64,000 nt of DNA from Janthinobacterium sp. GW456P (GTDB taxonomy: Bacteria; Pseudomonadota; Gammaproteobacteria; Burkholderiales; Burkholderiaceae_D): NCBI RefSeq assembly GCF_002127655.1, contig NZ_NEHB01000009.1:1-64000 (forward strand), written 5' to 3'. Under the pieces are notes generated by a model. That model worked only from the letters and a program-made list of their open reading frames with translations, ran no database searches and was not told the origin of the DNA. The translations under genes and the position numbers were made by a program. Position 1 is the stretch's first letter; each line of letters starts with the position of its first letter. This document shows positions 1 to 64,000 of this stretch, piece by piece.

Positions 1-1030
1 TGTGCCCACGGCCTGCGCCGCCTGCGCGCGCGACGCTTCCAGTGCGGCGCCCGTGCCGGCGCTGTCATCGGCCAGGCGCGCCACGTCGTCGATCAGGGGC
101 CGCGCCGGCTGCAGCAATTCCCACTGCGCCAGCGCCGCGCGGCGCGCTTCGGCGGCGACACGTTCGGCATCGGCGTTATCTTGCGCCTCTTGCGCGGCCG
201 TCGCCTGGGTTTGCAGCTTGTGCGTTTCCTGGTGCCAGCGCTGCTGCAGTTCCAGCACGGCCTTGCGCAGGTCGACGGCGTGCAGGGCGCTCTCGGCCGC
301 GCCGCACAGCGCCTCGGCATCGCTGCGCTCTTCCTGCGACAAGGGCCGCTGGTCGGCCAGTTTTTCGCCCAGGCGTTCGAGGACCTGCTTTTCCTTTTTC
401 GCCCGCTCGAAGGCGCGCATGGAAATATCGGTATAGATGCTGCTGCCCGTCAGGGTTTCCAGCAGCTCGCCCCGTTCATTGTCTTCCGTCTTGAGGAAGG
501 TGGAAAACTCGTTTTGCGCCAGCAGCACGGCGCGCGTAAACTGGTCGAACGACAGGCCGATGCGTTTTTCGATCTCTTCCTTGACTTCCGTCTTGGTGCC
601 GCCGATGGGTTGCAGCGCGGGCAGCTGGTGCAAGCTCATGGCGGTCGCCTGCAGCGCCCCTTCGGCCTTGGTGCGCGAGCGGCGCACGCTCCAGCGCGCG
701 CGGTAGTGACCGCCATCGTTGCCGACGAAGTCGACTTGCGCGTAGCCGTCCGGCGTGCCGCGGCGCAGCAAGGTGCGCGTATCCTGGGCGTTGACGGTTT
801 CCTTGCCCACGTCGGGCAGGGCGCTGCCCCGGCCCAGCACCTTCAGCAGGCGCGGCGTGGCGTCGTACAGGGCCAGGCACAGGGCGTCGAGCAGGGTGCT
901 CTTGCCGGCGCCCGTGGGCCCGCTGATGGCGAACAGGCCGGAAGAGGCCAGCGGTTCCTGCTGGAAGTCGACTTCAAATTCGCCGGCCAGCGAGGCCAGG
1001 TTCTTGCCGCTGATTTTCAGTATTTTCATG
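1..1030 (-). CDS. sbcC: Exonuclease SbcC, N-terminal part (cut by window edge)
   Basis: ATPase subunit of the SbcCD nuclease, which opens hairpins and processes DNA double-strand ends with SbcD. About 343 residues are visible. They start MKILKISGKNLASLAGEF and carry a Walker A motif (GPTGAGKST) near residue 38, then the Q-loop region (LLAQNEFSTFLK). After that the charged, alanine-rich start of the long coiled coil begins. The Walker B and signature motifs lie outside the window. The start is 15 bp after the sbcD stop, so the two are co-transcribed. The domain order is that of the SMC/Rad50 family. The identification is firm; only the length is unknown. Confidence 0.95.
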
Positions 1031-1045
1031 GTTCTTCAGGTGCGC

Positions 1046-2272
1046 TCACGCGCCGGGCAGCAGCAGTTCGGCCAGGGCCGAGAGCAGTTCGGGCGGCGCC
1101 TCCCTGCCGTATTTTTGCTGGTGCAAAAGGCGGAAGACATCGTCCGGCTGCAGTTGCGCCAATTGGTCGAGCGTCAGGTTCTCGGGGGCGCTGCCGCGCG
1201 CGGCGCTCGACGTTTCGATCTTCGCCAGGCGCACGGGCTTGCCGTCGAGCGCCGTTTCGATGCGCGTGCGCAGGCCAGGTTCCGGCGCATCGAGGCGCAC
1301 GCGCACTTCCAGGAACGGTTGCGCCTCGGCCGGTACGTCCGGCACGTCGAGGGCGGCCAGCTGCGCCAGCACCTCGGCTATGGGCGCCGGCGTGGCGGGC
1401 ACGCGCAACAGGGGCACGGCGCGCGGCACGTCGATGGCGCGGACCTCGCGCAATTGCTCGCCGTCGATATCGAGGCACAGCACCTGGTGGCGATAGTTCA
1501 CTTCGGCAAACGACAGCGGTATCGGGCTGCCGCAGTAGCGGATGTGCTGCTGGCCGCCCACCGCTTGCGCCTTGTGCAAATGGCCCAGCGCCGCATACGC
1601 GACGGCGGCATCGAATATCCCCGAGGGCAGCATTTCCGTGCCGCCGATGACGATGCGGCGTTCGGAATCATTCGACATTTCGCCGCCCACCATGTGGCAA
1701 TGGCCCATGGCAACGATGGCTTGTCCGGGCTGGCGGCGCGCCAGCGCCAGGTCCGTCAATTGGCGGTACAGCAGGGCGATGCCGCCCAGGTAGGCGTCCT
1801 GCGTATCGCCGGCCGGCAGTTTCGGCACGTCGCCGGGGCGCAGGAAGGGCACGGCCAGGCACCAGGCCTGTACTTGCCCGTCGCTGCCGGTGAGCGGCAG
1901 CAGCAGGCGTTCCAGGTCGATATCGCCTGCCTCGTCGCGCAGCAGATGGCCGATCACGTGCGTGCCGTGCGCGGCCAGCAGGGGGCCGGGTGCTTCCAGG
2001 CGGCCCGCCGAATCGTGGTTGCCGGCGACGACGATCAGCTGCAGCGCGGGCAGGCGCGCGCGCGCCTGCTGCAGGAAGACATACAGCTGCTTTTGCGAGG
2101 CGGCGGACGGGTTGGCATTGTCGAACACGTCGCCGGCGACGAGCAGCACGTCGGCCTGTTCAGCCACGAGCGTGTCGAGCAGCCAGTCGAGGAAGCGCTG
2201 GTGTTCGTAGCCCCGCTCGTAATTGTGCAGGGTCTGGCCCAGATGCCAGTCGGAAGTGTGCAGCAGGCGCAT
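1046..2272 (-). CDS. sbcD: Exonuclease SbcD (Mre11-type nuclease subunit)
   Basis: Metallophosphoesterase subunit of the SbcCD complex, giving Mn-dependent 3'-5' exonuclease and hairpin endonuclease activity. The 408 residues match the family length. Phosphoesterase motifs are visible in order: HTSDWHLG (residues 5-12), AGDVFDNANPS (about 46-56), GNHDSAGRLE (about 83-92) and GHCHMVGG further on, which supply the metal ligands. The C-terminal part is the usual capping domain. It lies directly upstream of sbcC and 67 bp downstream of the diguanylate cyclase on the same strand. No strong terminator is visible between them, so read-through is possible. Confidence 0.96.
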   Translation of the reverse strand: MRLLHTSDWHLGQTLHNYERGYEHQRFLDWLLDTLVAEQADVLLVAGDVFDNANPSAASQKQLYVFLQQARARLPALQLIVVAGNHDSAGRLEAPGPLLAAHGTHVIGHLLRDEAGDIDLERLLLPLTGSDGQVQAWCLAVPFLRPGDVPKLPAGDTQDAYLGGIALLYRQLTDLALARRQPGQAIVAMGHCHMVGGEMSNDSERRIVIGGTEMLPSGIFDAAVAYAALGHLHKAQAVGGQQHIRYCGSPIPLSFAEVNYRHQVLCLDIDGEQLREVRAIDVPRAVPLLRVPATPAPIAEVLAQLAALDVPDVPAEAQPFLEVRVRLDAPEPGLRTRIETALDGKPVRLAKIETSSAARGSAPENLTLDQLAQLQPDDVFRLLHQQKYGREAPPELLSALAELLLPGA

Positions 2273-2339
2273 GGTGGGGCAAGGATAGCGAAGACAGGCG
2301 CCAATATAGCAGGAATGACGGTATGCGCCAGTGGCTATA

Positions 2340-5300
2340 TCAAGCCGTCAACGCGCCGGCGCGATAGGTATTCCGGCCATCCTGCTTGGCCTGGTACAGC
2401 AGCACGTCGGCCCGCTGCAGCAGCACGGCAGGGGGGATGTCTTCGTCGCGGTAGAAGGCCAGGCCGATGCTGGCGGAAATGCGCACGGTGATGCCGTCGA
2501 GTTCGAACGGCTGCCGCATGGCGGCGACGATCTTTTCCGCCAGCACGGCCGCGTCGTCGGGCCGGGTGATCTGTTCCATGATGATGGTGAATTCGTCGCC
2601 GCCCAGGCGGGCGATGATGTCGGTGGCGCGCATGGTGTGCGTCAGGCGCTGCGCAAAGGCGCGCAGCAGGGCGTCGCCGGTGCCGTGGCCGTGCGTGTCG
2701 TTGACGGGCTTGAAGCGGTCGATATCCATGTACATGACGGCCATCAGGTGCTGCTGCCGGCGGCTCGCGTGCATGGCGTCGCTGAGTTTTTGCTGGAAGC
2801 CGGCGCGGTTCGACAAGCCCGTCAGCGCATCGACCTGGGCCAGTTTCAGCAGCCGCTGTTTTTCGCGCTTTTGCACGGTGATATCCTGGCGCATCACGTG
2901 AAAACCCACCACCTGCAGCTTGTCTTCGCCGATCTGCGGGATGTAGATCACTTCCATGCAGCGCTCGATGCCTTCTTTTTCATCTTCCTCTTCAAAACTC
3001 AAGGTTTCGCCGGCCAGCACTCTGTCGATATACGGCGCCACCGTGGCGTAGCGCGCCTCGCCCACCGTGTCGCGCACGCTCTTGCCCAGCGCCTGCCGGC
3101 CTGTCAGGCCGAATTCGCGTTCATAGGCGATGTTCAGGAAGCGGTAGACCTGGTCGGCGTCGATGTAGGCGATCATGGCCGGCAAGGTGTCGGCGATGGT
3201 GCGCAGGCGCGCTTCGCTTTCCAGCAGCGCCACTTCCGATTCGCGCAAGGTGGTGATGTCGTCCAGGGAGCCCACATAGCCTTCGATCCGTCCGTCGATG
3301 AGGATGGGGGCAATTTTGACGGAAACCCAGACCAGCCTGCCGTCGCGCTGCAGGCAGCGCAAGGTGGACTGGAACGGGGCATGGCTGCGCGTGAGCTGTT
3401 CCAGCGCCCCGTGCATCAGCGGATAATCGTCCGGGTGCAGGGCGCTGGTCCAGCCGGCGCCCAGGGCGGCCGCGCGCGGCAGGCCCGTGATGGCTTCGAA
3501 GGTGCGGTTGACGTAGGTGCAGCGGCGCTGGCGGTCCAGACGCACCAGGCCGAGCGGCGAGGCGTCGTTGACGGCGGCCAGCTCGGCCTGTTTCTGGCGC
3601 AGTTCCAGTTCCTGCTGGCGGCGCTGCGAGATATCCTCGGCGATGCACAGGATATGTTCGATCTGCTGGCGCTCGTCGAACACGGGCACGGAGACGGCGC
3701 GCAGGTAGCGCAGGCTGCCGTCGCGCAGGCGCAACGGCTTTTCCGTATGGTCGATGACGCCGCGCTCGGCCAGGATGGCGCGGTCGTCCTCGGCGTCGTG
3801 CAGGCCGAAATCGGGCGGAAAGGCCTGGCAATCGGTCTTGCCGATGACATCGGCGGCCAGGTGGCCCGTGATGTCCTCGGCGGCCTTGTTCCACACTTCC
3901 ATCTGGCCGAAATTTTCCGGCCGCGCGCTTTTCACGTACACCAGCACCGGCAAATGGTCGATCAGCGACTGCAGGAAGCTGCGGTTGTCCTGCAGCGCCA
4001 GTTCGTCGTGCTTGCGCGCGCTGATGTCGCGCGAGGTGACGGCCACGCCGTCGGCGATCGGCACCACCTGGTGGCGCAGCCAGCGCGTGCCGCCCGAGGC
4101 CAGCGGCAGTTCGAATTCGTCTTCCAGCGGCTGGCCCGTTTCCATCACCAGCACGAAGCGCTTGAAGAAACGCTCGCCGCGCAGCAGCGGCATCCGCGGC
4201 AGCACGCGCTGGCCCAGCAGTTCGGAGCGTGGCTTGCCCAGCATGTCGGCGGCCCGTTCGTTGATGTCGGCAAAGGTGAAGTCTTCCACCGGCTTGCCCG
4301 GGGCGGGCCGCCAGGCTTTCAGCAGCAGCACGGCGTCGAGGCTGCCCTGGTGCGCGGCGCGCAGCAGCGCTTGCGTTTCCGTGGCCTGGCGGATGCTGCG
4401 GCGCAGGCGCGCGCTCTGGCGCATCAGCAGGGCAGTAAAGCCGGCAATGAGCACGCTGGCGGCGAACAGCGCGCCCAGATATGCGAGGCGGCGCTGTTCG
4501 AAGCGGGCCAGGGCCGTGGCGCGGCTTACGCCCACCACGGCCAGCAGCGGGTAGCGGGACAGTTCGTGGTAGCTGTAGATGCGCGCCATCGCATCGACGG
4601 GCGGCTCGATCAGCAATTCCTCGGACGCGTGCTCGGGCGGCCCCGGCATGCGGAAGTCGATGCGGTCGCTGAGTATCAATTGCTCGCCGATGCGCCCCAC
4701 CGTCAGGCCGCTGTCGCGCGCCACCAGCATCAGCGCGCCATGCTCGTCGAGGTTCAGGCGGTCGTAGTCGTCGACAAAATACGTAGGGTCGACGTGGATG
4801 ACGATGGCCCCCGCAAAGCGGCCCTGGCCATCGTTCAGACGGCGCGCCAGGCGGATGGTCCAGTGCTTGCTGCCCGCGTCGAGCACGGGCGTGTCGACCA
4901 GGGCCGTGTCGGACGCATTGGCTGCCAGCGCCTTGAAAAATGCCTGGCTGGCCAGGTTTTCCGGCAGATACGCGTTGGCGCTGTCGATCACGTCGCCCTG
5001 CGCGTCGACGAGGGCGATCGGCAGTGCCAGCTTCGATGGCAGCACGCTGTCGAGCAAGCCCTGGCGGCGCGTGAATTCATTGAGGCGCAGGCTGCCGCCG
5101 GATTCCTCGTATTTGAGCTTGAACAATTGCGTGGCGTGATCCGTCTGGCGCAAGGTGAAACTGGTATGGTCGGCCAGGGTACGGGCCAGCGACTGGCTGA
5201 CGGCCACGGCGTCGCGCACGGCGCTGGCCCGCTCCTGGCCCACCTGGTAAAAGACGGCCGCCCACAGCGCCAGCAGCAGGACGAGCGCGAACAGGGGCAC

Positions 5301-5360
5301 CAGGCTGAGACGGTACAGGCGGCGGGCAAGGCGTTGCAGGGGTCTTGTTATCGCTATCAC
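2340..5360 (-). CDS. Membrane-bound PAS-domain diguanylate cyclase
   Basis: Likely makes cyclic di-GMP in response to an extracytoplasmic and intracellular signal. The 1006 residues begin with a membrane segment (about 18-40). A periplasmic dCache-like sensor region follows, then a second membrane segment (about 292-314). About four PAS modules lie between residues 330 and 835. The C-terminal GGDEF domain has an intact GGDEF signature at 920-924. An RATD sequence sits exactly five residues before it (911-914), the position of the RxxD inhibitory I-site, so product feedback is expected. No EAL domain is present, so it should be a pure cyclase. The ligand of the sensor domain is unknown. Confidence 0.93.
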   Translation of the reverse strand: MIAITRPLQRLARRLYRLSLVPLFALVLLLALWAAVFYQVGQERASAVRDAVAVSQSLARTLADHTSFTLRQTDHATQLFKLKYEESGGSLRLNEFTRRQGLLDSVLPSKLALPIALVDAQGDVIDSANAYLPENLASQAFFKALAANASDTALVDTPVLDAGSKHWTIRLARRLNDGQGRFAGAIVIHVDPTYFVDDYDRLNLDEHGALMLVARDSGLTVGRIGEQLILSDRIDFRMPGPPEHASEELLIEPPVDAMARIYSYHELSRYPLLAVVGVSRATALARFEQRRLAYLGALFAASVLIAGFTALLMRQSARLRRSIRQATETQALLRAAHQGSLDAVLLLKAWRPAPGKPVEDFTFADINERAADMLGKPRSELLGQRVLPRMPLLRGERFFKRFVLVMETGQPLEDEFELPLASGGTRWLRHQVVPIADGVAVTSRDISARKHDELALQDNRSFLQSLIDHLPVLVYVKSARPENFGQMEVWNKAAEDITGHLAADVIGKTDCQAFPPDFGLHDAEDDRAILAERGVIDHTEKPLRLRDGSLRYLRAVSVPVFDERQQIEHILCIAEDISQRRQQELELRQKQAELAAVNDASPLGLVRLDRQRRCTYVNRTFEAITGLPRAAALGAGWTSALHPDDYPLMHGALEQLTRSHAPFQSTLRCLQRDGRLVWVSVKIAPILIDGRIEGYVGSLDDITTLRESEVALLESEARLRTIADTLPAMIAYIDADQVYRFLNIAYEREFGLTGRQALGKSVRDTVGEARYATVAPYIDRVLAGETLSFEEEDEKEGIERCMEVIYIPQIGEDKLQVVGFHVMRQDITVQKREKQRLLKLAQVDALTGLSNRAGFQQKLSDAMHASRRQQHLMAVMYMDIDRFKPVNDTHGHGTGDALLRAFAQRLTHTMRATDIIARLGGDEFTIIMEQITRPDDAAVLAEKIVAAMRQPFELDGITVRISASIGLAFYRDEDIPPAVLLQRADVLLYQAKQDGRNTYRAGALTA

Positions 5361-5452
5361 GGGCGCTTGCAGGCTAGGGTCATGAAAAAGGGAAGGGCGG
5401 CGAGGCGCGCATCATAGCCGAAATATGCCGACCTGCGCATTGCCTGCTGCCC

Positions 5453-5613
5453 TAAGTAACCCCAATAAATTATTGTGATTTCTGACTTTCATAACCGGCG
5501 CTCTGCGGCGTTGCTCACTGCTAGCAGTGCTCGCACTGCGTCGCAGCGAGCGCCTTGCATAGCATCCGGTTCTGTTCGTCATAAACTCACACTAATTTCC
5601 CGAGGATTACTTA
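5453..5613. repeat. 161-bp imperfect palindrome with matching ends (MITE-like)
   Basis: The gene-free stretch 5361-5790 holds this element. Its left end reads TAAGTAACCCC and the complement of its right end reads TAAGTAATCCT. The match continues as a gapped inverted repeat through AACCGG and GGCG blocks. The centre carries a perfect 14-bp palindrome, CACTGCTAGCAGTG. Such symmetry fits a small non-autonomous mobile element or an intergenic hairpin repeat. No target-site duplication is obvious, and no second copy was found in the window. Besides this element I see only the putative leader of the downstream HNH gene. Confidence 0.5.
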
Positions 5614-5792
5614 GCGTCTGTTCATCGTCTGTCGCTGGGCTTATTTTGCGTTAAATCAAGTACCTGTGGCGCCGCGCACGCTAAAAAAAGCACGCCGGGG
5701 GCGGCACGGGCTGGCGGCGTGGCAGAAAAAGTACAATTGCGCCCCCATCCTCATTAAAATGGATGCTTCTTCCTCCCATATCGAAAGTTGTC

Positions 5793-6164
5793 ATGCAGAG
5801 TAAAAAGCCCGACGCGGCAAGGCTGGACAAGATCGTGGCCGAAGCGCGCCGCGCCGCCGACCAGCGCGAGAGCGGCTACCGCGAGCGCTCGCTGAAGATG
5901 TATCCGTGGGTCTGCGGCCGCTGCATGCGCGAATTTACGCGCGCCAACGTGCAGCAGCTGACGGTGCACCACCGCGACCATAACCACGACAACAATCCGC
6001 CCGATGGCAGCAACTGGGAATTGCTGTGCCTGTATTGCCACGACAATGAGCACTCGCGCTACCTGGAAGCGGACCGTGGCGCCGGCCTGCTGTCGGCCGA
6101 GGTGGCGCCCGCCACGCACAATCCGTTTGCCGCGCTGGCGGGCCTGATCAAGAAAAAGGACTGA
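5793..6164 (+). CDS. yajD: YajD-family HNH nuclease-like protein
   Basis: Small (123 residues) protein of the HNH endonuclease superfamily resembling E. coli YajD. The HNH core is visible: WVCGRCMREF (Cys pair), then VHHRDHNHDNN and NWELLCLYCHDNEH, with paired CxxC motifs for a structural zinc. The C-terminal tail (FAALAGLIKKKD) is typical of this family. I chose the ATG at 5793 because it gives the family length; an in-frame ATG at 5763 would add ten residues. The response regulator starts 20 bp downstream, so the two may share a transcript. The cellular role of YajD proteins is not established; nuclease activity is inferred from the fold. Confidence 0.85.
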   Translation: MQSKKPDAARLDKIVAEARRAADQRESGYRERSLKMYPWVCGRCMREFTRANVQQLTVHHRDHNHDNNPPDGSNWELLCLYCHDNEHSRYLEADRGAGLLSAEVAPATHNPFAALAGLIKKKD

Positions 6165-6184
6165 GCGGGCCGCGCCGCTTCCCC

Positions 6185-6853
6185 ATGCGCATCCTGCTGA
6201 CCGAAGACGACCCGCAGCTGGGCCGCGCCACGCAGATCGGCCTGGAACAGGGCGGCTATGCCGTCGACTGGGTCACCAGCGCCGAGCACGCGCACACGGC
6301 CGTGCGCCTGCACGACTATGGCTGCATCCTGCTCGACCTGGGCTTGCCGGGGCAGGATGGCATGCAGGCGCTGGGCGTGCTGCGCGACAATGGCTACGGC
6401 GGCGCCGTGCTGGTCGTCACGGCGCGCGACCAGGTGGGCGAGCGCATCGCCGGCCTCGACGCGGGCGCCGACGATTTCATCGTCAAACCGTTCGACCTCG
6501 ACGAGCTGGCCGCGCGCATCCGCAGCGCCTGCCGGCGCGCCGCGGGCCGCCTGCGCGAGCACCTCGTGCATGGCGACCTGGTGCTCGATATCGCGCACCG
6601 GCAGGTGACGCAAGGGGGATTGCCCGTGGCCTTGACGGTGAAGGAATTTTGTATCCTGCAGCTGCTGCTGGAACACGGCGGCCGCGTGCTGAGCCGGGAA
6701 CAGCTGGAGAAAAACCTGTACAGCTGGGGCGGGGAAGTGGAAAGTAATGCCGTGCAAGTGCATATCCACCACCTGCGCAAGAAGCTGGGGCGGGACTTGA
6801 TACGCACCGTGCATGCGGTCGGGTATTGCATCGACAAGCCCAAAGCGGCTTGA
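6185..6853 (+). CDS. OmpR/QseB/PmrA-type response regulator
   Basis: DNA-binding response regulator of 222 residues. The receiver domain (1-115) has the acidic pocket E7-D8-D9, the phosphorylation site D51 and the conserved K in VKPFDLDEL near 101. A winged-helix OmpR-type output domain fills 125-220 (HIHHLRKKLG, TVHAVGYCID). The match is closest to the QseB/PmrA/TctD branch. Its likely partner is the kinase at 9203-10552 on the same strand; the TonB receptor gene lies between them on the opposite strand. That layout, and the PmrA-type box beside the receptor promoter, suggest that it controls the receptor (inference). Confidence 0.92.
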   Translation: MRILLTEDDPQLGRATQIGLEQGGYAVDWVTSAEHAHTAVRLHDYGCILLDLGLPGQDGMQALGVLRDNGYGGAVLVVTARDQVGERIAGLDAGADDFIVKPFDLDELAARIRSACRRAAGRLREHLVHGDLVLDIAHRQVTQGGLPVALTVKEFCILQLLLEHGGRVLSREQLEKNLYSWGGEVESNAVQVHIHHLRKKLGRDLIRTVHAVGYCIDKPKAA

Positions 6854-6856
6854 CGA

Positions 6857-6876
6857 AGGCGGCCGGGAAGCCGCCT
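6857..6876. terminator. Hairpin between convergent genes
   Basis: A 7-bp stem, AGGCGGC and GCCGCCT around a six-base loop, sits between the convergent ends of the response regulator and the TonB receptor. It has no clear T-run on either side, so it is a candidate bidirectional terminator only. Confidence 0.45.
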
Positions 6877-6882
6877 CCCTGA

Positions 6883-9036
6883 TCAGAAATCGACGGTGGC
6901 CGACAGCCACAGGCGGCGGCCGTCCAGGCTGTTGACGTAGCGGTTGGCGTAGGTCAAGGCCGGGCCTGATCCCGTGCGGTAAGGCTGGTAGTCGATGAAG
7001 TCCTTGTTGAGCAGGTTGTACACGGCCGCGTTCAGCGTCACGCGCCGGTTCAGCTGGTAGCTGCTGCCCAGGTGCAGCATGGTGTAGCCCTGGTAGTCGC
7101 CCAGCGCGGCCTTGGCGGCACGCGTGGCGGCCGAGGTGCCCGGATCGCGGAAGCGCTCGCTGCGGTACTCGGCGCGCAGCCAGCCGTTCCATTCGCGCGA
7201 GATATCCCAGCTCAAACGCGCGTTGACGGCGTGCTTGGGCGTGTCGCTCAGCGGCTTGCCCGCATTGCTGCCACTCTTCTGTTCGCTTTCCGTGTACGTG
7301 TAGTTGGCGCTGGCCGACAAGGTCTTGCCCAGCGGGAAGCGCGTATTCAGCTCGACACCGCGTGTGACGGCCTCATCCACGTTGACCGACTGGCCGAACG
7401 CATCGACGTTGGGCCAGTTGCCGAAGCTGACGCAGCCGGGACGGTTGGGCGAAGGACGGTAGCTGCAATTGACGAGGCCCGTGCCCGTGGTGATCTTGTC
7501 CTTGAATGCATTGTTGAACACGGTGCCGCTGGCCGTCCAGCCGGCCAGGTTGTCGAAGTAGGCGCCGATTTCCGTCGTCGTGCTCGTTTCCGGCTTCAGG
7601 TCCGGGCTGCCGACGAGCGGGATCGTGCCCTGGCCGCCGAAACCGTTGATGCCGGGCGACAGTTGCTCCACGCGTGGCGTCTTGTAACCCTTGCTGACGC
7701 CGCCCTTGACGGTCCAGCCCGGCGTCGCGTTCCACACGGCATAGGCGCGGGGGCTGGTCTGGCCGCCGAAGATGCTGTGATCGTCATGGCGGGCGCCGAC
7801 AGTCAGCGCGACGTTGTCCAGCACCTGCCATTCGTCTTCCAGGAACAGGGCTTTTTGCGTGAACTCGAATGCCTTTGGCGCCACGCCGTCCGTCATGTCC
7901 GCTTTCCACCATTGCGCGCCGACGGTGGCCATGTGTTTGCCCAATGGCATGACCAGCTTGGTGTCGAAGACCTGGCTTTCCACTTCCAGGGTGCGCGCGC
8001 TGCCGGCCACGGCGCCCGGCGTGCCCGGCGGAATCGTGCGGCCCAGGGTTTGCGTCTTGTTCACCATGTAGCTGCTGTCGAGCGTGCCGAAACCGAAGCG
8101 GCCCGTGTGCGACAGGGTCCACTGGTCGCGCTGGTATTTCTGCTCGGGGCCGTAGCCGCCTTGCACGCTCTTGGTGCCCAGCTGGCCGTTCGAATTGTCG
8201 TAGGTCTGGCGGCCCGCGTCCGCGTCGAGAGTGACGGTATGAAAACGGTTCGGCGTGAAGGCCAGGCGCGCGCCGAAGTTGTCGATGTCCGCGCGCACGG
8301 GATTGGCGCCCATGTTTGGTGTGACTTCCGCACCGGCCGCGCCGTTGTAGCGGATGTCGGCCGCGTCGCGGCGTTGCTTGCTGCCGCGCAGCGACAGGCC
8401 CAGCAGATCGGTGGCGATGGGGCCGCTCAGGTAGAAGCGGCCGCTTTTCACGTCGCCGAAGTCCGATTCCTGCTGCACCGTGTAGTCGGCCGAGATAGAA
8501 CCCATCCACTGCTTGCCCACCTTGCGCGTGATGATGTTGATCACGCCGCCCATGGCGTCGGAACCGTACAGGGTCGACATGGGGCCGCGGATGATCTCGA
8601 TGCGCTCGATGGCGGCCAGCGGCGGTATGAAGCTCGTCTGCGTGCCGCCGAAGCCGTTCGGCGTGACATTGCCGGCCGCATTCTGGCGCCGGCCGTCGAT
8701 CAGCACCAAAGTGTAGTCGCTGGGCATGCCGCGGATGCTGATGTTCATGCCGCCCGTCTTGTCGCCCGCCGCGCCCACGTCGATGCCTTCCACGCTTTCC
8801 AGCGCCTGCGTCAGGTTGCCGAAACGCTCCTTCGACAGTTCCTCACGCGTCAGCACGGTGATCGAGGCGGGTGCCTGTTTGATATCCTGCTCGAAGCCGG
8901 AAGCGGAAACGACCACTTCCGGCATGCTGGCCGGCGCCGCGACTTGCGCTTGCGCCGGCAGGCAGGACAGCGCGGCGAGCGCCAGGGCCAGGGTGGTGGG
9001 ACGCGGCAGGCGCGCGCGGCGGGTGCTGTGGGACAT
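6883..9036 (-). CDS. TonB-dependent receptor, catecholate-siderophore type
   Basis: Outer-membrane receptor of 717 residues. A signal peptide ends near AQAQVAAP (about residue 31). A TonB-box-like segment (PEVVVSAS) follows, then a plug domain with IRGMPSDYTLVLIDGRR and IERIEIIRGPMSTLYGSDAMGGVINIITRK, then a beta-barrel ending in the aromatic-terminated LWLSATVDF. The plug motifs resemble the FepA/PfeA/CirA group, so a ferric catecholate siderophore is the likely cargo, although colicin-like or heme substrates cannot be excluded. An AGGAG ribosome-binding site lies seven bases before the ATG. The promoter region carries Fur-box-like sites and a PmrA-like box. It sits between the genes of one apparent two-component system. 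Confidence 0.93.
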   Translation of the reverse strand: MSHSTRRARLPRPTTLALALAALSCLPAQAQVAAPASMPEVVVSASGFEQDIKQAPASITVLTREELSKERFGNLTQALESVEGIDVGAAGDKTGGMNISIRGMPSDYTLVLIDGRRQNAAGNVTPNGFGGTQTSFIPPLAAIERIEIIRGPMSTLYGSDAMGGVINIITRKVGKQWMGSISADYTVQQESDFGDVKSGRFYLSGPIATDLLGLSLRGSKQRRDAADIRYNGAAGAEVTPNMGANPVRADIDNFGARLAFTPNRFHTVTLDADAGRQTYDNSNGQLGTKSVQGGYGPEQKYQRDQWTLSHTGRFGFGTLDSSYMVNKTQTLGRTIPPGTPGAVAGSARTLEVESQVFDTKLVMPLGKHMATVGAQWWKADMTDGVAPKAFEFTQKALFLEDEWQVLDNVALTVGARHDDHSIFGGQTSPRAYAVWNATPGWTVKGGVSKGYKTPRVEQLSPGINGFGGQGTIPLVGSPDLKPETSTTTEIGAYFDNLAGWTASGTVFNNAFKDKITTGTGLVNCSYRPSPNRPGCVSFGNWPNVDAFGQSVNVDEAVTRGVELNTRFPLGKTLSASANYTYTESEQKSGSNAGKPLSDTPKHAVNARLSWDISREWNGWLRAEYRSERFRDPGTSAATRAAKAALGDYQGYTMLHLGSSYQLNRRVTLNAAVYNLLNKDFIDYQPYRTGSGPALTYANRYVNSLDGRRLWLSATVDF

Positions 9037-9080
9037 GCAAACTCCTGAAGGGTTGATCAGTTATTGGTCTATGTTGTTGA

Positions 9081-9118
9081 GATAATGGGAATCATGGAGG
9101 CAATAAGAATCATTTACA
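9081..9118. promoter_or_regulatory. Two Fur-box-like sites upstream of the TonB receptor
   Basis: Two A/T-rich sites resemble the Fur consensus GATAATGATAATCATTATC. One is GATAATGGGAATCATGG at 9081-9097. The other, read on the minus strand, contains AAATGATTCTTATTG at about 9102-9116. They lie between the receptor start (9036) and the kinase start. Iron-dependent repression of the receptor is the expected outcome. The sites were judged by eye, without a scoring matrix. Confidence 0.65.
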
Positions 9119-9172
9119 ATTACACCCATGGCTACCCAAAAAATATGTCGCTCCGGATCTTGCGCAGAAGTT

Positions 9173-9189
9173 CTTAAGAGATTCTTAAC
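9173..9189. promoter_or_regulatory. PmrA/QseB-type direct-repeat box
   Basis: CTTAAG-N5-CTTAAC, two half-sites exactly 11 bp apart, matches the known PmrA box layout (YTTAA-N6-YTTAA). It is too close to the kinase start (9203) to activate that gene in the standard way. In the minus direction a CATATT sequence follows about 25 bp further on and could serve as a -10 for the receptor. The likely binder is the response regulator at 6185-6853. Confidence 0.6.
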
Positions 9190-9202
9190 TGCTGGCGGCG
9201 GC

Positions 9203-10552
9203 ATGCAAACCTGGTCCTTGCGGCGCACCCTGCTGGCCGTGCTGCTGGGCCTGACCCTGGCCCTGTGGGTGGGCAGCGCCGCCATCGTGTACGTGGAAGC
9301 GCGCCGCGAAAGCCAGGAATTGTTCGACCAGTCGCTGACCGAGACGGGCCATCTGCTGCTGTCGCTGGTGGCAAAGGAGGCGCGCGAACACGGCTTGACG
9401 GAGCCCGTCGACCTGCCCCTGCGCGGCCAGCCGAATCCCCACCAGTATTTGCTGTTCAAGGTGCGCGACGCGCAGCAGCGCGTGCTGTACCGCAATGACG
9501 CGGCAACCGATATCGCCCTGTCGCGCAGCGCGCCGGACGGCCTGTCGTGGACCACGATCGCGGGCCAGCGCTGGCGTCTGTTTTCGCTGTGGGATCCGCA
9601 GCGCACCTTGCAGTTGCTGGTGGCCGAGCCGACCAGTCACCGCGACGACATCAGCCGCGGCTTCTTTTACCGCATCGCGCTGTTCGGCCTGCTGCTGGTG
9701 GTGCTGGCCACCGTCGCCATCTGGTGGAGCATCCACCGCGTGTTTCGCGTGCTGCAGGCGTCGGCCGAAGAAGTGTCGGCGCGCACGCCCGATGAACTGG
9801 CCGACGTCAGGCTCGCTGGCGCGCCCACCGAGCTGCATCCGCTGCTGCTGGCAATTAACCGTTTGTTCGGCAGGGTGCGGCATAGCCGCGACAATGAACA
9901 GCGTTTCACGGCCGATGCGGCGCATGAGCTGCGCACGCCGCTGGCCGCCATCAAGACGAATCTGCAAGTGCTGCAGCGGGCCCGCAGCGCGGACGAGCGC
10001 GCGGAATTCATCGCCGCCCTGGGCGCCAGCGTGGAGCGCGCCACGCGCCTCGTCAACCAGTTGCTGGCGCTGGCCCGGCTCGATCCGCAGGTCCAGGAAA
10101 CGGCGCTGGCGCCGGGCGACCTGGCGCACCTGCTGGAGGAACACGGTATGCAATGGCGGGAATGGAGCGACCAGTATCAGCTCTCGCTGGCCGTGAACGT
10201 GGCGCCGGCGCCGTGCGCGTTCGATGCGGACAGCCTGCAGATGCTGCTGCGTAACCTGGTCGACAATGCGCTGCGCCACACGCCGGCGCCGGGCGCCGTC
10301 GAGATCAGCTGCGGCGTGGAAGGCGGGCGCAGCTATGTGCGCGTGGCCGATACGGGACCGGGCATCGCGGAAGACATGCATGAGCGCGCGTTCGAACGTT
10401 TTGTGCGTCTGGGCGGCGCGCAGCTGCCCGGCAGCGGGCTGGGCCTGTCCATCGTGCGCCGCATCGCCGAGCGGCATGGCGCGGCCATCGTCCTGGGCGC
10501 CGGCTTGCAGGGCAGGGGGCTGGCGGTGACGCTTGTGTTTCCCGCCGCATAG
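9203..10552 (+). CDS. Two-component sensor histidine kinase (QseC/PmrB-like)
   Basis: Membrane sensor kinase of 449 residues from the start chosen here. The first membrane segment is about residues 9-29. A short periplasmic region follows, with the second segment about 158-176 and then a HAMP-like linker. The HisKA motif AAHELRTPLAAIK places the phosphoacceptor at H241. The HATPase has N, G1 and G2 boxes (LRNLVDNALRHT, DTGPGIAEDM, GSGLGLSIV). An ATG at 9128 would add 25 residues, but that stretch overlaps the PmrA-like box and does not look like kinase sequence, so I prefer 9203. It likely pairs with the regulator at 6185. The stimulus may be a loaded siderophore or another envelope signal (inference). 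Confidence 0.92.
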   Translation: MQTWSLRRTLLAVLLGLTLALWVGSAAIVYVEARRESQELFDQSLTETGHLLLSLVAKEAREHGLTEPVDLPLRGQPNPHQYLLFKVRDAQQRVLYRNDAATDIALSRSAPDGLSWTTIAGQRWRLFSLWDPQRTLQLLVAEPTSHRDDISRGFFYRIALFGLLLVVLATVAIWWSIHRVFRVLQASAEEVSARTPDELADVRLAGAPTELHPLLLAINRLFGRVRHSRDNEQRFTADAAHELRTPLAAIKTNLQVLQRARSADERAEFIAALGASVERATRLVNQLLALARLDPQVQETALAPGDLAHLLEEHGMQWREWSDQYQLSLAVNVAPAPCAFDADSLQMLLRNLVDNALRHTPAPGAVEISCGVEGGRSYVRVADTGPGIAEDMHERAFERFVRLGGAQLPGSGLGLSIVRRIAERHGAAIVLGAGLQGRGLAVTLVFPAA

Positions 10553-10625
10553 CGTGGCTGCCGGTTGCGCGATCCGATAGCGATAAAACGCACAAGGCGC
10601 ATCCGGAATGCGGTATCTTTCTGTT

Positions 10626-11909
10626 ATGCACAGACCAGACAAGCACCCGCCGCCCGACCTCCCCCCGCTCTCGCTGGCCGCCGCGCGCGCCCTGCACCTG
10701 GCCGCCCAGGGTTTGCTGCAGGCGCGGCGCAAGAAAGCCGTGAAGGCCGACGTGCTCGATGTCATCCGCCAGATGGGCGTGCTGCAGATCGACACCATCC
10801 ACGTCGTGGCGCGCAGCCCCTACCTGGTGCTCTGGAGCCGGCTGGGCGACTATCCGCAGCCGTGGCTGGAACAGTTGCTGGCCGAGGGCGCGCTGTTCGA
10901 GTACTGGGCGCATGAAGCCTGCTTCGTGCCCATCGAAGACTATGGCTTGTACCGCCACCGCATGCTCGACCCTGCCGCCATGGGCTGGAAGTATTCGGTC
11001 AAATGGATGGCCGAACAGGGCGAAGCCGTCGCGTCGGTGCTCGACCACATCCGCGCCAACGGCGCCGCGCGCTCGGCGGACTTCGAGCGCACGGATGGCC
11101 AGGCGGGCGGCTGGTGGAGCTGGAAGCCGGAAAAGCGCTCGCTCGAAGTGCTGTTTACATCTGGCGTGCTGATGATCGCCAAGCGCCATCAGTTCCAGCG
11201 CTATTACGACCTGGCCGAACGGGTGCTGCCTGGCTGGCACGACGGCTTGCTGCCGCCCGAGGATCAGGTGCGCCGCCGTTTGCTGCTGGCCAGCGTGAAG
11301 GCGCTGGGCCTGGCGCGGACCGGCTGGATCAGCGACTATTTCCGCACCAAACAGTCACGCGCCAGCCTGGCGCACGATCTGCAGGCGCTGGTCGACGAGG
11401 GCGCGCTGCTGCGCTGCACGGTGGACGGCTGGAGCGATCCCGTTTACGTGCATGCGGACCACGGTGAGCTGGCGCGCGCGGCCGCCGCCGGCAAGCTGGC
11501 GCCCACCCTGACGACGATTCTATCCCCGTTCGACCCCGTCGTCTGGGACCGGCGCCGCGCGCTGGAACTGTTCGGCTTTGATTACCGGCTCGAATGCTAC
11601 ACGCCCGCTGAAAAACGCCGCTATGGCTACTTCACGTTACCGATTTTGCGCCGCGGCGCGCTGGTGGGGCGGCTGGACGCCAAGGCGCACCGCGCGCAGG
11701 GGCGCTTCGAGATCAAATCGCTGGCGCTGGAAGACGGCGTGCGCCTCAGCCCCCGCCTGGTGCAGGACGTGGCCGGCGCCGTGCGGCGCCTGGCGCTCTG
11801 GCATGCCTGCCCGGATATCGATATTGCGCAGGCGCGGCCCGTGCTGTTCGGCCAGCAGCTGGCCGAGGCCCTGCACGACGGCGGCGCCGCCGCAAGGCAG
11901 GCCGCATGA
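10626..11909 (+). CDS. ycaQ: YcaQ/AlkX-family winged-helix DNA glycosylase
   Basis: About 427-residue protein of the HTH_42 (AlkZ/AlkX) family. These glycosylases excise bulky N-alkyl purines and unhook interstrand crosslinks. The family start LSLAAARALHLAAQGLL is present. The active-site signature reads QID at residues 54-56 (LQIDTIHVVARSPYLVLWSR), a QxD motif as in YcaQ/AlkX rather than the QxQ of AlkZ. The region LSPFDPVVWDRRRALELFGF is also characteristic. The ATG at 10626 is used; one at 10608 would add six residues. Its stop overlaps the start of the DUF2804 gene by four bases (ATGA), so translation may be coupled. Confidence 0.88.
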   Translation: MHRPDKHPPPDLPPLSLAAARALHLAAQGLLQARRKKAVKADVLDVIRQMGVLQIDTIHVVARSPYLVLWSRLGDYPQPWLEQLLAEGALFEYWAHEACFVPIEDYGLYRHRMLDPAAMGWKYSVKWMAEQGEAVASVLDHIRANGAARSADFERTDGQAGGWWSWKPEKRSLEVLFTSGVLMIAKRHQFQRYYDLAERVLPGWHDGLLPPEDQVRRRLLLASVKALGLARTGWISDYFRTKQSRASLAHDLQALVDEGALLRCTVDGWSDPVYVHADHGELARAAAAGKLAPTLTTILSPFDPVVWDRRRALELFGFDYRLECYTPAEKRRYGYFTLPILRRGALVGRLDAKAHRAQGRFEIKSLALEDGVRLSPRLVQDVAGAVRRLALWHACPDIDIAQARPVLFGQQLAEALHDGGAAARQAA

Positions 11910-12898
11910 TGCTGCCGCCGGCGCCGCCATCCCTGCTCGCCGCCGATGGCCAGCCATGCTTCGGCCGCTACACGGGCCAGCTGGACGCCTTCGACTGGGC
12001 CGCGCTGGCGCCGCCGCATGCGCGCGGCGCCCTCTGGCGCCTGTTCCACCACAAGCGCTGGCATTACGTGGCCCTGTCGACCCCGGCCGTCTTTTGCGGC
12101 GTGGCCATCGTCGACCTGGGCTGGACCAGCACGGCCTTCGCCTATGCCTTCGACCGCCACAAGGGCAAGATCGTGGCGAGCTTTTCGCAGGATGGCCTTC
12201 CCGGCCTGTGCGCCACGGTGGCGCCGCATGCTGCCGCCTCCAGCCGTTTCCGCTTCCTCTCGCAAGTGATCTCCATCGAGGCGCAGCCGCAGCAGCGTTA
12301 CCGATTGCGGCTCGAGTGCGGCCATTTCGGCATCGATGCGGAATTCGGCCCGCCCGTGGCGCCCACCTTGCTGGCCGTGGGACCCGTGGGCGAGGGCGGC
12401 AGCGCGCATGCGACGCAAAAATCGGGCGGCCTGCCCTTGTGGGGCAGCGTGCGCTGCGGCGCCGTCGGCTACAGCCTGGACGACGGCGTGGCCAGCGTCG
12501 ATTATTCGAACGGCTTGCTGGCGCGCGAGACGGAATGGCGCTGGGCCTCGGCGCACAGCCTGGACCTCGGTTTCAACCTGCAGGCCGGCTATTTCGGCGC
12601 GCATGAAAACGCGCTGTGGCTCGATGGCCAGCTGCATGCGCTGGGCCGCGCGCATTTCGATTTCAATCCCGACAACCCGCTGGCGCCGTGGCACGTATGG
12701 ACGGACGACGATCTGCTCGACCTGCATTTCAAACCCGAGGGTGCGCGGCGCGAGGACAAGAACCTATGGCTCGCCGCCAGCCGCTACATCCAGCCCATCG
12801 GCACGTTCAGCGGCTGGGTGCGTACCAGCGCGGAGTCTCCCAAGCGCATCGTGGCGCAGCTGGCGGGGGTGACGGAAAGCCACCGCTCGCGCTGGTGA
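11906..12898 (+). CDS. DUF2804 family protein
   Basis: Soluble protein of 330 residues matching the DUF2804 family by its length and by repeated beta-rich motifs (CGVAIVDLGWTSTAFAYAFDR near 70-90, LHFKPEGARREDKNLW near 276). These proteins resemble lipocalin/AttH-like two-barrel folds; no enzymatic function is established. No signal peptide or membrane segment is visible. It overlaps the ycaQ-like gene by four bases, which argues for co-expression. A link to alkylation repair is only suggested by this arrangement. Confidence 0.8.
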   Translation: MMLPPAPPSLLAADGQPCFGRYTGQLDAFDWAALAPPHARGALWRLFHHKRWHYVALSTPAVFCGVAIVDLGWTSTAFAYAFDRHKGKIVASFSQDGLPGLCATVAPHAAASSRFRFLSQVISIEAQPQQRYRLRLECGHFGIDAEFGPPVAPTLLAVGPVGEGGSAHATQKSGGLPLWGSVRCGAVGYSLDDGVASVDYSNGLLARETEWRWASAHSLDLGFNLQAGYFGAHENALWLDGQLHALGRAHFDFNPDNPLAPWHVWTDDDLLDLHFKPEGARREDKNLWLAASRYIQPIGTFSGWVRTSAESPKRIVAQLAGVTESHRSRW

Positions 12899-12997
12899 GC
12901 ATGCTTTTTCGCGAAACACATCGCAAGGTCAAATTTATTTGCCTGCGCATCCTTTACACTGGCGCACAGTCGCTCCGGCAAACCATGAGGCCAGAAC

Positions 12998-15664
12998 ATG
13001 AGTATCCGTAATCTCGACAAGCTGTTCAAGCCGGCCTCGGTGGCCCTGATCGGCGCCACGGCGCGCGAACGCAAGCTGGGCGCCATCGCCCTGTACAACC
13101 TGCTGGGCGGCGGCTACCAGGGAGATATCTGGCCCGTCAATCCCAAGTACGACGAGCTGATGGGCCTGAAATGCTACCGCAAGCTGGCGCACCTGCCGAA
13201 GGCGCCGGACCTGGCCATCATCTGCACGCCGCCCGCCACCATCACGGCGCTGATCCGCGAACTGGGCGCGCTGGGCACGCGCGCGGCCATCGTCATGACG
13301 TCGGGCCTCGACCCCGTGCGCGAGCAGTCGCTGCGCCTGGCCATGCTGAAGGCGGCCAAACCGCATTTGCTGCGCATCCTCGGTCCCAACAGCATGGGGC
13401 TGCTGGTGCCCAAACTGGGTTTGAACGCCAGCTTCGCCCATGTGGGGGCGACGGCCGGCAAGATCGCTTTCGTGTCGCAATCGGGCGCGCTGGTGTCGGG
13501 CGTGCTCGACTGGGCCAACGCGCACGGCGTGGGCTTTTCCAAGTTCATTTCGCTGGGCGCCAGCTACGACATCGATTTCGGCGACCTGCTCGACTACCTG
13601 GCCGGCGACATCGACACGGCCGCCATCCTGCTGTACATGGAAGATATCCAGGCGGCGCGCAAATTCATGTCGGCGGCGCGGGCCGCCGCGCGCAGCAAAC
13701 CCGTGATCGTGCTGAAGGCGGGGCGCGAGGCGGAAGGCGCGGCCATGGCGGCCTGGCATACGGGCGCGCTGGCCGGCTCCGACGCCGTCTACGACGCGGC
13801 CATCCGCCGCGCCGGCATGCTGCGCGTGTATTCGGCCGAGGAACTGTTCGATGCCGTGGAAACGCTCACGCACATCCGCTCGCAGCGCGGCGAGCGCCTG
13901 GCGATTTTGTGCAACGGCGGCGGCCTGGGCGTGATGGCCACCGACGCGCTGGTGAGCAGCGGCGGCAAGCTGGCCGAGCTGTCGCCCGATACCGTGATCG
14001 CGCTGGAAAAGGCGCTGCCACGCGGCTGGTCGCACGACAACCCCGTCGGCTTGCCAGGCGACGCGGCCGTGCAGCGCTATGCCGACGCCATCGTGCCCCT
14101 GCTCGACGAGCCGCAGGCGGACGCCTTGCTGCTGCTGCACGCGCCCACGGCCATGGTCTCGTCGATCGACATCGCCGAAGCCGTCACGCCGCTGATCAAG
14201 GCCACCTCGCGCACCGTGCTGTCGTGCCTCCTGGGCGGCACCACCGTGGCGCCCGCGCGCCAGGTTTTTAATCGCGCCGGCATTCCCACCTACGACACGC
14301 CGGAAAAGGCCGTGCATGGCTTCATGCAGATCGTGCAGTACCGGCGCAACCAGGAAACCCTGATGCAGGTGCCGGCGCAGCTGCCCATGTCGGCCACGCC
14401 GCGCCGCGCCAGGGTGCGCGAAATCGTCGCCGCCGCGCTGGCGGCAGGCCAGACGGTGCTCGGCGAATGCCGCTCGAAAGAGATTTTGGCCGCCTACGGC
14501 ATACCCGTCGCCACCACGCGCATGGCGGCCGACGTGGAAGAGGCGCTGGCCGTGGCGGCGGACATCGGCTATCCCGTCGCGCTGAAGATCCATTCGCCCG
14601 ACATCGCGCACAAATCCGATGTCGGCGGCGTGGCGCTCGACCTCGATACGCCCGACATCCTGCGCACGGCCGCCGCCGCCATGCTCAAGCGCGTGCGCCG
14701 CATGCGGCCCGACGCGCTGATCGACGGTTTTACGGTGCAGCAGATGGCGCGCCGGCCGCAATCGCATGAATTGATCGTCGGCGTCACGACGGACGCCGCC
14801 TTCGGCCCCGTGATATTGGTGGGGCAGGGCGGCATCGCCGTCGAAGTGACGGCCGACCACGCCATCGGCCTGCCGCCGCTGAACATGGTGCTGGCGCGCG
14901 ACATGCTGGCGCGCACGCGCGTGTCGAAATTGCTGGCCGGCTACCGCAACCAGCCGCCGGCCGACATCGACGCCATCTGCTACACGCTGATCCAGGTGGC
15001 CGAGCTGGTGGCCGACATCGGCGAGCTGGCCGAACTCGACATCAACCCGCTGGTGGCCGACGCGGACGGCGTGATCGCCCTCGACGCGCGCATTCGCCTG
15101 CAGCCGGGCCAGCAGCGCGACCGCCTGGCCATCCGCCCGTATCCGCAGGAGCTGGAAGAGCAGGTGACGTGGATGGACCAGTCCATCCTGCTGCGCCCCA
15201 TCCGCCCCGAGGACGCGCCGCAGCACATGGATTTGTTCCACGCGCTGGACCCGGACGATGTGCGCCTGCGCTTTTTTACCTCCATGCGCGAGCTGCCCGT
15301 GTCGCAGCTGGCGCGCCTGACGCAGATCGATTACGACCGCGCCATGGCCTTCATCGCCACGCACACGGGGCCGGACGGCAAGCCGGAAACCCTGGGCGTG
15401 GTGCGCGCCGTGGCCGACCCGGACAACATCCACGCCGATTTCGCCATCGCCGTGCGTTCGGCCCTGAAGGGCAAGGGCCTGGGCCACATCCTGTTCGAAA
15501 AGCTGGTCGATTACTTCCGCAGCCGCGGCACGGAAGCGCTGGTGGGCGAGGCGATGGCGCGCAACAAGGGCATGCAGCGGCTGGTGAAAAGCTTTGGCGG
15601 CGAAGTCACACCATCGGAAGAGCCCGGTGTCGTCGACCTGCATATCGGCTTGCGCGCGCCGTAA
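12998..15664 (+). CDS. Acyl-CoA synthetase (NDP-forming)-GNAT fusion, Pat/YfiQ-like
   Basis: Large fusion (888 residues) of the protein lysine acetyltransferase Pat/Pka type. Residues 1-460 are an NDP-forming acyl-CoA synthetase alpha-like part with a CoA-binding fold (VALIGATARERKLGAIAL) and LGPNSMGLL. Residues 470-700 are an ATP-grasp beta-like part (PVALKIHSPDIAHKSDVGGV). The C-terminal 170 residues are a GNAT domain (ALKGKGLGHILFEKL). The sequence WHTGALAGSD keeps a histidine where catalytic synthetases carry their phospho-histidine, whereas some Pat proteins have lost it. Likely role: acetylation of enzymes such as acetyl-CoA synthetase. It may also retain ligase activity. Confidence 0.88.
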   Translation: MSIRNLDKLFKPASVALIGATARERKLGAIALYNLLGGGYQGDIWPVNPKYDELMGLKCYRKLAHLPKAPDLAIICTPPATITALIRELGALGTRAAIVMTSGLDPVREQSLRLAMLKAAKPHLLRILGPNSMGLLVPKLGLNASFAHVGATAGKIAFVSQSGALVSGVLDWANAHGVGFSKFISLGASYDIDFGDLLDYLAGDIDTAAILLYMEDIQAARKFMSAARAAARSKPVIVLKAGREAEGAAMAAWHTGALAGSDAVYDAAIRRAGMLRVYSAEELFDAVETLTHIRSQRGERLAILCNGGGLGVMATDALVSSGGKLAELSPDTVIALEKALPRGWSHDNPVGLPGDAAVQRYADAIVPLLDEPQADALLLLHAPTAMVSSIDIAEAVTPLIKATSRTVLSCLLGGTTVAPARQVFNRAGIPTYDTPEKAVHGFMQIVQYRRNQETLMQVPAQLPMSATPRRARVREIVAAALAAGQTVLGECRSKEILAAYGIPVATTRMAADVEEALAVAADIGYPVALKIHSPDIAHKSDVGGVALDLDTPDILRTAAAAMLKRVRRMRPDALIDGFTVQQMARRPQSHELIVGVTTDAAFGPVILVGQGGIAVEVTADHAIGLPPLNMVLARDMLARTRVSKLLAGYRNQPPADIDAICYTLIQVAELVADIGELAELDINPLVADADGVIALDARIRLQPGQQRDRLAIRPYPQELEEQVTWMDQSILLRPIRPEDAPQHMDLFHALDPDDVRLRFFTSMRELPVSQLARLTQIDYDRAMAFIATHTGPDGKPETLGVVRAVADPDNIHADFAIAVRSALKGKGLGHILFEKLVDYFRSRGTEALVGEAMARNKGMQRLVKSFGGEVTPSEEPGVVDLHIGLRAP

Positions 15665-15780
15665 AAGAAAGCGCGGCTGGCCCGCTGCGGGTTTGTGCAG
15701 GATCAAACCCATCGCTGTCGGTAGTCTTTACACTTTCACTTCCAGGATCAGACATCCAGCGCGTTTTCGGGAGTGAGTGC

Positions 15781-16446
15781 ATGCTTACGGCAACATATAT
15801 ATTGGTTTCCCTGTCAGTGGAACAGGCCAGCATCCGCATGAGCCTACTGGCCTTTCAGAAGTACATGCATGTGCAGCTGCGTCACCAGAGCAGACTCAGC
15901 CTGGCGCAACTGCAGTATGCGGGCGACTGGCTGAGCCGCTTGTACCAGGGCGGCTACTGGCGCAAGGTGGAGATGTACCTGATCCCCGCCATCCGCCAGG
16001 CCGCGCCGCATGCCGATGGCTTGCTCAATGAAATCAATGGCTTGAACCACGTGGCGCTGGAAAGCATCAACGCGGTGCAGCAGCGCGCGGGCGCCGCCAT
16101 CGACCATTCCGAATTGCAGGCCGGGCAGCTGTGCGCGGCCATCGACGCCTTTTGCGCAGCCTTGCTGCAGCGCCTGGAAAAAGAAGAGCGCGAACTGTTC
16201 GCGCTGGCGCGCAAGGTCATCGTGGGCGAAGCGTGGTTTGCCATCGCCTACCAGTTCCTCGCCCACGATGCGCGCGCGCAGGAAGCGCGCCGCGGCAAGG
16301 CGCAAGTGCTGCCCTTTGTTTTGCCGGCGCCTTTGCCGACATCCTTGCCGGCGCCGGGCGCGCCTGCCACCGACGGGGAAAGCGTCGAGGCCGGCGGCGC
16401 GTCGGCGCAGCTTGCACCGTCACCGCCGCTGCGCGCGCAGGCTTGA
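15781..16446 (+). CDS. Hypothetical helical protein, possibly hemerythrin-like
   Basis: 221-residue protein without clear family assignment. Residues 25-170 are strongly helical with motifs NHVALESI and RLEKEERELFALARKV, reminiscent of hemerythrin HHE-type bundles, but the histidine pattern is incomplete. The C-terminal 45 residues are rich in proline and alanine and probably disordered. The ATG at 15781 has a GGGAG ribosome-binding site nine bases upstream; an alternative start at 15838 would drop a poorly conserved-looking leader. It stands alone and ends at a strong terminator. Confidence 0.6.
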   Translation: MLTATYILVSLSVEQASIRMSLLAFQKYMHVQLRHQSRLSLAQLQYAGDWLSRLYQGGYWRKVEMYLIPAIRQAAPHADGLLNEINGLNHVALESINAVQQRAGAAIDHSELQAGQLCAAIDAFCAALLQRLEKEERELFALARKVIVGEAWFAIAYQFLAHDARAQEARRGKAQVLPFVLPAPLPTSLPAPGAPATDGESVEAGGASAQLAPSPPLRAQA

Positions 16447-16462
16447 ACGGTTAGCGAGCGCA

Positions 16463-16500
16463 CACCCCGGCAGGCCCGCCTGTGCCGGGGTGGTTTTATC
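16463..16500 (+). terminator. Rho-independent terminator
   Basis: GC-rich stem built from ACCCCGGCAGGC and GCCTGTGCCGGGGT with a short loop, followed by GGTTTTAT. It ends the transcript of the preceding helical protein. Confidence 0.8.
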
Positions 16501-16626
16501 GCCGGGTACATGGCGCCGTCATAGGGAAAAGATTCATTTTATTCATTTGATAACTTGTTCAGCCCTGTCCGATGCAATACCCCGGGCTTTGTTATGATGG
16601 TGGTTTTGATCCACGCGAAACCCGTC

Positions 16627-19206
16627 ATGTTCGAATTTCTCTTCAAGCGTTCTGCCAGCAAGACTGCCGTCCCCGATCCTGTCGTGGCAGAACAGGCCGC
16701 CGCCTCGGCGCAGAGCGCATCGCGCCGCGCCGAACAGGTTGCGCGTGCCCATGCCGTGGCGGGCGACGAAGCCGCCGCCTGTGAATTCATCCTGTCCAGC
16801 GAATTTGCCGATGCCCGCCTGATCGCGGCCGAACACGTCCATAGCTTGCCCCTGCTGGAAAAAGTCCACCATGCCATGCGCAATACGGACCGCCGCGTTG
16901 CCAAGCTGATGCAGGGCCGCATCGACCTGATCCGCCATCAGGCGGCCGAGACGCAACGCGCCCAGGCCAGCATCGATACGGCCCAGCGCCTGTTGAACGA
17001 TGATAAGCTGAGCCCGAACCAGGTAGCCGAGCTGGACCGTCAATGGCAAGTCATCAAGGCCACGCCCGAGCTGGAGAGCGCCTTTGCCACCGCGCGCGCC
17101 GCGCTGGCCGCCCGCCTGGAAGCGCAAGTGTTGCTGCAGCGCGCCGTGATCGATGCCGTCGCCGCGGCGCGTGCCTTGGCTGCCAGTGGCCAGTCCGCCG
17201 GCGAGCTGGCCCAGGCGCTGGCCCGCCTGGACGCGGAACATGCGCAGCATGCGCAATCGCCCGAGCGCGCCTCCTTGCCGAAACACCTGGAAACCGATTT
17301 CACGCAGGCGCGCGAGCAGGCGCAGTCCGCCTTGCAGGCGCTGCAGCAGCACCAGGCCGTGTTCGACGCGCGCCAGCTTGCCCTGGCCGAATGGCAGGCG
17401 CAGGACGCCGCCACCTTGGACGTCGATGTGCTGAAACGTAGCTGGCAAGCCTTGCCGCGCCTGCCGGAATCGCCATTGTCCGACAGCCTGCAGCAGCAAT
17501 TTGCGGCCCTGCTGGCCAGCGCGCCAGCGCCGGTCGTCACTGCCGCAGCCGTGGACGCGCCAGCGCATGCGGAACCGGCGCCGCGCAAGCCGCGCCAGGA
17601 ACACGCGCCCGTGTCGAAGGAAGCGACGGAGCAGTTCTTCAAGGTGCTCGACGCCATGGAAGCGGCCTTGCAGGAAGGCTTGCTGCACGTGGCGTCCGAG
17701 CATGACAAGACCTTGCGCGATAGCAAGCACGGCCGTTTGACGCCTGCGCAAGCGGATCGCCTGGCCCATGTGCGCGGCGAGTTCAAGCGCCTGGCCGACT
17801 GGGCGCGCTGGGGCGGCAACGTGTCGCGCGAGGAACTGGTCAAGGCGGGCGAGGAATTGCCGGCGCAGCAATTACCGATGGCCGAGCTGGCCAAGAAAGT
17901 GGGTAGCCTGCGCGAGCGCTGGAAGTCGCTCGACACCTTGTCCGGCCCCGCACCGAAATCGCTGTGGGAGCGTTTCGACGCGGCCTGCAGCGTGGCGTAT
18001 GCGCCGGCGGCCCAGCATTTCAAGCAATTGGCCGAAGAGCGCCACGGCAATGCGGCCAAGGCTCAGGAACTGATCGCGGAAACGGCTGCCCTGGCGGCAG
18101 AAGAGAGTACCGACTGGAAACATGTTGCTTCCGCCTCGCAGCGCCTGCGCCAGGCCTGGACGCGCCTGGGCACCATCGACCGCAAGGAAAAGAAACGCCT
18201 GGACGCCGAGTTTGGCGCCGCGCTCGATGCCCTGTCGAAGCCGCTGGACACGCAGCGCCAGATCGAGACGGCCCGCCGCGAACAATTGATTGTCGAAGTG
18301 GGCTTGCTCAAACCATCGGAACGCAACACGGTCGACATGCTCAAAGCCTTGCAGGATAAATGGCAGGAGCTGGCGAAAGCCTTGCCGCTGGAACGCCGCG
18401 CGGAACAGGCGCTGTGGCAGCGTTTCCGTGCCGCCTGCGACGATATCTTTGCCCGGCGCAAGGAAACGGCCCACGCGGCCGACCACGAGCGCCGCGAACA
18501 CCTGCATGCGCGCGAAGCGCTGTGCGCGGCGCTGGAAACGGCCGTCGTGCCCGAGGGTGACGACAAGGCCCGCACGGCCTTCATCAATCACTTGCTGCGC
18601 GATACGCGCGCCGCCTGGAACGCCACGGGCCCCGTGCCGCGCGCCAGCGAAGCGAAGATCGAGCAGCGCTACCAGGCGGCGGTTGCCGGCGTGCAAGCGC
18701 AGGCGGACGCCATCGCCGAGCGCGCCGGCGCGGCCCAGGCCAATGCCTTGCGCGACAAGCTGCGCCTGGTGCAATCGCTGGAAGCGGCATTGGCCGATGG
18801 CAGTGCCGGCGCCGACGCGCAAGCGTGGAGCGAGCGCTGGAGCGCCTTGCCGCCGCTCGACACCCAGTACGAACGCAGCCTGCAGCAGCGCTTTGCCGCC
18901 GCCCAGGCCGCGCTGGGCGAGGGCAGCGCCGCCTACGCGCAGCAGTTGCAGGCCAACCAGCAGCGCCTGCTCGCTGAAGTCCTGCGTCTGGAAATCGTCG
19001 CCGGCGTCGACAGCGGCGCCGAGTTTGCCCGCGACCGCTTGAAGATGCAGGTGGAAGTGCTGCAATCGTCGCTCAAATCGGGCCAGAAGCCGCTCACGCA
19101 AGTGTCGCAGCTGATGCAGCTGTGCGCGATCGCCGCCGCCACCGATGCGCGCACGGCCAGCCGCATCGAAACCCTGCTGCGCCGCATCGGAGGCAATGCG
19201 AAATGA
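16627..19206 (+). CDS. DUF349-repeat protein
   Basis: 859-residue coiled-coil protein with several DUF349 modules, recognisable by repeats of the type LWERFDAACSVAYAPAAQHF (about 443-462) and LWQRFRAACDDIFARRKE. It is rich in Ala, Gln, Glu and Arg, and has no membrane segment. Long DUF349 proteins are common in Burkholderiales, and their role is unknown. The start at 16627 (MFEFLFKRSASK) is chosen because this opening is typical of the family; an upstream in-frame ATG at 16555 would add unrelated residues. The stop overlaps the moaE start by four bases (ATGA). Confidence 0.85.
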   Translation: MFEFLFKRSASKTAVPDPVVAEQAAASAQSASRRAEQVARAHAVAGDEAAACEFILSSEFADARLIAAEHVHSLPLLEKVHHAMRNTDRRVAKLMQGRIDLIRHQAAETQRAQASIDTAQRLLNDDKLSPNQVAELDRQWQVIKATPELESAFATARAALAARLEAQVLLQRAVIDAVAAARALAASGQSAGELAQALARLDAEHAQHAQSPERASLPKHLETDFTQAREQAQSALQALQQHQAVFDARQLALAEWQAQDAATLDVDVLKRSWQALPRLPESPLSDSLQQQFAALLASAPAPVVTAAAVDAPAHAEPAPRKPRQEHAPVSKEATEQFFKVLDAMEAALQEGLLHVASEHDKTLRDSKHGRLTPAQADRLAHVRGEFKRLADWARWGGNVSREELVKAGEELPAQQLPMAELAKKVGSLRERWKSLDTLSGPAPKSLWERFDAACSVAYAPAAQHFKQLAEERHGNAAKAQELIAETAALAAEESTDWKHVASASQRLRQAWTRLGTIDRKEKKRLDAEFGAALDALSKPLDTQRQIETARREQLIVEVGLLKPSERNTVDMLKALQDKWQELAKALPLERRAEQALWQRFRAACDDIFARRKETAHAADHERREHLHAREALCAALETAVVPEGDDKARTAFINHLLRDTRAAWNATGPVPRASEAKIEQRYQAAVAGVQAQADAIAERAGAAQANALRDKLRLVQSLEAALADGSAGADAQAWSERWSALPPLDTQYERSLQQRFAAAQAALGEGSAAYAQQLQANQQRLLAEVLRLEIVAGVDSGAEFARDRLKMQVEVLQSSLKSGQKPLTQVSQLMQLCAIAAATDARTASRIETLLRRIGGNAK

Positions 19207-19676
19207 GTACCTCCGTCCGCATCCAGCAAGCCGATTTTGACTTGACTCAAGAAATTGCACAATTGCGTGCAGGCAACCCCAAGGTGGGCGCCGTCGTCGG
19301 CTTCGTCGGCACGGTGCGCGACATGAACGAAGGGCTGGACGTGGCCGCGATGGAGCTCGAGCATTATCCGGGCATGACGGAAAAGTCCATCGAAGCCATC
19401 ATCGAGCAGGCGCGGGAGCGTTGGCCCCTGTCCGGCGCGCTGGTGATCCACCGCGTGGGGCCCTTGCTGCCGCAGGAGCAGATCGTGCTGGTGGCCGTAT
19501 CGTCCGCCCACCGGGGCGAAGCGTTTGCCGCCTGCGAATTCATCATCGACTACCTGAAGACGGAAGCGCCGTTCTGGAAGAAGGAAGACACGCCGGAAGG
19601 GGCGCGCTGGGTCGATGCGCGCGACAGCGACGCGACGGCCCTGGACAAATGGACGACAAACGCAAGCCCCATTTGA
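19203..19676 (+). CDS. moaE: Molybdopterin synthase catalytic subunit MoaE
   Basis: Large subunit of molybdopterin synthase, which transfers sulfur from the MoaD thiocarboxylate to precursor Z in molybdenum-cofactor synthesis. The 157 residues carry FVGTVRDMNEG (35-45), SAHRGEAF (101-108) and LKTEAPFWKKE, which puts the catalytic lysines at K119 and K126, the same numbers as in E. coli. The start overlaps the stop of the DUF349 gene. No moaD or other moa gene is next to it in the window, so its partner must lie elsewhere. Confidence 0.96.
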   Translation: MSTSVRIQQADFDLTQEIAQLRAGNPKVGAVVGFVGTVRDMNEGLDVAAMELEHYPGMTEKSIEAIIEQARERWPLSGALVIHRVGPLLPQEQIVLVAVSSAHRGEAFAACEFIIDYLKTEAPFWKKEDTPEGARWVDARDSDATALDKWTTNASPI

Positions 19677-19737
19677 AGCGAACGCGCCCCGCACCGTAGC
19701 ATTTGCCAAAATGCATCAGTTTTCTGCTTTGTGTATG

Positions 19738-19765
19738 CTTGAAAAGTACTGCCTCACCCCAATTT
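19738..19765 (+). promoter_or_regulatory. Sigma-32 heat-shock promoter of clpB
   Basis: CTTGAAA at 19738-19744, a 12-bp spacer, then CCCCAATTT at 19757-19765. This is close to the sigma-32 consensus (CTTGAAA, 11-16 bp, CCCCATNT) and lies about 33 bp before the clpB ATG. Heat-shock control by RpoH is the expected consequence. Confidence 0.85.
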
Positions 19766-19797
19766 GGTTAACAACTAATTAACCGGGAGCGCTTTTC

Positions 19798-22404
<2,607 letters not shown>

Positions 22405-22520
22405 TGCTGTCTGGTCAGTCCCTGCGGGATTGGAAGCTATTTCATTGGGGGTAGCTTCCCCCGTCGGGTCTGACCCCAGTTTTACGGCATTTGCATTGAG
22501 GAAGATTTGCGACGATTTGC

Positions 22521-22640
22521 GACGTCTAACAAAACCGTAGCGAGCGGCAGTGATTTGTGGCAGAGAAGCGCAACCGTACTCTAGTACGGTGAGCATCGCA
22601 GGCCGCAAAGCGCGACGCGCAGTAGGTTTTGTTAGACGTC
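22521..22640. repeat. Structured intergenic repeat, copy 1 (120 bp)
   Basis: The 324-bp gap after clpB holds this element. Its ends form a perfect 16-bp inverted repeat, GACGTCTAACAAAACC and its complement. The interior has conserved blocks (GTAGCGAGCGG, GAGAAGCGCAAC, GTGAGCATCGCAGGCCG, GACGCGCAGTAGG) and a central hairpin CCGTAC...GTACGG. A second copy lies at 28399-28516 with compensatory changes in the stems. A small GGGGG...CCCCC hairpin and the motif GGGTCTGACCCC precede it at about 22449-22477. Confidence 0.8.
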
Positions 22641-22648
22641 CTCAGGCA

Positions 22649-22684
22649 GGGCGGTATCAGGCTAGACCTGATGCCGCCCTTCTT
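22649..22684 (+). terminator. Rho-independent terminator-like hairpin before the PotF-like gene
   Basis: A 13-bp stem, GGGCGGTATCAGG and CCTGATGCCGCCC around a CTAGA loop, is followed by TTCTT. It probably ends transcripts from clpB; it lies about 45 bp before the next start codon. Confidence 0.65.
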
Positions 22685-22728
22685 GCTATCATCGTCACTA
22701 TTTTCTGATGACTTCTGGAGGCAGCACG

Positions 22729-23844
22729 ATGGCAAACACATGGCAAGCAGGACGGCGCATTGGACTGGGACTGACCTTGGCGGCGGCCGTACTGGCCCTG
22801 CCTGTCCAGGCCCAGGAAGAGAAGGTGCTGAACATCTACAACTGGTCGGACTATATCGGCGACGACACGATCAAGAATTTTGAGAAGGAAACGGGCATCA
22901 AGGTACGCTACGATGTTTTCGATAATAACGAAATCCTCAATGCGAAACTGGTGGCGGGCAAGTCCGGCTATGACATCGTCGTGCCGACGGCCCAATGGGC
23001 GCGCCTGCAGATCGATGCGGGCCTGCTGCGCAAGCTCGACAAGAGCAAGCTGACGAACCTGGGCAACCTCGATCCGAACCTGCAGGCGAAGCTGTCGAAG
23101 ATCGACCCGAACAACGATTACCTGGTCGACTGGCTGTGGGGCTACACGACGGTGGGCATCAACGTCAACAAGGTCAAGGCCGCGCTGGGCGGCATGCCCA
23201 TGCCCGACAACGCCTGGGATTTGATCTTCGACCCGAAATACGCGGCCAAGCTGAAATCGTGCGGCGTGTCCTTCCTCGACTCGCCGTCGGAAGTGCTGCC
23301 GGCCGCCCTGCAATACCTGGGCAAGCCCGCCTATTCGAAAACCGCCGGCGACTACCAGGAAGCGGGCAAGGTGCTGCAGGCGATCCGTCCCTACGTAACC
23401 CTGTTCAGTTCGTCAGGCTATATCAATGACATGGCCAACGGCTCCGTCTGCGTCGCGCTGGGCTGGTCGGGCGACATCAACATCGCGCGCCAGCGCGCCA
23501 TCGACGCGAAGAATGGCAATGTGATCCAGGTGCTGGTACCGAAGACGGCCGCCCTGATGTTCGACACCATGGCCATTCCCGCCGACGCGCCGCATCCGAA
23601 CAATGCGCACCTGTTCATCAACTACATCTTGCGCCCGCAAGTGCATGCCAGCCTGAGCAACAAGGTGTTCTACGCGAATCCGAATCCGGCCAGCATCAAA
23701 TATGTGCGCAAGGACATCGGCGAGAACAAGGCCATCTTCCTGCCGGACGCCGACAAGCAGCGCATGGCCGCGCCGGAAGCGACCACGGCCGATATCCGTC
23801 GCTTGATGACGCGCATCTATACGAAGTTCAAGACGGGAGTGTAA
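22729..23844 (+). CDS. Periplasmic polyamine-binding protein, PotF type
   Basis: 371-residue solute-binding protein of the spermidine/putrescine family. A signal peptide ends near VQAQEEK (about residue 30). The mature start KVLNIYNWSDYIGDDTIKNFEKETG is the PotD/PotF hallmark, and the aspartate and tryptophan residues used for amine binding are present (GYDIVVPTAQW, LWGYTTVGIN, GWSGDINIA). The start has a TGGAGG ribosome-binding site. No permease or ATPase gene of a polyamine ABC transporter is next to it, so it is an orphan here. Putrescine is the likeliest ligand, by family. Confidence 0.9.
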   Translation: MANTWQAGRRIGLGLTLAAAVLALPVQAQEEKVLNIYNWSDYIGDDTIKNFEKETGIKVRYDVFDNNEILNAKLVAGKSGYDIVVPTAQWARLQIDAGLLRKLDKSKLTNLGNLDPNLQAKLSKIDPNNDYLVDWLWGYTTVGINVNKVKAALGGMPMPDNAWDLIFDPKYAAKLKSCGVSFLDSPSEVLPAALQYLGKPAYSKTAGDYQEAGKVLQAIRPYVTLFSSSGYINDMANGSVCVALGWSGDINIARQRAIDAKNGNVIQVLVPKTAALMFDTMAIPADAPHPNNAHLFINYILRPQVHASLSNKVFYANPNPASIKYVRKDIGENKAIFLPDADKQRMAAPEATTADIRRLMTRIYTKFKTGV

Positions 23845-23941
23845 TACGGGAGTGTAAGACGGAAGCGTAAAAACAAGGATGGCGCGAGGGACGGGCCTGG
23901 TTGGCCGTCGCTGGCGCCATGCGATAGTGCCGAGGTGAACG

Positions 23942-24070
23942 CTACTCGTGATAGCGGTCCATCAGCTTATGGTGGCTGCCGCGCATTTCTTCGACCAGTT
24001 CAAAGGCGACAAAGCCGATGATGGCGGCGAAGATGGCGATGAAGAGAAAAACGAGGAAGGTGATTAACAT
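23942..24070 (-). CDS. Small membrane protein (42 residues)
   Basis: A short gene encoding one hydrophobic helix (residues 2-22, starting MLITFLVFLFIAIFAAI) and a charged tail (ELVEEMRGSHHKLMDRYHE). It could sit in the inner membrane with a cytoplasmic C-terminus. No family is recognised. Its strand is opposite to the PotF-like gene; a GC-rich hairpin at about 23880-23922 lies between them. Codon use matches neighbouring genes. It is a prediction from composition and reading frame only. Confidence 0.5.
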   Translation of the reverse strand: MLITFLVFLFIAIFAAIIGFVAFELVEEMRGSHHKLMDRYHE

Positions 24071-24242
24071 GGTCTTTCAGCCGCCGTTGGACGGCCGTCC
24101 GCTGGGTTGCTCAATGTGCCGGAGCAGCGCGCCAGCACGTAGTTGATGCAATTAAACTCTAGCAGATCGGCAGCGCTTTACAAGGCTGCTGAGTTGTGAA
24201 CTCCGCCAGTATTTGTCCCAGCGCATTTTTTGCGCATTTTCC

Positions 24243-24358
24243 TTATTTCACCGCCAGGTCATGCGCCATCACGGCTTTCAAATAGACACTGACGGGGTCG
24301 CCTGGCTCGCGCTGCGGGAACCTGGCCATGCTGCGCTGGCCCTGCGCATTTCCTTGTT
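24243..24358 (-). pseudogene. Duplicated 3' tail of sixA
   Basis: This 116-bp segment is a tandem copy of the last 116 bp of sixA (24359-24474), including its own TAA. Most positions match; the main differences are a short indel-like cluster near GCGGGAACC and scattered transitions. The period is not a multiple of three, so the copy is out of frame with the intact gene and cannot extend it. It is a remnant of a tandem duplication. Confidence 0.8.
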
Positions 24359-24817
24359 TTATTTCACCACCAGGTCGTGCGCCATCACGGCTTTCAAATA
24401 GACGCTGACGGGGTCGCCTGGCTCGCGCTGCGAGAACCACCACGCGCTGGCCTTGCGCATTTCCCATTCCTGCTCTTCGCCCGTCAGCAGCAGGGCGGCC
24501 GCCTGGCCCAGAGTGGGCTGGTGGCCGACGATGAGCACGGTTTCCTTGCCGCCGGGCCAGTTGGCCGCCTTCAGGATGTCTTCCGCTTCGGCGCCGGGCG
24601 CCAGTTCCGGCATCAGCTTGAACTTGCGCCCCAGCGCCTCCGCCGTTTGCAGGGTGCGCAGGGCGGGGCTGACGAGGATGCGGCAATTTTCCGGTAGTTG
24701 CGAGGCCAGCCATTCCCCCATGCGGCGCGCCTGTTTCTGGCCTTTGACGGTCAGGGCGCGTTCGAGGTCGGGGAGGCCCGGCTCGGCTTCTGCGTGTCGC
24801 CACAAGATGAGATCCAT
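24359..24817 (-). CDS. sixA: Phosphohistidine phosphatase SixA
   Basis: Small histidine phosphatase of 152 residues. SixA dephosphorylates phosphohistidine proteins, in E. coli chiefly the nitrogen PTS protein NPr. The start MDLILWRHAEAEPG has the catalytic RH pair (H8). Other motifs are SPALRTLQTAE (about 50-60) and VGHQPTLGQAA, with the second active-site histidine. It follows ppk1 with a 25-bp gap and should be on the same phosphate-controlled transcript. Its 3' end is duplicated immediately downstream. Confidence 0.93.
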   Translation of the reverse strand: MDLILWRHAEAEPGLPDLERALTVKGQKQARRMGEWLASQLPENCRILVSPALRTLQTAEALGRKFKLMPELAPGAEAEDILKAANWPGGKETVLIVGHQPTLGQAAALLLTGEEQEWEMRKASAWWFSQREPGDPVSVYLKAVMAHDLVVK

Positions 24818-24842
24818 GCTGTACTCCTGTGTGTAGAGTTGC

Positions 24843-26936
24843 CTATTCGCCGACCTCCGCGCCCGGCGTGCCCAGTGTGTGCATCAGGTATTGCTGGGCG
24901 CTGAACGGCATCTGCTTGCCGCGCGGCTTGCGGCGCGCATAATGGCCCGTCGGCTCCAGCTCCCATGCATTGGTATTATCCTTCAAATATGGGTTCAAGC
25001 CCTCGGCGATCACGCGCCGTTTCAGCGCCCGGTCCAGCACGGGGAAGGCCACTTCCACCCTGCGGAACAGATTACGGCTCATCCAGTCGGCGCTGGCCAG
25101 GTAGACATCGTGCGCCAGGTCGTTGCGGAAGTAGTAAATGCGGCTGTGTTCGAGGAAACGGCCGATCACCGAGCGCACCTTGATGTTTTCCGACAAGCCC
25201 GGCACGCCCGGCTTCAGGGTGCAGGCGCCGCGCACGATCAAGTCGATCTTCACGCCATCGGTCGAGGCCGCATACAGGGCGCGGATCACGGATTCATCGA
25301 CGAGCGCGTTGACTTTCACGATGATGCGCCCGCGCCGGCCTGAACGGGCGATCTTCGCCTCGTTGCGGATGGCCTTGATGATTTCGCTTTGCAGGCCGAA
25401 CGGCGCCAGCCACAAATGGTTCAGGTTGTGCGGCTTGGTCAGGCTGGTCAGGTGGATGAACACCTCATTGACTTCCACGGCCAGGTCCTGGTTCGCCGTC
25501 AGCAAACCGAAGTCTGTATACAGCTTGGTGGTCGTCGGGTGGTAGTTGCCGGTGCCCAAGTGGGCGTAGAAGCGCAGCGCGCCTTCTTCGCGGCGGATGA
25601 CGAGCGCCACCTTGGCATGGGTTTTCAGACCCACGACGCCGTACACGACTTGCGCGCCCGCCTGTTCCAGCTTGTCGGCCCAGTTGATATTGGCTTCTTC
25701 GTCGAAACGCGCCATCAATTCCACGATGACGGTCACTTCCTTGCCCATCTTCGCCGCCGTGATCAGCGACTCCATCAAATCCGAGTTCATGCCCGTGCGG
25801 TAGATCGTCTGCTTGATGGCGACGACGGACGGGTCGTAGGCGGCGCTGCGGATGAAGTCGATCACCGTCTGGAACGATTGATACGGGTGGTGCAGCAGGA
25901 TGTCGTGCTTGGTCAGCGCGGCAAAGATGTCGTTGCCGATGGCCTTGTGCGCGAGGCCCGGGAAGAACGGCGGGAAGCGCAGCTCCGGCTGCTTGACGTG
26001 GTCGATCATTTCCGACAGGCGCACCAGGTTCACGGGGCCGTTGACGCGGTAGAGGCGGCTTTGATCGAGGTTGAACTGGTCGAGCAGGAATTGCGACAAT
26101 TCTGGCGGGCAATTGCGCGCCACTTCCAGGCGCACCGAGGTGCCGAACTGGCGCCCCACGAGTTCGCCTTTCAGGGCCTGGCGCAAATTCTTGACTTCGT
26201 CCTCGTCGACCCACAGGTCGCTGTCGCGCGTGACGCGGAACTGCGAATAGGCAATGACTTCGCGCCCGGCGAACAAATCCGAGATATGCGCATGGATGAC
26301 GGAAGATAACAGGCAGAAGGACACGCCATCGCCGGAAATGTCGTCCGGCAGCTTGATGACGCGCGGCAAGACGCGGGGCGCCTTGACGATGGCGATCGCC
26401 GTGCCGCGCCCGAACGCATCCTTGCCGCTCAGCGAAACGATGAAATTGAGACTTTTATTGACGACCTGCGGGAACGGGTGGGCCGGGTCCAGGCCGATAG
26501 GCGTCAGCAGCGGGCGCACTTCGCGGTCGAAATACTGCTTGACCCAGGCGCGCTGCGCATCGTTGCGGTCGTTGTCGCGCAGCAGGTGCACGCCCGCTTC
26601 GCGCAGGGCCGGCAAGACTTCGCTATTTAATATGTCGTACTGGCGTTCCACCAGCGCATGGCATTCCTTGCCGATGCGCTCCAGGTTGGCCGCCAAGGCA
26701 GGGTGGCCGGCCAGCGAACCGCCGATGCTGCCGGCCGCCAGCAGGCTGGCCACGCGCACCTCGAAGAACTCATCCATGTTGCTGCTGACGATGCACAGGT
26801 AGCGCAGGCGCTCGAGTAGCGGAATGTTCGGGTCCTCCGCCTGGGCCATCACGCGCCGGTTGAAAGTCAGTTGCGACAGTTCGCGGTCAAGCAGGATGCC
26901 CGATTTGGTCACTTCCGTGTGCAGTTCAGGTTTCAT
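24843..26936 (-). CDS. ppk1: Polyphosphate kinase 1
   Basis: Makes polyphosphate from ATP reversibly through an autophosphorylated histidine. The 697 residues match Ppk1. The N domain begins LLDRELSQLTFNRRVM. SSNMDEFFEVRV and the head domain follow. Two phospholipase-D-like catalytic domains come next, with the active-site histidine in KTHAKVALVIRR and the nearby AHLGTGNYHPTTTKLYTDFG. It is transcribed leftward from a region rich in Pho-box half-sites shared with pstS, which fits induction under phosphate limitation. sixA follows on the same strand. Confidence 0.97.
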   Translation of the reverse strand: MKPELHTEVTKSGILLDRELSQLTFNRRVMAQAEDPNIPLLERLRYLCIVSSNMDEFFEVRVASLLAAGSIGGSLAGHPALAANLERIGKECHALVERQYDILNSEVLPALREAGVHLLRDNDRNDAQRAWVKQYFDREVRPLLTPIGLDPAHPFPQVVNKSLNFIVSLSGKDAFGRGTAIAIVKAPRVLPRVIKLPDDISGDGVSFCLLSSVIHAHISDLFAGREVIAYSQFRVTRDSDLWVDEDEVKNLRQALKGELVGRQFGTSVRLEVARNCPPELSQFLLDQFNLDQSRLYRVNGPVNLVRLSEMIDHVKQPELRFPPFFPGLAHKAIGNDIFAALTKHDILLHHPYQSFQTVIDFIRSAAYDPSVVAIKQTIYRTGMNSDLMESLITAAKMGKEVTVIVELMARFDEEANINWADKLEQAGAQVVYGVVGLKTHAKVALVIRREEGALRFYAHLGTGNYHPTTTKLYTDFGLLTANQDLAVEVNEVFIHLTSLTKPHNLNHLWLAPFGLQSEIIKAIRNEAKIARSGRRGRIIVKVNALVDESVIRALYAASTDGVKIDLIVRGACTLKPGVPGLSENIKVRSVIGRFLEHSRIYYFRNDLAHDVYLASADWMSRNLFRRVEVAFPVLDRALKRRVIAEGLNPYLKDNTNAWELEPTGHYARRKPRGKQMPFSAQQYLMHTLGTPGAEVGE

Positions 26937-27002
26937 ATTCTTTTGTCTTTGCAGATAGTTAATTCTAGCCGTATTTCATCATGTATGACGCGTTGTGAGT
27001 GT

Positions 27003-27031
27003 AATCATGAAATATGACGTAAGCGTGACAT
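27003..27031 (-). promoter_or_regulatory. Pho-box-like repeats facing ppk1
   Basis: Read on the minus strand, three half-sites, ATGTCAC, ACGTCAT and CATGATT, occur with an 11-bp period, as in Pho boxes (CTGTCAT repeats). A good -10, TAGAAT, lies at 26962-26967, but 35 bp away, farther than usual. Another weak pair, GCGTCAT and GATGAAA at 26974-26991, sits closer to it. PhoB control of ppk1 is likely; the exact site is uncertain. Confidence 0.55.
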
Positions 27032-27123
27032 AAGCTGTCATAAAGCGTCGCCCGTCCTGTCATTTTTCTCGCCAAAAAGAGCAATTCCCGGGGCGTAGCC
27101 AATTATTTCAGGATTTTTTACCC

Positions 27124-27157
27124 ATGTCATAAAGCTGTCATATTCGCTTGCTAGACT
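27124..27157 (+). promoter_or_regulatory. Pho box and -10 of the pst operon
   Basis: ATGTCAT at 27124-27130 and CTGTCAT at 27135-27141 form an almost perfect Pho box with the 11-bp period. The -10 TAGACT (27152-27157) starts ten bases after it, the classical PhoB-dependent arrangement. Additional CTGTCAT half-sites lie upstream at about 27034 and 27056. Confidence 0.85.
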
Positions 27158-27207
27158 GCGCAGCATTCAACCGGGACTTTGAGCCCTAACAACCCTGAGG
27201 ACTTGAT

Positions 27208-28257
27208 ATGCAAATGAAGCAAATGTTCAAATTTATCGTCGTGGGTGCTTCGGCAGCGATGGCATTTTCTTCCGCTTCCGTCATGGCGGCAGATATGACA
27301 GGTGCTGGTGCAACCTTCCCGTACCCGATCTACGCCAAATGGGCCGAGACGTACAAAGCCAACACGGGCAACGGCCTGAACTACCAGTCCGTCGGTTCCG
27401 GCGCTGGCATCAAGCAAATCAAGGCCAAGACTGTTGAATTCGGCGCCTCCGACATGCCTTTGAAGGCGGAAGAGCTGGAAGAAGCGGGCCTGATGCAGTT
27501 CCCGGCCATCATGGGCGGCGTGGTCACCATCGTCAACCTCGACGGCGTGACCCCAGGCCAGCTGAAAATGACGGGCAAGGTCGTTGCCGACATCTACCTG
27601 GGCAAGATCACCAAGTGGAGCGCGCCTGAGATCGCCGCACTGAACAGCGGCGTCAAGCTGCCGGACACGGAAATCACCGTGGTGCACCGTGCCGACGGTT
27701 CGGGCACTTCGTTCCTGTTCACCGACTTCCTGTCGAAAACCAACCCGGAATTCAAATCGAAGATCGGCGCTGGCTCGGCTGTGAAATGGGCTGTCGGCGT
27801 GGGCGGCAAGGGTAACGAAGGCGTGGCAGCCAACGTGCAGCGCATCAAGGGTTCGATCGGCTACGTCGAGTGGGCTTACGCCAAGAAAAACAAAATGTCG
27901 CACACCCAGCTGCAAAACAAGGACGGCAACTTCCTGCAGCCTGACGACGAAAACTTCAAGGCAGCCGCCGCTTCGGCACCCTGGACGCAAACCCCAGGCT
28001 TCGGCGTGGTACTGACCGACCAGGCTGGCAAGAACAGCTGGCCGATCACGGGCGTGTCGTTCATCCTGATGCACAAAGTCCAGGCTGACGCAGCCAAGGC
28101 AAAAGAAGTCCTGAAATTCTTCGACTGGGCCTACAAGAACGGCGGCCCTGCTGCCGTCGAACTGGACTACGTGCCAATGCCGGCATCGGTCGTGAAACTG
28201 GTGCAGGAATCGTGGAAAGCCAACCTGAAAGACGCATCGGGCAAAGCCATCTATTAA
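27208..28257 (+). CDS. pstS: Phosphate-binding protein PstS
   Basis: Periplasmic phosphate-binding subunit of the PstSCAB transporter, 349 residues. A signal peptide ends at SVMAADM (about 28). The mature start GAGATFPYPIYAKWAETY is the PstS signature. Phosphate-contacting motifs follow: GSGAGIKQIKA, EFGASDMPL and RADGSGTSFLFTDFL. GAGGA-type sequence precedes the ATG. It is the first gene of the operon, directly behind the Pho box. A short GC hairpin (28293-28314) and a structured repeat separate it from pstC. Confidence 0.97.
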   Translation: MQMKQMFKFIVVGASAAMAFSSASVMAADMTGAGATFPYPIYAKWAETYKANTGNGLNYQSVGSGAGIKQIKAKTVEFGASDMPLKAEELEEAGLMQFPAIMGGVVTIVNLDGVTPGQLKMTGKVVADIYLGKITKWSAPEIAALNSGVKLPDTEITVVHRADGSGTSFLFTDFLSKTNPEFKSKIGAGSAVKWAVGVGGKGNEGVAANVQRIKGSIGYVEWAYAKKNKMSHTQLQNKDGNFLQPDDENFKAAAASAPWTQTPGFGVVLTDQAGKNSWPITGVSFILMHKVQADAAKAKEVLKFFDWAYKNGGPAAVELDYVPMPASVVKLVQESWKANLKDASGKAIY

Positions 28258-28398
28258 TTTGATAGCTTGACCATGTAAATACCCATCCTTGTCCCCGCCA
28301 GCAGCACGGCGGGGCAGGGAGTTAGCCAGGACCGCCCGCAAGCCCTTGCAGACGCTCCTGGCTAAAAAATGAAAGTAAGTAAAAGAATAAAAGCAACG

Positions 28399-28516
28399 AC
28401 GCCTGACAAAACCGTAGCGAGCGGAAGGGAGTTGCGGTCGAGAAGCGCAACTGTACGAAGGTACAGTGAGCATCGCAGGCCGTAAATCCCGACGCGCAGT
28501 AGGTTTTGACAGGCGT
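28399..28516. repeat. Structured intergenic repeat, copy 2 (118 bp)
   Basis: Fills the 303-bp pstS-pstC gap. It shares the arms (ACGCCTGACAAAACC and an almost perfect complement) and interior blocks with the copy at 22521-22640. The central hairpin here is CTGTAC...GTACAG, where copy 1 has CCGTAC...GTACGG, so base pairs change together. Inside the operon, the element could stop or protect part of the transcript and so favour pstS over pstC (inference). Confidence 0.8.
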
Positions 28517-28560
28517 ATTAAAACAGCACGACCGGCAGTACCACCCACATCTGGCACAAT

Positions 28561-29580
28561 ATGAGCGCACAATCTACCTCCTCCACGATCCCCATGCCAG
28601 GCGGCAACATGACCGATTCCATCAGTCACGCGCAGATGCTTTCCACCATGCGCAAGCAGCGCTTCCAGGATTTCCTGTTCCACAAGGTGACGATGCTGTT
28701 CGCCCTGTCGGTGCTGATCGTCCTGGTCGGCATCATCATTTCGCTGATCATGGAATCGATACCGGCCTTCAAGACCTTCGGCCTGCATTTCATCGTGTCC
28801 GCGGAATGGGACCCCGTCAATGACCAGTACGGCGCCCTGATCCCCATCATCGGCACCCTGGTGACGTCCGTCATCGCCTTGCTGATCGCCTTTCCCGTCA
28901 GCTTCGGCATCGCCTTGTTCCTCACGGAAATTTGCCCGGCCTGGCTGCGCCGCCCGCTGGGCACGGCTGTCGAGCTGCTGGCCGGCGTGCCATCGATCAT
29001 CTACGGCATCTGGGGCCTGTTCGTGTTTGCGCCCCTGTTCGCCGACCACGTCCAGCCCCTGCTGAAAGCCACCCTGGGCAACGTACCTGTCATCGGCCAG
29101 CTGTTCAGCGGCCCCATGATGGGCATCGGCCTGCTGACGGCCGGCCTGGTGCTGGCCATCATGATCATCCCCTTCATCGCTTCCGTGATGCGCGACGTGT
29201 TTGAAATCGTCCCTGCCGTGCTGAAGGAATCCGCCTACGGCCTGGGCTGCACGCGCTGGGAAGTGGTGCGCAAGATCGTCTTGCCATACACCAAGACCGG
29301 CGTCGTTGGCGGCGTCATGCTGGGCCTGGGCCGCGCGCTGGGCGAGACCATGGCCGTGACCTTCGTCATCGGCAACGCGAATAAACTGTCGTGGTCGCTG
29401 TTTGCCGCCGGTAACAGCATCACCTCGCTGCTGGCGAACGAATTCGGCGAAGCGCAATCGTCGCTGCACGTATCGTCGCTGTTCTCGCTGGCCCTGATCC
29501 TGTTTGTCATCACCTTTATCGTCTTATCCGCCGCCAAGCTGATGCTGGCTGGCATGTCCCGCAAGGAAGGCACGAAATGA
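28561..29580 (+). CDS. pstC: Phosphate ABC transporter permease PstC
   Basis: Inner-membrane permease of the phosphate transporter, 339 residues from the first ATG. About six membrane segments are visible, starting at residues 43-65 ([20 protein letters not shown]). The family motif [17 protein letters not shown] lies near 140. The permease EAA loop includes [23 protein letters not shown] and [15 protein letters not shown]. The ATG at 28609 (MTDSISHAQ) has a better ribosome-binding site (AGGCGG) and may be the true start. pstA overlaps its stop by four bases. Confidence 0.94.
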
Positions 29581-30473
29581 GCCAGCTCAGCCAAGTTAGC
29601 ACCCACGAAGCGCCGGCCAAGCCGGCCATGAATCCCGTCTACCGCAAGCGCCTGCTGATGCACCGCGTCGGCATCGCCCTGTCGGTGGCCGCCATGGCCC
29701 TGGGTTTGGCCGTGCTCGTATGGATTTTGTTCACCCTGGTGATCAAGGGTTTCGGCGCCCTGTCCGTCGACCTGTTCACGCAAACGACGCCGGCGCCTGG
29801 CAGCGAAGGCGGCGGCTTGATCAATGCCATCGTCGGCAGCGCCCTGATGGTGGGCCTGGCCACCGTCGTCAGCACCCCGATCGGCATCCTGGCCGGCATC
29901 TACCTGGCCGAATACGGCGAAGAAAACAAGCTGGCGCAAGTGACGCGTTTCGTCACCGACATCATGCTGTCGGCGCCATCGATCGTCATCGGCCTGTTCG
30001 TGTATGCGCTGTACGTGGCCCACGTAAAACACTTCTCCGGTTACGCCGGTGCCATCGCCCTGTCGCTGATCGCCGTGCCGGTGGTGGTGCGCACGACGGA
30101 CAATATGCTGCGCCTGGTACCGAACAGCCTGCTGGAAGCCGCGTTTGCCCTGGGCGCGCCGCGCTGGAAGGTCGCCACCCTGGTGCGCTTGCGCGCCGTG
30201 AAGGCGGGCGTCATCACCGGCGTGCTGCTGGCCTTGGCCCGCATCGCCGGCGAAACGGCGCCGCTGCTGTTCACGGCCCTGAATAACCAGTTCCAAAGCT
30301 TTAACATGAACGCGCCGATGGCCAACTTGCCGTCCGTCATCGCTTCGTTTGCGATGAGCCCGTACGACAACTGGCGCTCGCTGGCCTGGGGCGGCGCACT
30401 GCTGATCACCTTCAGCGTGCTGGCCCTGAATATCCTGTCGCGCACCGTGTTCAGCCAAAAAGTCCCACATTAA
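29577..30473 (+). CDS. pstA: Phosphate ABC transporter permease PstA
   Basis: Second permease subunit, 298 residues with six predicted membrane helices. The first is about 20-46. The sequence has the PstA motif [21 protein letters not shown] and the EAA loop [20 protein letters not shown], followed by [14 protein letters not shown]. The ATGA overlap with pstC indicates coupled translation. pstB starts 26 bp downstream. Confidence 0.96.
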
Positions 30474-30499
30474 ACAGATACCGAGCGAAGCGAACCCAT

Positions 30500-31294
30500 A
30501 TGAATACGCAAATGAATCCAGCCCAAGACCTGGCACCAAAGAAAAAAACCATCGAGATTTCGGGCCTGAACTTTTTTTACGGCAAAACGCAAAGCTTGCA
30601 TAACGTCAACCTGGACATCCACGAGAAGAAGGTCACGGCCTTCATCGGCCCGTCCGGTTGCGGCAAGTCGACCCTGCTGCGCACCCTGAACCGCATGTAC
30701 GACCTGTATCCGGGCCAGCGCGCGGAAGGCTCCATCCTGTACCGCGGCCGCAACGTGCTCGACGCCGACCAGGACGTCAACATGCTGCGCGCCAAGGTCG
30801 GCATGGTGTTCCAGAAGCCGACGCCGTTCCCCATGTCCGTCTACGACAACATCGCCTTCGGCGTGCGCCTGTATGAAGACCTGTCGAAGGGCGAGATGGA
30901 CGAGCGCGTCGAGTGGGCCCTGAAAAAGGCGGCGCTGTGGGGCGAAGTCAAGGACAAGCTGACCAAGAGCGGCCTGTCGCTGTCGGGCGGCCAGCAGCAG
31001 CGCCTGTGCATCGCGCGCGGCGTGGCCGTGAAACCGGACGTCTTGCTGCTCGATGAGCCGACCTCGGCGCTGGACCCGATCTCGACCTCGAAAGTGGAAG
31101 AGCTGATCAGCGAACTGAAACAGGATTACACGATCGCCATCGTGACGCACAATATGCAGCAGGCGGCGCGCTGCTCCGACTACACGGCCTATATGTACCT
31201 GGGCGAGCTGGTGGAATTCGGCGAAACGGACCAGATCTTCATGAATCCGGCCCGCAAGGAAACGCAGGATTACATCACGGGCCGCTTCGGCTGA
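30500..31294 (+). CDS. pstB: Phosphate ABC transporter ATPase PstB
   Basis: Cytoplasmic ATPase driving phosphate uptake, 264 residues. Walker A is GPSGCGKST (about residue 52). The Q-loop is [15 protein letters not shown], the signature is [16 protein letters not shown], Walker B is [13 protein letters not shown] and the switch histidine is in [11 protein letters not shown]. The C-terminus [11 protein letters not shown] is the PstB ending. It lies between pstA and phoU with short gaps. Confidence 0.98.
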
Positions 31295-31339
31295 TCCGCG
31301 CAGCGCTATACACAAGACAACTGAATACGGAGAGACAGC

Positions 31340-32050
31340 ATGATAGGCGAACATTCATCCAAGCAATACGACAACGAACTCGAAGCGATCCGCTCGAAGG
31401 TGCTCCTGATGGGCGGCATCGTTGAAACCCAGTTCCTCGACGCGATGACGTGCTTTCGTATCGGCAATGCGGAACGCGCCGACCGCGTGATGCGCGAAGA
31501 CGACGTCGTCAACCAGCTGGAAGTGTCGCTGGACGACGCCTGCAGCCATTTGATCGTGCGCCGCCAGCCGGCCGCCAACGACTTGCGCACCATCATGGCC
31601 ACCATCAAGGTGATTACCGACCTCGAGCGAGTAGGCGACGAGGCGACCAAGATCGCCCGCGTGGCGAAGAATCTGCACAAGCGCGGCAACGCCGTCGTCA
31701 ACCACTACGAAATGGTGCGCGGCATCGCCAACACGGCCACCGACATGCTGCACGATGCGCTGGACGCGTTCGCGCGCAACGATGGCAAGCAAGCCTTACA
31801 ATTAATTGCACAAGACGCCATCATCGACCATGAGTTTCGGTCTATCATGCGCAACCTGATTACCTTTATGATGGAAGACCCGCGCACGATTTCGGCGGCG
31901 CTCGATACCCTGTGGGTGGCCAAGGCCATCGAACGGATCGGCGACCATGCGAAAAACATCGCCGAATACGTGATTTACGTGGTTGAAGGCAAGGACATCC
32001 GCCACACCAAGGTGGCTGCTCCCGCCATTTCCGAGGAGCTCCCTGAGTAA
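31340..32050 (+). CDS. phoU: Phosphate signalling protein PhoU
   Basis: Helical metal-binding regulator that links PstB to PhoR and keeps the Pho regulon off when phosphate is plentiful. The 236 residues form two PhoU repeats. Each has the conserved E/D clusters: ITDLERVGDEATKIARVAK in the first and AKAIERIGDHAKNIAEYVIY in the second. A GGAGAG-type ribosome-binding site precedes the ATG. phoB follows after five bases. Confidence 0.97.
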   Translation: MIGEHSSKQYDNELEAIRSKVLLMGGIVETQFLDAMTCFRIGNAERADRVMREDDVVNQLEVSLDDACSHLIVRRQPAANDLRTIMATIKVITDLERVGDEATKIARVAKNLHKRGNAVVNHYEMVRGIANTATDMLHDALDAFARNDGKQALQLIAQDAIIDHEFRSIMRNLITFMMEDPRTISAALDTLWVAKAIERIGDHAKNIAEYVIYVVEGKDIRHTKVAAPAISEELPE

Positions 32051-32055
32051 GCTTT

Positions 32056-32745
32056 ATGGCATCTGATAAAACCACGGTATTGATTGTTGAAGATGAGCCG
32101 GCCATCGTTGAACTGGTGACCTATTCGCTGCGCGAATCCGGCTGGAATTGCTGCTCCGTACAAAACGTCGCCGATGCCTGGGAATTCATCCAGCACCGCA
32201 CGCCGCATCTGATCCTGCTGGACTGGATGTTGCCGGACCAGACGGGCTTGCGCCTGCTGTCGCGCATCCGCGCCGACCGCAATTTTGCCGCCATCCCCGT
32301 CATCATGCTCACCGCCAAGAGCATGGAAGAAGACAAGCTGGCCGGCCTGAACAGCGGGGCCGACGATTACGTCACCAAGCCGTTCTCGCCGCGCGAGCTG
32401 CTGGCGCGCGCCAAGGCGCTCTTGCGACGCAAGAGTCCGGAACACGCGCAGGCGCCCATGCGCGCCGGCAACGTGGCCCTGGACCCCGTCAGCTGCACCG
32501 TCATGATGGATGAACAGAAGATCGATATCGGCCACGCCGAATACAAGCTGCTGAAATTCCTGCTGGCCCACCCGGAGCGCGTGTTTTCGCGCAGCCAGCT
32601 GCTCGACAAGGTGTGGGGCGACCATGTGGTGATCGAGGAACGCACGGTCGATGTCCACGTATTGCGCTTGCGCAAAGCCTTGAAGGAGGCGGAAAGCCTG
32701 ATCAAGACGGTGCGCAGCGTCGGCTACATGTTGTCTGAAAAGTAA
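32056..32745 (+). CDS. phoB: Phosphate regulon response regulator PhoB
   Basis: OmpR-class activator of the Pho regulon, 229 residues. The receiver domain has E12-D13-E14, phospho-acceptor D56 (LILLDWMLPDQTG) and the lysine in VTKPFSPREL. The winged-helix domain carries the PhoB recognition region ERTVDVHVLRLRKALK and ends TVRSVGYMLSEK. It should bind the Pho boxes between ppk1 and pstS. It sits between phoU and phoR in the same operon. Confidence 0.97.
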   Translation: MASDKTTVLIVEDEPAIVELVTYSLRESGWNCCSVQNVADAWEFIQHRTPHLILLDWMLPDQTGLRLLSRIRADRNFAAIPVIMLTAKSMEEDKLAGLNSGADDYVTKPFSPRELLARAKALLRRKSPEHAQAPMRAGNVALDPVSCTVMMDEQKIDIGHAEYKLLKFLLAHPERVFSRSQLLDKVWGDHVVIEERTVDVHVLRLRKALKEAESLIKTVRSVGYMLSEK

Positions 32746-32756
32746 AGCCTCACTCT

Positions 32757-34073
32757 ATGAATCCGAAATTGCTGTTCTGGGTACCGGCCGCCTTGCGCAT
32801 GGTGCTGGCGCTGCTGGGCGTGGCCGTCGTCTGGTATCTGTTTGGCGCCACGTATGCGCTGGGCATCGCTTTCGTGCTGATGGCCATGATGGTGTTCGTG
32901 CAGCTGTCGTATCTGTTTCAGCTGAGTAACTGGCTGGACAATCCGCAAAGCGCCAAGCTGCCCGACGGCTGGGGCGCCTGGACCAGCATCTTCGCGCGCC
33001 TGTACCGCATGCGCCGCGACGACGAGAAAAACCAGGCCGAGCTGACGGAATGGCTGGCGCGTTTCCGCCAGGCCATGCATCTGTTGCCCGACGGCGTAGT
33101 CATCATGGACGACGTGCTGTTCCTCGAATGGTGCAATCCTGCCGCCGAGAAACACCTGGGCCTCACGCACGAGCGCGACAAGGGCATGCGCGTGACGAAT
33201 TTGATCCGCAGTCCCGAGTTCATGGATTACATCATCCTGGGCCGCTACGACCAGCCGCTGACGATCACCTTCCGCAACCGCAAGCTGATCGTGCAGATCA
33301 TCCCGTTCGAGAACCGCCGCCAGATCCTCGTCACGCACGACGTGACGGAGACGGAACGCATCGAAATGATGCGCCGCGATTTCATCGCCAACGCCTCGCA
33401 CGAACTGCGCACGCCGCTCACCGTCATCGTCGGCTTCCTGGAAATCGCTTCCGCCGAGCTGGACCTGGATGCCGCCACGCGCGCCGCCCACCTCAAGCTG
33501 ATGACGGAGCAGGGCCACCGCATGCAGCATCTGATCGAGGACATGCTGACCCTGTCGCGCCTGGAATCGGTCGATTATCCGCTGCGCCCCGAGCCCGTGG
33601 ACATCAAAAAGCTCATGCAGCAAGTCTTGCGCGACGCCAAGGGCTTGTCGGCCGGCAAGCATGAAGTGACCATGGAATGCAACGGCCCCGACGTGCTGGG
33701 CAGCTACGATGAACTGTACAGCGCTTTCGGCAATCTGGCGTCGAACGCCGTGCGCTACACGCCGGCGGGCGGCACCATCACTCTGCGCTGGCAGGATGGC
33801 CCGGCCGGACCGCAATTCATCGCGCAAGACACGGGCATCGGCATCAGCCAGGAACATATTTCGCGCCTGACGGAACGTTTCTACCGGGTCGACAAGAGCC
33901 GCTCGCGCGAAACGCAGGGCACGGGCCTGGGCCTGGCCATCGTCAAGCACGTGCTGCTGCGCCATGGGGGCACCTTGGCCATCCAGTCCGTGGCCGACAA
34001 GGGCAGCAGCTTCATCGTCAGCATGCCCAAATCCGTCGTCACGCCGCTGCAGGGCGAGTTGCTGGTCAAGTAG
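32757..34073 (+). CDS. phoR: Phosphate regulon sensor kinase PhoR
   Basis: Membrane-anchored kinase of PhoB, 438 residues. Two close membrane helices (about 12-32 and 34-56) have almost no periplasmic loop, as in PhoR. A PAS domain covers about 95-200 (LPDGVVIMDDVLFLEWCNPAAEKHLG). H215 lies in the HisKA motif NASHELRTPLTVI. The HATPase boxes are GNLASNAVRYTPAGG, DTGIGISQEH and GTGLGLAIVKH. It is the last gene of the phosphate operon and is followed by a clear terminator. Confidence 0.97.
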   Translation: MNPKLLFWVPAALRMVLALLGVAVVWYLFGATYALGIAFVLMAMMVFVQLSYLFQLSNWLDNPQSAKLPDGWGAWTSIFARLYRMRRDDEKNQAELTEWLARFRQAMHLLPDGVVIMDDVLFLEWCNPAAEKHLGLTHERDKGMRVTNLIRSPEFMDYIILGRYDQPLTITFRNRKLIVQIIPFENRRQILVTHDVTETERIEMMRRDFIANASHELRTPLTVIVGFLEIASAELDLDAATRAAHLKLMTEQGHRMQHLIEDMLTLSRLESVDYPLRPEPVDIKKLMQQVLRDAKGLSAGKHEVTMECNGPDVLGSYDELYSAFGNLASNAVRYTPAGGTITLRWQDGPAGPQFIAQDTGIGISQEHISRLTERFYRVDKSRSRETQGTGLGLAIVKHVLLRHGGTLAIQSVADKGSSFIVSMPKSVVTPLQGELLVK

Positions 34074-34077
34074 GTCG

Positions 34078-34104
34078 GGGAGGGGAACATCCCCTCCCTG
34101 TTTC
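34078..34104 (+). terminator. Terminator of the pst-pho operon
   Basis: Nine-base stem GGGAGGGGA and TCCCCTCCC with an ACA loop, followed by TGTTTCCC. It starts five bases after the phoR stop. Confidence 0.75.
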
Positions 34105-34149
34105 CCGTGCGACTAGTGCGAAGTTGGCATAAGTCGTTACAATCTGGCT

Positions 34150-35346
34150 ATGACTTTAATCAACGCCTCTTTTCGCCACGCCGGCGCGCAGCAACTGACC
34201 CAGTCGCTGCTGGCCGCGCGCCAGGACACCCTTTCCCTGTTCGACTGTTACGTCACTGCCGGCCTGGACGTGGTGGCGGGCTTGCCCCGTCATCCGCGCC
34301 TCAATCCGCCCTTATGGCAACTCGCGCAGATCGCCTGGTTTGCCGAGTGGTTCATCCTGCGCGAAGCGGCGTCCAGCCACCCGGCCGACGCCATCTATAA
34401 CTCCCTGCTGACGCGCGGCGACGACTTGTTCGACGCCAACATGGTGCAGCAGCGCGCGCGCTGGACGCTGGAACTGCCCAGCCCCGGCGCCGTGAAAACG
34501 TATTGCCACGAAGTGCTCGACAGGGTGCTCGATAAACTGTCGCGCGAAGCCAATGTCGACAGCGCCCTGGCGCCGTACCGGCTGGCCCTGGCGCATGAAG
34601 ACTTGTGTGGCGAAGAAATGCTGGCCGGCTTGCAATGGCTGGGCCTGGAAGCGCCGGCATCCCTCGCGGCCAGCCCGGCCTTGCCGCCCGGGGCGGGCGA
34701 GATCGCTTTTGCTGGCGGCACCATCGTAATGGGCTCGCCGCGCGGTGCCGGTTTTGCCTTCGACAATGAATCGCCGCCCCACAGCTGCTACGTGGCGCCG
34801 TTTTCCATCGATGCCTGCGCCGTATCCAACGCCCAGTTTGCCGATTTTGTCGCCGATGGCGGCTACCAGAACCGCCAGTTCTGGAGCGCGGCCGGCAGCA
34901 CCTGGCTGATGCGGCAGGAGCGCTCGTCGCCCCTGTACTGGCTGCGCGAAGCGACGCAGTGGCGCACCATGCGTTTCGGCCAGCGCACGACCTTGCCGCC
35001 GAACGAAGCCGTGCGCCACATCAATCTGTATGAAGCGCAAGCGTACTGCGCCTGGGCCGGGCGCCGCCTGGCGACCGAGGCGGAATGGGAGTATGCTGCG
35101 CTGTCCGGCCATCCGCGCTTTCACTGGGGCCAGGTGTGGGAGTGGACGGCGACGCCGTTCGAGCCGTATCCGGGCTTTGCGGTGGATGCCTGGCGCGAAT
35201 ATTCGGCGCCATATTTCATGCAGCACCAGGTGCTGCGCGGCGCCTCCTTCGCCACGCCGCCGCGCCTGCATTCGGCCCGCATGCGCGCCTTCCACGCGCC
35301 CGAACGGGGCGACATCTTTGCCGGCCTGCGCACCTGCGCCTGGTAG
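34150..35346 (+). CDS. EgtB/SUMF1-like protein with degenerate iron site
   Basis: 398-residue protein with a DinB-like N-terminal helical domain (about 10-165) and a C-terminal formylglycine-generating-enzyme-like domain (about 185-398: RLATEAEWEYAA, GQVWEWTATPF, HQVLRGASFATPP). This is the layout of EgtB-type sulfoxide or selenoxide synthases (ergothioneine, or SenA in selenoneine synthesis). In EgtB three histidines hold iron. Here the first position reads LAQIAWF with Q60, and the usual HxxxH reads HEDLC (H149, C153). Catalysis as in EgtB is therefore doubtful. No egtD, senB or senC gene is nearby. Function unassigned. Confidence 0.8.
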   Translation: MTLINASFRHAGAQQLTQSLLAARQDTLSLFDCYVTAGLDVVAGLPRHPRLNPPLWQLAQIAWFAEWFILREAASSHPADAIYNSLLTRGDDLFDANMVQQRARWTLELPSPGAVKTYCHEVLDRVLDKLSREANVDSALAPYRLALAHEDLCGEEMLAGLQWLGLEAPASLAASPALPPGAGEIAFAGGTIVMGSPRGAGFAFDNESPPHSCYVAPFSIDACAVSNAQFADFVADGGYQNRQFWSAAGSTWLMRQERSSPLYWLREATQWRTMRFGQRTTLPPNEAVRHINLYEAQAYCAWAGRRLATEAEWEYAALSGHPRFHWGQVWEWTATPFEPYPGFAVDAWREYSAPYFMQHQVLRGASFATPPRLHSARMRAFHAPERGDIFAGLRTCAW

Positions 35347-35379
35347 CGCGCCGAGAACCGACATCATTTCAGGATACCC

Positions 35380-37320
35380 TTGAGTACAGATAACGCCCCG
35401 CAGTTCATTCCTAAACGCATCACGCCCACGCCGGAGCAGGTCGCCATCCAGACGGCGCAAAAGAAAGTGGTCTTGATCGACGCCAATGCCGGCGCGGCCA
35501 AGACGACGACCCTGGCCCTGCGCCTGGCCGAAGCCTTGCACCGGGGCCGCGCGCCCGAACGCATGCTGGCCCTCGTTTTCACGGAAGCGGCGCGCGTGGC
35601 CCTGCGCCAGCGCCTGCTGGAAGTGGGCGTGCCGCTGGGCGTCGTCAAGCGCCTGACCATCGACACCTTCGACGCCTTTGCCGGCAAAGTACTGTTGCAA
35701 CTGGAAAACATGCAAGTGGCAATCATGCGCAGCGATGAAGAGCTGCGTCCCGTGGCCTGGGAAGCGCTGGAAGTGGTCTCCGAGAAATACGCTCACCGCT
35801 ATCCGCTGGAAATCAACACGACGAATGGCGCCATCGCCGAATTCCTGAAACTGCAATTGCGCACCAAGGCGCGCCTGGATTTCCAAAATCCTGACTTCGA
35901 GAGCAATTCCCTCGACGACAACTTGGAGCTGCTGGGCATGTCGCGCACGCATTATCTGTGGCTGCGCGAATACGAAGGCTTGCGCGGCGCCGATACGGGC
36001 GATATCCAGTTCCGCGCCCCGTTCGATGCCACCTACGACCTGGTGCGCATGCTCGATGGCGACGAACCGCTGCGCCAGCAATTGCCCGCCTTCCAGATCA
36101 TCGTGGCCGATGAATTGCACGACCTGAACGAAGCATCGTTCCGCCTGCTGACCATGCTGATACGTCGCGGCAACGCGTTTTTCTGCGGCGCCGGCGACAA
36201 GGATCAAGTCATCTACACCTGGTCGGGCGCCGACCACCGCTTCCTGCGCCAGCGTTTCGAACAGGAATTTCCCGCCTTGCAGCGCCTGCCGCTGACGGCG
36301 TCCTACCGCTACGGCCCGCAGCTGGCACAGGCCGTGGGTGTGCTGAAGAACAAGCCCAGCGTGTCGGCCCTGTCGCGCGCCACCCATATCGAGGTGCTCA
36401 AGTATGACCATGCGCAACCGCAGGCGTGCAGCGCCCAGCTGATCGCCGCGCTCGAACACGCGCATGCGGGCACGACGGCCATCTTGCTGCGCGACCGCGA
36501 CCAGGCGATCCGCGTGGAAACGGCCTTGTTCCAGAGCGGCATCGCGTATGGTCTGGTGGACATGAACAGTTATCTGCTGAGTCTGGAAGTGCTGATGCTG
36601 CGCGGCATGGTCGCCATCGCCCGCAAGGATTTACATGCGATCAAGAGCGGCCCGCGCCGCGGCGAGATCCTCGAAGCCCTGGTGGCGTTCGCGGAAATCC
36701 CGTTTACACGCGCCGAATTGCAGCAGGCCAAGGCCGACGTGGCCAATTACCCGGACTTGCTGGAAGGCTTTTTGACCAACCAGCTGGCCAAGTCGCAGAA
36801 CCAGGACAAGGCGGCGCTGACCCTGGCCGCCGTCGACTACCTGCGCGCGCTGCCCCCCGACGCCCTGGCCGGCGACGCGCTGCAGCACATCTTTGGCCTG
36901 ATGCAGCTGGAACAGACGGCGCGCCGCATCTATGTCGATCCGGCCCAGGCGCGGGTCGTGGCCCGTTCCCTGCACGGTTTTATCGCCGTGTGCCGCGAAG
37001 CGGGCGTGGCGCTGGGCGGCTTTGCCGGCTGGCTGGGAGAAATGGAAGAGGCCGTGACGGTCTCGAGCGGCAAGGCCAAGCTGGTCATCGCCTGCATTGA
37101 CCAGATCAAGGGCCTCGAATACCACCACGTGATCTTGCCCTACCTGGCTGTCGACGAATTCCCGCGCAGCAAGACTGACCCGCTGGAAGAGGAAAACCGC
37201 TTCTATGTCGCCGCCACGCGCGCGCGCGACAGGCTCAGCTTGCTCACGCCGCAAGACCCCGCCTGGCGGAGCCGCTACCTCGCCGCCCTGCAACTCAAGA
37301 TTGTTGCTTCCAAGGCATAA
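35380..37320 (+). CDS. UvrD/Rep-like superfamily 1 helicase
   Basis: 646-residue DNA helicase of superfamily 1A. Motif I reads ANAGAAKTTT (35-44), with alanine at the glycine normally preceding the lysine. Motif II is VADELHDLN, motif III is CGAGDKDQVIYTWSGAD, then LTASYRYG, motif V IDQIKGLEYHHVILP and motif VI FYVAATRARDRL. All other motifs are intact, so ATPase activity is likely. It starts with TTG at 35380, preceded by AGGA. It is shorter than UvrD (about 720) and lacks a recognisable C-terminal partner-binding tail. Likely role: DNA repair or removal of proteins from DNA (by family). Confidence 0.85.
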   Translation: MSTDNAPQFIPKRITPTPEQVAIQTAQKKVVLIDANAGAAKTTTLALRLAEALHRGRAPERMLALVFTEAARVALRQRLLEVGVPLGVVKRLTIDTFDAFAGKVLLQLENMQVAIMRSDEELRPVAWEALEVVSEKYAHRYPLEINTTNGAIAEFLKLQLRTKARLDFQNPDFESNSLDDNLELLGMSRTHYLWLREYEGLRGADTGDIQFRAPFDATYDLVRMLDGDEPLRQQLPAFQIIVADELHDLNEASFRLLTMLIRRGNAFFCGAGDKDQVIYTWSGADHRFLRQRFEQEFPALQRLPLTASYRYGPQLAQAVGVLKNKPSVSALSRATHIEVLKYDHAQPQACSAQLIAALEHAHAGTTAILLRDRDQAIRVETALFQSGIAYGLVDMNSYLLSLEVLMLRGMVAIARKDLHAIKSGPRRGEILEALVAFAEIPFTRAELQQAKADVANYPDLLEGFLTNQLAKSQNQDKAALTLAAVDYLRALPPDALAGDALQHIFGLMQLEQTARRIYVDPAQARVVARSLHGFIAVCREAGVALGGFAGWLGEMEEAVTVSSGKAKLVIACIDQIKGLEYHHVILPYLAVDEFPRSKTDPLEEENRFYVAATRARDRLSLLTPQDPAWRSRYLAALQLKIVASKA

Positions 37321-37411
37321 ATCTTTTGCCGCGCGGCTGCTTTCTGCGAAAGATGAAAGCGCGCATAATTTGTTGCTGTGATTGATTGCAATCTGAACCA
37401 ACAAAGGAGTA

Positions 37412-38329
37412 ATGATGCGAGTATTCTTGACAGGCGCGGCAGGATTTATCGGCAGTTCCATCGCGGCGGGCCTCGTGCGCGCCGGCCATCAGGTCACGGG
37501 CCTCGTGCGCCAGCCCGAGCAGGTGGCCGAGCTGGCCGCCATCGGCGTACAAGGCATCGTCGGTACGCTCAATGATCGCGAATTGCTCGTCGAGCAAGCG
37601 AAGGCGGTGGATGCCGTCATCAATGCGGCCAGCAGCGACCACCGGGGCGCCGTGGAAGCCATCATCGAAGCGCTGGCCGGCACGAACAAAGTGTTTTTGC
37701 ACACGAGCGGCTCGTCCATCGTGGGCGACGCGTCGGGCGGCGAGGGCACGCGGCAGATCTATTATGAAGACCAGCTGCCGGCGCCCACGGCCGACAAGGC
37801 GGCCCGCGTCGCCATCGACGAGCTGGTGCTGGCCAGCGCCGACAAGGGCGTACGTGCGAGCGTGCTGTGCAACACCCTGATCTACGGCCACGGCGCCTTG
37901 CCGCGCGACAGCGTGCAGCTGCCCCGCCTGCTGAAACAGGCGCGCAGGAGCGGCATCGTGCGGCACGTGGGGCCGGGCCGCAATATCTGGTCGAACGTGC
38001 ACGTCGACGATGTGGTCAGCCTGTATCTGCTGGCGCTGGAAAAGTCGCCCGCCGGCACGTTTTACTTTGTCGAGTCGGGCGAGGCGGCCTTTCGCGACAT
38101 GACGGCCGCCGTCGCCAAGGCACTGGACATGGGCCCCGCGCAGGACTGGCCGCTGCCGGAAGCGATTGCCGAATGGGGCTACGAGATGGCGTCGTACGGC
38201 CTCGGTTCCAACAGCCGCGTGCGCGGCGAGCGGTCGCGCAAGCTGCTGGGCTGGCAGCCGCAGGGGCCGTCCGTGCTGGAATGGATCGGGAACGACATGC
38301 TCCAGCCGCCGCACACCATCTCCGGTTGA
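37412..38329 (+). CDS. NAD-dependent epimerase/dehydratase family protein
   Basis: Extended short-chain dehydrogenase of 305 residues. The Rossmann motif is LTGAAGFIGSSIAAGL (6-21). The active-site region has TSGSSIVGD in place of the usual serine strand. The expected YxxxK is not clear in the segment YYEDQLPAPTADKAARVAID. NVHVDDVVSLYLLALE is the substrate-domain motif. Substrate unknown; members act on nucleotide sugars or small carbonyls. It stands alone after the helicase gene, with an AAAGGAG ribosome-binding site. Confidence 0.85.
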   Translation: MMRVFLTGAAGFIGSSIAAGLVRAGHQVTGLVRQPEQVAELAAIGVQGIVGTLNDRELLVEQAKAVDAVINAASSDHRGAVEAIIEALAGTNKVFLHTSGSSIVGDASGGEGTRQIYYEDQLPAPTADKAARVAIDELVLASADKGVRASVLCNTLIYGHGALPRDSVQLPRLLKQARRSGIVRHVGPGRNIWSNVHVDDVVSLYLLALEKSPAGTFYFVESGEAAFRDMTAAVAKALDMGPAQDWPLPEAIAEWGYEMASYGLGSNSRVRGERSRKLLGWQPQGPSVLEWIGNDMLQPPHTISG

Positions 38330-38390
38330 TGCAGCTCAGCAAATCCGCATCTGTGTGCGCTAGCGAACGGTGCTTTTGGCCGATCGGGAG

Positions 38391-38593
38391 TATGATGCCT
38401 TTGCTTGGTTGAGACGCACTGCCGTGAAGTTGGCGGCATGTTCGATCTTCCAGCAGGTCAGCCGGTCGCCTCAAGGATCGGCACCAGATTCTTGCTGCCG
38501 GCGCACTTGCATCAGGCGGCTATGCACTGCAACTCCAGGTCGCGGTGTGAACTGCGAACCCCTTCAAGGCCGGCCTTAGCCGGTCTTTTTTTT
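38391..38593 (+). ncRNA. Candidate small RNA or leader with strong terminator
   Basis: The 382-bp gap between the epimerase and the LiaI-like gene has no credible protein. A TATGAT -10-like sequence (38391-38396) is followed 170 bases later by a strong terminator. The implied transcript is about 190 nt with several short inverted repeats (for example GCCGG...CCGGC-type). It does not match 6S, 4.5S, RNase P or tmRNA signatures that I know. No clear -35 is visible. It could equally be the 3' end of a longer transcript. Confidence 0.3.
38568..38593 (+). terminator. Rho-independent terminator
   Basis: GGCCGGC, loop CTTA, GCCGGTC, followed by eight T residues. It is among the most canonical plus-strand terminators in the window, yet no protein gene ends close to it: the epimerase stop is about 240 bp upstream. 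Confidence 0.88.
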
Positions 38594-38711
38594 GCCCGTC
38601 GTTCCCTCCGTTGCGCCATTCACCGCCACCTGTCCGCCATTCGCCGAAGCGCTGTTCTCGCGCGGCCGAAATCCGCGTATCTTTACGATCAATTAACTTC
38701 AAGGGGTGAGC

Positions 38712-39095
38712 GTGAAACCTGAACCAGCCTATTACCGCCGTACCCAGCTGCTGTGGGGCGTGCTGCTGATCGCCATCGGCGCCGTCATCCTGCTGGACCG
38801 GCTCGACGTGATCCATCTCCATGATTACTATGCACTATGGCATTATTGGCCGCTGATACTGGTCGTCTTCGGCCTCAACAAGCTCGTCGCGCCCGTCTCC
38901 GCCAGGCAGGTATTGAGCGGCTTGTGGCTGATCTTCTTCGCCGCCTGGTGGTATGTGTCGTACGAAGAACTGTGGAACTTGAACTTTTACAATAGCTGGC
39001 CAGCCTTGCTGATCGCCTGGGGCGTGGGCCTCGTGCTGGAACCGCTGTTGAACAAACATTTTATTGCCTACCGGGAGTCCGAGCATGAAAAATAG
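38712..39095 (+). CDS. LiaI-like small membrane protein
   Basis: About 127-residue protein with four hydrophobic helices arranged as two hairpins (LLWGVLLIAIGAVILLDRL; WPLILVVFGLNKLVAP; LSGLWLIFFAAWWYVS; WPALLIAWGVGLVLEPLL). This pattern is the LiaI-LiaF-like transmembrane region (DUF5668). Start is GTG at 38712, five bases after AAGGGG; a GTG at 38706 is possible. It overlaps the next gene by 11 bases. With LiaF and the kinase/regulator pair it forms a putative envelope-stress operon. Confidence 0.78.
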   Translation: MKPEPAYYRRTQLLWGVLLIAIGAVILLDRLDVIHLHDYYALWHYWPLILVVFGLNKLVAPVSARQVLSGLWLIFFAAWWYVSYEELWNLNFYNSWPALLIAWGVGLVLEPLLNKHFIAYRESEHEK

Positions 39096-39894
39096 ACCGC
39101 CGCTGCACTCGCCATCGCAGATCGTGCTGGGCGTCATCGTCATCGGCCTGGGGCTGCTGTTCCTGCTCGATAATCTCGGCTTCATCAATGTGCGCTACAC
39201 CTTCCGTTTCTGGCCCACCATCCTCATCATTTTCGGCTTGCTGAAAATATCGCAAAGCCATAACCGCTCCGGCTACATTCTCGGCGGCGTGATGGTCTTG
39301 CTGGGCCTGAGCTGGACCCTGAAAGCCATGGGCTTGTTCTATATCAACTGGAGCATGCTGTGGCCGCTGCTCATCATCGCCGCCGGCGTGGCCGTCGTGT
39401 CGAAATCCTTGCCCGGCGCACAGCAGCGGCAGCGCCGCCGGCACTTTGCCGCGCCGCCCGATGGCAGCGCTGCGCCCGACGCATTCGGCCAGCCCAGGAA
39501 TGGCGCCGTATCGCTCGACAAGGAACCGGTGGCGGCCGCGCCCGGCGCCGGCGGCCAGGCGGACGACGACAGCATCATCGAAGTGACGGCCATCCTGGGC
39601 GGCTACGTGCGGCGCGTGTCGTCGCAGCGCTTCAGGGGCGGCGATATCAACGTCATCATGGCCGGCTGCGAAATCGACTTGCGCCAGGCGTCGATCGACG
39701 GCGAAGCCGTGCTCAACGTGTTCGCCTTGTGCGGCGGCGTCACCATCAAGATTCCGCCCGACTGGAGCGTGGTGCTGCAGGGCACGCCCATCCTCGGCGG
39801 CTTCGAGGAAAAGACCATCGTGCCGCCGAACCAGAACAAGCGCCTGTACGTGACGGGCTACGCCATCATGGGCGGCCTGGAAATCCGCAACTAG
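39085..39894 (+). CDS. LiaF-like membrane protein
   Basis: 269-residue protein. The N-terminal half has four membrane helices resembling the preceding protein (IVLGVIVIGLGLLFLLDNLG; FWPTILIIFGLLKI; GYILGGVMVLLGLSW; LWPLLIIAAGVAVVS). A disordered linker rich in R, A and P spans about 112-155. The C-terminal beta-helix-like domain (ILGGYVRRVSSQRFRGGDINVIMAGCEIDLRQA) is the DUF2154/LiaF type. In Firmicutes LiaF restrains the LiaSR system. Here a LytS-type kinase follows six bases downstream, which suggests an analogous sensory role. Confidence 0.85.
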   Translation: MKNRPPLHSPSQIVLGVIVIGLGLLFLLDNLGFINVRYTFRFWPTILIIFGLLKISQSHNRSGYILGGVMVLLGLSWTLKAMGLFYINWSMLWPLLIIAAGVAVVSKSLPGAQQRQRRRHFAAPPDGSAAPDAFGQPRNGAVSLDKEPVAAAPGAGGQADDDSIIEVTAILGGYVRRVSSQRFRGGDINVIMAGCEIDLRQASIDGEAVLNVFALCGGVTIKIPPDWSVVLQGTPILGGFEEKTIVPPNQNKRLYVTGYAIMGGLEIRN

Positions 39895-39900
39895 GCGCGC

Positions 39901-40977
39901 ATGTCCGTAGCCTTGTCGAAGCGGCGCGGCGCCGTGGTGCTGTTCCTGGTCTGCATCGCACTGGGCCTGGCCCTGGCCTTTGTCCTGGCCAGGGTGGCCC
40001 ACGCGCCATGGCTCAACGCGGCCCTGCTGGTCGTGCCCGCCACGCTCGTGTATGCGATCGGTTCTGGCTTTTCCGCGTTTTACCTGTGCCGCGCCTATCC
40101 CTTGCACGCGGGCCATCCGCTCGCCATTGCCGGCGTAATGGGCGTGGCGGCGCTGTTCGCGGGCTTGCTGTGGGCGACCCTGCTGCAATTTCTGAACAGC
40201 GTCAGCCTGTTGCTGGAGCAGCACTGGCTGGGCGTGGACTTGACGCAATCGCTGCTGGCCCTGTTCTTCGGCCTGGGCGTGCTGCTGTATTGCCTGGCCG
40301 CTGCCGTGCATTATCTGCTGCTCGAATTCGTGCGCGCCAGCATGGCCGAGCAACGGGGCCTGGAAGCGCAGCTGACGGCGCAGGAAGCGCAACTGCGCAT
40401 GCTGCGCACGCAGATCGATCCGCATTTCCTGTTCAACAGCCTGAACTCCATCAGTGCCCTGACGTCTATCGATGCGGCGGGCGCGCGCCAGATGACGGTG
40501 CAACTGGCCAGTTTCTTTCGCCAGAGCCTGAGCCTGGAAGCGCACAAGCACATTACCGTGGAGCAGGAACTGGTGCTGATCCGCCACTTTCTCGCCATCG
40601 AGCAAGTTCGTTTCGGCGCGCGCCTGCACGTGGCGGAAAGCATCGACGCCGCCGCGCTGGCGTGTTTGCTGCCGCCCATGCTGATACAGCCGCTGGTGGA
40701 AAATGCCGTCAAGCACGGTATCTGCGGCTTGACGGAGGGCGGCCTGATCGCCATCGAAGTCCGGCGCGCGGGCAGCCTGTTGCAGATCGCCGTGCGCAAC
40801 CCCGTCGATGCGGATCAGGGACCGGCGCGCGGCAACGGCGTGGGCCTGGAGAATGTGCGCCAGCGCCTGGCCGGCGCGTATGGCCACGAGGCCAGCGTGC
40901 ATTGGGAGCGGCGCGGCGGCCAGTTCGAAGTGATGATTTCCATGCCGGCGCAGACCGGCGACACGGAGGAAACATGA
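39901..40977 (+). CDS. LytS/YehU-type sensor histidine kinase
   Basis: 358-residue kinase of the His_kinase (PF06580) class. Four membrane helices occupy about 12-145. The phospho-acceptor motif LRTQIDPHFLFNSLNSI has H175. LLPPMLIQPLVENAVKHGI and GVGLENVRQRL form the ATP-binding region. No extra sensor domain is seen, so the membrane part or an associated protein such as the LiaF-like one may provide the signal. It overlaps the response regulator (ATGATG with TGA). Confidence 0.93.
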   Translation: MSVALSKRRGAVVLFLVCIALGLALAFVLARVAHAPWLNAALLVVPATLVYAIGSGFSAFYLCRAYPLHAGHPLAIAGVMGVAALFAGLLWATLLQFLNSVSLLLEQHWLGVDLTQSLLALFFGLGVLLYCLAAAVHYLLLEFVRASMAEQRGLEAQLTAQEAQLRMLRTQIDPHFLFNSLNSISALTSIDAAGARQMTVQLASFFRQSLSLEAHKHITVEQELVLIRHFLAIEQVRFGARLHVAESIDAAALACLLPPMLIQPLVENAVKHGICGLTEGGLIAIEVRRAGSLLQIAVRNPVDADQGPARGNGVGLENVRQRLAGAYGHEASVHWERRGGQFEVMISMPAQTGDTEET

Positions 40978-41717
40978 TGCAGGCAAGAATGCGGGTGGCC
41001 ATCGTCGACGATGAGTTACTGGCGCGCAGCGTGTTGCGCGAATACCTGGCGCGCCACAACGATATCGACATCGTGGCCGAGTGCGCCAACGGCTTCGACG
41101 CCGTCAAGGCCATCGCGGAATTGGCGCCGGAACTGGTGTTCCTCGACATCCAGATGCCGCGCCTCGATGGTTTTGAAGTGGCCGAGCTGATCGGCGCAAA
41201 GACTAAGCTGATCTTTGTCACGGCCTACGACCAGTACGCCTTGAAGGCGTTCGAGTGCCATGCCCTCGATTACCTGCTGAAACCGTTCAGCGAACAGCGC
41301 TTCGACCAGGCGCTGGCCCATGCGCGCGCCAGCCGCGGTACGCCGGACACTGTGCTCACGCTGGCGCGCGAGGCGGCCACGCGCGCCGCGCCCCTGGACC
41401 GCGTGCTGATCCGCGACGGCGCCAAGGTGCACGTCATCGCCAGCGCGCGCATCGACTACATCGAGGCGCAGGACGATTACATCAGCATCCGTTCCGAGGG
41501 CAAGTCCTACCTGAAAAGCCAGCGACTGTCGGAGCTGGAGACCCAGCTCGATCCCGCCAAATTCCTGCGCGTGCACAGGTCGTATCTGCTCAATATCGAC
41601 GGCATCCGCCGCATCGAGGCGGCCACGAAAGACAGCCATGTGGCCATCCTGCGCGACGACACGCGCATACCCGTGAGCAAGGCGGGCTACCAGAAGCTGA
41701 AGTTACTGGTTGGCTAG
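40974..41717 (+). CDS. LytTR-family response regulator
   Basis: 247-residue regulator. The receiver domain has D12-D13-E14, phospho-acceptor D58 (LVFLDIQMPRLDG) and the lysine in YLLKPFSEQRF. The C-terminal LytTR DNA-binding domain (about 145-245) shows IDYIEAQDDYISI, FLRVHRSYLLNI and the ending VSKAGYQKLKLLV. GGAGG precedes the start; ATG at 40974 or 40977 are equally possible. Last gene of the LiaI/LiaF-like operon. Its 3' end overlaps the convergent helicase gene by 15 bases. Confidence 0.93.
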   Translation: MMQARMRVAIVDDELLARSVLREYLARHNDIDIVAECANGFDAVKAIAELAPELVFLDIQMPRLDGFEVAELIGAKTKLIFVTAYDQYALKAFECHALDYLLKPFSEQRFDQALAHARASRGTPDTVLTLAREAATRAAPLDRVLIRDGAKVHVIASARIDYIEAQDDYISIRSEGKSYLKSQRLSELETQLDPAKFLRVHRSYLLNIDGIRRIEAATKDSHVAILRDDTRIPVSKAGYQKLKLLVG

Positions 41718-43958
41718 CTGCACATCCCACCAGGCAGGCAAGAGTTGCCGGATTTCCGGGCGGGAAAAACGGTCGTCGATCAGGTAGACGACGCCCTTGT
41801 CGGACGTGGTGCGGATGACCCTGCCGGCCGCCTGCACCACCTTCTGCATGCCCGGATACAGATACGTGTAGTCGTAGCCGGCGCCGAAGATATCGCCCAT
41901 GCGCTGGCGGATCTGCTCGTTGACGGGATTGATCTGCGGCAAGCCGAGGGTGGCGATGAAGGCGCCGATCAGGCGCGCGCCGGGCAGGTCGATGCCTTCG
42001 CCGAAGGCGCCGCCCAGCACGGCAAAGCCGATGCCGCGCGTGTCCAGGCCGAAACGGCCCAGGAATTGCGCGCGGGCACCGTCATCCATGCGGCGCGGCT
42101 GCTGCCAGATGGGCACATCCGGGTAATGCTGGGCGAACAGAGTGGCCGTCTTTTCCATGTAATCGAAGCTGCTGAAGAAGGCCAGGTAGTTGCCCGGCGT
42201 TTGCGCGTATTGCTTCGCCATCAATTGCGCGATGGGCAGCAAGGAGGCGGCGCGGTGCTGGTAGCGCGTGGAAATGCCGTCGGCCACGCGCACGGACAGT
42301 TGTTCCGCCTGGAATGGCGATTCCACGTCGACCCAGGCCGTGTCGGCCGGCATGCCCAAGGTGTCGCTGTAGTAATTCCACGGACTCAGGGTGGCGGAAA
42401 ACAGGGCCGTGCTGTGGCTGGCCGCGAAGCGTTCTTTCAAGAACGGTGCCGGGACGATGTTGCGGATGCAGACGGTGGAACCCGTCTCCGTTTTGCTGAC
42501 GTCGAACAGCGAATGCGCGCCGAAACTCTCCGCCAGGCGGTTGATCAGCAGCACGTCGAAATAAAAGCGCTGCAAGTTTTCATCGAGCGCGGCAGCGTGT
42601 TCGGCCAGGTAGTCGCCGATGGCCGTGGCCACGCCTTGCAGCGCGCCAAAGAATTTGTCGGGCAAGGCCGCATGCACGTGGTAGTCGCCATCGTGCTCCT
42701 TGAGTAGGGCCGTCCACTGGCGCGAGAGGCGGTCCAGCGGCTTTTTCAAGCCCTCGGGCGCAAACTTGCGCAGCATTTTGAGGTCGATCTGCGCCAGTTC
42801 GGCCGAATACATGCTGCGCGCGCGCGACACCATATTGTGCGCCTCGTCGACCAGCACGTTGACTTTCCAGTCGTGGGCCAGGGTCATGCCGTACAGCATG
42901 GCGCTGAGGTCGAAATAATAATTGTAGTCGCCGATGACGACGTCGCTCCAGCGCGCCAGCTCCATGCCCAGGTAATACGGGCAAATACCCTGCTGCAAGG
43001 CGATGGCGCGCACGGCTTCCTTGTCCAATATCAAACCGCTGGCCAGCGCCACCTCGCGCGCCAGCGGCAGGCGGTCGTAAAAACCCTTGGCCAGCGGACA
43101 CGATTCACCGTGGCACGCTTTGTCCGGATGCTCGCAGGCGCTGGTCTTGGCGCTCAGTTCCAGCACGCGCAAGGGCAGCAGCGGCGCGTTCTCCTTGAGG
43201 ATGGCGCAGGCGTCGAGCGCCATCTGGCGGCCCGGCACCTTGGCAGCCAGGAAAAACAGTTTGTCGAGGCCATGCGCGGCCGTCGCTTTCAACATGGGGA
43301 ACAGGCTGCCCACGGTCTTGCCGATACCGGTCGGCGCCTGCGCCAGCAAACCGCAGCCGCGGCTGCTGGCCTTGTACATGGCCTCTGCCAATTGCCGCTG
43401 CCCCGGGCGGAAGTTCGCGTGGGGAAAGGCCATGGCCGTGAGCTGCGCGTCGCGGCTGGCGCGGTGCGCCAGCTCCTGCTCGGCCCAGTCGAGGAACAGC
43501 GCGCAATGCTGTTCGAAGAACAGACGCAGCGCCTCGGCCGTGCATTCCTCGTGCATGAGCGTTTCCTTCTGGCTGGCGATGTCGAAATACACGAGCGCCA
43601 CGCGCAGCATGGGCAGGTTCAGTTGCTGGCACAGCAAGTGGCCGTAGATGCGCGCCTGCGCCCAGTGCAGCTGGCGGTGGTTGGCGGGCATGGCGTCCAG
43701 TTCGCCCCGATAGGTCTTGATTTCTTCCAGCTGCCGCCGCGCCGGGTCGTAGCCATCGGCGCGGCCTCGCACGTGCAGGGGGCCGAAGTCGCCGCACAGG
43801 CTGATTTCGCGCTGGTAATCGTCGTCGCGCCGGCCCGTGACGGTGGCGTGGCCGGCCATGCCTTCCTGCGCCGTGGGCGAGGGCGTGAACCGCAAGTCCA
43901 GGTCGCCTGTCTTGGCCGTGAATTCGCACAGGGCGCGCACGGCGATCGTGTACTTCAT
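41703..43958 (-). CDS. PD-(D/E)XK nuclease-XPD/DinG-like Fe-S helicase fusion
   Basis: 751-residue protein. Residues 1-115 look like a PD-(D/E)XK nuclease: GRADGYD (D68), LEEIKTYRG (E79, K81) and then QARIYGHLL. Residues 170-751 are a superfamily 2 helicase of the XPD/DinG type: Walker A APTGIGKT, DEAH in NVLVDEAHNMV, FSATLSPW and QAAGRVIRT. Between motifs I and II four cysteines (CEHPDKAC, GESCPL, GICPYY) are spaced as in Fe-S helicases. It overlaps the FAN1 gene stop by four bases, so the two are translated together. Likely a DNA-repair motor; nuclease activity is inferred from the motif. Confidence 0.88.
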   Translation of the reverse strand: MKYTIAVRALCEFTAKTGDLDLRFTPSPTAQEGMAGHATVTGRRDDDYQREISLCGDFGPLHVRGRADGYDPARRQLEEIKTYRGELDAMPANHRQLHWAQARIYGHLLCQQLNLPMLRVALVYFDIASQKETLMHEECTAEALRLFFEQHCALFLDWAEQELAHRASRDAQLTAMAFPHANFRPGQRQLAEAMYKASSRGCGLLAQAPTGIGKTVGSLFPMLKATAAHGLDKLFFLAAKVPGRQMALDACAILKENAPLLPLRVLELSAKTSACEHPDKACHGESCPLAKGFYDRLPLAREVALASGLILDKEAVRAIALQQGICPYYLGMELARWSDVVIGDYNYYFDLSAMLYGMTLAHDWKVNVLVDEAHNMVSRARSMYSAELAQIDLKMLRKFAPEGLKKPLDRLSRQWTALLKEHDGDYHVHAALPDKFFGALQGVATAIGDYLAEHAAALDENLQRFYFDVLLINRLAESFGAHSLFDVSKTETGSTVCIRNIVPAPFLKERFAASHSTALFSATLSPWNYYSDTLGMPADTAWVDVESPFQAEQLSVRVADGISTRYQHRAASLLPIAQLMAKQYAQTPGNYLAFFSSFDYMEKTATLFAQHYPDVPIWQQPRRMDDGARAQFLGRFGLDTRGIGFAVLGGAFGEGIDLPGARLIGAFIATLGLPQINPVNEQIRQRMGDIFGAGYDYTYLYPGMQKVVQAAGRVIRTTSDKGVVYLIDDRFSRPEIRQLLPAWWDVQLANQ

Positions 43959-45604
43959 GCCCCCTCCCATTGCAGGTAGCACACGCTGACGGGCATGGCG
44001 TGTTCGGCGCAATAGGCGATCCAGCGCAGCTGGTTGTCTTGCAGGCGGTCGCCCGGGCCCTTGACTTCGATCATGCGGTAGCGCCGTTCCGCCGGCCAGA
44101 ACTGGATTAAATCGGGAAAGCCGCTGCGGTTGCTTTTGATGTCGAGCAAGATGCGCTCGAATGCTTTCTTCAGGTGCGCGGCCGGGATGCAGGCCAGCGC
44201 CAGGTCCAGCAAGCCGCCGTCGAGCACGTCCCAGCTGACGAAGGGCGAGACGATGCCGCGCTTGGCGGCCAAGGTGGCGCGGATGGCGGCGTGGTAGCTG
44301 CCGTCGTCCAGTTGCGCCAGGCAAGCGGCGAAGTCCGGGTTGCGGCGCTGGTAAAAATCGGCGCTGTGCAAGTCGGCCGGGCCACGGTGGAACGGGTGGA
44401 AGAAGGCGCCCGGCATCGGCTTGAAGATGGCGGGCCAGCACAGCAGGCCGAACAGCGAGTTGATCAGGGTGTTTTCCACGTAATACACGGGCGCCTCATC
44501 GCGCATCAGGTGTTGCTGCACCACCCCTTCCACGTAGCATGCCTGTTCAGGATAGGGCAGGTGCAGATCGATGCGCTCCACGCTGGCTGCCGCGCTGGCC
44601 GCCTGCTTTGCATGGCCCAGCTTGCGCCGCAGACGCGGCGCCATGCGCAGCAGCAATTGTTGTTCCGCCTCGCTTTCCGGCGCCGCGAGGGCGATCATCA
44701 GGCGTTCATAGGCCGCTTGCGGCTGTTCATCTTTTTCCAGCACGCGGATGGCGCGGCCGCGCGCGCCCGGATAGCGGCAATCGGCGTAGGCGCGGTAGGC
44801 GGCCGGCCAGTCCTGGCTTTTTTCCAGGTGCTGGGCGATCTGGAAACGCAGCTTGTCGCGCCGACTGGCCAGCCAGGTATTGTCCTCGGACAAAGACAGC
44901 GCGGCCAGTTGCTGCAGCACCTCGGTTGCCGGCGCGCTGTCGTTGTAGCGTTCGCGGCACTGCTGCAACACTTCATAATGTTCGATATCCTGGCGCGTGC
45001 GAAAGCCGCGCGAAGCGGGCGAGAATTCGACTTTTTCGTATTGGTACACGCCCAGGTCGGATAGCACGAATTCCGACCAGTCCTGGTGATAGTTGCCAAA
45101 GTAGATCAGGCGCAGGCGGTCGCACAGCGCTTGCAAGCCGATGCGGTACAGCACGTCGGTACAGGCCGGGTGCCACGCGGAGAATGGTTTATTTTCCGCA
45201 TGCAGTTCGCGCAAGGCGTCCAGTTGCTCGGCCTTGCGCGCCGCCTTCAGGGACGGGGCGAGATCGAAAGCCTGGGCGATTTCTACTTTCAGCAGCAAGT
45301 CGAACAACTCGTCGAGCGCAATGACGGGATCGGCTTCCACCCAGCCCGTGGCCAGCAAGGGCAGGGCGGCCGCGCGCGTGTCGCCGATTTCCGGGTAATT
45401 GAGTTTGCTGGCGCGAAACAGGCAGCCCTTGCGCATGACGAGGCGCACGAACAGGGCGCGCGACGGCTGCGGCAGTGCGCCGAATGCGGTGATGAAGCGC
45501 GATTCTTCAGGGCTCAGCAGATCGGCGTAACGCGCGCTGATCCAGTGCAGCACGTCCTGGAAATTATCCAGATAGTACAGGGGATTTTCCAGGACTCTCA
45601 ACAT
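43955..45604 (-). CDS. Bacterial FAN1 homologue (VRR-NUC nuclease)
   Basis: 549-residue structure-specific nuclease. Its length and layout match bacterial FAN1. The N-terminal region is SAP-like (FVRLVMRKGCLFRASKLNYPEI), a helical TPR-like middle follows, and the VRR-NUC domain is C-terminal. The catalytic motif is complete: E in YYVENTLINSLFG, then GFPD (D498), E513-V-K515 and DRLQDNQLRWI. FAN1 cuts 5' flaps and unhooks DNA interstrand crosslinks. It is the first gene of a two-gene unit with the nuclease-helicase fusion. Confidence 0.92.
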   Translation of the reverse strand: MLRVLENPLYYLDNFQDVLHWISARYADLLSPEESRFITAFGALPQPSRALFVRLVMRKGCLFRASKLNYPEIGDTRAAALPLLATGWVEADPVIALDELFDLLLKVEIAQAFDLAPSLKAARKAEQLDALRELHAENKPFSAWHPACTDVLYRIGLQALCDRLRLIYFGNYHQDWSEFVLSDLGVYQYEKVEFSPASRGFRTRQDIEHYEVLQQCRERYNDSAPATEVLQQLAALSLSEDNTWLASRRDKLRFQIAQHLEKSQDWPAAYRAYADCRYPGARGRAIRVLEKDEQPQAAYERLMIALAAPESEAEQQLLLRMAPRLRRKLGHAKQAASAAASVERIDLHLPYPEQACYVEGVVQQHLMRDEAPVYYVENTLINSLFGLLCWPAIFKPMPGAFFHPFHRGPADLHSADFYQRRNPDFAACLAQLDDGSYHAAIRATLAAKRGIVSPFVSWDVLDGGLLDLALACIPAAHLKKAFERILLDIKSNRSGFPDLIQFWPAERRYRMIEVKGPGDRLQDNQLRWIAYCAEHAMPVSVCYLQWEGA

Positions 45605-45699
45605 GGGGATGGCAATAGGGCAAGTTGCAAGGCGATCTGTTTTACTGTGTTTATATACAGTTTAAACCTTCAGCCGCCGCTTGCCCAGCGATTTTATGT

Positions 45700-46404
45700 T
45701 CAGCCAGCCGTGCTGCAGGCAAACCAGCTGTCGAACTTTTCGTAGGGAATGAATTCCTCGCGCAGGCGGGCCAGCTCGCTATCGGTCAGCAAGCCCCGGT
45801 GCGCTTCCTTGCGTCCCTTCGGCAATGTCACCTCGTAATCGAGGATATCCCTGGCCAGCAAGGTCTGCAGCAGTTCGGCTTGCCGCGCCGTCAGGTAGCG
45901 CGCATGCGTGCCCAGGGTTTTGGTTAGTTGTTCCCTGAATTCCTCGTCGCTGACCTCGTTGTACGTATCCTGCTCCGCCATGCCGTTTAACAACATGTGG
46001 AACAGGAAGTCGTGCAAGTTTTTCGCCAGATATTGCGCTTCATGCTGGTCGTGCCACAGCAGCACGACGGGCATCTCGCCGTCTTGCTGGCCGGAGGCGA
46101 AAAAACAGTAGTGGTCGCCCGCGCCCGTTTGCGCGAAGGGGATGAACTGCAAGGCGGGGTCGATCTGCCGGTAGTCGTCGGCGTCCAGCAGCGTATCGAC
46201 GGCATCGGCAACGGCCTCGATATTGAGCAATTCGAAGTCGTCCGCGTGCAGCAGCAGGGTAGGGCGCTCCGTCAAGGTGGGATAGACCAGCTTGTACCAG
46301 TCGGGCCCATATTCACCCACGGCCAGCATGCCGTCGTGCTCGAGCTGGCGATACAGCGCGGGATAGATAAAGCCGTGTTTGCTTTCAATTTCTGACAGTG
46401 TCAT
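45700..46404 (-). CDS. SUKH (SMI1/KNR4)-like protein
   Basis: 234-residue protein. The N-terminal two-thirds resemble the SMI1/KNR4 (SUKH) fold: EIESKHGFIYPALYRQLEHDGML at the start, then an aromatic beta section (LQFIPFAQTGAGDHYCFFASGQ) and PVVLLWHDQHEAQYLAKNLHDFLFHML. SUKH proteins often act as immunity proteins to contact-dependent toxins, but many have housekeeping roles. No toxin gene is adjacent. The assignment rests on motif pattern, without a search. Confidence 0.7.
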   Translation of the reverse strand: MTLSEIESKHGFIYPALYRQLEHDGMLAVGEYGPDWYKLVYPTLTERPTLLLHADDFELLNIEAVADAVDTLLDADDYRQIDPALQFIPFAQTGAGDHYCFFASGQQDGEMPVVLLWHDQHEAQYLAKNLHDFLFHMLLNGMAEQDTYNEVSDEEFREQLTKTLGTHARYLTARQAELLQTLLARDILDYEVTLPKGRKEAHRGLLTDSELARLREEFIPYEKFDSWFACSTAG

Positions 46405-46559
46405 GTTTGTCCTGTTCGACGTGGGTCATGGCGGCATGATAGCCGAGGCGTTGTCTTGCACGCCTCACGGCAGCAGTGGCGCAGATATTTAATAAACTCT
46501 ATCGTTTACTTATATGGCATGGCCACGTAGTCTTGCCAGACACTACCCATCGATTCCGC

Positions 46560-47789
46560 ATGAAAAACATCATCCTGATTTCCGCCGCCTGTTTGCTGGC
46601 GCTGCTGTCGACCATCGGCGCCTCCTTGCCATACCCTATCTTGCCGCCGCTGTTCGCGGCCGAGGCGCCGAATGCCTTCAACAATTTCCTCGGCTTGCCG
46701 TCCAAATTGCTGTTCGGCCTGGCGCTGACGATCAACCCGCTGGGTTTGCTGATCGGTTCGGCCCTGCTGGGGCCGCTGTCCGACCGCTACGGCCGCCGCC
46801 CTTTGCTGATGCGCACGGCCGTGGGCGCCGCCATCGGCCATGCCATCACGGCCTGGGCGCTGGTGATCCAGTCCTATCCGCTGTTCATCGTCGCCCGTTT
46901 CATCACGGGTTTGCTGGAAGGTAACGGCGCCGTGGCGCGCGCCATGCTGGCCGACCAGTTGACGGGAGCGCTGCGCTTGCGCGCCATGTCCTGGCTGAAT
47001 GGCGCGTTCTACCTGGGCTGGCTGGTGGGGCCGATTTTGGCGGGCGCGACCCTGCATTGGGGCGTGACGGTGCCGTTCTGGATCGCCGCCGCGGCCCTGA
47101 TGCTCGTCGCCGTGCTGGTGGCCGTGGGCTTGCCGCGCGAAACCCCCTCGCTATTGACGACGTCGTGGTGGCAAGTGGCGCGCGACCGCCATTCGCTCAA
47201 TTTGCTGCGCCATGGGGAGCTGCGCACCCTGTTCATCGTGCAACTGGCGTTCACCTGCGGCGTGGCCAGTTTTTATGAGTTTTATCCGCTGTGGCTGGTC
47301 GAGACGGCCAATTACCATGCGCAGGAGATTGCCTGGGTGAATGTGGGCCTGTGCGGCACGATGACGGTCACGTCCTTGCTGGCGGGCGGCCCCAGCCGCC
47401 ATGCGCCGCTGCTGCGGGCCTGCTGGTATGCCTGCGGCGTGGCGCTGGCTGTCGGGATATTGGCGCTGGGTAATATCTGGGTGGGCATCGCCGCCATCGT
47501 GCTGTTCGGCATTCCGAATGCGCTGTACAACACGGTGATACAGGGTTGGTGCGCCGAGCGCTTCAGCGCGCACGGACAGGGCGCCGTGATGGGCTTGCTG
47601 GCCACCACCTTTTGCATCGCCAACATCGTCGTCGCCCTCAGCGGTTCAGTGCTGACCCTGATCGACACCCGCCTGATCCTTGTCGCCGGCGCCTTGTCCG
47701 CCGCCTGGGCCGCATGGCGCATGGCGGTCTGGCGCCGCCAGTTGGCCGGAACCGTCGAGGCGAAGGCTTGCCAGGATTGCTGCAGCTAG
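46560..47789 (+). CDS. Major facilitator superfamily transporter
   Basis: 409-residue membrane protein with about twelve hydrophobic helices. The MFS loop motif between helices 2 and 3 reads GPLSDRYGRRPLLMRT. RFITGLLEGNGAVARAMLAD is the helix 4-5 region typical of drug:H+ antiporter-1 and TetA-like exporters. The start MKNIILISAACLLALLSTIG is chosen at 46560; the in-frame extension to 46476 adds a non-hydrophobic leader that looks non-coding. Cargo unknown. The C-terminus ends in a cysteine-rich CQDCCS. Confidence 0.87.
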   Translation: MKNIILISAACLLALLSTIGASLPYPILPPLFAAEAPNAFNNFLGLPSKLLFGLALTINPLGLLIGSALLGPLSDRYGRRPLLMRTAVGAAIGHAITAWALVIQSYPLFIVARFITGLLEGNGAVARAMLADQLTGALRLRAMSWLNGAFYLGWLVGPILAGATLHWGVTVPFWIAAAALMLVAVLVAVGLPRETPSLLTTSWWQVARDRHSLNLLRHGELRTLFIVQLAFTCGVASFYEFYPLWLVETANYHAQEIAWVNVGLCGTMTVTSLLAGGPSRHAPLLRACWYACGVALAVGILALGNIWVGIAAIVLFGIPNALYNTVIQGWCAERFSAHGQGAVMGLLATTFCIANIVVALSGSVLTLIDTRLILVAGALSAAWAAWRMAVWRRQLAGTVEAKACQDCCS

Positions 47790-47879
47790 GCGCTGGCCAT
47801 TTTTCGGCGGGTAGGAGGCTTATATCTGCTGGAGGGGAGGTGGTGCGTGTGCCGGCTCGTGCCGGTCAGATGAACCCTG

Positions 47880-47918
47880 AAAAAAGCCGGGGTCGTACCC
47901 TGCAGGGTACGACCCCGG
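47880..47918 (-). terminator. Terminator of the phasin gene with perfect 32-bp palindrome
   Basis: On the minus strand the palindrome 47887-47918 (arms CCGGGGTCGTACCCTG and its exact complement) is followed by GGC and six T residues. It lies about 20 bp after the phasin stop. On the plus strand the T-run is missing, so it is directional. Confidence 0.85.
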
Positions 47919-47937
47919 TATCTGTCCTTGGGGTTCC

Positions 47938-48549
47938 TTACTTCTTCGCCGCCTTCGGCTTTGCCGCTGGCGCCGCCTTTTCAGCCGCAGCCTGGGGGCC
48001 GGCCGTCGCTTTTTCCGTGGCCTGCGCCACTTGCGCGCTGGCCTTGGCGATCTGCTCTTCCACGGTCTTCACGGCTTGCTTGGTGGCCTTGGTCACTTGT
48101 TCGTAGCCGAGGAAGGCGTTGTCGATGGCGGCCTTGACGATGGCGACGGCGTTTTCCGAGCCTGGCGGCACGTTTTTCGTGACGTCGTAGATCAGGGCGC
48201 TCAGATTGCTTTTCGCTTCGGCCACATGGGCTTCGGCGGCCGTCGTGAATTCCGTGTGGATTTCCTTGATGATGTCGTCGAGTTGCTGTTTATACGCCTT
48301 CGCGCCGGCCACGCCCGGTTGCAGCTGGGCGGCGGCGGCGGCCATGGCGGCCTTCGGATCCTTGGCCTGGCTGATTTCCTTGCCGGCGGCAAGGCCATCC
48401 TCAATGCCGGACTTGGCGGTGGCCATGTTCAATGCCAGCACCTGTTCCACGCCTTGCACGGCCTTCGAGGTGAGGGTGTTGAAGGTCATCAGCTGGAATT
48501 CAAACAGGGCCTTGGTGGCCGTTGCGAATTGTTCGGGATTCGTAAACAT
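47938..48549 (-). CDS. phaP: Phasin family protein
   Basis: Granule-coating protein for polyhydroxyalkanoate, 203 residues. The start MFTNPEQFATATKALFEFQ is the typical betaproteobacterial phasin opening. Long amphipathic helices follow. The C-terminal 45 residues are a low-complexity Ala/Lys/Pro tail (QAAAEKAAPAAKPKAAKK) common in this group. A GAGGAG ribosome-binding site precedes the ATG. No PHA synthase is in the window. Confidence 0.93.
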   Translation of the reverse strand: MFTNPEQFATATKALFEFQLMTFNTLTSKAVQGVEQVLALNMATAKSGIEDGLAAGKEISQAKDPKAAMAAAAAQLQPGVAGAKAYKQQLDDIIKEIHTEFTTAAEAHVAEAKSNLSALIYDVTKNVPPGSENAVAIVKAAIDNAFLGYEQVTKATKQAVKTVEEQIAKASAQVAQATEKATAGPQAAAEKAAPAAKPKAAKK

Positions 48550-48656
48550 GTGGTCTCCTCGGTTTGAATAGATACGTTCTTATCGTTCCATACTCTTTCG
48601 ACGCCGCATTGCCATCGCTTGATCTCAAGCCGGTGCCCCGTGTGGTCATGGCCCCA

Positions 48657-48851
48657 TTATTTAACAAGCGCCGGTTTTTCGCAACGGCTATCTTTGTACG
48701 GTCCCGAGGCCAGTTCCCAGCCAAATCCCAGGGTGGACTGGGCGCACGACAGGGTGCCGTCGATCTTGCTGCGCCATTGATACCAGGGCGCCGGTCCGGC
48801 CGAGGCGTACGCGCAAGCGGCCAGCAGGGCCGTGGCAATCAGGTATTTCAT
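48657..48851 (-). CDS. Small secreted protein of unknown function
   Basis: 64-residue protein with a signal peptide (MKYLIATALLAACAYASAGP, cleavage after ASA near 18) and a mature part of about 45 residues with two cysteines (SCAQSTLGFGWE, SRCEKP) that could form a disulfide. A GGAG ribosome-binding site lies six bases from the start. No family recognised. It lies 47 bp downstream of the sensor kinase gene on the same strand and may be co-transcribed. Confidence 0.7.
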   Translation of the reverse strand: MKYLIATALLAACAYASAGPAPWYQWRSKIDGTLSCAQSTLGFGWELASGPYKDSRCEKPALVK

Positions 48852-48898
48852 AGTTGCTCCGAAAGAATGGCTTGCGGGTATTGTAGCGCGCCTGCCGC

Positions 48899-51139
48899 TC
48901 AGGGCGCGGGCGATTGCGGCGCCGCGGCGGGCAGTTGCAGGGTGAAGGTGGTGCCGCTGGCGTCACCGGTGCTGCTGATGGCGTCGATATGGCCGCCCAG
49001 CACGCCCGTGACGATGTTGTGCGCCACGTGCAGGCCCAGGCCCGAGCCGCCGGAACCGAGCTTGGTCGTGAAGAAGGGGTCGTAGACGTGCACGAGATCG
49101 TCGGCGGCGATGCCCACGCCCGTGTCGGCGATGGACAGGGTGATCGTCTGCCCGTCGTCGCTGCCGTGCGCGGTGATGGCGATGTTGCCGCCGCTGCGGC
49201 CCTCGAAGGCATGGCGCAGACAGTTTTCCAGCAGGTTGCTCAGCACCTGGCCCAGCGGGCCGGGATAGCTGTCCATGGCCAGGCCCTCCGGCACGTCCTG
49301 CGTCAGGCTCAGGCCGGCGGCCTTGAGCTGCGTGCACAGGGGCAGCATCAGCTCGGCCACGAACTGGCGCAGCAGGAAGTGGCGGCGTTGCGAACTGGCG
49401 CGGTCGACGGCGATCTGCTTGAAGCTCGAAACGAGGTCGGCCGCGCGCTGCAGGTTGCGCAGCATGATGGCGTCGGCCTCGCTGGCCTGGGTCAGGTAGG
49501 CGCCCAGTTCGGAGCGGCGCAGGCCGTCGAGAAAGCTGGCCTGGATTTCGCGCGTGCGCTCGGCCATCGTGGTGGCCACCACCAGGCCGTTGCCGATCGG
49601 CGTATTGAGTTCATGCGCAATGCCGGCCACCAGCGCACCGAGCGCGGCCAGTTTGTCGCGCCGCACCAGTTCTTCCTGCGTGATGGACAGGTTTTCCAGC
49701 GCGGCGGCCAATTCGCGGTTCGTCTGCTCCGAGTGTTCCTTGGCCTGCGTCAGGGCCGCCGTGCGTTCGGCCACCAGCTCTTCCAGGTGGGCGCGGTGGC
49801 GCTGCAGCTCGCGTTCGTGGCGCATGCGGCCGATGGCGATGCCGGCCAGGTCGGTGGCCGTGTCGATCAGCTCCAGGTCGCGCGCATCGGGCTGGCGTAC
49901 TTCGCGGTAGTACATGGCGAAGGAGCCGAGCACGGCGCCATCCTGGCCGAAAATGGGCTGCGACCAGCACGCGCGCAAGCCGAACGGCGCGGCCAGTTCG
50001 CGGTAGGGCGCCCACAGCGGATCGCGCATGATGTCGCTGACCACCACCGGTTCGCGCAGGAACATGGCGGTGCCGCAGGAACCCACCCCGGGGCCGATGG
50101 CCACGCCTTCTAGCAGGGCCATGTACTCGGTCGGCAGGCTGGGACCGGCCGCGCTGTGCATGTGGACGCCGTCGTCGTCGAGCAGCATGATGGAGCACAG
50201 CACGCCACGCGACTGGCCTTCGATCAAGAGCAGCAGCTGGTTCAGCGTGGGGATCAGGGGCGCGCCCTTGGCGACCATTTCCAGCAGGGCGCTCTGGCCC
50301 GAGCGCATCGCTTCGGCGAGATTGCGTTCAGTCAAGTCGATGATGCGCGCATGCACGAGCTGGCGGCCCGGCACGGACAGGCGCATCAGCCGGATTTCGC
50401 AGGCGATCGGGTGGCTGTCGCGGTGGCAGCAGCTGGCGCGGAAGACGACGATCTTGCCTTGCAGGGTATCGCGGATCTTTTCTTCCAGCAGTTGCGGCGA
50501 GGCGCGGCCATCGCTTTGATGCTGGGGGAACAGCGGTTCCATGCCGCCTTGCAGCAGCTCGGCCAGCGGCATGCCGAACAGTTCTTCGGCCAGGTGGTTG
50601 GCGTCGATCAGCAGGCGGTTGTCGATATCGAACAGCAGCACGGCGTCGGGCGAACCGGCCAGGATCGAGTGGTAATTGACTTCCAGCGTTTGCGGATGCA
50701 GGGGGCGCGGTGGCGTGGCGGCATGCGCTGCGGGCGCCTCGGCCTTGTGCAGCGCCAGTTCCATCAGGATCTTTTCCGCCACGTCGCGCGCATTGAAGGG
50801 CATCTTGATGTAGTCGGAAGCGCCGGCGCCCACGCTGCGGCCCTGTTCCTCGGCGCTGGGTGTGGCCGACATAAGCAGCAGGGGCACGCTGTGGCGTCCG
50901 CCAGCATTGCGCAGACGCATGCAGGTGGCGCCGATATTCGAACCCGCCAGGGCCGCGTCGAGCAGGATCAGGTCCGTGCCGCCGGCCGCCAGTTCCACGC
51001 CTTCGTCGATATCGCCCGCCAGCCCCGTGCCCAGGTTATGCCGGTCCAGCACATACAGCAGTTCGCGCACTTCATTCGGCGAATTGCTGACCAGCAGCAC
51101 ATTGGCCCGGTCGGTGATGGAAGAAATCAACTGATTCAT
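48899..51139 (-). CDS. REC-PAS-GAF histidine kinase
   Basis: 746-residue soluble sensor kinase. A receiver-like domain (12-130) has a candidate acceptor aspartate in LILLDAALAGS (D60). A PAS domain (about 153-270) follows, then a GAF domain (about 285-440: GVGSCGTAMFLREPVVVSDI). After a coiled coil comes the HisKA motif GIAHELNTPIGN with the phosphoacceptor histidine, and an HATPase with LLENCLRHAFEG, DTGVGIAADD and GSGLGLHVAHN. No membrane segment is present. No cognate output regulator is adjacent. The kinase motif ELNTPIGN is the variant of the HWE-unrelated, NtrB-like group. The signal is unknown; the GAF may bind a small molecule. Confidence 0.87.
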   Translation of the reverse strand: MNQLISSITDRANVLLVSNSPNEVRELLYVLDRHNLGTGLAGDIDEGVELAAGGTDLILLDAALAGSNIGATCMRLRNAGGRHSVPLLLMSATPSAEEQGRSVGAGASDYIKMPFNARDVAEKILMELALHKAEAPAAHAATPPRPLHPQTLEVNYHSILAGSPDAVLLFDIDNRLLIDANHLAEELFGMPLAELLQGGMEPLFPQHQSDGRASPQLLEEKIRDTLQGKIVVFRASCCHRDSHPIACEIRLMRLSVPGRQLVHARIIDLTERNLAEAMRSGQSALLEMVAKGAPLIPTLNQLLLLIEGQSRGVLCSIMLLDDDGVHMHSAAGPSLPTEYMALLEGVAIGPGVGSCGTAMFLREPVVVSDIMRDPLWAPYRELAAPFGLRACWSQPIFGQDGAVLGSFAMYYREVRQPDARDLELIDTATDLAGIAIGRMRHERELQRHRAHLEELVAERTAALTQAKEHSEQTNRELAAALENLSITQEELVRRDKLAALGALVAGIAHELNTPIGNGLVVATTMAERTREIQASFLDGLRRSELGAYLTQASEADAIMLRNLQRAADLVSSFKQIAVDRASSQRRHFLLRQFVAELMLPLCTQLKAAGLSLTQDVPEGLAMDSYPGPLGQVLSNLLENCLRHAFEGRSGGNIAITAHGSDDGQTITLSIADTGVGIAADDLVHVYDPFFTTKLGSGGSGLGLHVAHNIVTGVLGGHIDAISSTGDASGTTFTLQLPAAAPQSPAP

Positions 51140-51230
51140 GGTGTCGCGCCCTTACGCGGTTCATGGGCCTAGTATTACATCAAGGCAAGTAGGAGTAAAC
51201 GATAATTCTTGATGATCAAAAGCAATCTGC

Positions 51231-51659
51231 TCAAGCTGCATTTTGCGCTGCCGGTGCCGCATCCAGGGCCGCGCGCGCCTGTTCGATGCGCGGGTAATTG
51301 TCTTCGATCCAGTCGACCAGCACGGCCAGGCGTTCGGCCGCCTCGCGTCCCAGCGGCGTGAGGCTGTATTCCACCTTGGGCGGGATCACCAGATACGCCT
51401 GGCGCAGCACGAAGCCGTCGCCCGCCAGCGCTTCCAGGGTTTGCGCCAGCATTTTTTCGCTGACGCCGCCCACTTCGCGGCGCAGTTCGCTGAAGCGCCG
51501 CGTGCCGCTCAGCAACAGTACCAGCACCAGCACGGCCCAGCGGCTGGTCAGGTGGCTGAGCACGGCGCGCGACGGGCAGGCAGCCGCTAGCAGATGCGCG
51601 CCCTGGTTCTGACGGGCGAGGGCGGCGCGCAGGCTGGCGCCGGGAGTGTCTGTGGGCAT
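51231..51659 (-). CDS. HxlR-family transcriptional regulator
   Basis: 142-residue winged-helix regulator of the HxlR/YtfH type (CPSRAVLSHLTSRWAVLVLVLLL, RRFSELRREVGGVSEKMLAQTLEAL, YSLTPLGREA). Cys29 sits at the position of the conserved N-terminal cysteine that makes several members redox sensors. It is divergent from the quinone reductase gene, the same arrangement as ytfH-qorB (ytfG) in E. coli. It likely represses that gene and itself. Confidence 0.92.
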   Translation of the reverse strand: MPTDTPGASLRAALARQNQGAHLLAAACPSRAVLSHLTSRWAVLVLVLLLSGTRRFSELRREVGGVSEKMLAQTLEALAGDGFVLRQAYLVIPPKVEYSLTPLGREAAERLAVLVDWIEDNYPRIEQARAALDAAPAAQNAA

Positions 51660-51690
51660 GATAGTTGGCCTTCAATGTGAGGGTAATTTA

Positions 51691-51725
51691 TACTTACCAA
51701 AAGGTACGTACTTACAATAAGTAAG
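51691..51725. promoter_or_regulatory. Operator candidates for the HxlR regulator
   Basis: Two neighbouring inverted repeats lie between the divergent genes: TACTTACC-AAAA-GGTACGTA at 51691-51710, and ACTTAC-AATAA-GTAAG at 51710-51725. The half-site ACTTAC occurs repeatedly, as expected for dimeric winged-helix regulators. Confidence 0.65.
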
Positions 51726-51773
51726 CAATAGTCCTATTATAGGGTTTTACCAGCCACCTTCCAAGGAGAAATC

Positions 51774-52625
51774 ATGATCGTCATCACCGGCGCCACAGGC
51801 AATCTGGGCCAGCACGTCATCGCCAGCCTGCTCGCATCCGTTCCCGCAGCGAACATCATCGCCGCCGTGCGCAATCCGGCCAAGGCCGCCGACCTGGCAG
51901 CCAAGGGCGTGCAAGTGCGCCAGGCCGATTACAACGACGGCGCCAGCCTCGATGCGGCCTTCAAGGGCGCAACGAAAATTCTGCTGATTTCGTCAAGCGA
52001 AGTGGGCCAGCGCGCGCAGCAGCACCAGAACGTCATCGATGCGGCCAAGCGCGCCGGCGTTTCCCTGCTCGCTTATACCAGCGTCTTGCGTGCCGACACC
52101 ACGCCGCTGGGCCTGGCCGCCGAGCATGTCGTCACGGAAGCGGCCATCCGCGCGTCCGGCCTGCCGTACACGTTCCTGCGCAACGGCTGGTACCTGGAAA
52201 ACCATACGGAACACCTGGCGCCCGTGCTCGAGCATGGCGTCGTGCTGGGCGCGGCGCAAAACGGCCGTTTCTCGTCCGCCGCGCGCGCTGATTATGCCGC
52301 CGCCGCCGCTGCCGTGCTGGTCGCGGACCAGCCGCAAGCCATCTATGAACTCGCTGGCGACCACGGCTTTACCCTGGCCGAGTATGCGGCCGAAGTGGCG
52401 CGCCAGTCGGGCAAGGTGATCGTCTATAAAGACTTGCCGCAGGCGGACTTCAAGGCGGCGCTGGTGAGCGTGGGCGTGCCGGAAGGCTTTGCCGATTTGC
52501 TGGCCGATTCCGATGCGGGCGCGGCCAAGGGCGGCCTGGAGGACAACGGCAAGCAATTGAGCGCGCTGATTGGCCGTCCGACGACGCGCCTGCTTGACGC
52601 CGTGAAGGTGGCGCTGGCCAAATAA
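51774..52625 (+). CDS. NAD(P)H quinone oxidoreductase, QorB/YtfG-like
   Basis: 283-residue atypical short-chain dehydrogenase of the NmrA/QorB type. The Rossmann motif is ITGATGNLGQHVIASLL (4-20). The conserved stretch YTFLRNGWYLENH matches quinone oxidoreductase 2 of E. coli (286 residues). It probably reduces quinones with NADPH and guards against quinone or electrophile stress. An AAGGAG ribosome-binding site lies before the ATG. It is divergent from the HxlR gene. Confidence 0.88.
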   Translation: MIVITGATGNLGQHVIASLLASVPAANIIAAVRNPAKAADLAAKGVQVRQADYNDGASLDAAFKGATKILLISSSEVGQRAQQHQNVIDAAKRAGVSLLAYTSVLRADTTPLGLAAEHVVTEAAIRASGLPYTFLRNGWYLENHTEHLAPVLEHGVVLGAAQNGRFSSAARADYAAAAAAVLVADQPQAIYELAGDHGFTLAEYAAEVARQSGKVIVYKDLPQADFKAALVSVGVPEGFADLLADSDAGAAKGGLEDNGKQLSALIGRPTTRLLDAVKVALAK

Positions 52626-52667
52626 GGGGAGGGAGGGCGCCATGGCAACACATGGCGTTCTGCAATG

Positions 52668-52705
52668 AAAAAAGCCGCAAACTCGTGAAAGTTTGCGGCT
52701 TTTTT
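52668..52705. terminator. Bidirectional terminator, tRNA-Leu unit A
   Basis: Ten-base stem GCCGCAAACT and AGTTTGCGGC, loop CGTGAA, with A-run before and T-run after, so it works on both strands. It ends the tRNA below it and also the quinone reductase gene. Confidence 0.88.
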
Positions 52706-52718
52706 GCGAATTAGGTAA

Positions 52719-52803
52719 TGGTGCCCACGAAGGGACTCGAACCCCTACACCCGAAGGCACATGGACCTGAACCATGCGCGTCTACCAATTCCGCCACGTG
52801 GGC
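52719..52803 (-). tRNA. tRNA-Leu(CAG), copy A
   Basis: 85-nt long-variable-arm tRNA with encoded CCA. The acceptor stem is GCCCACG/CGTGGGC. The anticodon loop TTCAGGT carries CAG, reading CUG codons. The T-arm is GGGGTTCGAGTCCC. The variable arm is GTGCCTTCGGGTG-like. It is identical to copies B and C over the mature region by eye. Confidence 0.96.
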
Positions 52804-52805
52804 AC

Positions 52806-52882
52806 TGGAAGGGACTCGAACCCCTACACCCGAAGGCACATGGACCTGAACCATGCGCGTCTACCAATTCCGCCACGTGGGC
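52806..52882 (-). pseudogene. Truncated tRNA-Leu(CAG)
   Basis: Copy of the adjacent tRNA from its 5' end to the T-arm, but it lacks the 3' acceptor strand CGTGGGC and discriminator. The T-arm is followed directly by CA and the 5' end of copy A. An acceptor stem cannot form, so it should be inactive. It arose by unequal recombination within the tRNA repeat. Confidence 0.85.
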
Positions 52883-53069
52883 ATGATGCTGCTTTTGCTG
52901 CTTTCTTGCTGTCTGCTGCGTGTTCTGCAGCGACGGACAAAATAATAAGGGTTGGCGGCGATTCGGTCAATGAACATTTTGCTCTTTTCTTCAAGAAACC
53001 CCCTTTTCCGCTGAAAAAAGCCTTTCTCCTATGAGAAATGGCTGAAAACTGCCTGTTTTTTCAGCGTAT

Positions 53070-54134
53070 TCAGCGTCGTTGCTGCAGTGCCAGCAGCATC
53101 AGTGCCAGACATAGCAGCGGGACGGTGCCCGGCGCCGGGATGGCGTTCGGGGCGATATCCCAGCCGATGGCATCGAGGGCGATCAAGTCGTTCCAGCGCA
53201 GGCGCAGCAATTCGCCGTATGCCACCGTCGGGTCCATGATGCCCAAATGCAAATTGTCGCGCCAGTGGCTGGCCTGGTCGCCATCGCCGTGATAGCTGCC
53301 GTTGGCAAACAGGGGCCCGCGCGTGGCACCGCGGTCGAGCGAGAAATACTTGTCGCGGTTGTCGGCCGTCCAGTCGATCACGCCGGCCGCGGCGCTTTCT
53401 GCCGAGTAGCGGAACAGGTCCAGTCCCGAGACGTAGGTAAATTCCGTGTCGTCATAGGGGCCGCCCAGCGGCGGCGAGTTGTAGTCGAGGATGTCGACGC
53501 CGCTGAGAAAGCCCAGTGCGTGGCCGATTTCATGCATGGCCACGCCGATGAAGTCGATGCTGCGGGCCTCGATGCCATTGCCGGGATCGAAATCGAAGTT
53601 GAAATCGCTGTTGAACTGGATAAAGCCATCGCAATTGCCGATGCAGCCGTCCAGCGATTGCGGCGGCGGTGCCAGGCCGACGGCCTTGGCTTCGGCATTG
53701 CTCAGGGATAAATACTGATTGTTGGCGTCGCCATTATTGTCGAGATAGGGCAGGGCGCTGCCGGGTCCGTTGGGATTGTTGGCCGTGCGGTTGATCAGCA
53801 TGCCGAAGCTGTCTCCCGTTGGCAGGTAGGCCAGCGCCCGCTGGTCGACGGTGGATGTGGCGTCGGCGGCCAGGGTGCCGCGAAAGTCGCTGTAGCGGTA
53901 AAACGCTTCCGACGAGCCCGTTTGCCCCAGGATGTTGCCGCCCAGCGAATTGAAGCCCACCGTCAGCTCGATGGTGACATTGTCTTTCAGGACGCGCGAC
54001 CAGCGCGTGGCGGCCGCCTGGAATCCCTGCTGCGCCTGCGGCGAAGTGCCGGGTACGTATTGCAGATTGAACAGGGGCGAGGCGATGGTGCTGGCGGGCA
54101 AGATCAGGGCAAGGACGGCGACGAGGCTTTTCAT
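53070..54134 (-). CDS. Secreted metalloprotease with PEP-CTERM-like anchor
   Basis: 354-residue exported protein. A signal peptide ends near STIAS (about 19). Zinc motif HEIGHALGFLSG is at 201-212, a metzincin-like HExxHxxGxxSG. The C-terminus has IPAPGTVPLLCLALMLLAL plus QQRR, which is a PEP-CTERM sorting signal (variant motif, hydrophobic helix, arginine tail) for exosortase processing. It resembles the NF038122 group of PEP-CTERM proteases. Neither exosortase nor EPS genes are in the window. Start 54134 is used (signal peptide MKSLVAVLALIL); a longer in-frame start at 54173 is less likely. Confidence 0.86.
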   Translation of the reverse strand: MKSLVAVLALILPASTIASPLFNLQYVPGTSPQAQQGFQAAATRWSRVLKDNVTIELTVGFNSLGGNILGQTGSSEAFYRYSDFRGTLAADATSTVDQRALAYLPTGDSFGMLINRTANNPNGPGSALPYLDNNGDANNQYLSLSNAEAKAVGLAPPPQSLDGCIGNCDGFIQFNSDFNFDFDPGNGIEARSIDFIGVAMHEIGHALGFLSGVDILDYNSPPLGGPYDDTEFTYVSGLDLFRYSAESAAAGVIDWTADNRDKYFSLDRGATRGPLFANGSYHGDGDQASHWRDNLHLGIMDPTVAYGELLRLRWNDLIALDAIGWDIAPNAIPAPGTVPLLCLALMLLALQQRR

Positions 54135-54271
54135 GACGGCGCTCCGGGAATGGCGATGCCATCCTGCAGGCAAGAAGCGTGCTCGGTTTTAAAATCAGGC
54201 ACTTATATACCTGCAGGCAGAGGACTGTCAGAAATGCCGACAGTCCGGGCCGCACCATCCTTGCCCGGTGC

Positions 54272-56506
54272 TTAATCGGGCAGGGCGATGATTTGCGTGC
54301 CGATCTGCAATTGACGTCCGCTGGGCGCGGAGAGTACTGCCGTGGCGACGGCCTTGCAGCCAATATCGAGCACGACCAGGAATTCCGCCGTCAGCGCAGG
54401 CGAAGACTTGATAAAGGCCGCATGCTGCTGCATTTCCAGCGGCGGATTGGGAGCGCTGAAGCTGGTCAATTGCTCTTCATCGGCGCGCAGGGATTGCAGG
54501 CACAGCGTGGCCGTGCCGTTCTCGATGCTGGCGCGGCCATTCGGGTACAGGTGGAGCGCGTTAATGGCATGCATGTTCCACTCGAAGCTGCGCGCAGTTG
54601 CCGAGCTTAGCTGGTCGCGGACCACCACCACGTCGTGCCGGCGTGAGTACCATACCTGGCGTTTGGCCCTGCTCAAGTCGTTGCTATAGGCGGCGCCGGC
54701 ATCGCCCTCCACGAAGTCCAGGTCCGGAGTGTGCGTGAAAGCCGTGATTTTGCCGTTCTTGTAGCGCATATCGTAGTGGCCCTCGATGAATTGGCCTTTG
54801 CCGCCGTCGAAGGTGATGGCATTGTGCGCGCGCGACTGGCGATACCAGCTCTTCGACAGTGGCGACGCGTAAGAGTCCTGGTAGCCCGCCTCAATCAGCA
54901 ATGGTTTGCCGTCGCTGTTGATGACCAGGCTATTCTGGTCGCCATGGCTGTGGTTGAATGCGCCAAACGGGCTGGACTTGAAGTATACCGAGGTGCGCGC
55001 GGAATCGGCGATATCGCTGTGCATGGCGGCCCAGCCTATGCTGGGGAAGAGCATGGCGTTCGCTGGCGGCTCGGGGTCGACACTGTCAGCTGGCAGCGGA
55101 TAGGATGCCTGCAGCAAGGTGATGGGGTTTTCCTGGGGGCCCGGCTGGCTGCTGTACCAGGCCGCCGCCGGCGTGGCTTGCCGCGCCACGTAAGCCTTGA
55201 GCAGCGCAGGGTCCGGTTTGCTTTCATGGACGTCGCCAAAGACGTGGCGCGGTGCGCCAGGCGGAATGAACTGCATGAAATAATTGGCAAAGCCGCGCGA
55301 CCACGGCTTGTCGAACAGGTTCACGCCCGTCATTTCGGCCAGCGGCTGCCATAGTTGCAACTGGAGGTCGGTGGTGTACTGGCCGTAGGCCGAGCCATTG
55401 GCAAAGCCGCCTTCCGGTCCGCTCCACACATGGGTGATGTGAATGTATGAGCGTACGGCGAAGTCGAACCATGTTTGCGCCTGCGGCGTGGTGTCGAGCA
55501 GCAGGGTCGATGTCACTGCCAGGTAGCCCAGCGCCTCGACGCCATGCGAATCCATGGGCGACTGGTCCAGGCGTCCGCCAGCGACGGCAAGATCGGCGTA
55601 GATGGGCGTCAGGCGTTGCGCGGCGATCGCCAGCCAGTGCGCGCGGCGCGCAGCGTCGAGATCCAGCCACAGGAAGTCGGCGCCCTTGGCCAGCACCAGT
55701 GCGATCATGCGCGCTACCTGGTCCTGCCCCTGGTAGCTGGTGGGGCCGTTCGGGTTCAGGGCGGCAAGCTGGTCGCCGCGCACAATGGCTTCGTCCAGGT
55801 AGCGGCGCTCCTTGGTCAGGCGGAACAGTAGCGCCGCCGCCTCCATCTGTCGGATGACGCCGCCTGCCGCGTTGGCGATGCGTACGTACTGGCCGCTATC
55901 GTTGGGCGTGGTCCATAGACCGTCATGCACGGGAGCGATGGCTGTGGTATTGGTGTTGACCTCGTTGATCAGCCGGTTCAGATAGGGGCGGCGCTTGCTG
56001 TCCATGCCGGCACTCCAGGCGTTCGCCTGGGCAAAGCTGGCCGGCAGTTGGCGCGGGCGAGGGTGGGCCCGTACGGTTGCCGCCAGTTGGTTTGATTCGG
56101 GCACGACAAAGTCGCGTGTGCTGGCATCGATGACGAATGGGCGCCAGGCCGACCAGTCGCGCTGCGTGGACAGCGGGCTGACGCGCCACTGGTAGGTGCC
56201 TATTGGCAGGGTGGCCGACGGCAGCAGGAAGTTGCGGGAAACCGTGTGGCTGGTGGCGACGCCCCCGGCAGGCTGGATTTCGACGATGTACTGTGCGGGA
56301 TAGCTTGCATGCCGCGGCCAAGCAAACGAAGGCGGGTTTTGCACCTGCAGCAGCACTTGTTCCGGCGCCGGCTTGACGATTTCCGGGCTGCTGGAGCGGG
56401 TGGTGACCCAGTCCGCCGCCTGGCTGCCGCAGGCGCCGAAGGCGAGGCAGAGCACAATCAGACGGACGGCGAAGGAAGACTTGTTGTTGAGAGGGGTGTA
56501 CGGCAT
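54272..56506 (-). CDS. Secreted heparinase II/III-family polysaccharide lyase
   Basis: 744-residue exported enzyme. A signal peptide ends at GSQA (about 30). A DUF4962-like alpha/alpha-toroid region spans about 60-430, with SPMDSHGVEALGYLAVTS and GGFANGSAYGQYTTD. A heparinase II/III beta-sandwich region spans about 480-740, with FNHSHGDQNSLVINSDGKPLLIEAGY. The histidines and tyrosines expected for uronic-acid lyases are present. Substrate unknown (glycosaminoglycan-like or alginate-like, or its own exopolysaccharide). It sits upstream of the PEP-CTERM protease on the same strand. Confidence 0.85.
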   Translation of the reverse strand: MPYTPLNNKSSFAVRLIVLCLAFGACGSQAADWVTTRSSSPEIVKPAPEQVLLQVQNPPSFAWPRHASYPAQYIVEIQPAGGVATSHTVSRNFLLPSATLPIGTYQWRVSPLSTQRDWSAWRPFVIDASTRDFVVPESNQLAATVRAHPRPRQLPASFAQANAWSAGMDSKRRPYLNRLINEVNTNTTAIAPVHDGLWTTPNDSGQYVRIANAAGGVIRQMEAAALLFRLTKERRYLDEAIVRGDQLAALNPNGPTSYQGQDQVARMIALVLAKGADFLWLDLDAARRAHWLAIAAQRLTPIYADLAVAGGRLDQSPMDSHGVEALGYLAVTSTLLLDTTPQAQTWFDFAVRSYIHITHVWSGPEGGFANGSAYGQYTTDLQLQLWQPLAEMTGVNLFDKPWSRGFANYFMQFIPPGAPRHVFGDVHESKPDPALLKAYVARQATPAAAWYSSQPGPQENPITLLQASYPLPADSVDPEPPANAMLFPSIGWAAMHSDIADSARTSVYFKSSPFGAFNHSHGDQNSLVINSDGKPLLIEAGYQDSYASPLSKSWYRQSRAHNAITFDGGKGQFIEGHYDMRYKNGKITAFTHTPDLDFVEGDAGAAYSNDLSRAKRQVWYSRRHDVVVVRDQLSSATARSFEWNMHAINALHLYPNGRASIENGTATLCLQSLRADEEQLTSFSAPNPPLEMQQHAAFIKSSPALTAEFLVVLDIGCKAVATAVLSAPSGRQLQIGTQIIALPD

Positions 56507-56626
56507 CGACTATCTCCAGAGTTGCTGTTGCCAGTTGCGCGAGGTGCGGCACGGGGAAGTGATACTGTACTATTAAATTGTCAATTAAGTTCATTTTTAA
56601 TAACTTAATTGTGTTCCTGCCGAAAA

Positions 56627-56666
56627 TGAAAAAAGCCGCAAACTCGTGAAAGTCTGCGGCTTTTTT
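56627..56666. terminator. Terminator, tRNA-Leu unit B
   Basis: Same hairpin as unit A with one mismatch (AGTCTGCGGC for AGTTTGCGGC), flanked by A- and T-runs. Confidence 0.85.
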
Positions 56667-56680
56667 GCGAATTTTGGTAA

Positions 56681-56765
56681 TGGTGCCCACGAAGGGACTC
56701 GAACCCCTACACCCGAAGGCACATGGACCTGAACCATGCGCGTCTACCAATTCCGCCACGTGGGC
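56681..56765 (-). tRNA. tRNA-Leu(CAG), copy B
   Basis: Intact 85-nt tRNA with encoded CCA and anticodon CAG, same mature sequence as copy A. The 5' flank resembles that of the truncated copy (TGATGCTGCTTT and GTGTTCTGCAG on the plus strand). Confidence 0.96.
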
Positions 56766-56905
56766 ACTGATGCTGCTTTGCTGCTTTCTTTGCGTGTTCT
56801 GCAGAGAAGGCAGGATCATAGAGGCTGCCAGCGTGGAGGTCAATGAAAAAATACGGAAAGCGGCAAATAAATGCGGGGCGGCCTCCGGCGGGGGGAGCTG
56901 CAATG

Positions 56906-56943
56906 AAAAAAGCCGCAAACTCGTGAAAGTTTGCGGCTTTTTT
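56906..56943. terminator. Terminator, tRNA-Leu unit C
   Basis: Identical to the unit A hairpin, including flanking bases GCAATG and the spacer to the tRNA. Confidence 0.87.
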
Positions 56944-56956
56944 GCGAATTAGGTAA

Positions 56957-57041
56957 TGGTGCCCACGAAGGGACTCGAACCCCTACACCCGAAGGCACAT
57001 GGACCTGAACCATGCGCGTCTACCAATTCCGCCACGTGGGC
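56957..57041 (-). tRNA. tRNA-Leu(CAG), copy C
   Basis: Intact 85-nt tRNA with encoded CCA and anticodon CAG. It is the most upstream of the minus-strand tRNAs and has the only convincing promoter near it (TATAAT at 57107-57112). Confidence 0.96.
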
Positions 57042-57106
57042 ACTGTTGCTTGCTACTTTTTACTGCTCGAGTACTTGTTGCAAAATAACTTTACAGCAAT
57101 TCTGCT

Positions 57107-57112
57107 ATTATA
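57107..57112 (-). promoter_or_regulatory. -10 element upstream of tRNA-Leu copy C
   Basis: A perfect TATAAT on the minus strand, giving a transcript start about 57 bases before the tRNA 5' end. The -35 is weak by eye. The rest of the 57042-57441 gap holds the rnr leader. Confidence 0.5.
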
Positions 57113-57357
57113 GCGACTTGAAGAGTTTTGCGCCAGATGAGCTTTCGCTCCATACTGCACATCAACCCTGTACCGCTTTCCTGCAAAACATTCCCGTGAA
57201 GGTTTGTCGCTGCAAGAGACCGAGATTATAGAGCAATATTTGCCGAAGTCAAATGCATTGCGCAGCTTTTCTCCTTTTTTTCATCGGCGGGGCACTTGTT
57301 CGGTTTCCGCTACGCTGTGCGTTAGGCAAACCAAGGCGTCCTCCGGTACACTACCGC

Positions 57358-57387
57358 ACATCACCGTGTCAATATTGACGGTGATGT
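57358..57387. promoter_or_regulatory. Palindrome upstream of rnr
   Basis: ACATCACCG and its complement CGGTGATGT enclose TG and a perfect TCAATATTGA palindrome. It lies 55 bp before the rnr start. It could be an operator or an mRNA hairpin in the leader. No T-run follows, so it is not a good terminator. Confidence 0.5.
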
Positions 57388-57441
57388 CATCGGTCTTTGT
57401 CTTCCGTTTGATCACTGTCAATAACAACTATAGAAATACTT

Positions 57442-59979
57442 TTGAGCCAAAATACCCACACCATCCCCAGCCGGGAGGACATTCTCGGCATATTCCGCAG
57501 CGTCAACGCGCCTCTCGACCCGCAGTCTCTCGGGAAAACGCTGCAAGTGCATGCCGATTCCATGGATGTCCTGGTCCGTCGCCTGAAGGCGATGGAGCGC
57601 GACGGCCAGCTCAAGTCTGACGCCAGCGGTGTTTTCAGCCTGGCCGACCAGAGCGCGCTTGTCGCCGGTCGCGTCATGAGCCACCGCGACGGCTTCGGTT
57701 TCGTCATTCCCGACGACGCCAGCGCCGACCTGTTCCTGCCTGAGAAAGAAATGCAGAAAGTACTGCATGGCGACAAGGTCATGGCCCGCATCGTCGGCAC
57801 GGACCGCCGCGGCCGCCCGGAAGGCACGATCGTCGAAGTCACGCAGCGCGCCAATACCCACGTCATCGGCCGCCTGATCCAGGAAAACGGTACCTGGGTC
57901 GTGGCGCCGGAAGACCAGCGCATCGGCCAGGACATCCTGGTCACCGGTTCGGTGGGCAAGGCGAAGGCCGGCCAGATCGTCAGCGTCGAACTGACCGAGC
58001 AACCGATGCGCTTCAAGCAGCCGGTCGGCAAGATCGTCGAAGTACTGGGCGCCCTGGATGATCCCGGCATGGAAATCGAGATTGCCGTACGCAAATTCAA
58101 CGTGCCGCACATCTTTTCCGCCGCCGCCCTCAAGCAAGCTGAAAAACTGCCATTCGAAGTGCGCGCCGCCGACCTGAAAGACCGGGTCGACCTGCGCGAC
58201 GTGCCATTGGTGACCATCGACGGCGAAGACGCGCGCGATTTCGACGATGCCGTGTATTGCGAACCCGTCAAGGTCGGCCGCGCCAACTGCTTCCGCCTGA
58301 TCGTGGCGATTGCCGACGTCAGCCATTACGTGAAGCCGAACGATGCGCTCGATATCGACGCGTTGGAGCGCAGCACGTCCGTCTACTTCCCGCGCCGCGT
58401 GATCCCGATGCTGCCGGAAAAACTGTCGAATGGCCTGTGCTCGCTCAATCCTGCCGTCGACCGCCTGACCCTCGTCTGCGACGCCGTCGTCAGCGACAAG
58501 GGCGAACTCAAGGCTTACCAGTTCTACCCGGCCGTGATCCACTCGGCCGCGCGCCTCACGTATGACGAAGTCGCTGCCGTGCTGGGCAACACCAAGGGAC
58601 CCGAAGCGGCACGCCGCGCGGACATCCTGCGGCACCTGCAAAATCTGGAAGCCGTCTACCGCGCCTTGCTGAAAGCACGCACGGAGCGGGGCGCCATCGA
58701 CTTCGAGACGACGGAAACGTATATCGTCTGCAATAGCGCCGGGAAGATCGAAAAGATCGTGCCCCGCACGCGCAACGAAGCGCACAAGATCATCGAAGAG
58801 TGCATGCTGGCGGCCAACGTCTGCGCGGCCGATCTGTTGCTGCGTAATAAGCATCCTGGCACCTACCGCATCCACGCCAGCCCGACCAAGGAAAAGCTCA
58901 CGCAAGTGCGTACTTTCCTGAAACAGGTTGGCTTGAACCTGACGGGCGGCGACACGCCATCGGCATCCGATTACCAGACCCTGATGCAGCAGATCAAGCA
59001 GCGTCCCGATGCGGCCCTGCTGCAAACGATGCTGCTGCGCTCGATGCAGCAAGCCGTCTACAGCCCGGACAATATCGGCCACTTCGGCCTGGCCTACGAG
59101 GCGTATGCCCACTTCACCAGCCCGATCCGCCGCTATCCCGACCTGCTGACGCACCGCGCCATCAAGGCCATTTTGCAAGGCAAGAAATACGAGCCAAAAC
59201 TGTCCGATAAAGTCGTTCTGAACACCAACGTGTCGAACGCCACGCGCAAGCAGCAGGCCAAGGACAAGGCCGACGGCAAGCCGAAGAAGACGGACCTGAC
59301 CATCTGGGACGCGCTGGGCGTGCATTGCTCGGCCAACGAGCGCCGCGCCGACGAAGCGTCGCGCGACGTCGAGGCCTGGCTCAAGTGCTACTTCATGCAG
59401 GACAAATTGGGCGAAGAGTTCACCGGCACCATCACGGGCGTGACCACCTTCGGCGTGTTCGTGCAGCTCGACACCCTGTTTGTCGAAGGCCTGGTGCACG
59501 TCACCGAACTGGGCACCGATTACTTCCAGTACGACGATGCGCGCCATGAATTGCGCGGCGAACGCACGGGCAAGCGTTATCAATTGACCGACCGTTTGAC
59601 GGTGCAAGTGGCGCGTGTCGACCTGGAAACGCGCAAGATCGACCTGCGCCTGGTCACCGATGCGGAACTGGCGGGCGACGAAGCGCCGGCCAAGCAGTCT
59701 GGCGGCAAGCGCAAGGGCGAAAAGAAATCCATGGTCAAGCCCGGTCCCGCGACCGAACAGCGCCATGAGATTAAAGCCAATGGCAACAACGGCGGCAAAC
59801 CCGGCAATGGTTCCGGCGGCCGTTCCAACGGCGCCAAACCCGCTGCCAAGGAAGTCCCCAAGGCGGCAGCCCCCAAGGCCGCCGCGCCAAAGCGCAGCAA
59901 GAAACCAGCCGCGGCAGCCGCTGCGGCGGCACCACGAGCAGCAAAAACTGTATCAAAATCAAGCAAGAACAAGCGATAA
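57442..59979 (+). CDS. rnr: Ribonuclease R
   Basis: 3'-5' exoribonuclease that degrades structured RNA, 845 residues. An N-terminal winged helix and cold-shock domains come first (GFGFVIPDDASADLFLPEKEM). The RNB catalytic domain begins at DGEDARDFDDAVY (260-270), with the metal-binding aspartates present. The S1 domain is GTITGVTTFGVFVQLDTLFVEGLVHV. A 110-residue low-complexity basic tail (Lys, Ala, Pro, Gly) follows. The start codon is TTG at 57442 (SQNTHTIPSREDIL), with no clear Shine-Dalgarno sequence. rlmB follows after 15 bases, as in many proteobacteria. Confidence 0.95.
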   Translation: MSQNTHTIPSREDILGIFRSVNAPLDPQSLGKTLQVHADSMDVLVRRLKAMERDGQLKSDASGVFSLADQSALVAGRVMSHRDGFGFVIPDDASADLFLPEKEMQKVLHGDKVMARIVGTDRRGRPEGTIVEVTQRANTHVIGRLIQENGTWVVAPEDQRIGQDILVTGSVGKAKAGQIVSVELTEQPMRFKQPVGKIVEVLGALDDPGMEIEIAVRKFNVPHIFSAAALKQAEKLPFEVRAADLKDRVDLRDVPLVTIDGEDARDFDDAVYCEPVKVGRANCFRLIVAIADVSHYVKPNDALDIDALERSTSVYFPRRVIPMLPEKLSNGLCSLNPAVDRLTLVCDAVVSDKGELKAYQFYPAVIHSAARLTYDEVAAVLGNTKGPEAARRADILRHLQNLEAVYRALLKARTERGAIDFETTETYIVCNSAGKIEKIVPRTRNEAHKIIEECMLAANVCAADLLLRNKHPGTYRIHASPTKEKLTQVRTFLKQVGLNLTGGDTPSASDYQTLMQQIKQRPDAALLQTMLLRSMQQAVYSPDNIGHFGLAYEAYAHFTSPIRRYPDLLTHRAIKAILQGKKYEPKLSDKVVLNTNVSNATRKQQAKDKADGKPKKTDLTIWDALGVHCSANERRADEASRDVEAWLKCYFMQDKLGEEFTGTITGVTTFGVFVQLDTLFVEGLVHVTELGTDYFQYDDARHELRGERTGKRYQLTDRLTVQVARVDLETRKIDLRLVTDAELAGDEAPAKQSGGKRKGEKKSMVKPGPATEQRHEIKANGNNGGKPGNGSGGRSNGAKPAAKEVPKAAAPKAAAPKRSKKPAAAAAAAAPRAAKTVSKSSKNKR

Positions 59980-59994
59980 AAGAAACGATAACAA

Positions 59995-60738
59995 ATGAAG
60001 AATAAAATGATTTTCGGCTTCCACGCCGTCACTTCGCGTCTGCGTCATGAAGCGTCGTCCGTGGAAGAAATTTTCGTCGATGCCAGCCGCGTCGACGGCC
60101 GCATGAAGGACATGATCGCCGCCGCCAAGGCGGCCAACGTGCGCGTCATGCCCGTCGACTCCTCGCGCCTGGACAAGATCGTCGGCACGCGCCGCCATCA
60201 GGGCGTGATCGCGTTTGCCTCGCAACTGTCGCTGGCGCGCAATCTCGACGAGCTGCTGGACGCCATCGACGGCCCGCCGCTGCTGCTGATCCTCGACGGC
60301 ATCACCGACCCGCACAACCTGGGCGCCTGCCTGCGCGTGGCCGACGGCGTCGGCGCACATGCCGTCATCGTGCCGAAGGACCGCGCCGTGGGCTTGAATG
60401 CCACGGCCGCCAAGGTCGCCAGCGGCGCCGCCGAAACCGTCCCGTACATCACCGTGACGAATCTGGCGCGCACCATGCGCGAACTGAAGGAACGCGGCAT
60501 CTGGCTGATCGGCACGTCGGACGACGGCGAAAAAGGCTTGTACGAAGCCGATTTCACGGGCCCGACCGCCCTGGTCATGGGTTCCGAGGGCGAAGGCATG
60601 CGCCGTTTGACGCGCGACACCTGCGACATCCTCGTCAGCATCCCGATGTTCGGTTCCGTCGAGAGCCTGAACGTGTCGGTCGCTTCCGGCGTGTGCCTCT
60701 ACGAAGCGCGCCGCCAGCGCATCGCTTTAGAAGCTTAA
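59995..60738 (+). CDS. rlmB: 23S rRNA 2'-O-methyltransferase RlmB
   Basis: SpoU-family enzyme that methylates the ribose of G2251 in 23S rRNA. 247 residues: the N-terminal substrate-binding domain (1-75), then the knotted SPOUT domain with motifs [31 protein letters not shown] and [27 protein letters not shown]. It is co-transcribed with rnr and followed by a hairpin terminator. Confidence 0.96.
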
Positions 60739-60778
60739 GAACGTCCTGCACGTTTTTTCCCGCTGCCAGAAAACCAGC

Positions 60779-60804
60779 CGCCGCCCTTGAGGCGGCGCTT
60801 GTTT
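60779..60804 (+). terminator. Terminator after rlmB
   Basis: CGCCGCC, loop CTTGA, GGCGGCG, followed by CTTGTTT. It separates the rnr-rlmB unit from cysE. Confidence 0.65.
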
Positions 60805-60871
60805 ATCTGCCTCTCCGGCAGCACGCCGCCGAATACGCTACCATTTGCGTTCCACCTTATCCATTTTCATT

Positions 60872-61621
60872 ATGTTCCACCACCTGCGCGAAGACATCAA
60901 CAGCATCATCGAACGTGACCCGGCCGCCCGCAACGGCTGGGAGGTGCTGACCTGTTATCCGGGCCTGCACGCCATCGTCATGCATGGCTGGGCGCACTGG
61001 TGCTGGACGCGGCGCATGAAGTGGGTGGGACGCTTCATTTCGTATATCGCCCGCATCATCACCGGCATCGAAATCCATCCGGGCGCCGTCATCGGCCGGC
61101 GCGTCTTCATCGACCATGGCTTCGGCGTGGTGATCGGCGAGACGGCCGTCGTCGGCGACGACTGCACCATCTACCAGGGCGTTACGTTGGGCGGCACCTC
61201 GCTGCACAGCGGCGCCAAGCGCCATCCGACCCTGGAGCGTGGCGTCATCGTCGGCGCCGGCGCGCAGGTGCTGGGCAGTTTTACCGTGGGCGAGTACGCC
61301 AAGGTGGGCTCGAACGCCGTGCTGCTCAAGCCCGTGCCATCCGGCGCCACGGCCGTCGGCAACCCCGCGCACATCGTGCAAAAGGATGTCAGCGCCTTGC
61401 GCGAAGGCAGCACGGCCCATTTGTTCGCCGCGTATGGCGTCACGCCCAATGGCGACGATCCGCTGTCGAAAGCCCTGCAGGGCCTGATCACGCACGCTGT
61501 GGCGCAGGAACAGCGCATCGAAACCATCCTCGCCACCCTGAAGGCGGCGGGCATCTGCTGCCAGGGCGTGCCCGAGTGTGATAAATTCGATTCCGAGCAA
61601 ATGAACAAGCTGGTTGATTAA
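60872..61621 (+). CDS. cysE: Serine O-acetyltransferase CysE
   Basis: First enzyme of cysteine synthesis: acetyl-CoA plus L-serine gives O-acetylserine. 249 residues. The helical N-domain (MFHHLREDINSIIERDPAA) is shorter than in E. coli. The left-handed beta-helix has IHPGAVIGRRVFIDHGFGVV, IGETAVVGDDCTIYQGVTLGG and KRHPTLERGVIVGAGA. The C-terminal tail LKAAGICCQGVPECDKFDS is longer than usual and rich in cysteine. Start at 60872 is chosen over an in-frame ATG at 60845, since MFHHLREDI is the family opening. Confidence 0.94.
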   Translation: MFHHLREDINSIIERDPAARNGWEVLTCYPGLHAIVMHGWAHWCWTRRMKWVGRFISYIARIITGIEIHPGAVIGRRVFIDHGFGVVIGETAVVGDDCTIYQGVTLGGTSLHSGAKRHPTLERGVIVGAGAQVLGSFTVGEYAKVGSNAVLLKPVPSGATAVGNPAHIVQKDVSALREGSTAHLFAAYGVTPNGDDPLSKALQGLITHAVAQEQRIETILATLKAAGICCQGVPECDKFDSEQMNKLVD

Positions 61622-61631
61622 GGATACAGGC

Positions 61632-62330
61632 ATGAACACTGATGTGACGGCAGGCGAAAAAAGTAATGACAATCCGAATCTGCTCGACCCGTTCGAGATC
61701 CGCGTGCTGGCCGTGCTGGCCGAAAAGGAGGCGCTGACGCCGGACAGCTACCCGCTGTCGCTCAACGCGCTGACGAACGGCTGCAATCAATTGTCGAGCC
61801 GCGATCCCGTCATGGCGCTGTCCGAAGAAACCGTCTACGACGTGCTGCAGCGCCTGATGCAGCGCAAGTTGGTCAATGGCATCACGCAGGCGGGCGCCAG
61901 GGTCGCCAAGTACGAACACCGCATGCGCATCAAGTGGTCGCTGGAACAGGATAAACTGGCCATTCTGACGATCCTGATGCTGCGCGGCCTGCAGACGGCA
62001 GGAGAACTGCGCAGCCGCAGCGGCCGCGTGCATGAATTCAAGTCCGTGGCGGAAGTGGAATCGGGCCTGCAATTTTTGATCGACAAATACCCGCCGCTGG
62101 TGGCGAAACTGGCCATCGCACCCGGCGCCAAGGAGCCGCGCTACGGCCATCTGCTGGGCGGCGAGGAAGCGCTGGCGCAGTTCGAGACGGCGGCCGGTTT
62201 CGCCGGCGCCGTCAGCGCGCCGCAGCAGGGCAGCCGTGTCGCCCAGCTGGAACAGGAAGTGCTGCAGTTGCGCAGCGACTTCGATGGCCTGGCGGCGCAG
62301 TTCGAGGCGTTCCGCAAGCAGTTCGAATAA
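61632..62330 (+). CDS. yceH: YceH-family protein (DUF480)
   Basis: 232-residue protein with two tandem winged-helix domains, the YceH/DUF480 family. Typical motifs are FEIRVLAVLAEKEALTPDSYPLSLNAL and NQLSSRDPVM, then KLAILTILMLRGLQTAGELRSR. A C-terminal coiled segment is similar to SlyX-type helices (VAQLEQEVLQLRSDFDGLA). Function is unknown; DNA or protein binding is inferred from the fold. It lies 10 bp after cysE with an AAGGA site, so the two are likely co-transcribed. Confidence 0.92.
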   Translation: MNTDVTAGEKSNDNPNLLDPFEIRVLAVLAEKEALTPDSYPLSLNALTNGCNQLSSRDPVMALSEETVYDVLQRLMQRKLVNGITQAGARVAKYEHRMRIKWSLEQDKLAILTILMLRGLQTAGELRSRSGRVHEFKSVAEVESGLQFLIDKYPPLVAKLAIAPGAKEPRYGHLLGGEEALAQFETAAGFAGAVSAPQQGSRVAQLEQEVLQLRSDFDGLAAQFEAFRKQFE

Positions 62331-62345
62331 TTTCCGGGCACGCGC

Positions 62346-62789
62346 CTATCGTGCCTGCGGGTCGAAATACGCGGTCCAGGTCAGGCGGGAAGCGGCAAGG
62401 CCCTGCGCCTTGCCAAATTGCGCCATGGCCTTGCGCGGTTTTGCCAGTCCCGCCAGGGCCACCCCCAGGTTGTAATGGGTATGGCTGTCCGTCGAGCCCA
62501 GCTTGAGCGCCGTTTCCAGTACGTTGACGGCTTCCCTGTACTTGCCCTGGTCACACAGTACGGCGACCAGGCAAGTGATCAGGGCAGTGTCTTGCGGGGT
62601 TGCTTGCACGGCGTTGCGCAACACGGCTTCAGCTGCCGCCATGTGCGCATCCCACTGCCCGGCATCGCCTTCGGCCAGCGCGATATGCGCCTTGCTTGCG
62701 GCGATGGCGTTCATTGCCGGCTTAGCCAGGCCAGGCGGCGCAATTACTTCCGGTTTCATAATCGACGCCAGCCGTAACATCCCAGTCAT
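62346..62789 (-). CDS. Tetratricopeptide-repeat protein
   Basis: 147-residue protein with about three TPR motifs (AEAVLRNAVQATPQDTALI, YREAVNVLETALKLGSTDS, HTHYNLGVALAGLAKPRKAM). No signal peptide is visible. It is convergent with yceH. The start is uncertain: ATGs at 62789, 62780 and 62759 all fit and none has a good ribosome-binding site. Likely a protein-interaction module; no partner suggested. Confidence 0.68.
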   Translation of the reverse strand: MTGMLRLASIMKPEVIAPPGLAKPAMNAIAASKAHIALAEGDAGQWDAHMAAAEAVLRNAVQATPQDTALITCLVAVLCDQGKYREAVNVLETALKLGSTDSHTHYNLGVALAGLAKPRKAMAQFGKAQGLAASRLTWTAYFDPQAR

Positions 62790-62995
62790 CGGTGTCGTTC
62801 ATTGTTCATTCCTGGTAAATAGTCCATCGATACTGAAAGAGTTCAGGCATGCCATGCCGGTGGCGCGATGCGTCCCGTCTGCCCATCTTGAGCTTATTTA
62901 GAATATCATCTTGCCGGAATGCCAAGCGCGCAGTTTCTCCAAGTAGCTATTTAGCATGCACCACCATAAACAATTCGAATAAGCGGTCTTCACGC

Positions 62996-63499
62996 ATGAC
63001 TTTTTCCTTCCTCTGCCGCTCCTGCGGCGAGACCCACACGGGCATGCCCAGCTTCGGCGCCGATGCGCCGTGGCTGTACCAACAGATAGCGCCCGCCGAG
63101 CGCGCAGCGCGCTGCCAGATGGACAGCGATGCCTGCGTCGTCGATGAGGCGTACTGCTTCGTGCGCGCCACCATCGACATTCCCGTGCATGGCACCGACG
63201 AGCCATTCAGCTGGGGCGTGTGGGTGTCGCTGAGCGGCGAGAGCTTCGATGCGTGGGATGCCTGTTTCAACGATAGCAAGCGCGCGCACATCGGCCCCTT
63301 CTTCGGCTGGCTCAGTACGCAGCTGCCCGGGTATCCCGATACCGTGAACCTGAAAACCCGCGTGCACCTGCGCGACGATGGCGTACGACCGGTGATCGAA
63401 CTGGAACCGACCGGCCATCCGCTGGCCGTGGAACAGCGCGACGGCATCACGGCAGAGCGGGTGGCCGAGCTGTATGCGCGGCTGATGCATGGCAGCTGA
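62996..63499 (+). CDS. DUF2199 family protein
   Basis: 167-residue protein with a Zn-finger-like start (FLCRSCGETHTGMPSFGADAP), then RCQMDSDACVVDEAYCFVRATIDIPVHG and WGVWVSLS. This matches the DUF2199 family, of unknown function. The start at 62996 is used; the longer in-frame ORF back to 62849 has atypical composition and would precede the family start. Its stop overlaps a possible small gene. Confidence 0.85.
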   Translation: MTFSFLCRSCGETHTGMPSFGADAPWLYQQIAPAERAARCQMDSDACVVDEAYCFVRATIDIPVHGTDEPFSWGVWVSLSGESFDAWDACFNDSKRAHIGPFFGWLSTQLPGYPDTVNLKTRVHLRDDGVRPVIELEPTGHPLAVEQRDGITAERVAELYARLMHGS

Positions 63500-63623
63500 C
63501 CGCCCGCCAAGTGCCGCTGCCGAGCTCATCATGCCAAGCATGACGGCGGCCGTTGCGCCGCAAGAAAAGAAGGAGCGCAAGCGGGCCGCGTACGTGCAGG
63601 CGATCAACAAGGAAAAGCGCTGA
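63489..63623 (+). CDS. Possible small basic protein (44 residues)
   Basis: Short frame starting ATG at 63489, overlapping the DUF2199 gene by 11 bases, and ending TGA at 63623. The product MAADRPPSAAAELIMPSMTA is followed by a lysine-rich tail (APQEKKERKRAAYVQAINKEKR). No family recognised and no ribosome-binding site is obvious beyond coupling. An internal start at 63531 would give 30 residues. It may be spurious. Confidence 0.35.
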   Translation: MAADRPPSAAAELIMPSMTAAVAPQEKKERKRAAYVQAINKEKR

Positions 63624-63708
63624 GCTGCGGGCCAGTCTGCCTTGCAGTATGTAAAGTAGGTTCTTCCGATGGCCTGCAAGCCGCCCTCGGCAACGAATTG
63701 GATGCCAT

Positions 63709-64000
63709 ATGATGATGCGATCGGTATTGACCTTGCTGCTGGCGGCAGGGGTGTGTGACGTGCATGCGCAGGGCGACAGCGGCGCGGTGACGGCCCGCAA
63801 GGCGCGGGTTGAGAACGGCTTGCTGCAGCCCGTTGCCGTGCGCGGGGCGCCTGTCCATGCCATGCGGCTGACCGAGCGGATGCCGGCCCTGAACGTGCCG
63901 GGCGTGAGCATCGCCGTCATCAATGCCGGCGCGCTGGAATGGAGCGGCTCCTACGGCGTTGCGGACGCGCGGACGGGCCGCCCCGTCACCGCCGGCACGC
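63709..64000 (+). CDS. Beta-lactamase-like serine hydrolase (5' part)
   Basis: First 97 residues of an exported protein. A signal peptide (MMMRSVLTLLLAAGVCDVHAQ, cleavage near residue 21) is followed by an N-terminal region (PGVSIAVINAGALEWSGSYGVAD) that is characteristic of the class C beta-lactamase / serine hydrolase fold. The window ends before the expected SxxK motif. Three consecutive ATG codons at 63709, 63712 and 63715 make the start ambiguous by one or two residues. Confidence 0.75.
   Translation, partial: MMMRSVLTLLLAAGVCDVHAQGDSGAVTARKARVENGLLQPVAVRGAPVHAMRLTERMPALNVPGVSIAVINAGALEWSGSYGVADARTGRPVTAGT

Follow-up and report, generated by a model that had tools for sequence, protein, structure and literature searches.

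A dispersed hairpin family found behind stop codons in Janthinobacterium and related bacteria

Two hairpin copies in the window

The window is the 64,000-nt stretch of Janthinobacterium sp. GW456P DNA that was analysed here. Two copies of a structured repeat are found in it, the first between clpB, which ends at 22404, and a gene for a potF-like binding protein, whose open frame starts at 22708, and the second between pstS (end at 28257) and pstC (open frame from 28561); the four gene names were assigned by eye, without a family search. The features of the two copies are as follows.

22521..22640, plus strand: copy 1 of the element (BLAST, fold, CM match)
22521..22536, plus strand: copy 1 outer arm 5', partner 22625-22640 (fold, covarying helices 1-2)
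22537..22547, plus strand: copy 1 conserved GTAGCGAGCGG, a motif of the internal loop (pattern search of the own genome, cross-genus conservation)
22573..22590, plus strand: copy 1 apical hairpin ACCGTAC-TCTA-GTACGGT (fold, covariation)
22616..22625, plus strand: copy 1 conserved CGCGCAGTAG, read as CTACTGCGCG on the opposite strand (alignment A3)
22625..22640, plus strand: copy 1 outer arm 3' (fold)
22642..22644, minus strand: TGA triplet in the usual register, 16 nt ahead of CTACTGCGCG on that strand (sequence)
28397..28516, plus strand: copy 2 of the element (BLAST, fold, CM match)
28397..28413, plus strand: copy 2 outer arm 5', partner 28502-28516 (fold)
28414..28424, plus strand: copy 2 conserved GTAGCGAGCGG (pattern places in own genome)
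28450..28467, plus strand: copy 2 apical hairpin ACTGTAC-GAAG-GTACAGT (fold, covariation)
28493..28502, plus strand: copy 2 conserved CGCGCAGTAG (alignment A3)
28502..28516, plus strand: copy 2 outer arm 3' (fold)
28518..28520, minus strand: TAA triplet in the usual register, 15 nt ahead of CTACTGCGCG on that strand (sequence)

The original prediction, two copies of about 80% identity with inverted ends and an inner hairpin, was borne out in its main lines. The copies share 83.3% identity over 120 nt (E 1.2e-31 in a comparison within the window), and each is predicted to fold as a single long interrupted, imperfect hairpin with strongly negative z-scores (-7.9 for copy 1 and -8.9 for copy 2 as plus-strand RNA; -7.2 and -6.7 for the two copies as DNA). 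Their minus strand also folds well (z -6.2 and -5.5). Both predicted copies are real; the second begins at 28397 rather than 28399, and the genome holds 97 copies, not two. The compensatory change from CCGTAC/GTACGG to CTGTAC/GTACAG is present as described, and the outer arms, said to change partly together, do so for the most part, with one mismatch in the arms of copy 2. Both window copies are in the minority orientation (13 of the 97 genome copies) and lack the usual gene ending at the register stop: no coding frame was found that ends at the minus-strand TGA (22642..22644) or TAA (28518..28520).

A specific role in the phosphate operon had also been suggested. A copy is present in the pstS-pstC locus of 2 of 18 genus-mates and absent from the other 16; one of the two (G008) has it at the same place as copy 2, and the other (G007) carries it reversed, directly at the pstS stop. 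Since the window copies also lack the usual gene, a special pst role is unsupported. In the window copies the strand on which the fold is constrained (see below) is the mRNA strand, and therefore copy 2 may have an effect on pstS or pstC mRNA. No copy was found between clpB and potF in the 17 best potF loci, one of which (L253) seemingly has another upstream neighbour. Copies thus come and go at orthologous places. At the empty sites no clear target duplication was detected, and the whole 3' regions differ.

A dispersed family with a covarying fold

The element is an approximately 120-nt hairpin family dispersed over the Janthinobacterium genome, with 97 distinct copies in a profile search and at least 41 distinct places by BLAST (query included, 40 of 109 candidates scored). 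Related sequences are present in several genera (the 56-sequence set) and in other Burkholderiaceae, and a related longer form of about 146 nt is found in other gammaproteobacterial families. The distribution is patchy across genomes; copy counts across genomes are counts among the candidates scored, and in the genus-wide count some places are entered on both strands. The distant matches listed give 45 of 398 as an upper limit for the spread of the family, because several of the 20 distant loci read share the apical part only. Copy 1 had no match in plasmids or phages at E 1e-3, and no paper describing the repeat by title or abstract was found among the matches listed. Alignment A1 excludes two loci with a 13-nt insert (L024 and L030), A3 excludes matches above E 1e-15 and A4 those above 1e-12, and A2-A4 were fitted to the model structure.

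A MITE of a DDE transposon would have conserved terminal inverted repeats; within Janthinobacterium the outer arms follow a consensus, and across genera they differ and vary with compensation. An autonomous parent element was considered and dropped on a search with the motif of one side: the genome has 77 exact matches to GTMGCGAGCGG, 76 of them inside known copies, and the remaining one (C11:31497) is no more than chance allows, as the reversed pattern matched 15 times. Three short copies that were inspected keep both ends and therefore look internally deleted.

Of the 38 pairs in the alignment of the 56 sequences, which come from several genera, 30 vary on both sides; 96.6% of the cells are paired, against 76.9% after shuffling, and the covariation is far above both the shuffled and the slid controls. 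The element thus combines fixed internal loops with freely covarying stems in one long hairpin, and the earlier claim that the covariation reflects selection on, or inherent pairing of, a folded nucleic acid holds for a repeated element with covariation well beyond chance. The outcome named beforehand as refuting it, no further copies and no covariation above chance, did not occur. Relative to the gene whose stop usually abuts the element, the fold is maintained on the opposite strand. On that strand wobble pairs across genera are G-U in 181 cases versus A-C in 11 (106 versus 11 after removal of two G-U-majority columns), and in the own copies 318 versus 44 (176 versus 43 without the G-U-majority columns), counted over all 100 rows of A4, four of which are duplicates from overlapping loci. 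The minimum free energy is lower on the strand opposite to the gene in 54 of the 56 sequences. The ratios are similar by setting (136:21 in tandem-antisense and 100:16 in convergent copies); in tandem-antisense settings the constrained strand should rarely be transcribed, yet the ratio is much the same. Between orthologous copies the count is 140 versus 51 (ratio 2.75, bootstrap 1.98-3.95), and the ratio drops to 1.85 when the fold of the gene strand defines the pairs. Part of the in-situ signal could be produced by gene conversion among copies. Over 68 orthologous pairs the element is conserved at 0.932, against 0.872 and 0.901 for its flanks, and exceeds the respective flanks in 55 and 45 pairs.

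The patchy distribution, with no mobiliser found, would suit inert remains of an old repeat, i.e., neutral MITE-like debris. We consider this very unlikely: compensatory changes and strand-specific wobble retention, the latter seen even between orthologous copies, strain such a reading, and so does the stop-codon register described next.

Position behind stop codons

Of 92 own copies, 57 have the stop of a long open frame 13-19 nt ahead of the conserved CTACTGCGC on one strand; on the other strand the count is 6 of 90 (gene ends taken as open frames of at least 80 codons). Further strand-versus-strand counts of the same register gave 60/108 vs 3/107, 15/26 vs 1/26 and 4/8 vs 1/8, and other Burkholderiaceae agree with the own copies. 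Among copies in tandem-antisense or convergent settings, 70 of 78 begin -10 to +13 nt from the gene's stop. In the classification by gene setting, with gene ends assigned by a home-made codon-usage caller trained on the window, only 4 of 95 copies lie between divergent genes. All three stop kinds occur at docked copies. In 23 of 26 pairs (15 being the single pstS site of G007) the element-free orthologue has its stop at the same position; the stop triplets differ in their letters in 4 of these 23, and register triplets are likewise common among the copies that lie away from a recognised gene end (46 of 205 in Janthinobacterium, both window copies included), so the element itself may supply part of the stop. 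Neutral insertion would give a looser register, and the constraint between orthologous copies suggests a local role as well. If the genus-wide copy numbers hold, many Janthinobacterium genes carry a hairpin of the same type at a fixed step behind the stop, which links the spread of a palindrome to gene ends and provides, in each genome, tens of natural replicates in which the effect of such a hairpin can be tested.

The register is also what would be expected of a 3'-UTR element, in which the hairpin past the stop would protect or shape the 3' end of the mRNA or act on the ribosome as it terminates, and within an operon would uncouple the levels of upstream and downstream genes. Orthologous copies are conserved in place, and in other genera copies are located between apparent operon genes: an ABC ATPase (presumably pstB) and phoU, citrate synthase and aconitase, thiolase and a short-chain dehydrogenase, enoyl-CoA hydratase and thiolase, and two branched-chain amino-acid ABC ATPases. 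The folding of the minus strand in the window copies and the filing of the Rfam family sX9 as an sRNA on the gene strand point the same way, as does a sister locus without the element (L164), which by eye has a terminator-like hairpin at the same stop. Against it, the wobble pairs are kept on the other strand, which disfavours selection as an mRNA fold; the lower free energy is also on that strand, and most sister genomes have no copy between pstS and pstC. We regard this reading as possible but rather doubtful.

A fold constrained on the antisense strand, with its boundary at the gene end, could instead belong to a stopper of antisense transcription, in which RNA of the constrained strand completes the hairpin just before the gene's 3' end and is ended or cut there. 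Convergent gaps hold 31 of 95 classified copies; for comparison, 63 loci contain 129 gaps of 120 nt or more (element-bearing ones included), and 23 of these are convergent. By eye (uncounted) no U-run, as in an intrinsic terminator, follows the hairpin, and convergent copies show no stronger a strand signal than tandem ones; such a stopper appears improbable.

Known systems and a putative active form

Because the fold is kept opposite to the gene strand, a DNA hairpin of the REP or attC kind is favoured over an mRNA element. Our best explanation, held with about even confidence, is that the element is a REP-like, non-coding, dispersed DNA element forming a family of its own, with a single-stranded DNA hairpin of the non-gene strand as the active form. 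Its function we infer as follows. A candidate protein would read the loop motifs CGTAGCGAGCG/CGCGCAGTAG and GAGAAGCGCA/GAGCATCGCAG on the REP- or attC-like hairpin and copy or move the element; sites directly behind stops would be favoured by the insertion step, by selection, or by both; and as a by-product the gene's mRNA would carry a strong hairpin past the stop, which may influence how stable that mRNA is or where it ends.

REPs and GTAG-tagged palindromes are likewise dispersed extragenic palindromes near gene ends, and GTAG/GTCG occurs in the conserved motif of the element. GTAG REPs are described as 20-40 bp long and as often supplying the TAG stop of flanking ORFs (PMC3733652). The element differs in its length of about 120 bp, in having GTAG inside a longer stem, on both sides and in the same direction, rather than as an end tag, and in using all three stop kinds at positions common to element-free orthologues. 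It also has no RAYT neighbour in the loci inspected: none of 42 loci with a PF01797 gene (41 of 66 matches, one twice; about 1.5-2.5 kb inspected on each side of the gene) carries a copy, and a RAYT-type mobiliser was therefore rejected.

The element had been offered as a candidate for an undescribed one. Rfam gave no gathering-level match at either window copy, sX9 included (the four matches in the window are tRNAs), and the claim stands to that extent; it needs correction for the related longer form, about half of which is covered by sX9 (RF02228, a Xanthomonas sRNA). The 76 positions of sX9 correspond to the apical loop and the 3' half of the approximately 146-nt form, including CUGCUCGCUACG, on the gene strand; the model lacks the 5' half and the long hairpin. 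Of 20 gamma loci with the longer form, 5 score above the curated gathering cut-off of 44 bits and two more have a match below it. No gathering-level match was detected in 14 other-genus loci (best 31.5 bits, L208) or in 20 further loci, nine own and 11 from relatives (best 24 bits, L198, E 3.8). These matches suggest that sX9, a public RNA family, covers no more than half of an element. A broader proposal, which we put forward tentatively and think less probable than not, is that stop-docking DNA hairpins constitute a class in several Pseudomonadota families, with a fold selected on the template strand of the preceding gene, and are spread by a putative hairpin-reading enzyme that inserts them where translation, and RNA cover with it, ends; sX9 would then be a cut-off half of them and not a separate sRNA family.

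In attC sites, structure is conserved over sequence, the stop lies at the edge, the opposite strand folds, and the core boxes are RYYYAAC and GTTRRRY. The element shares the precedence of structure over sequence, the abutting stop and the opposite-strand fold, and its wobble asymmetry is compatible with bottom-strand recombination as in attC; it could thus be a solo attC-type site spread via an integron integrase. Core boxes are rare, however, with 6 and 8 in 100 sequences (4.1 and 2.6 shuffled) and 1 and 2 in 56 (1.8 and 1.1 shuffled), and no element arrays were seen on the stretches inspected around integrases in four genomes, two of these stretches being compared for direct repeats as well; identity with attC was rejected on these grounds. 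An over-cutoff integrase is present in 3 of 30 genomes and in 0 of 25 Janthinobacterium. We hold this to be the least probable of the readings. In two gamma genomes (G399 and G644) the distance between a copy and an over-cutoff integron integrase is 6-8 kb; in two further genomes (G430, C34; G491, C198) tyrosine-recombinase matches below the cutoff are found no more than about 3 kb from a copy.

A family of imperfect hairpins

The repeat of about 120 nt found in the window belongs to a real, large family of structured repeats that is most REP-like, REPs being the nearest known kind of element. The two similar copies of the original prediction are both present in the window and share 83% identity across 120 nt (sequence and pairwise comparison):

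22521-22640, + strand: element copy 1, in the clpB-potF gap
28397-28516, + strand: element copy 2, in the pstS-pstC gap

Each copy folds into one long interrupted hairpin, with a + strand RNA free energy of -61.8 (copy 1) or -62.7 kcal/mol (copy 2) and a + strand DNA fold of -36.9 or -34.4, respectively; 0 shuffles were as stable in either case. An Rfam scan of the window gave no match at the element position.

The compensatory stem changes predicted from these two copies are borne out well past them. In a model-aligned, cross-genus set of 56 sequences (A3), 96.6% of the cells at paired positions were paired (76.9% in shuffles), changes were found on both sides in 30 of 38 pairs, and 394 double-change cells were counted, compared with 104 after shuffling and no more than 88 with slid partners. 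Among 96 distinct rows from the own genome (A4), 31 of 38 pairs covary, with 377 double-change cells versus 83 in the control. Covariation thus exceeds the controls in both alignments and the claim stands. The near-invariant part of the element consists of the internal loops, CGTAGCGAGCG with CGCGCAGTAG and GAGAAGCGCA with GAGCATCGCAG.

BLAST with copy 1 against the own genome (6.27 Mb, 78 contigs) returned 42 rows, i.e., at least 41 distinct places including the query (best 40 of 109 candidates). A covariance model built from 32 copies (R1) matched 132 times with E <= 0.01, often hitting a single place on both strands. After the places were fetched and duplicates removed, the computed copy number was 97, and the search for further copies called for at the outset also found matches in many relatives. 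Among 24 genus-mates 23 carry at least one R1 match (1 to at least 85 each, some places counted per strand), and a further one, G235, had no element match. Within the GTDB family, matches at E <= 1e-4 occur in at least 170 of 294 genomes and at least 32 of 44 genera; a pattern scan of named genomes found the element, among the matches listed, mainly in Janthinobacterium, with some in Massilia, Telluria, Pseudoduganella and Collimonas. The cross-genus covariance model R2, whose counts include the own genome, matched at least 29 of 369 genomes in the class and, among the matches listed, 45 of 398 in the phylum, where some matches in other classes share the apical part only. Other gammaproteobacterial families carry a longer form (~146 nt), which retains CTACTGCGC, the apical loop and GCTCGCTACG in most loci read.

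Several own copies vary in architecture. A 13-nt insert is present in 17 of 100 A4 rows (16 of 96 distinct), each at least 132 nt long (e.g., L024, L030, L353 and L354), either as a GGGGCGCCGAGCC-like sequence near position 71 or as its reverse complement near position 36, and L353 and L354 contain both; the insert is a tiny nested repeat with two fixed places in the element. Locus L007 (G000:C1:187484-187747) holds two elements in direct tandem, one with a differing middle-stem sequence. The short copies L356, L357 and L358 (own-genome contigs C5, C2 and C17) retain both outer arms, but a large part of the middle is gone, suggesting that the hairpin lost it by internal deletion.

Register with gene stop codons

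Gene settings of the 97 own copies were assigned with a codon-usage gene caller: 47 are tandem antisense to the model strand (the strand read by the covariance model, + for the window copies), 13 tandem along it, 31 convergent and 4 divergent; 2 at contig or locus edges were unclassified. The strand opposite to the model strand is the gene strand, and there the copies follow closely on a stop codon: of the 78 that are tandem antisense or convergent, 70 begin -10 to +13 nt from the stop of the gene. The computed register is tight when measured from a stop that ends an open frame of 80 or more codons to the conserved landmark CTACTGCGC, the commonest distance being 16 nt.

Copies with a stop codon before the landmark (control strand in brackets)
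Group: 13-19 nt; 2-24 nt
Own copies: 57/92 (6/90); 73/92 (19/90)
Named Janthinobacterium: 60/108 (3/107); 90/108 (20/107)
Other Burkholderiaceae: 15/26 (1/26); 21/26 (4/26)
Massilia and relatives: 4/8 (1/8); 5/8 (3/8)

For the longer form, 8 of 20 loci (single-strand count with no control) have an open frame of 40 or more codons whose stop falls 13-19 nt ahead of the landmark, as do 4 of 20 more distant loci when the minimum is 50 codons. The stops within 2-24 nt in own copies are TAA (34), TAG (21) and TGA (18). GTAG REPs frequently provide the TAG stop of neighbouring genes (PMC3733652; its main text mentions neither Janthinobacterium nor Burkholderia). In 23 of 26 pairs, the stop of the element-free orthologue falls at an identical position, 15 of the 23 being the single pstS site of genome G007, and therefore the gene end existed without the element; the stop codon letters differ in 4 of the 23. 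REPs near stop codons can influence translation.

No recognised gene lies at the docking side of 46 of 205 Janthinobacterium copies. In these, stop triplets 13-17 nt before the landmark reach 30 counts versus ~9 expected from distances 20-40, and the triplet may therefore be part of the element itself. Both window copies belong to this group: on the minus strand TGA (copy 1) and TAA (copy 2) precede CTACTGCGC by 16 and 15 nt, and no coding frame ending at either was found.

Gain, loss and neighbouring genes

The computed presence-absence pattern differs between genomes. Between pstS and pstC the element is absent from 16 of 18 genus-mates; G008 carries it in the same place as window copy 2, and in G007 it is reversed and lies directly at the pstS stop. 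In the clpB-potF gap it occurs in 0 of the 17 best potF loci (L253 apparently has a different upstream neighbour), three of which carry a copy at the opposite end of potF. A clean target duplication was not recognisable when filled sites were compared with empty ones, because their entire 3' regions differ; the empty site L164 has, by eye, a terminator-like hairpin 3' of the same stop.

In other genera, a Pfam scan of ten proteins placed the copies with scanned neighbours between genes resembling one operon:

L186: ABC ATPase (presumably PstB) and PhoU
L193: citrate synthase and aconitase
L184: thiolase and short-chain dehydrogenase
L198: enoyl-CoA hydratase and thiolase
L206: two branched-chain amino-acid ABC ATPases

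Cross-comparison of open frames showed such neighbours again in further loci (L187-L189 with L192; L197 with L201; L185 with L190 and L191; L202 with L204 and L205).

Constrained strand, mobility and known families

In a functional hairpin the acting strand tolerates G-U pairs, not A-C. The computed bias favours the model strand: 181 G-U versus 11 A-C across genera (106 versus 11 without two G-U-majority columns), and 318 versus 44 in own copies (176 versus 43 with G-U-majority columns removed; 100 rows with 4 duplicates in both counts), at a similar ratio in tandem-antisense and convergent settings. Orthologous copies, counted for changes away from Watson-Crick pairs only, gave 140 versus 51 (ratio 2.75, bootstrap 1.98-3.95), or 139 versus 75 with pairs from the gene-strand fold (1.85, 1.40-2.58). 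Orthologous conservation is 0.932 in the element versus 0.872 and 0.901 in the flanks; of the 68 pairs, 55 and 45, respectively, have the element better conserved than the flank. The fold is therefore maintained in place, on the strand opposite the gene; gene conversion between copies could contribute. Transcription of that strand is expected to be rare within operons, so the simplest reading is that the element would act as a DNA hairpin of the strand opposite the gene; any effect on mRNA, such as the pst-operon role first proposed, is putative.

Some mobiliser would presumably move the element; none was found among PF01797 loci, integron integrases, plasmids and phages. PF01797 (RAYT-type) genes occur in 26 of 26 genomes searched (66 matches), and RAYT was rejected as the mobiliser with 0 of 42 fetched loci (41 of the 66 matches) having an element nearby. 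Plasmids and phages gave no element match, and no half-elements were found in the own genome. Among 30 genomes, 3 have an integron integrase above the cut-off, and no Janthinobacterium genome is one of these; G399 and G644 each have one copy 6-8 kb from an integrase and no array in the stretches read.

Of 20 longer-form loci, 5 score above the gathering threshold of the sRNA family sX9 (RF02228); locus L208 reaches 31.5 bits, under the cut-off. On the gene strand, the sX9 model spans the apical loop and 3' half of the longer form and seems limited to that half; if so, its consensus structure is probably wrong. sX9 is listed among the most frequently annotated bacterial sRNAs (PMC9029176) and is reported in Herbaspirillum (PMC6337395).

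Three other features of the window were observed:

28287-28319: second hairpin 3' of pstS (CCTTG..CCCCGCC..GGCGGGGCAGGG), of a type found after pstS in many genus-mates, including element-free ones
22412-22480: other palindromes of GGGTCTGACCCC / GGGTCGGACCC type, also present in the clpB-potF gaps of several genus-mates (L237, L239 and L242-L246), with one exact GGGTCTGACCCC in the window
52722-57041, minus strand: small tRNA cluster, with three identical-score matches and a weak fourth in the Rfam scan
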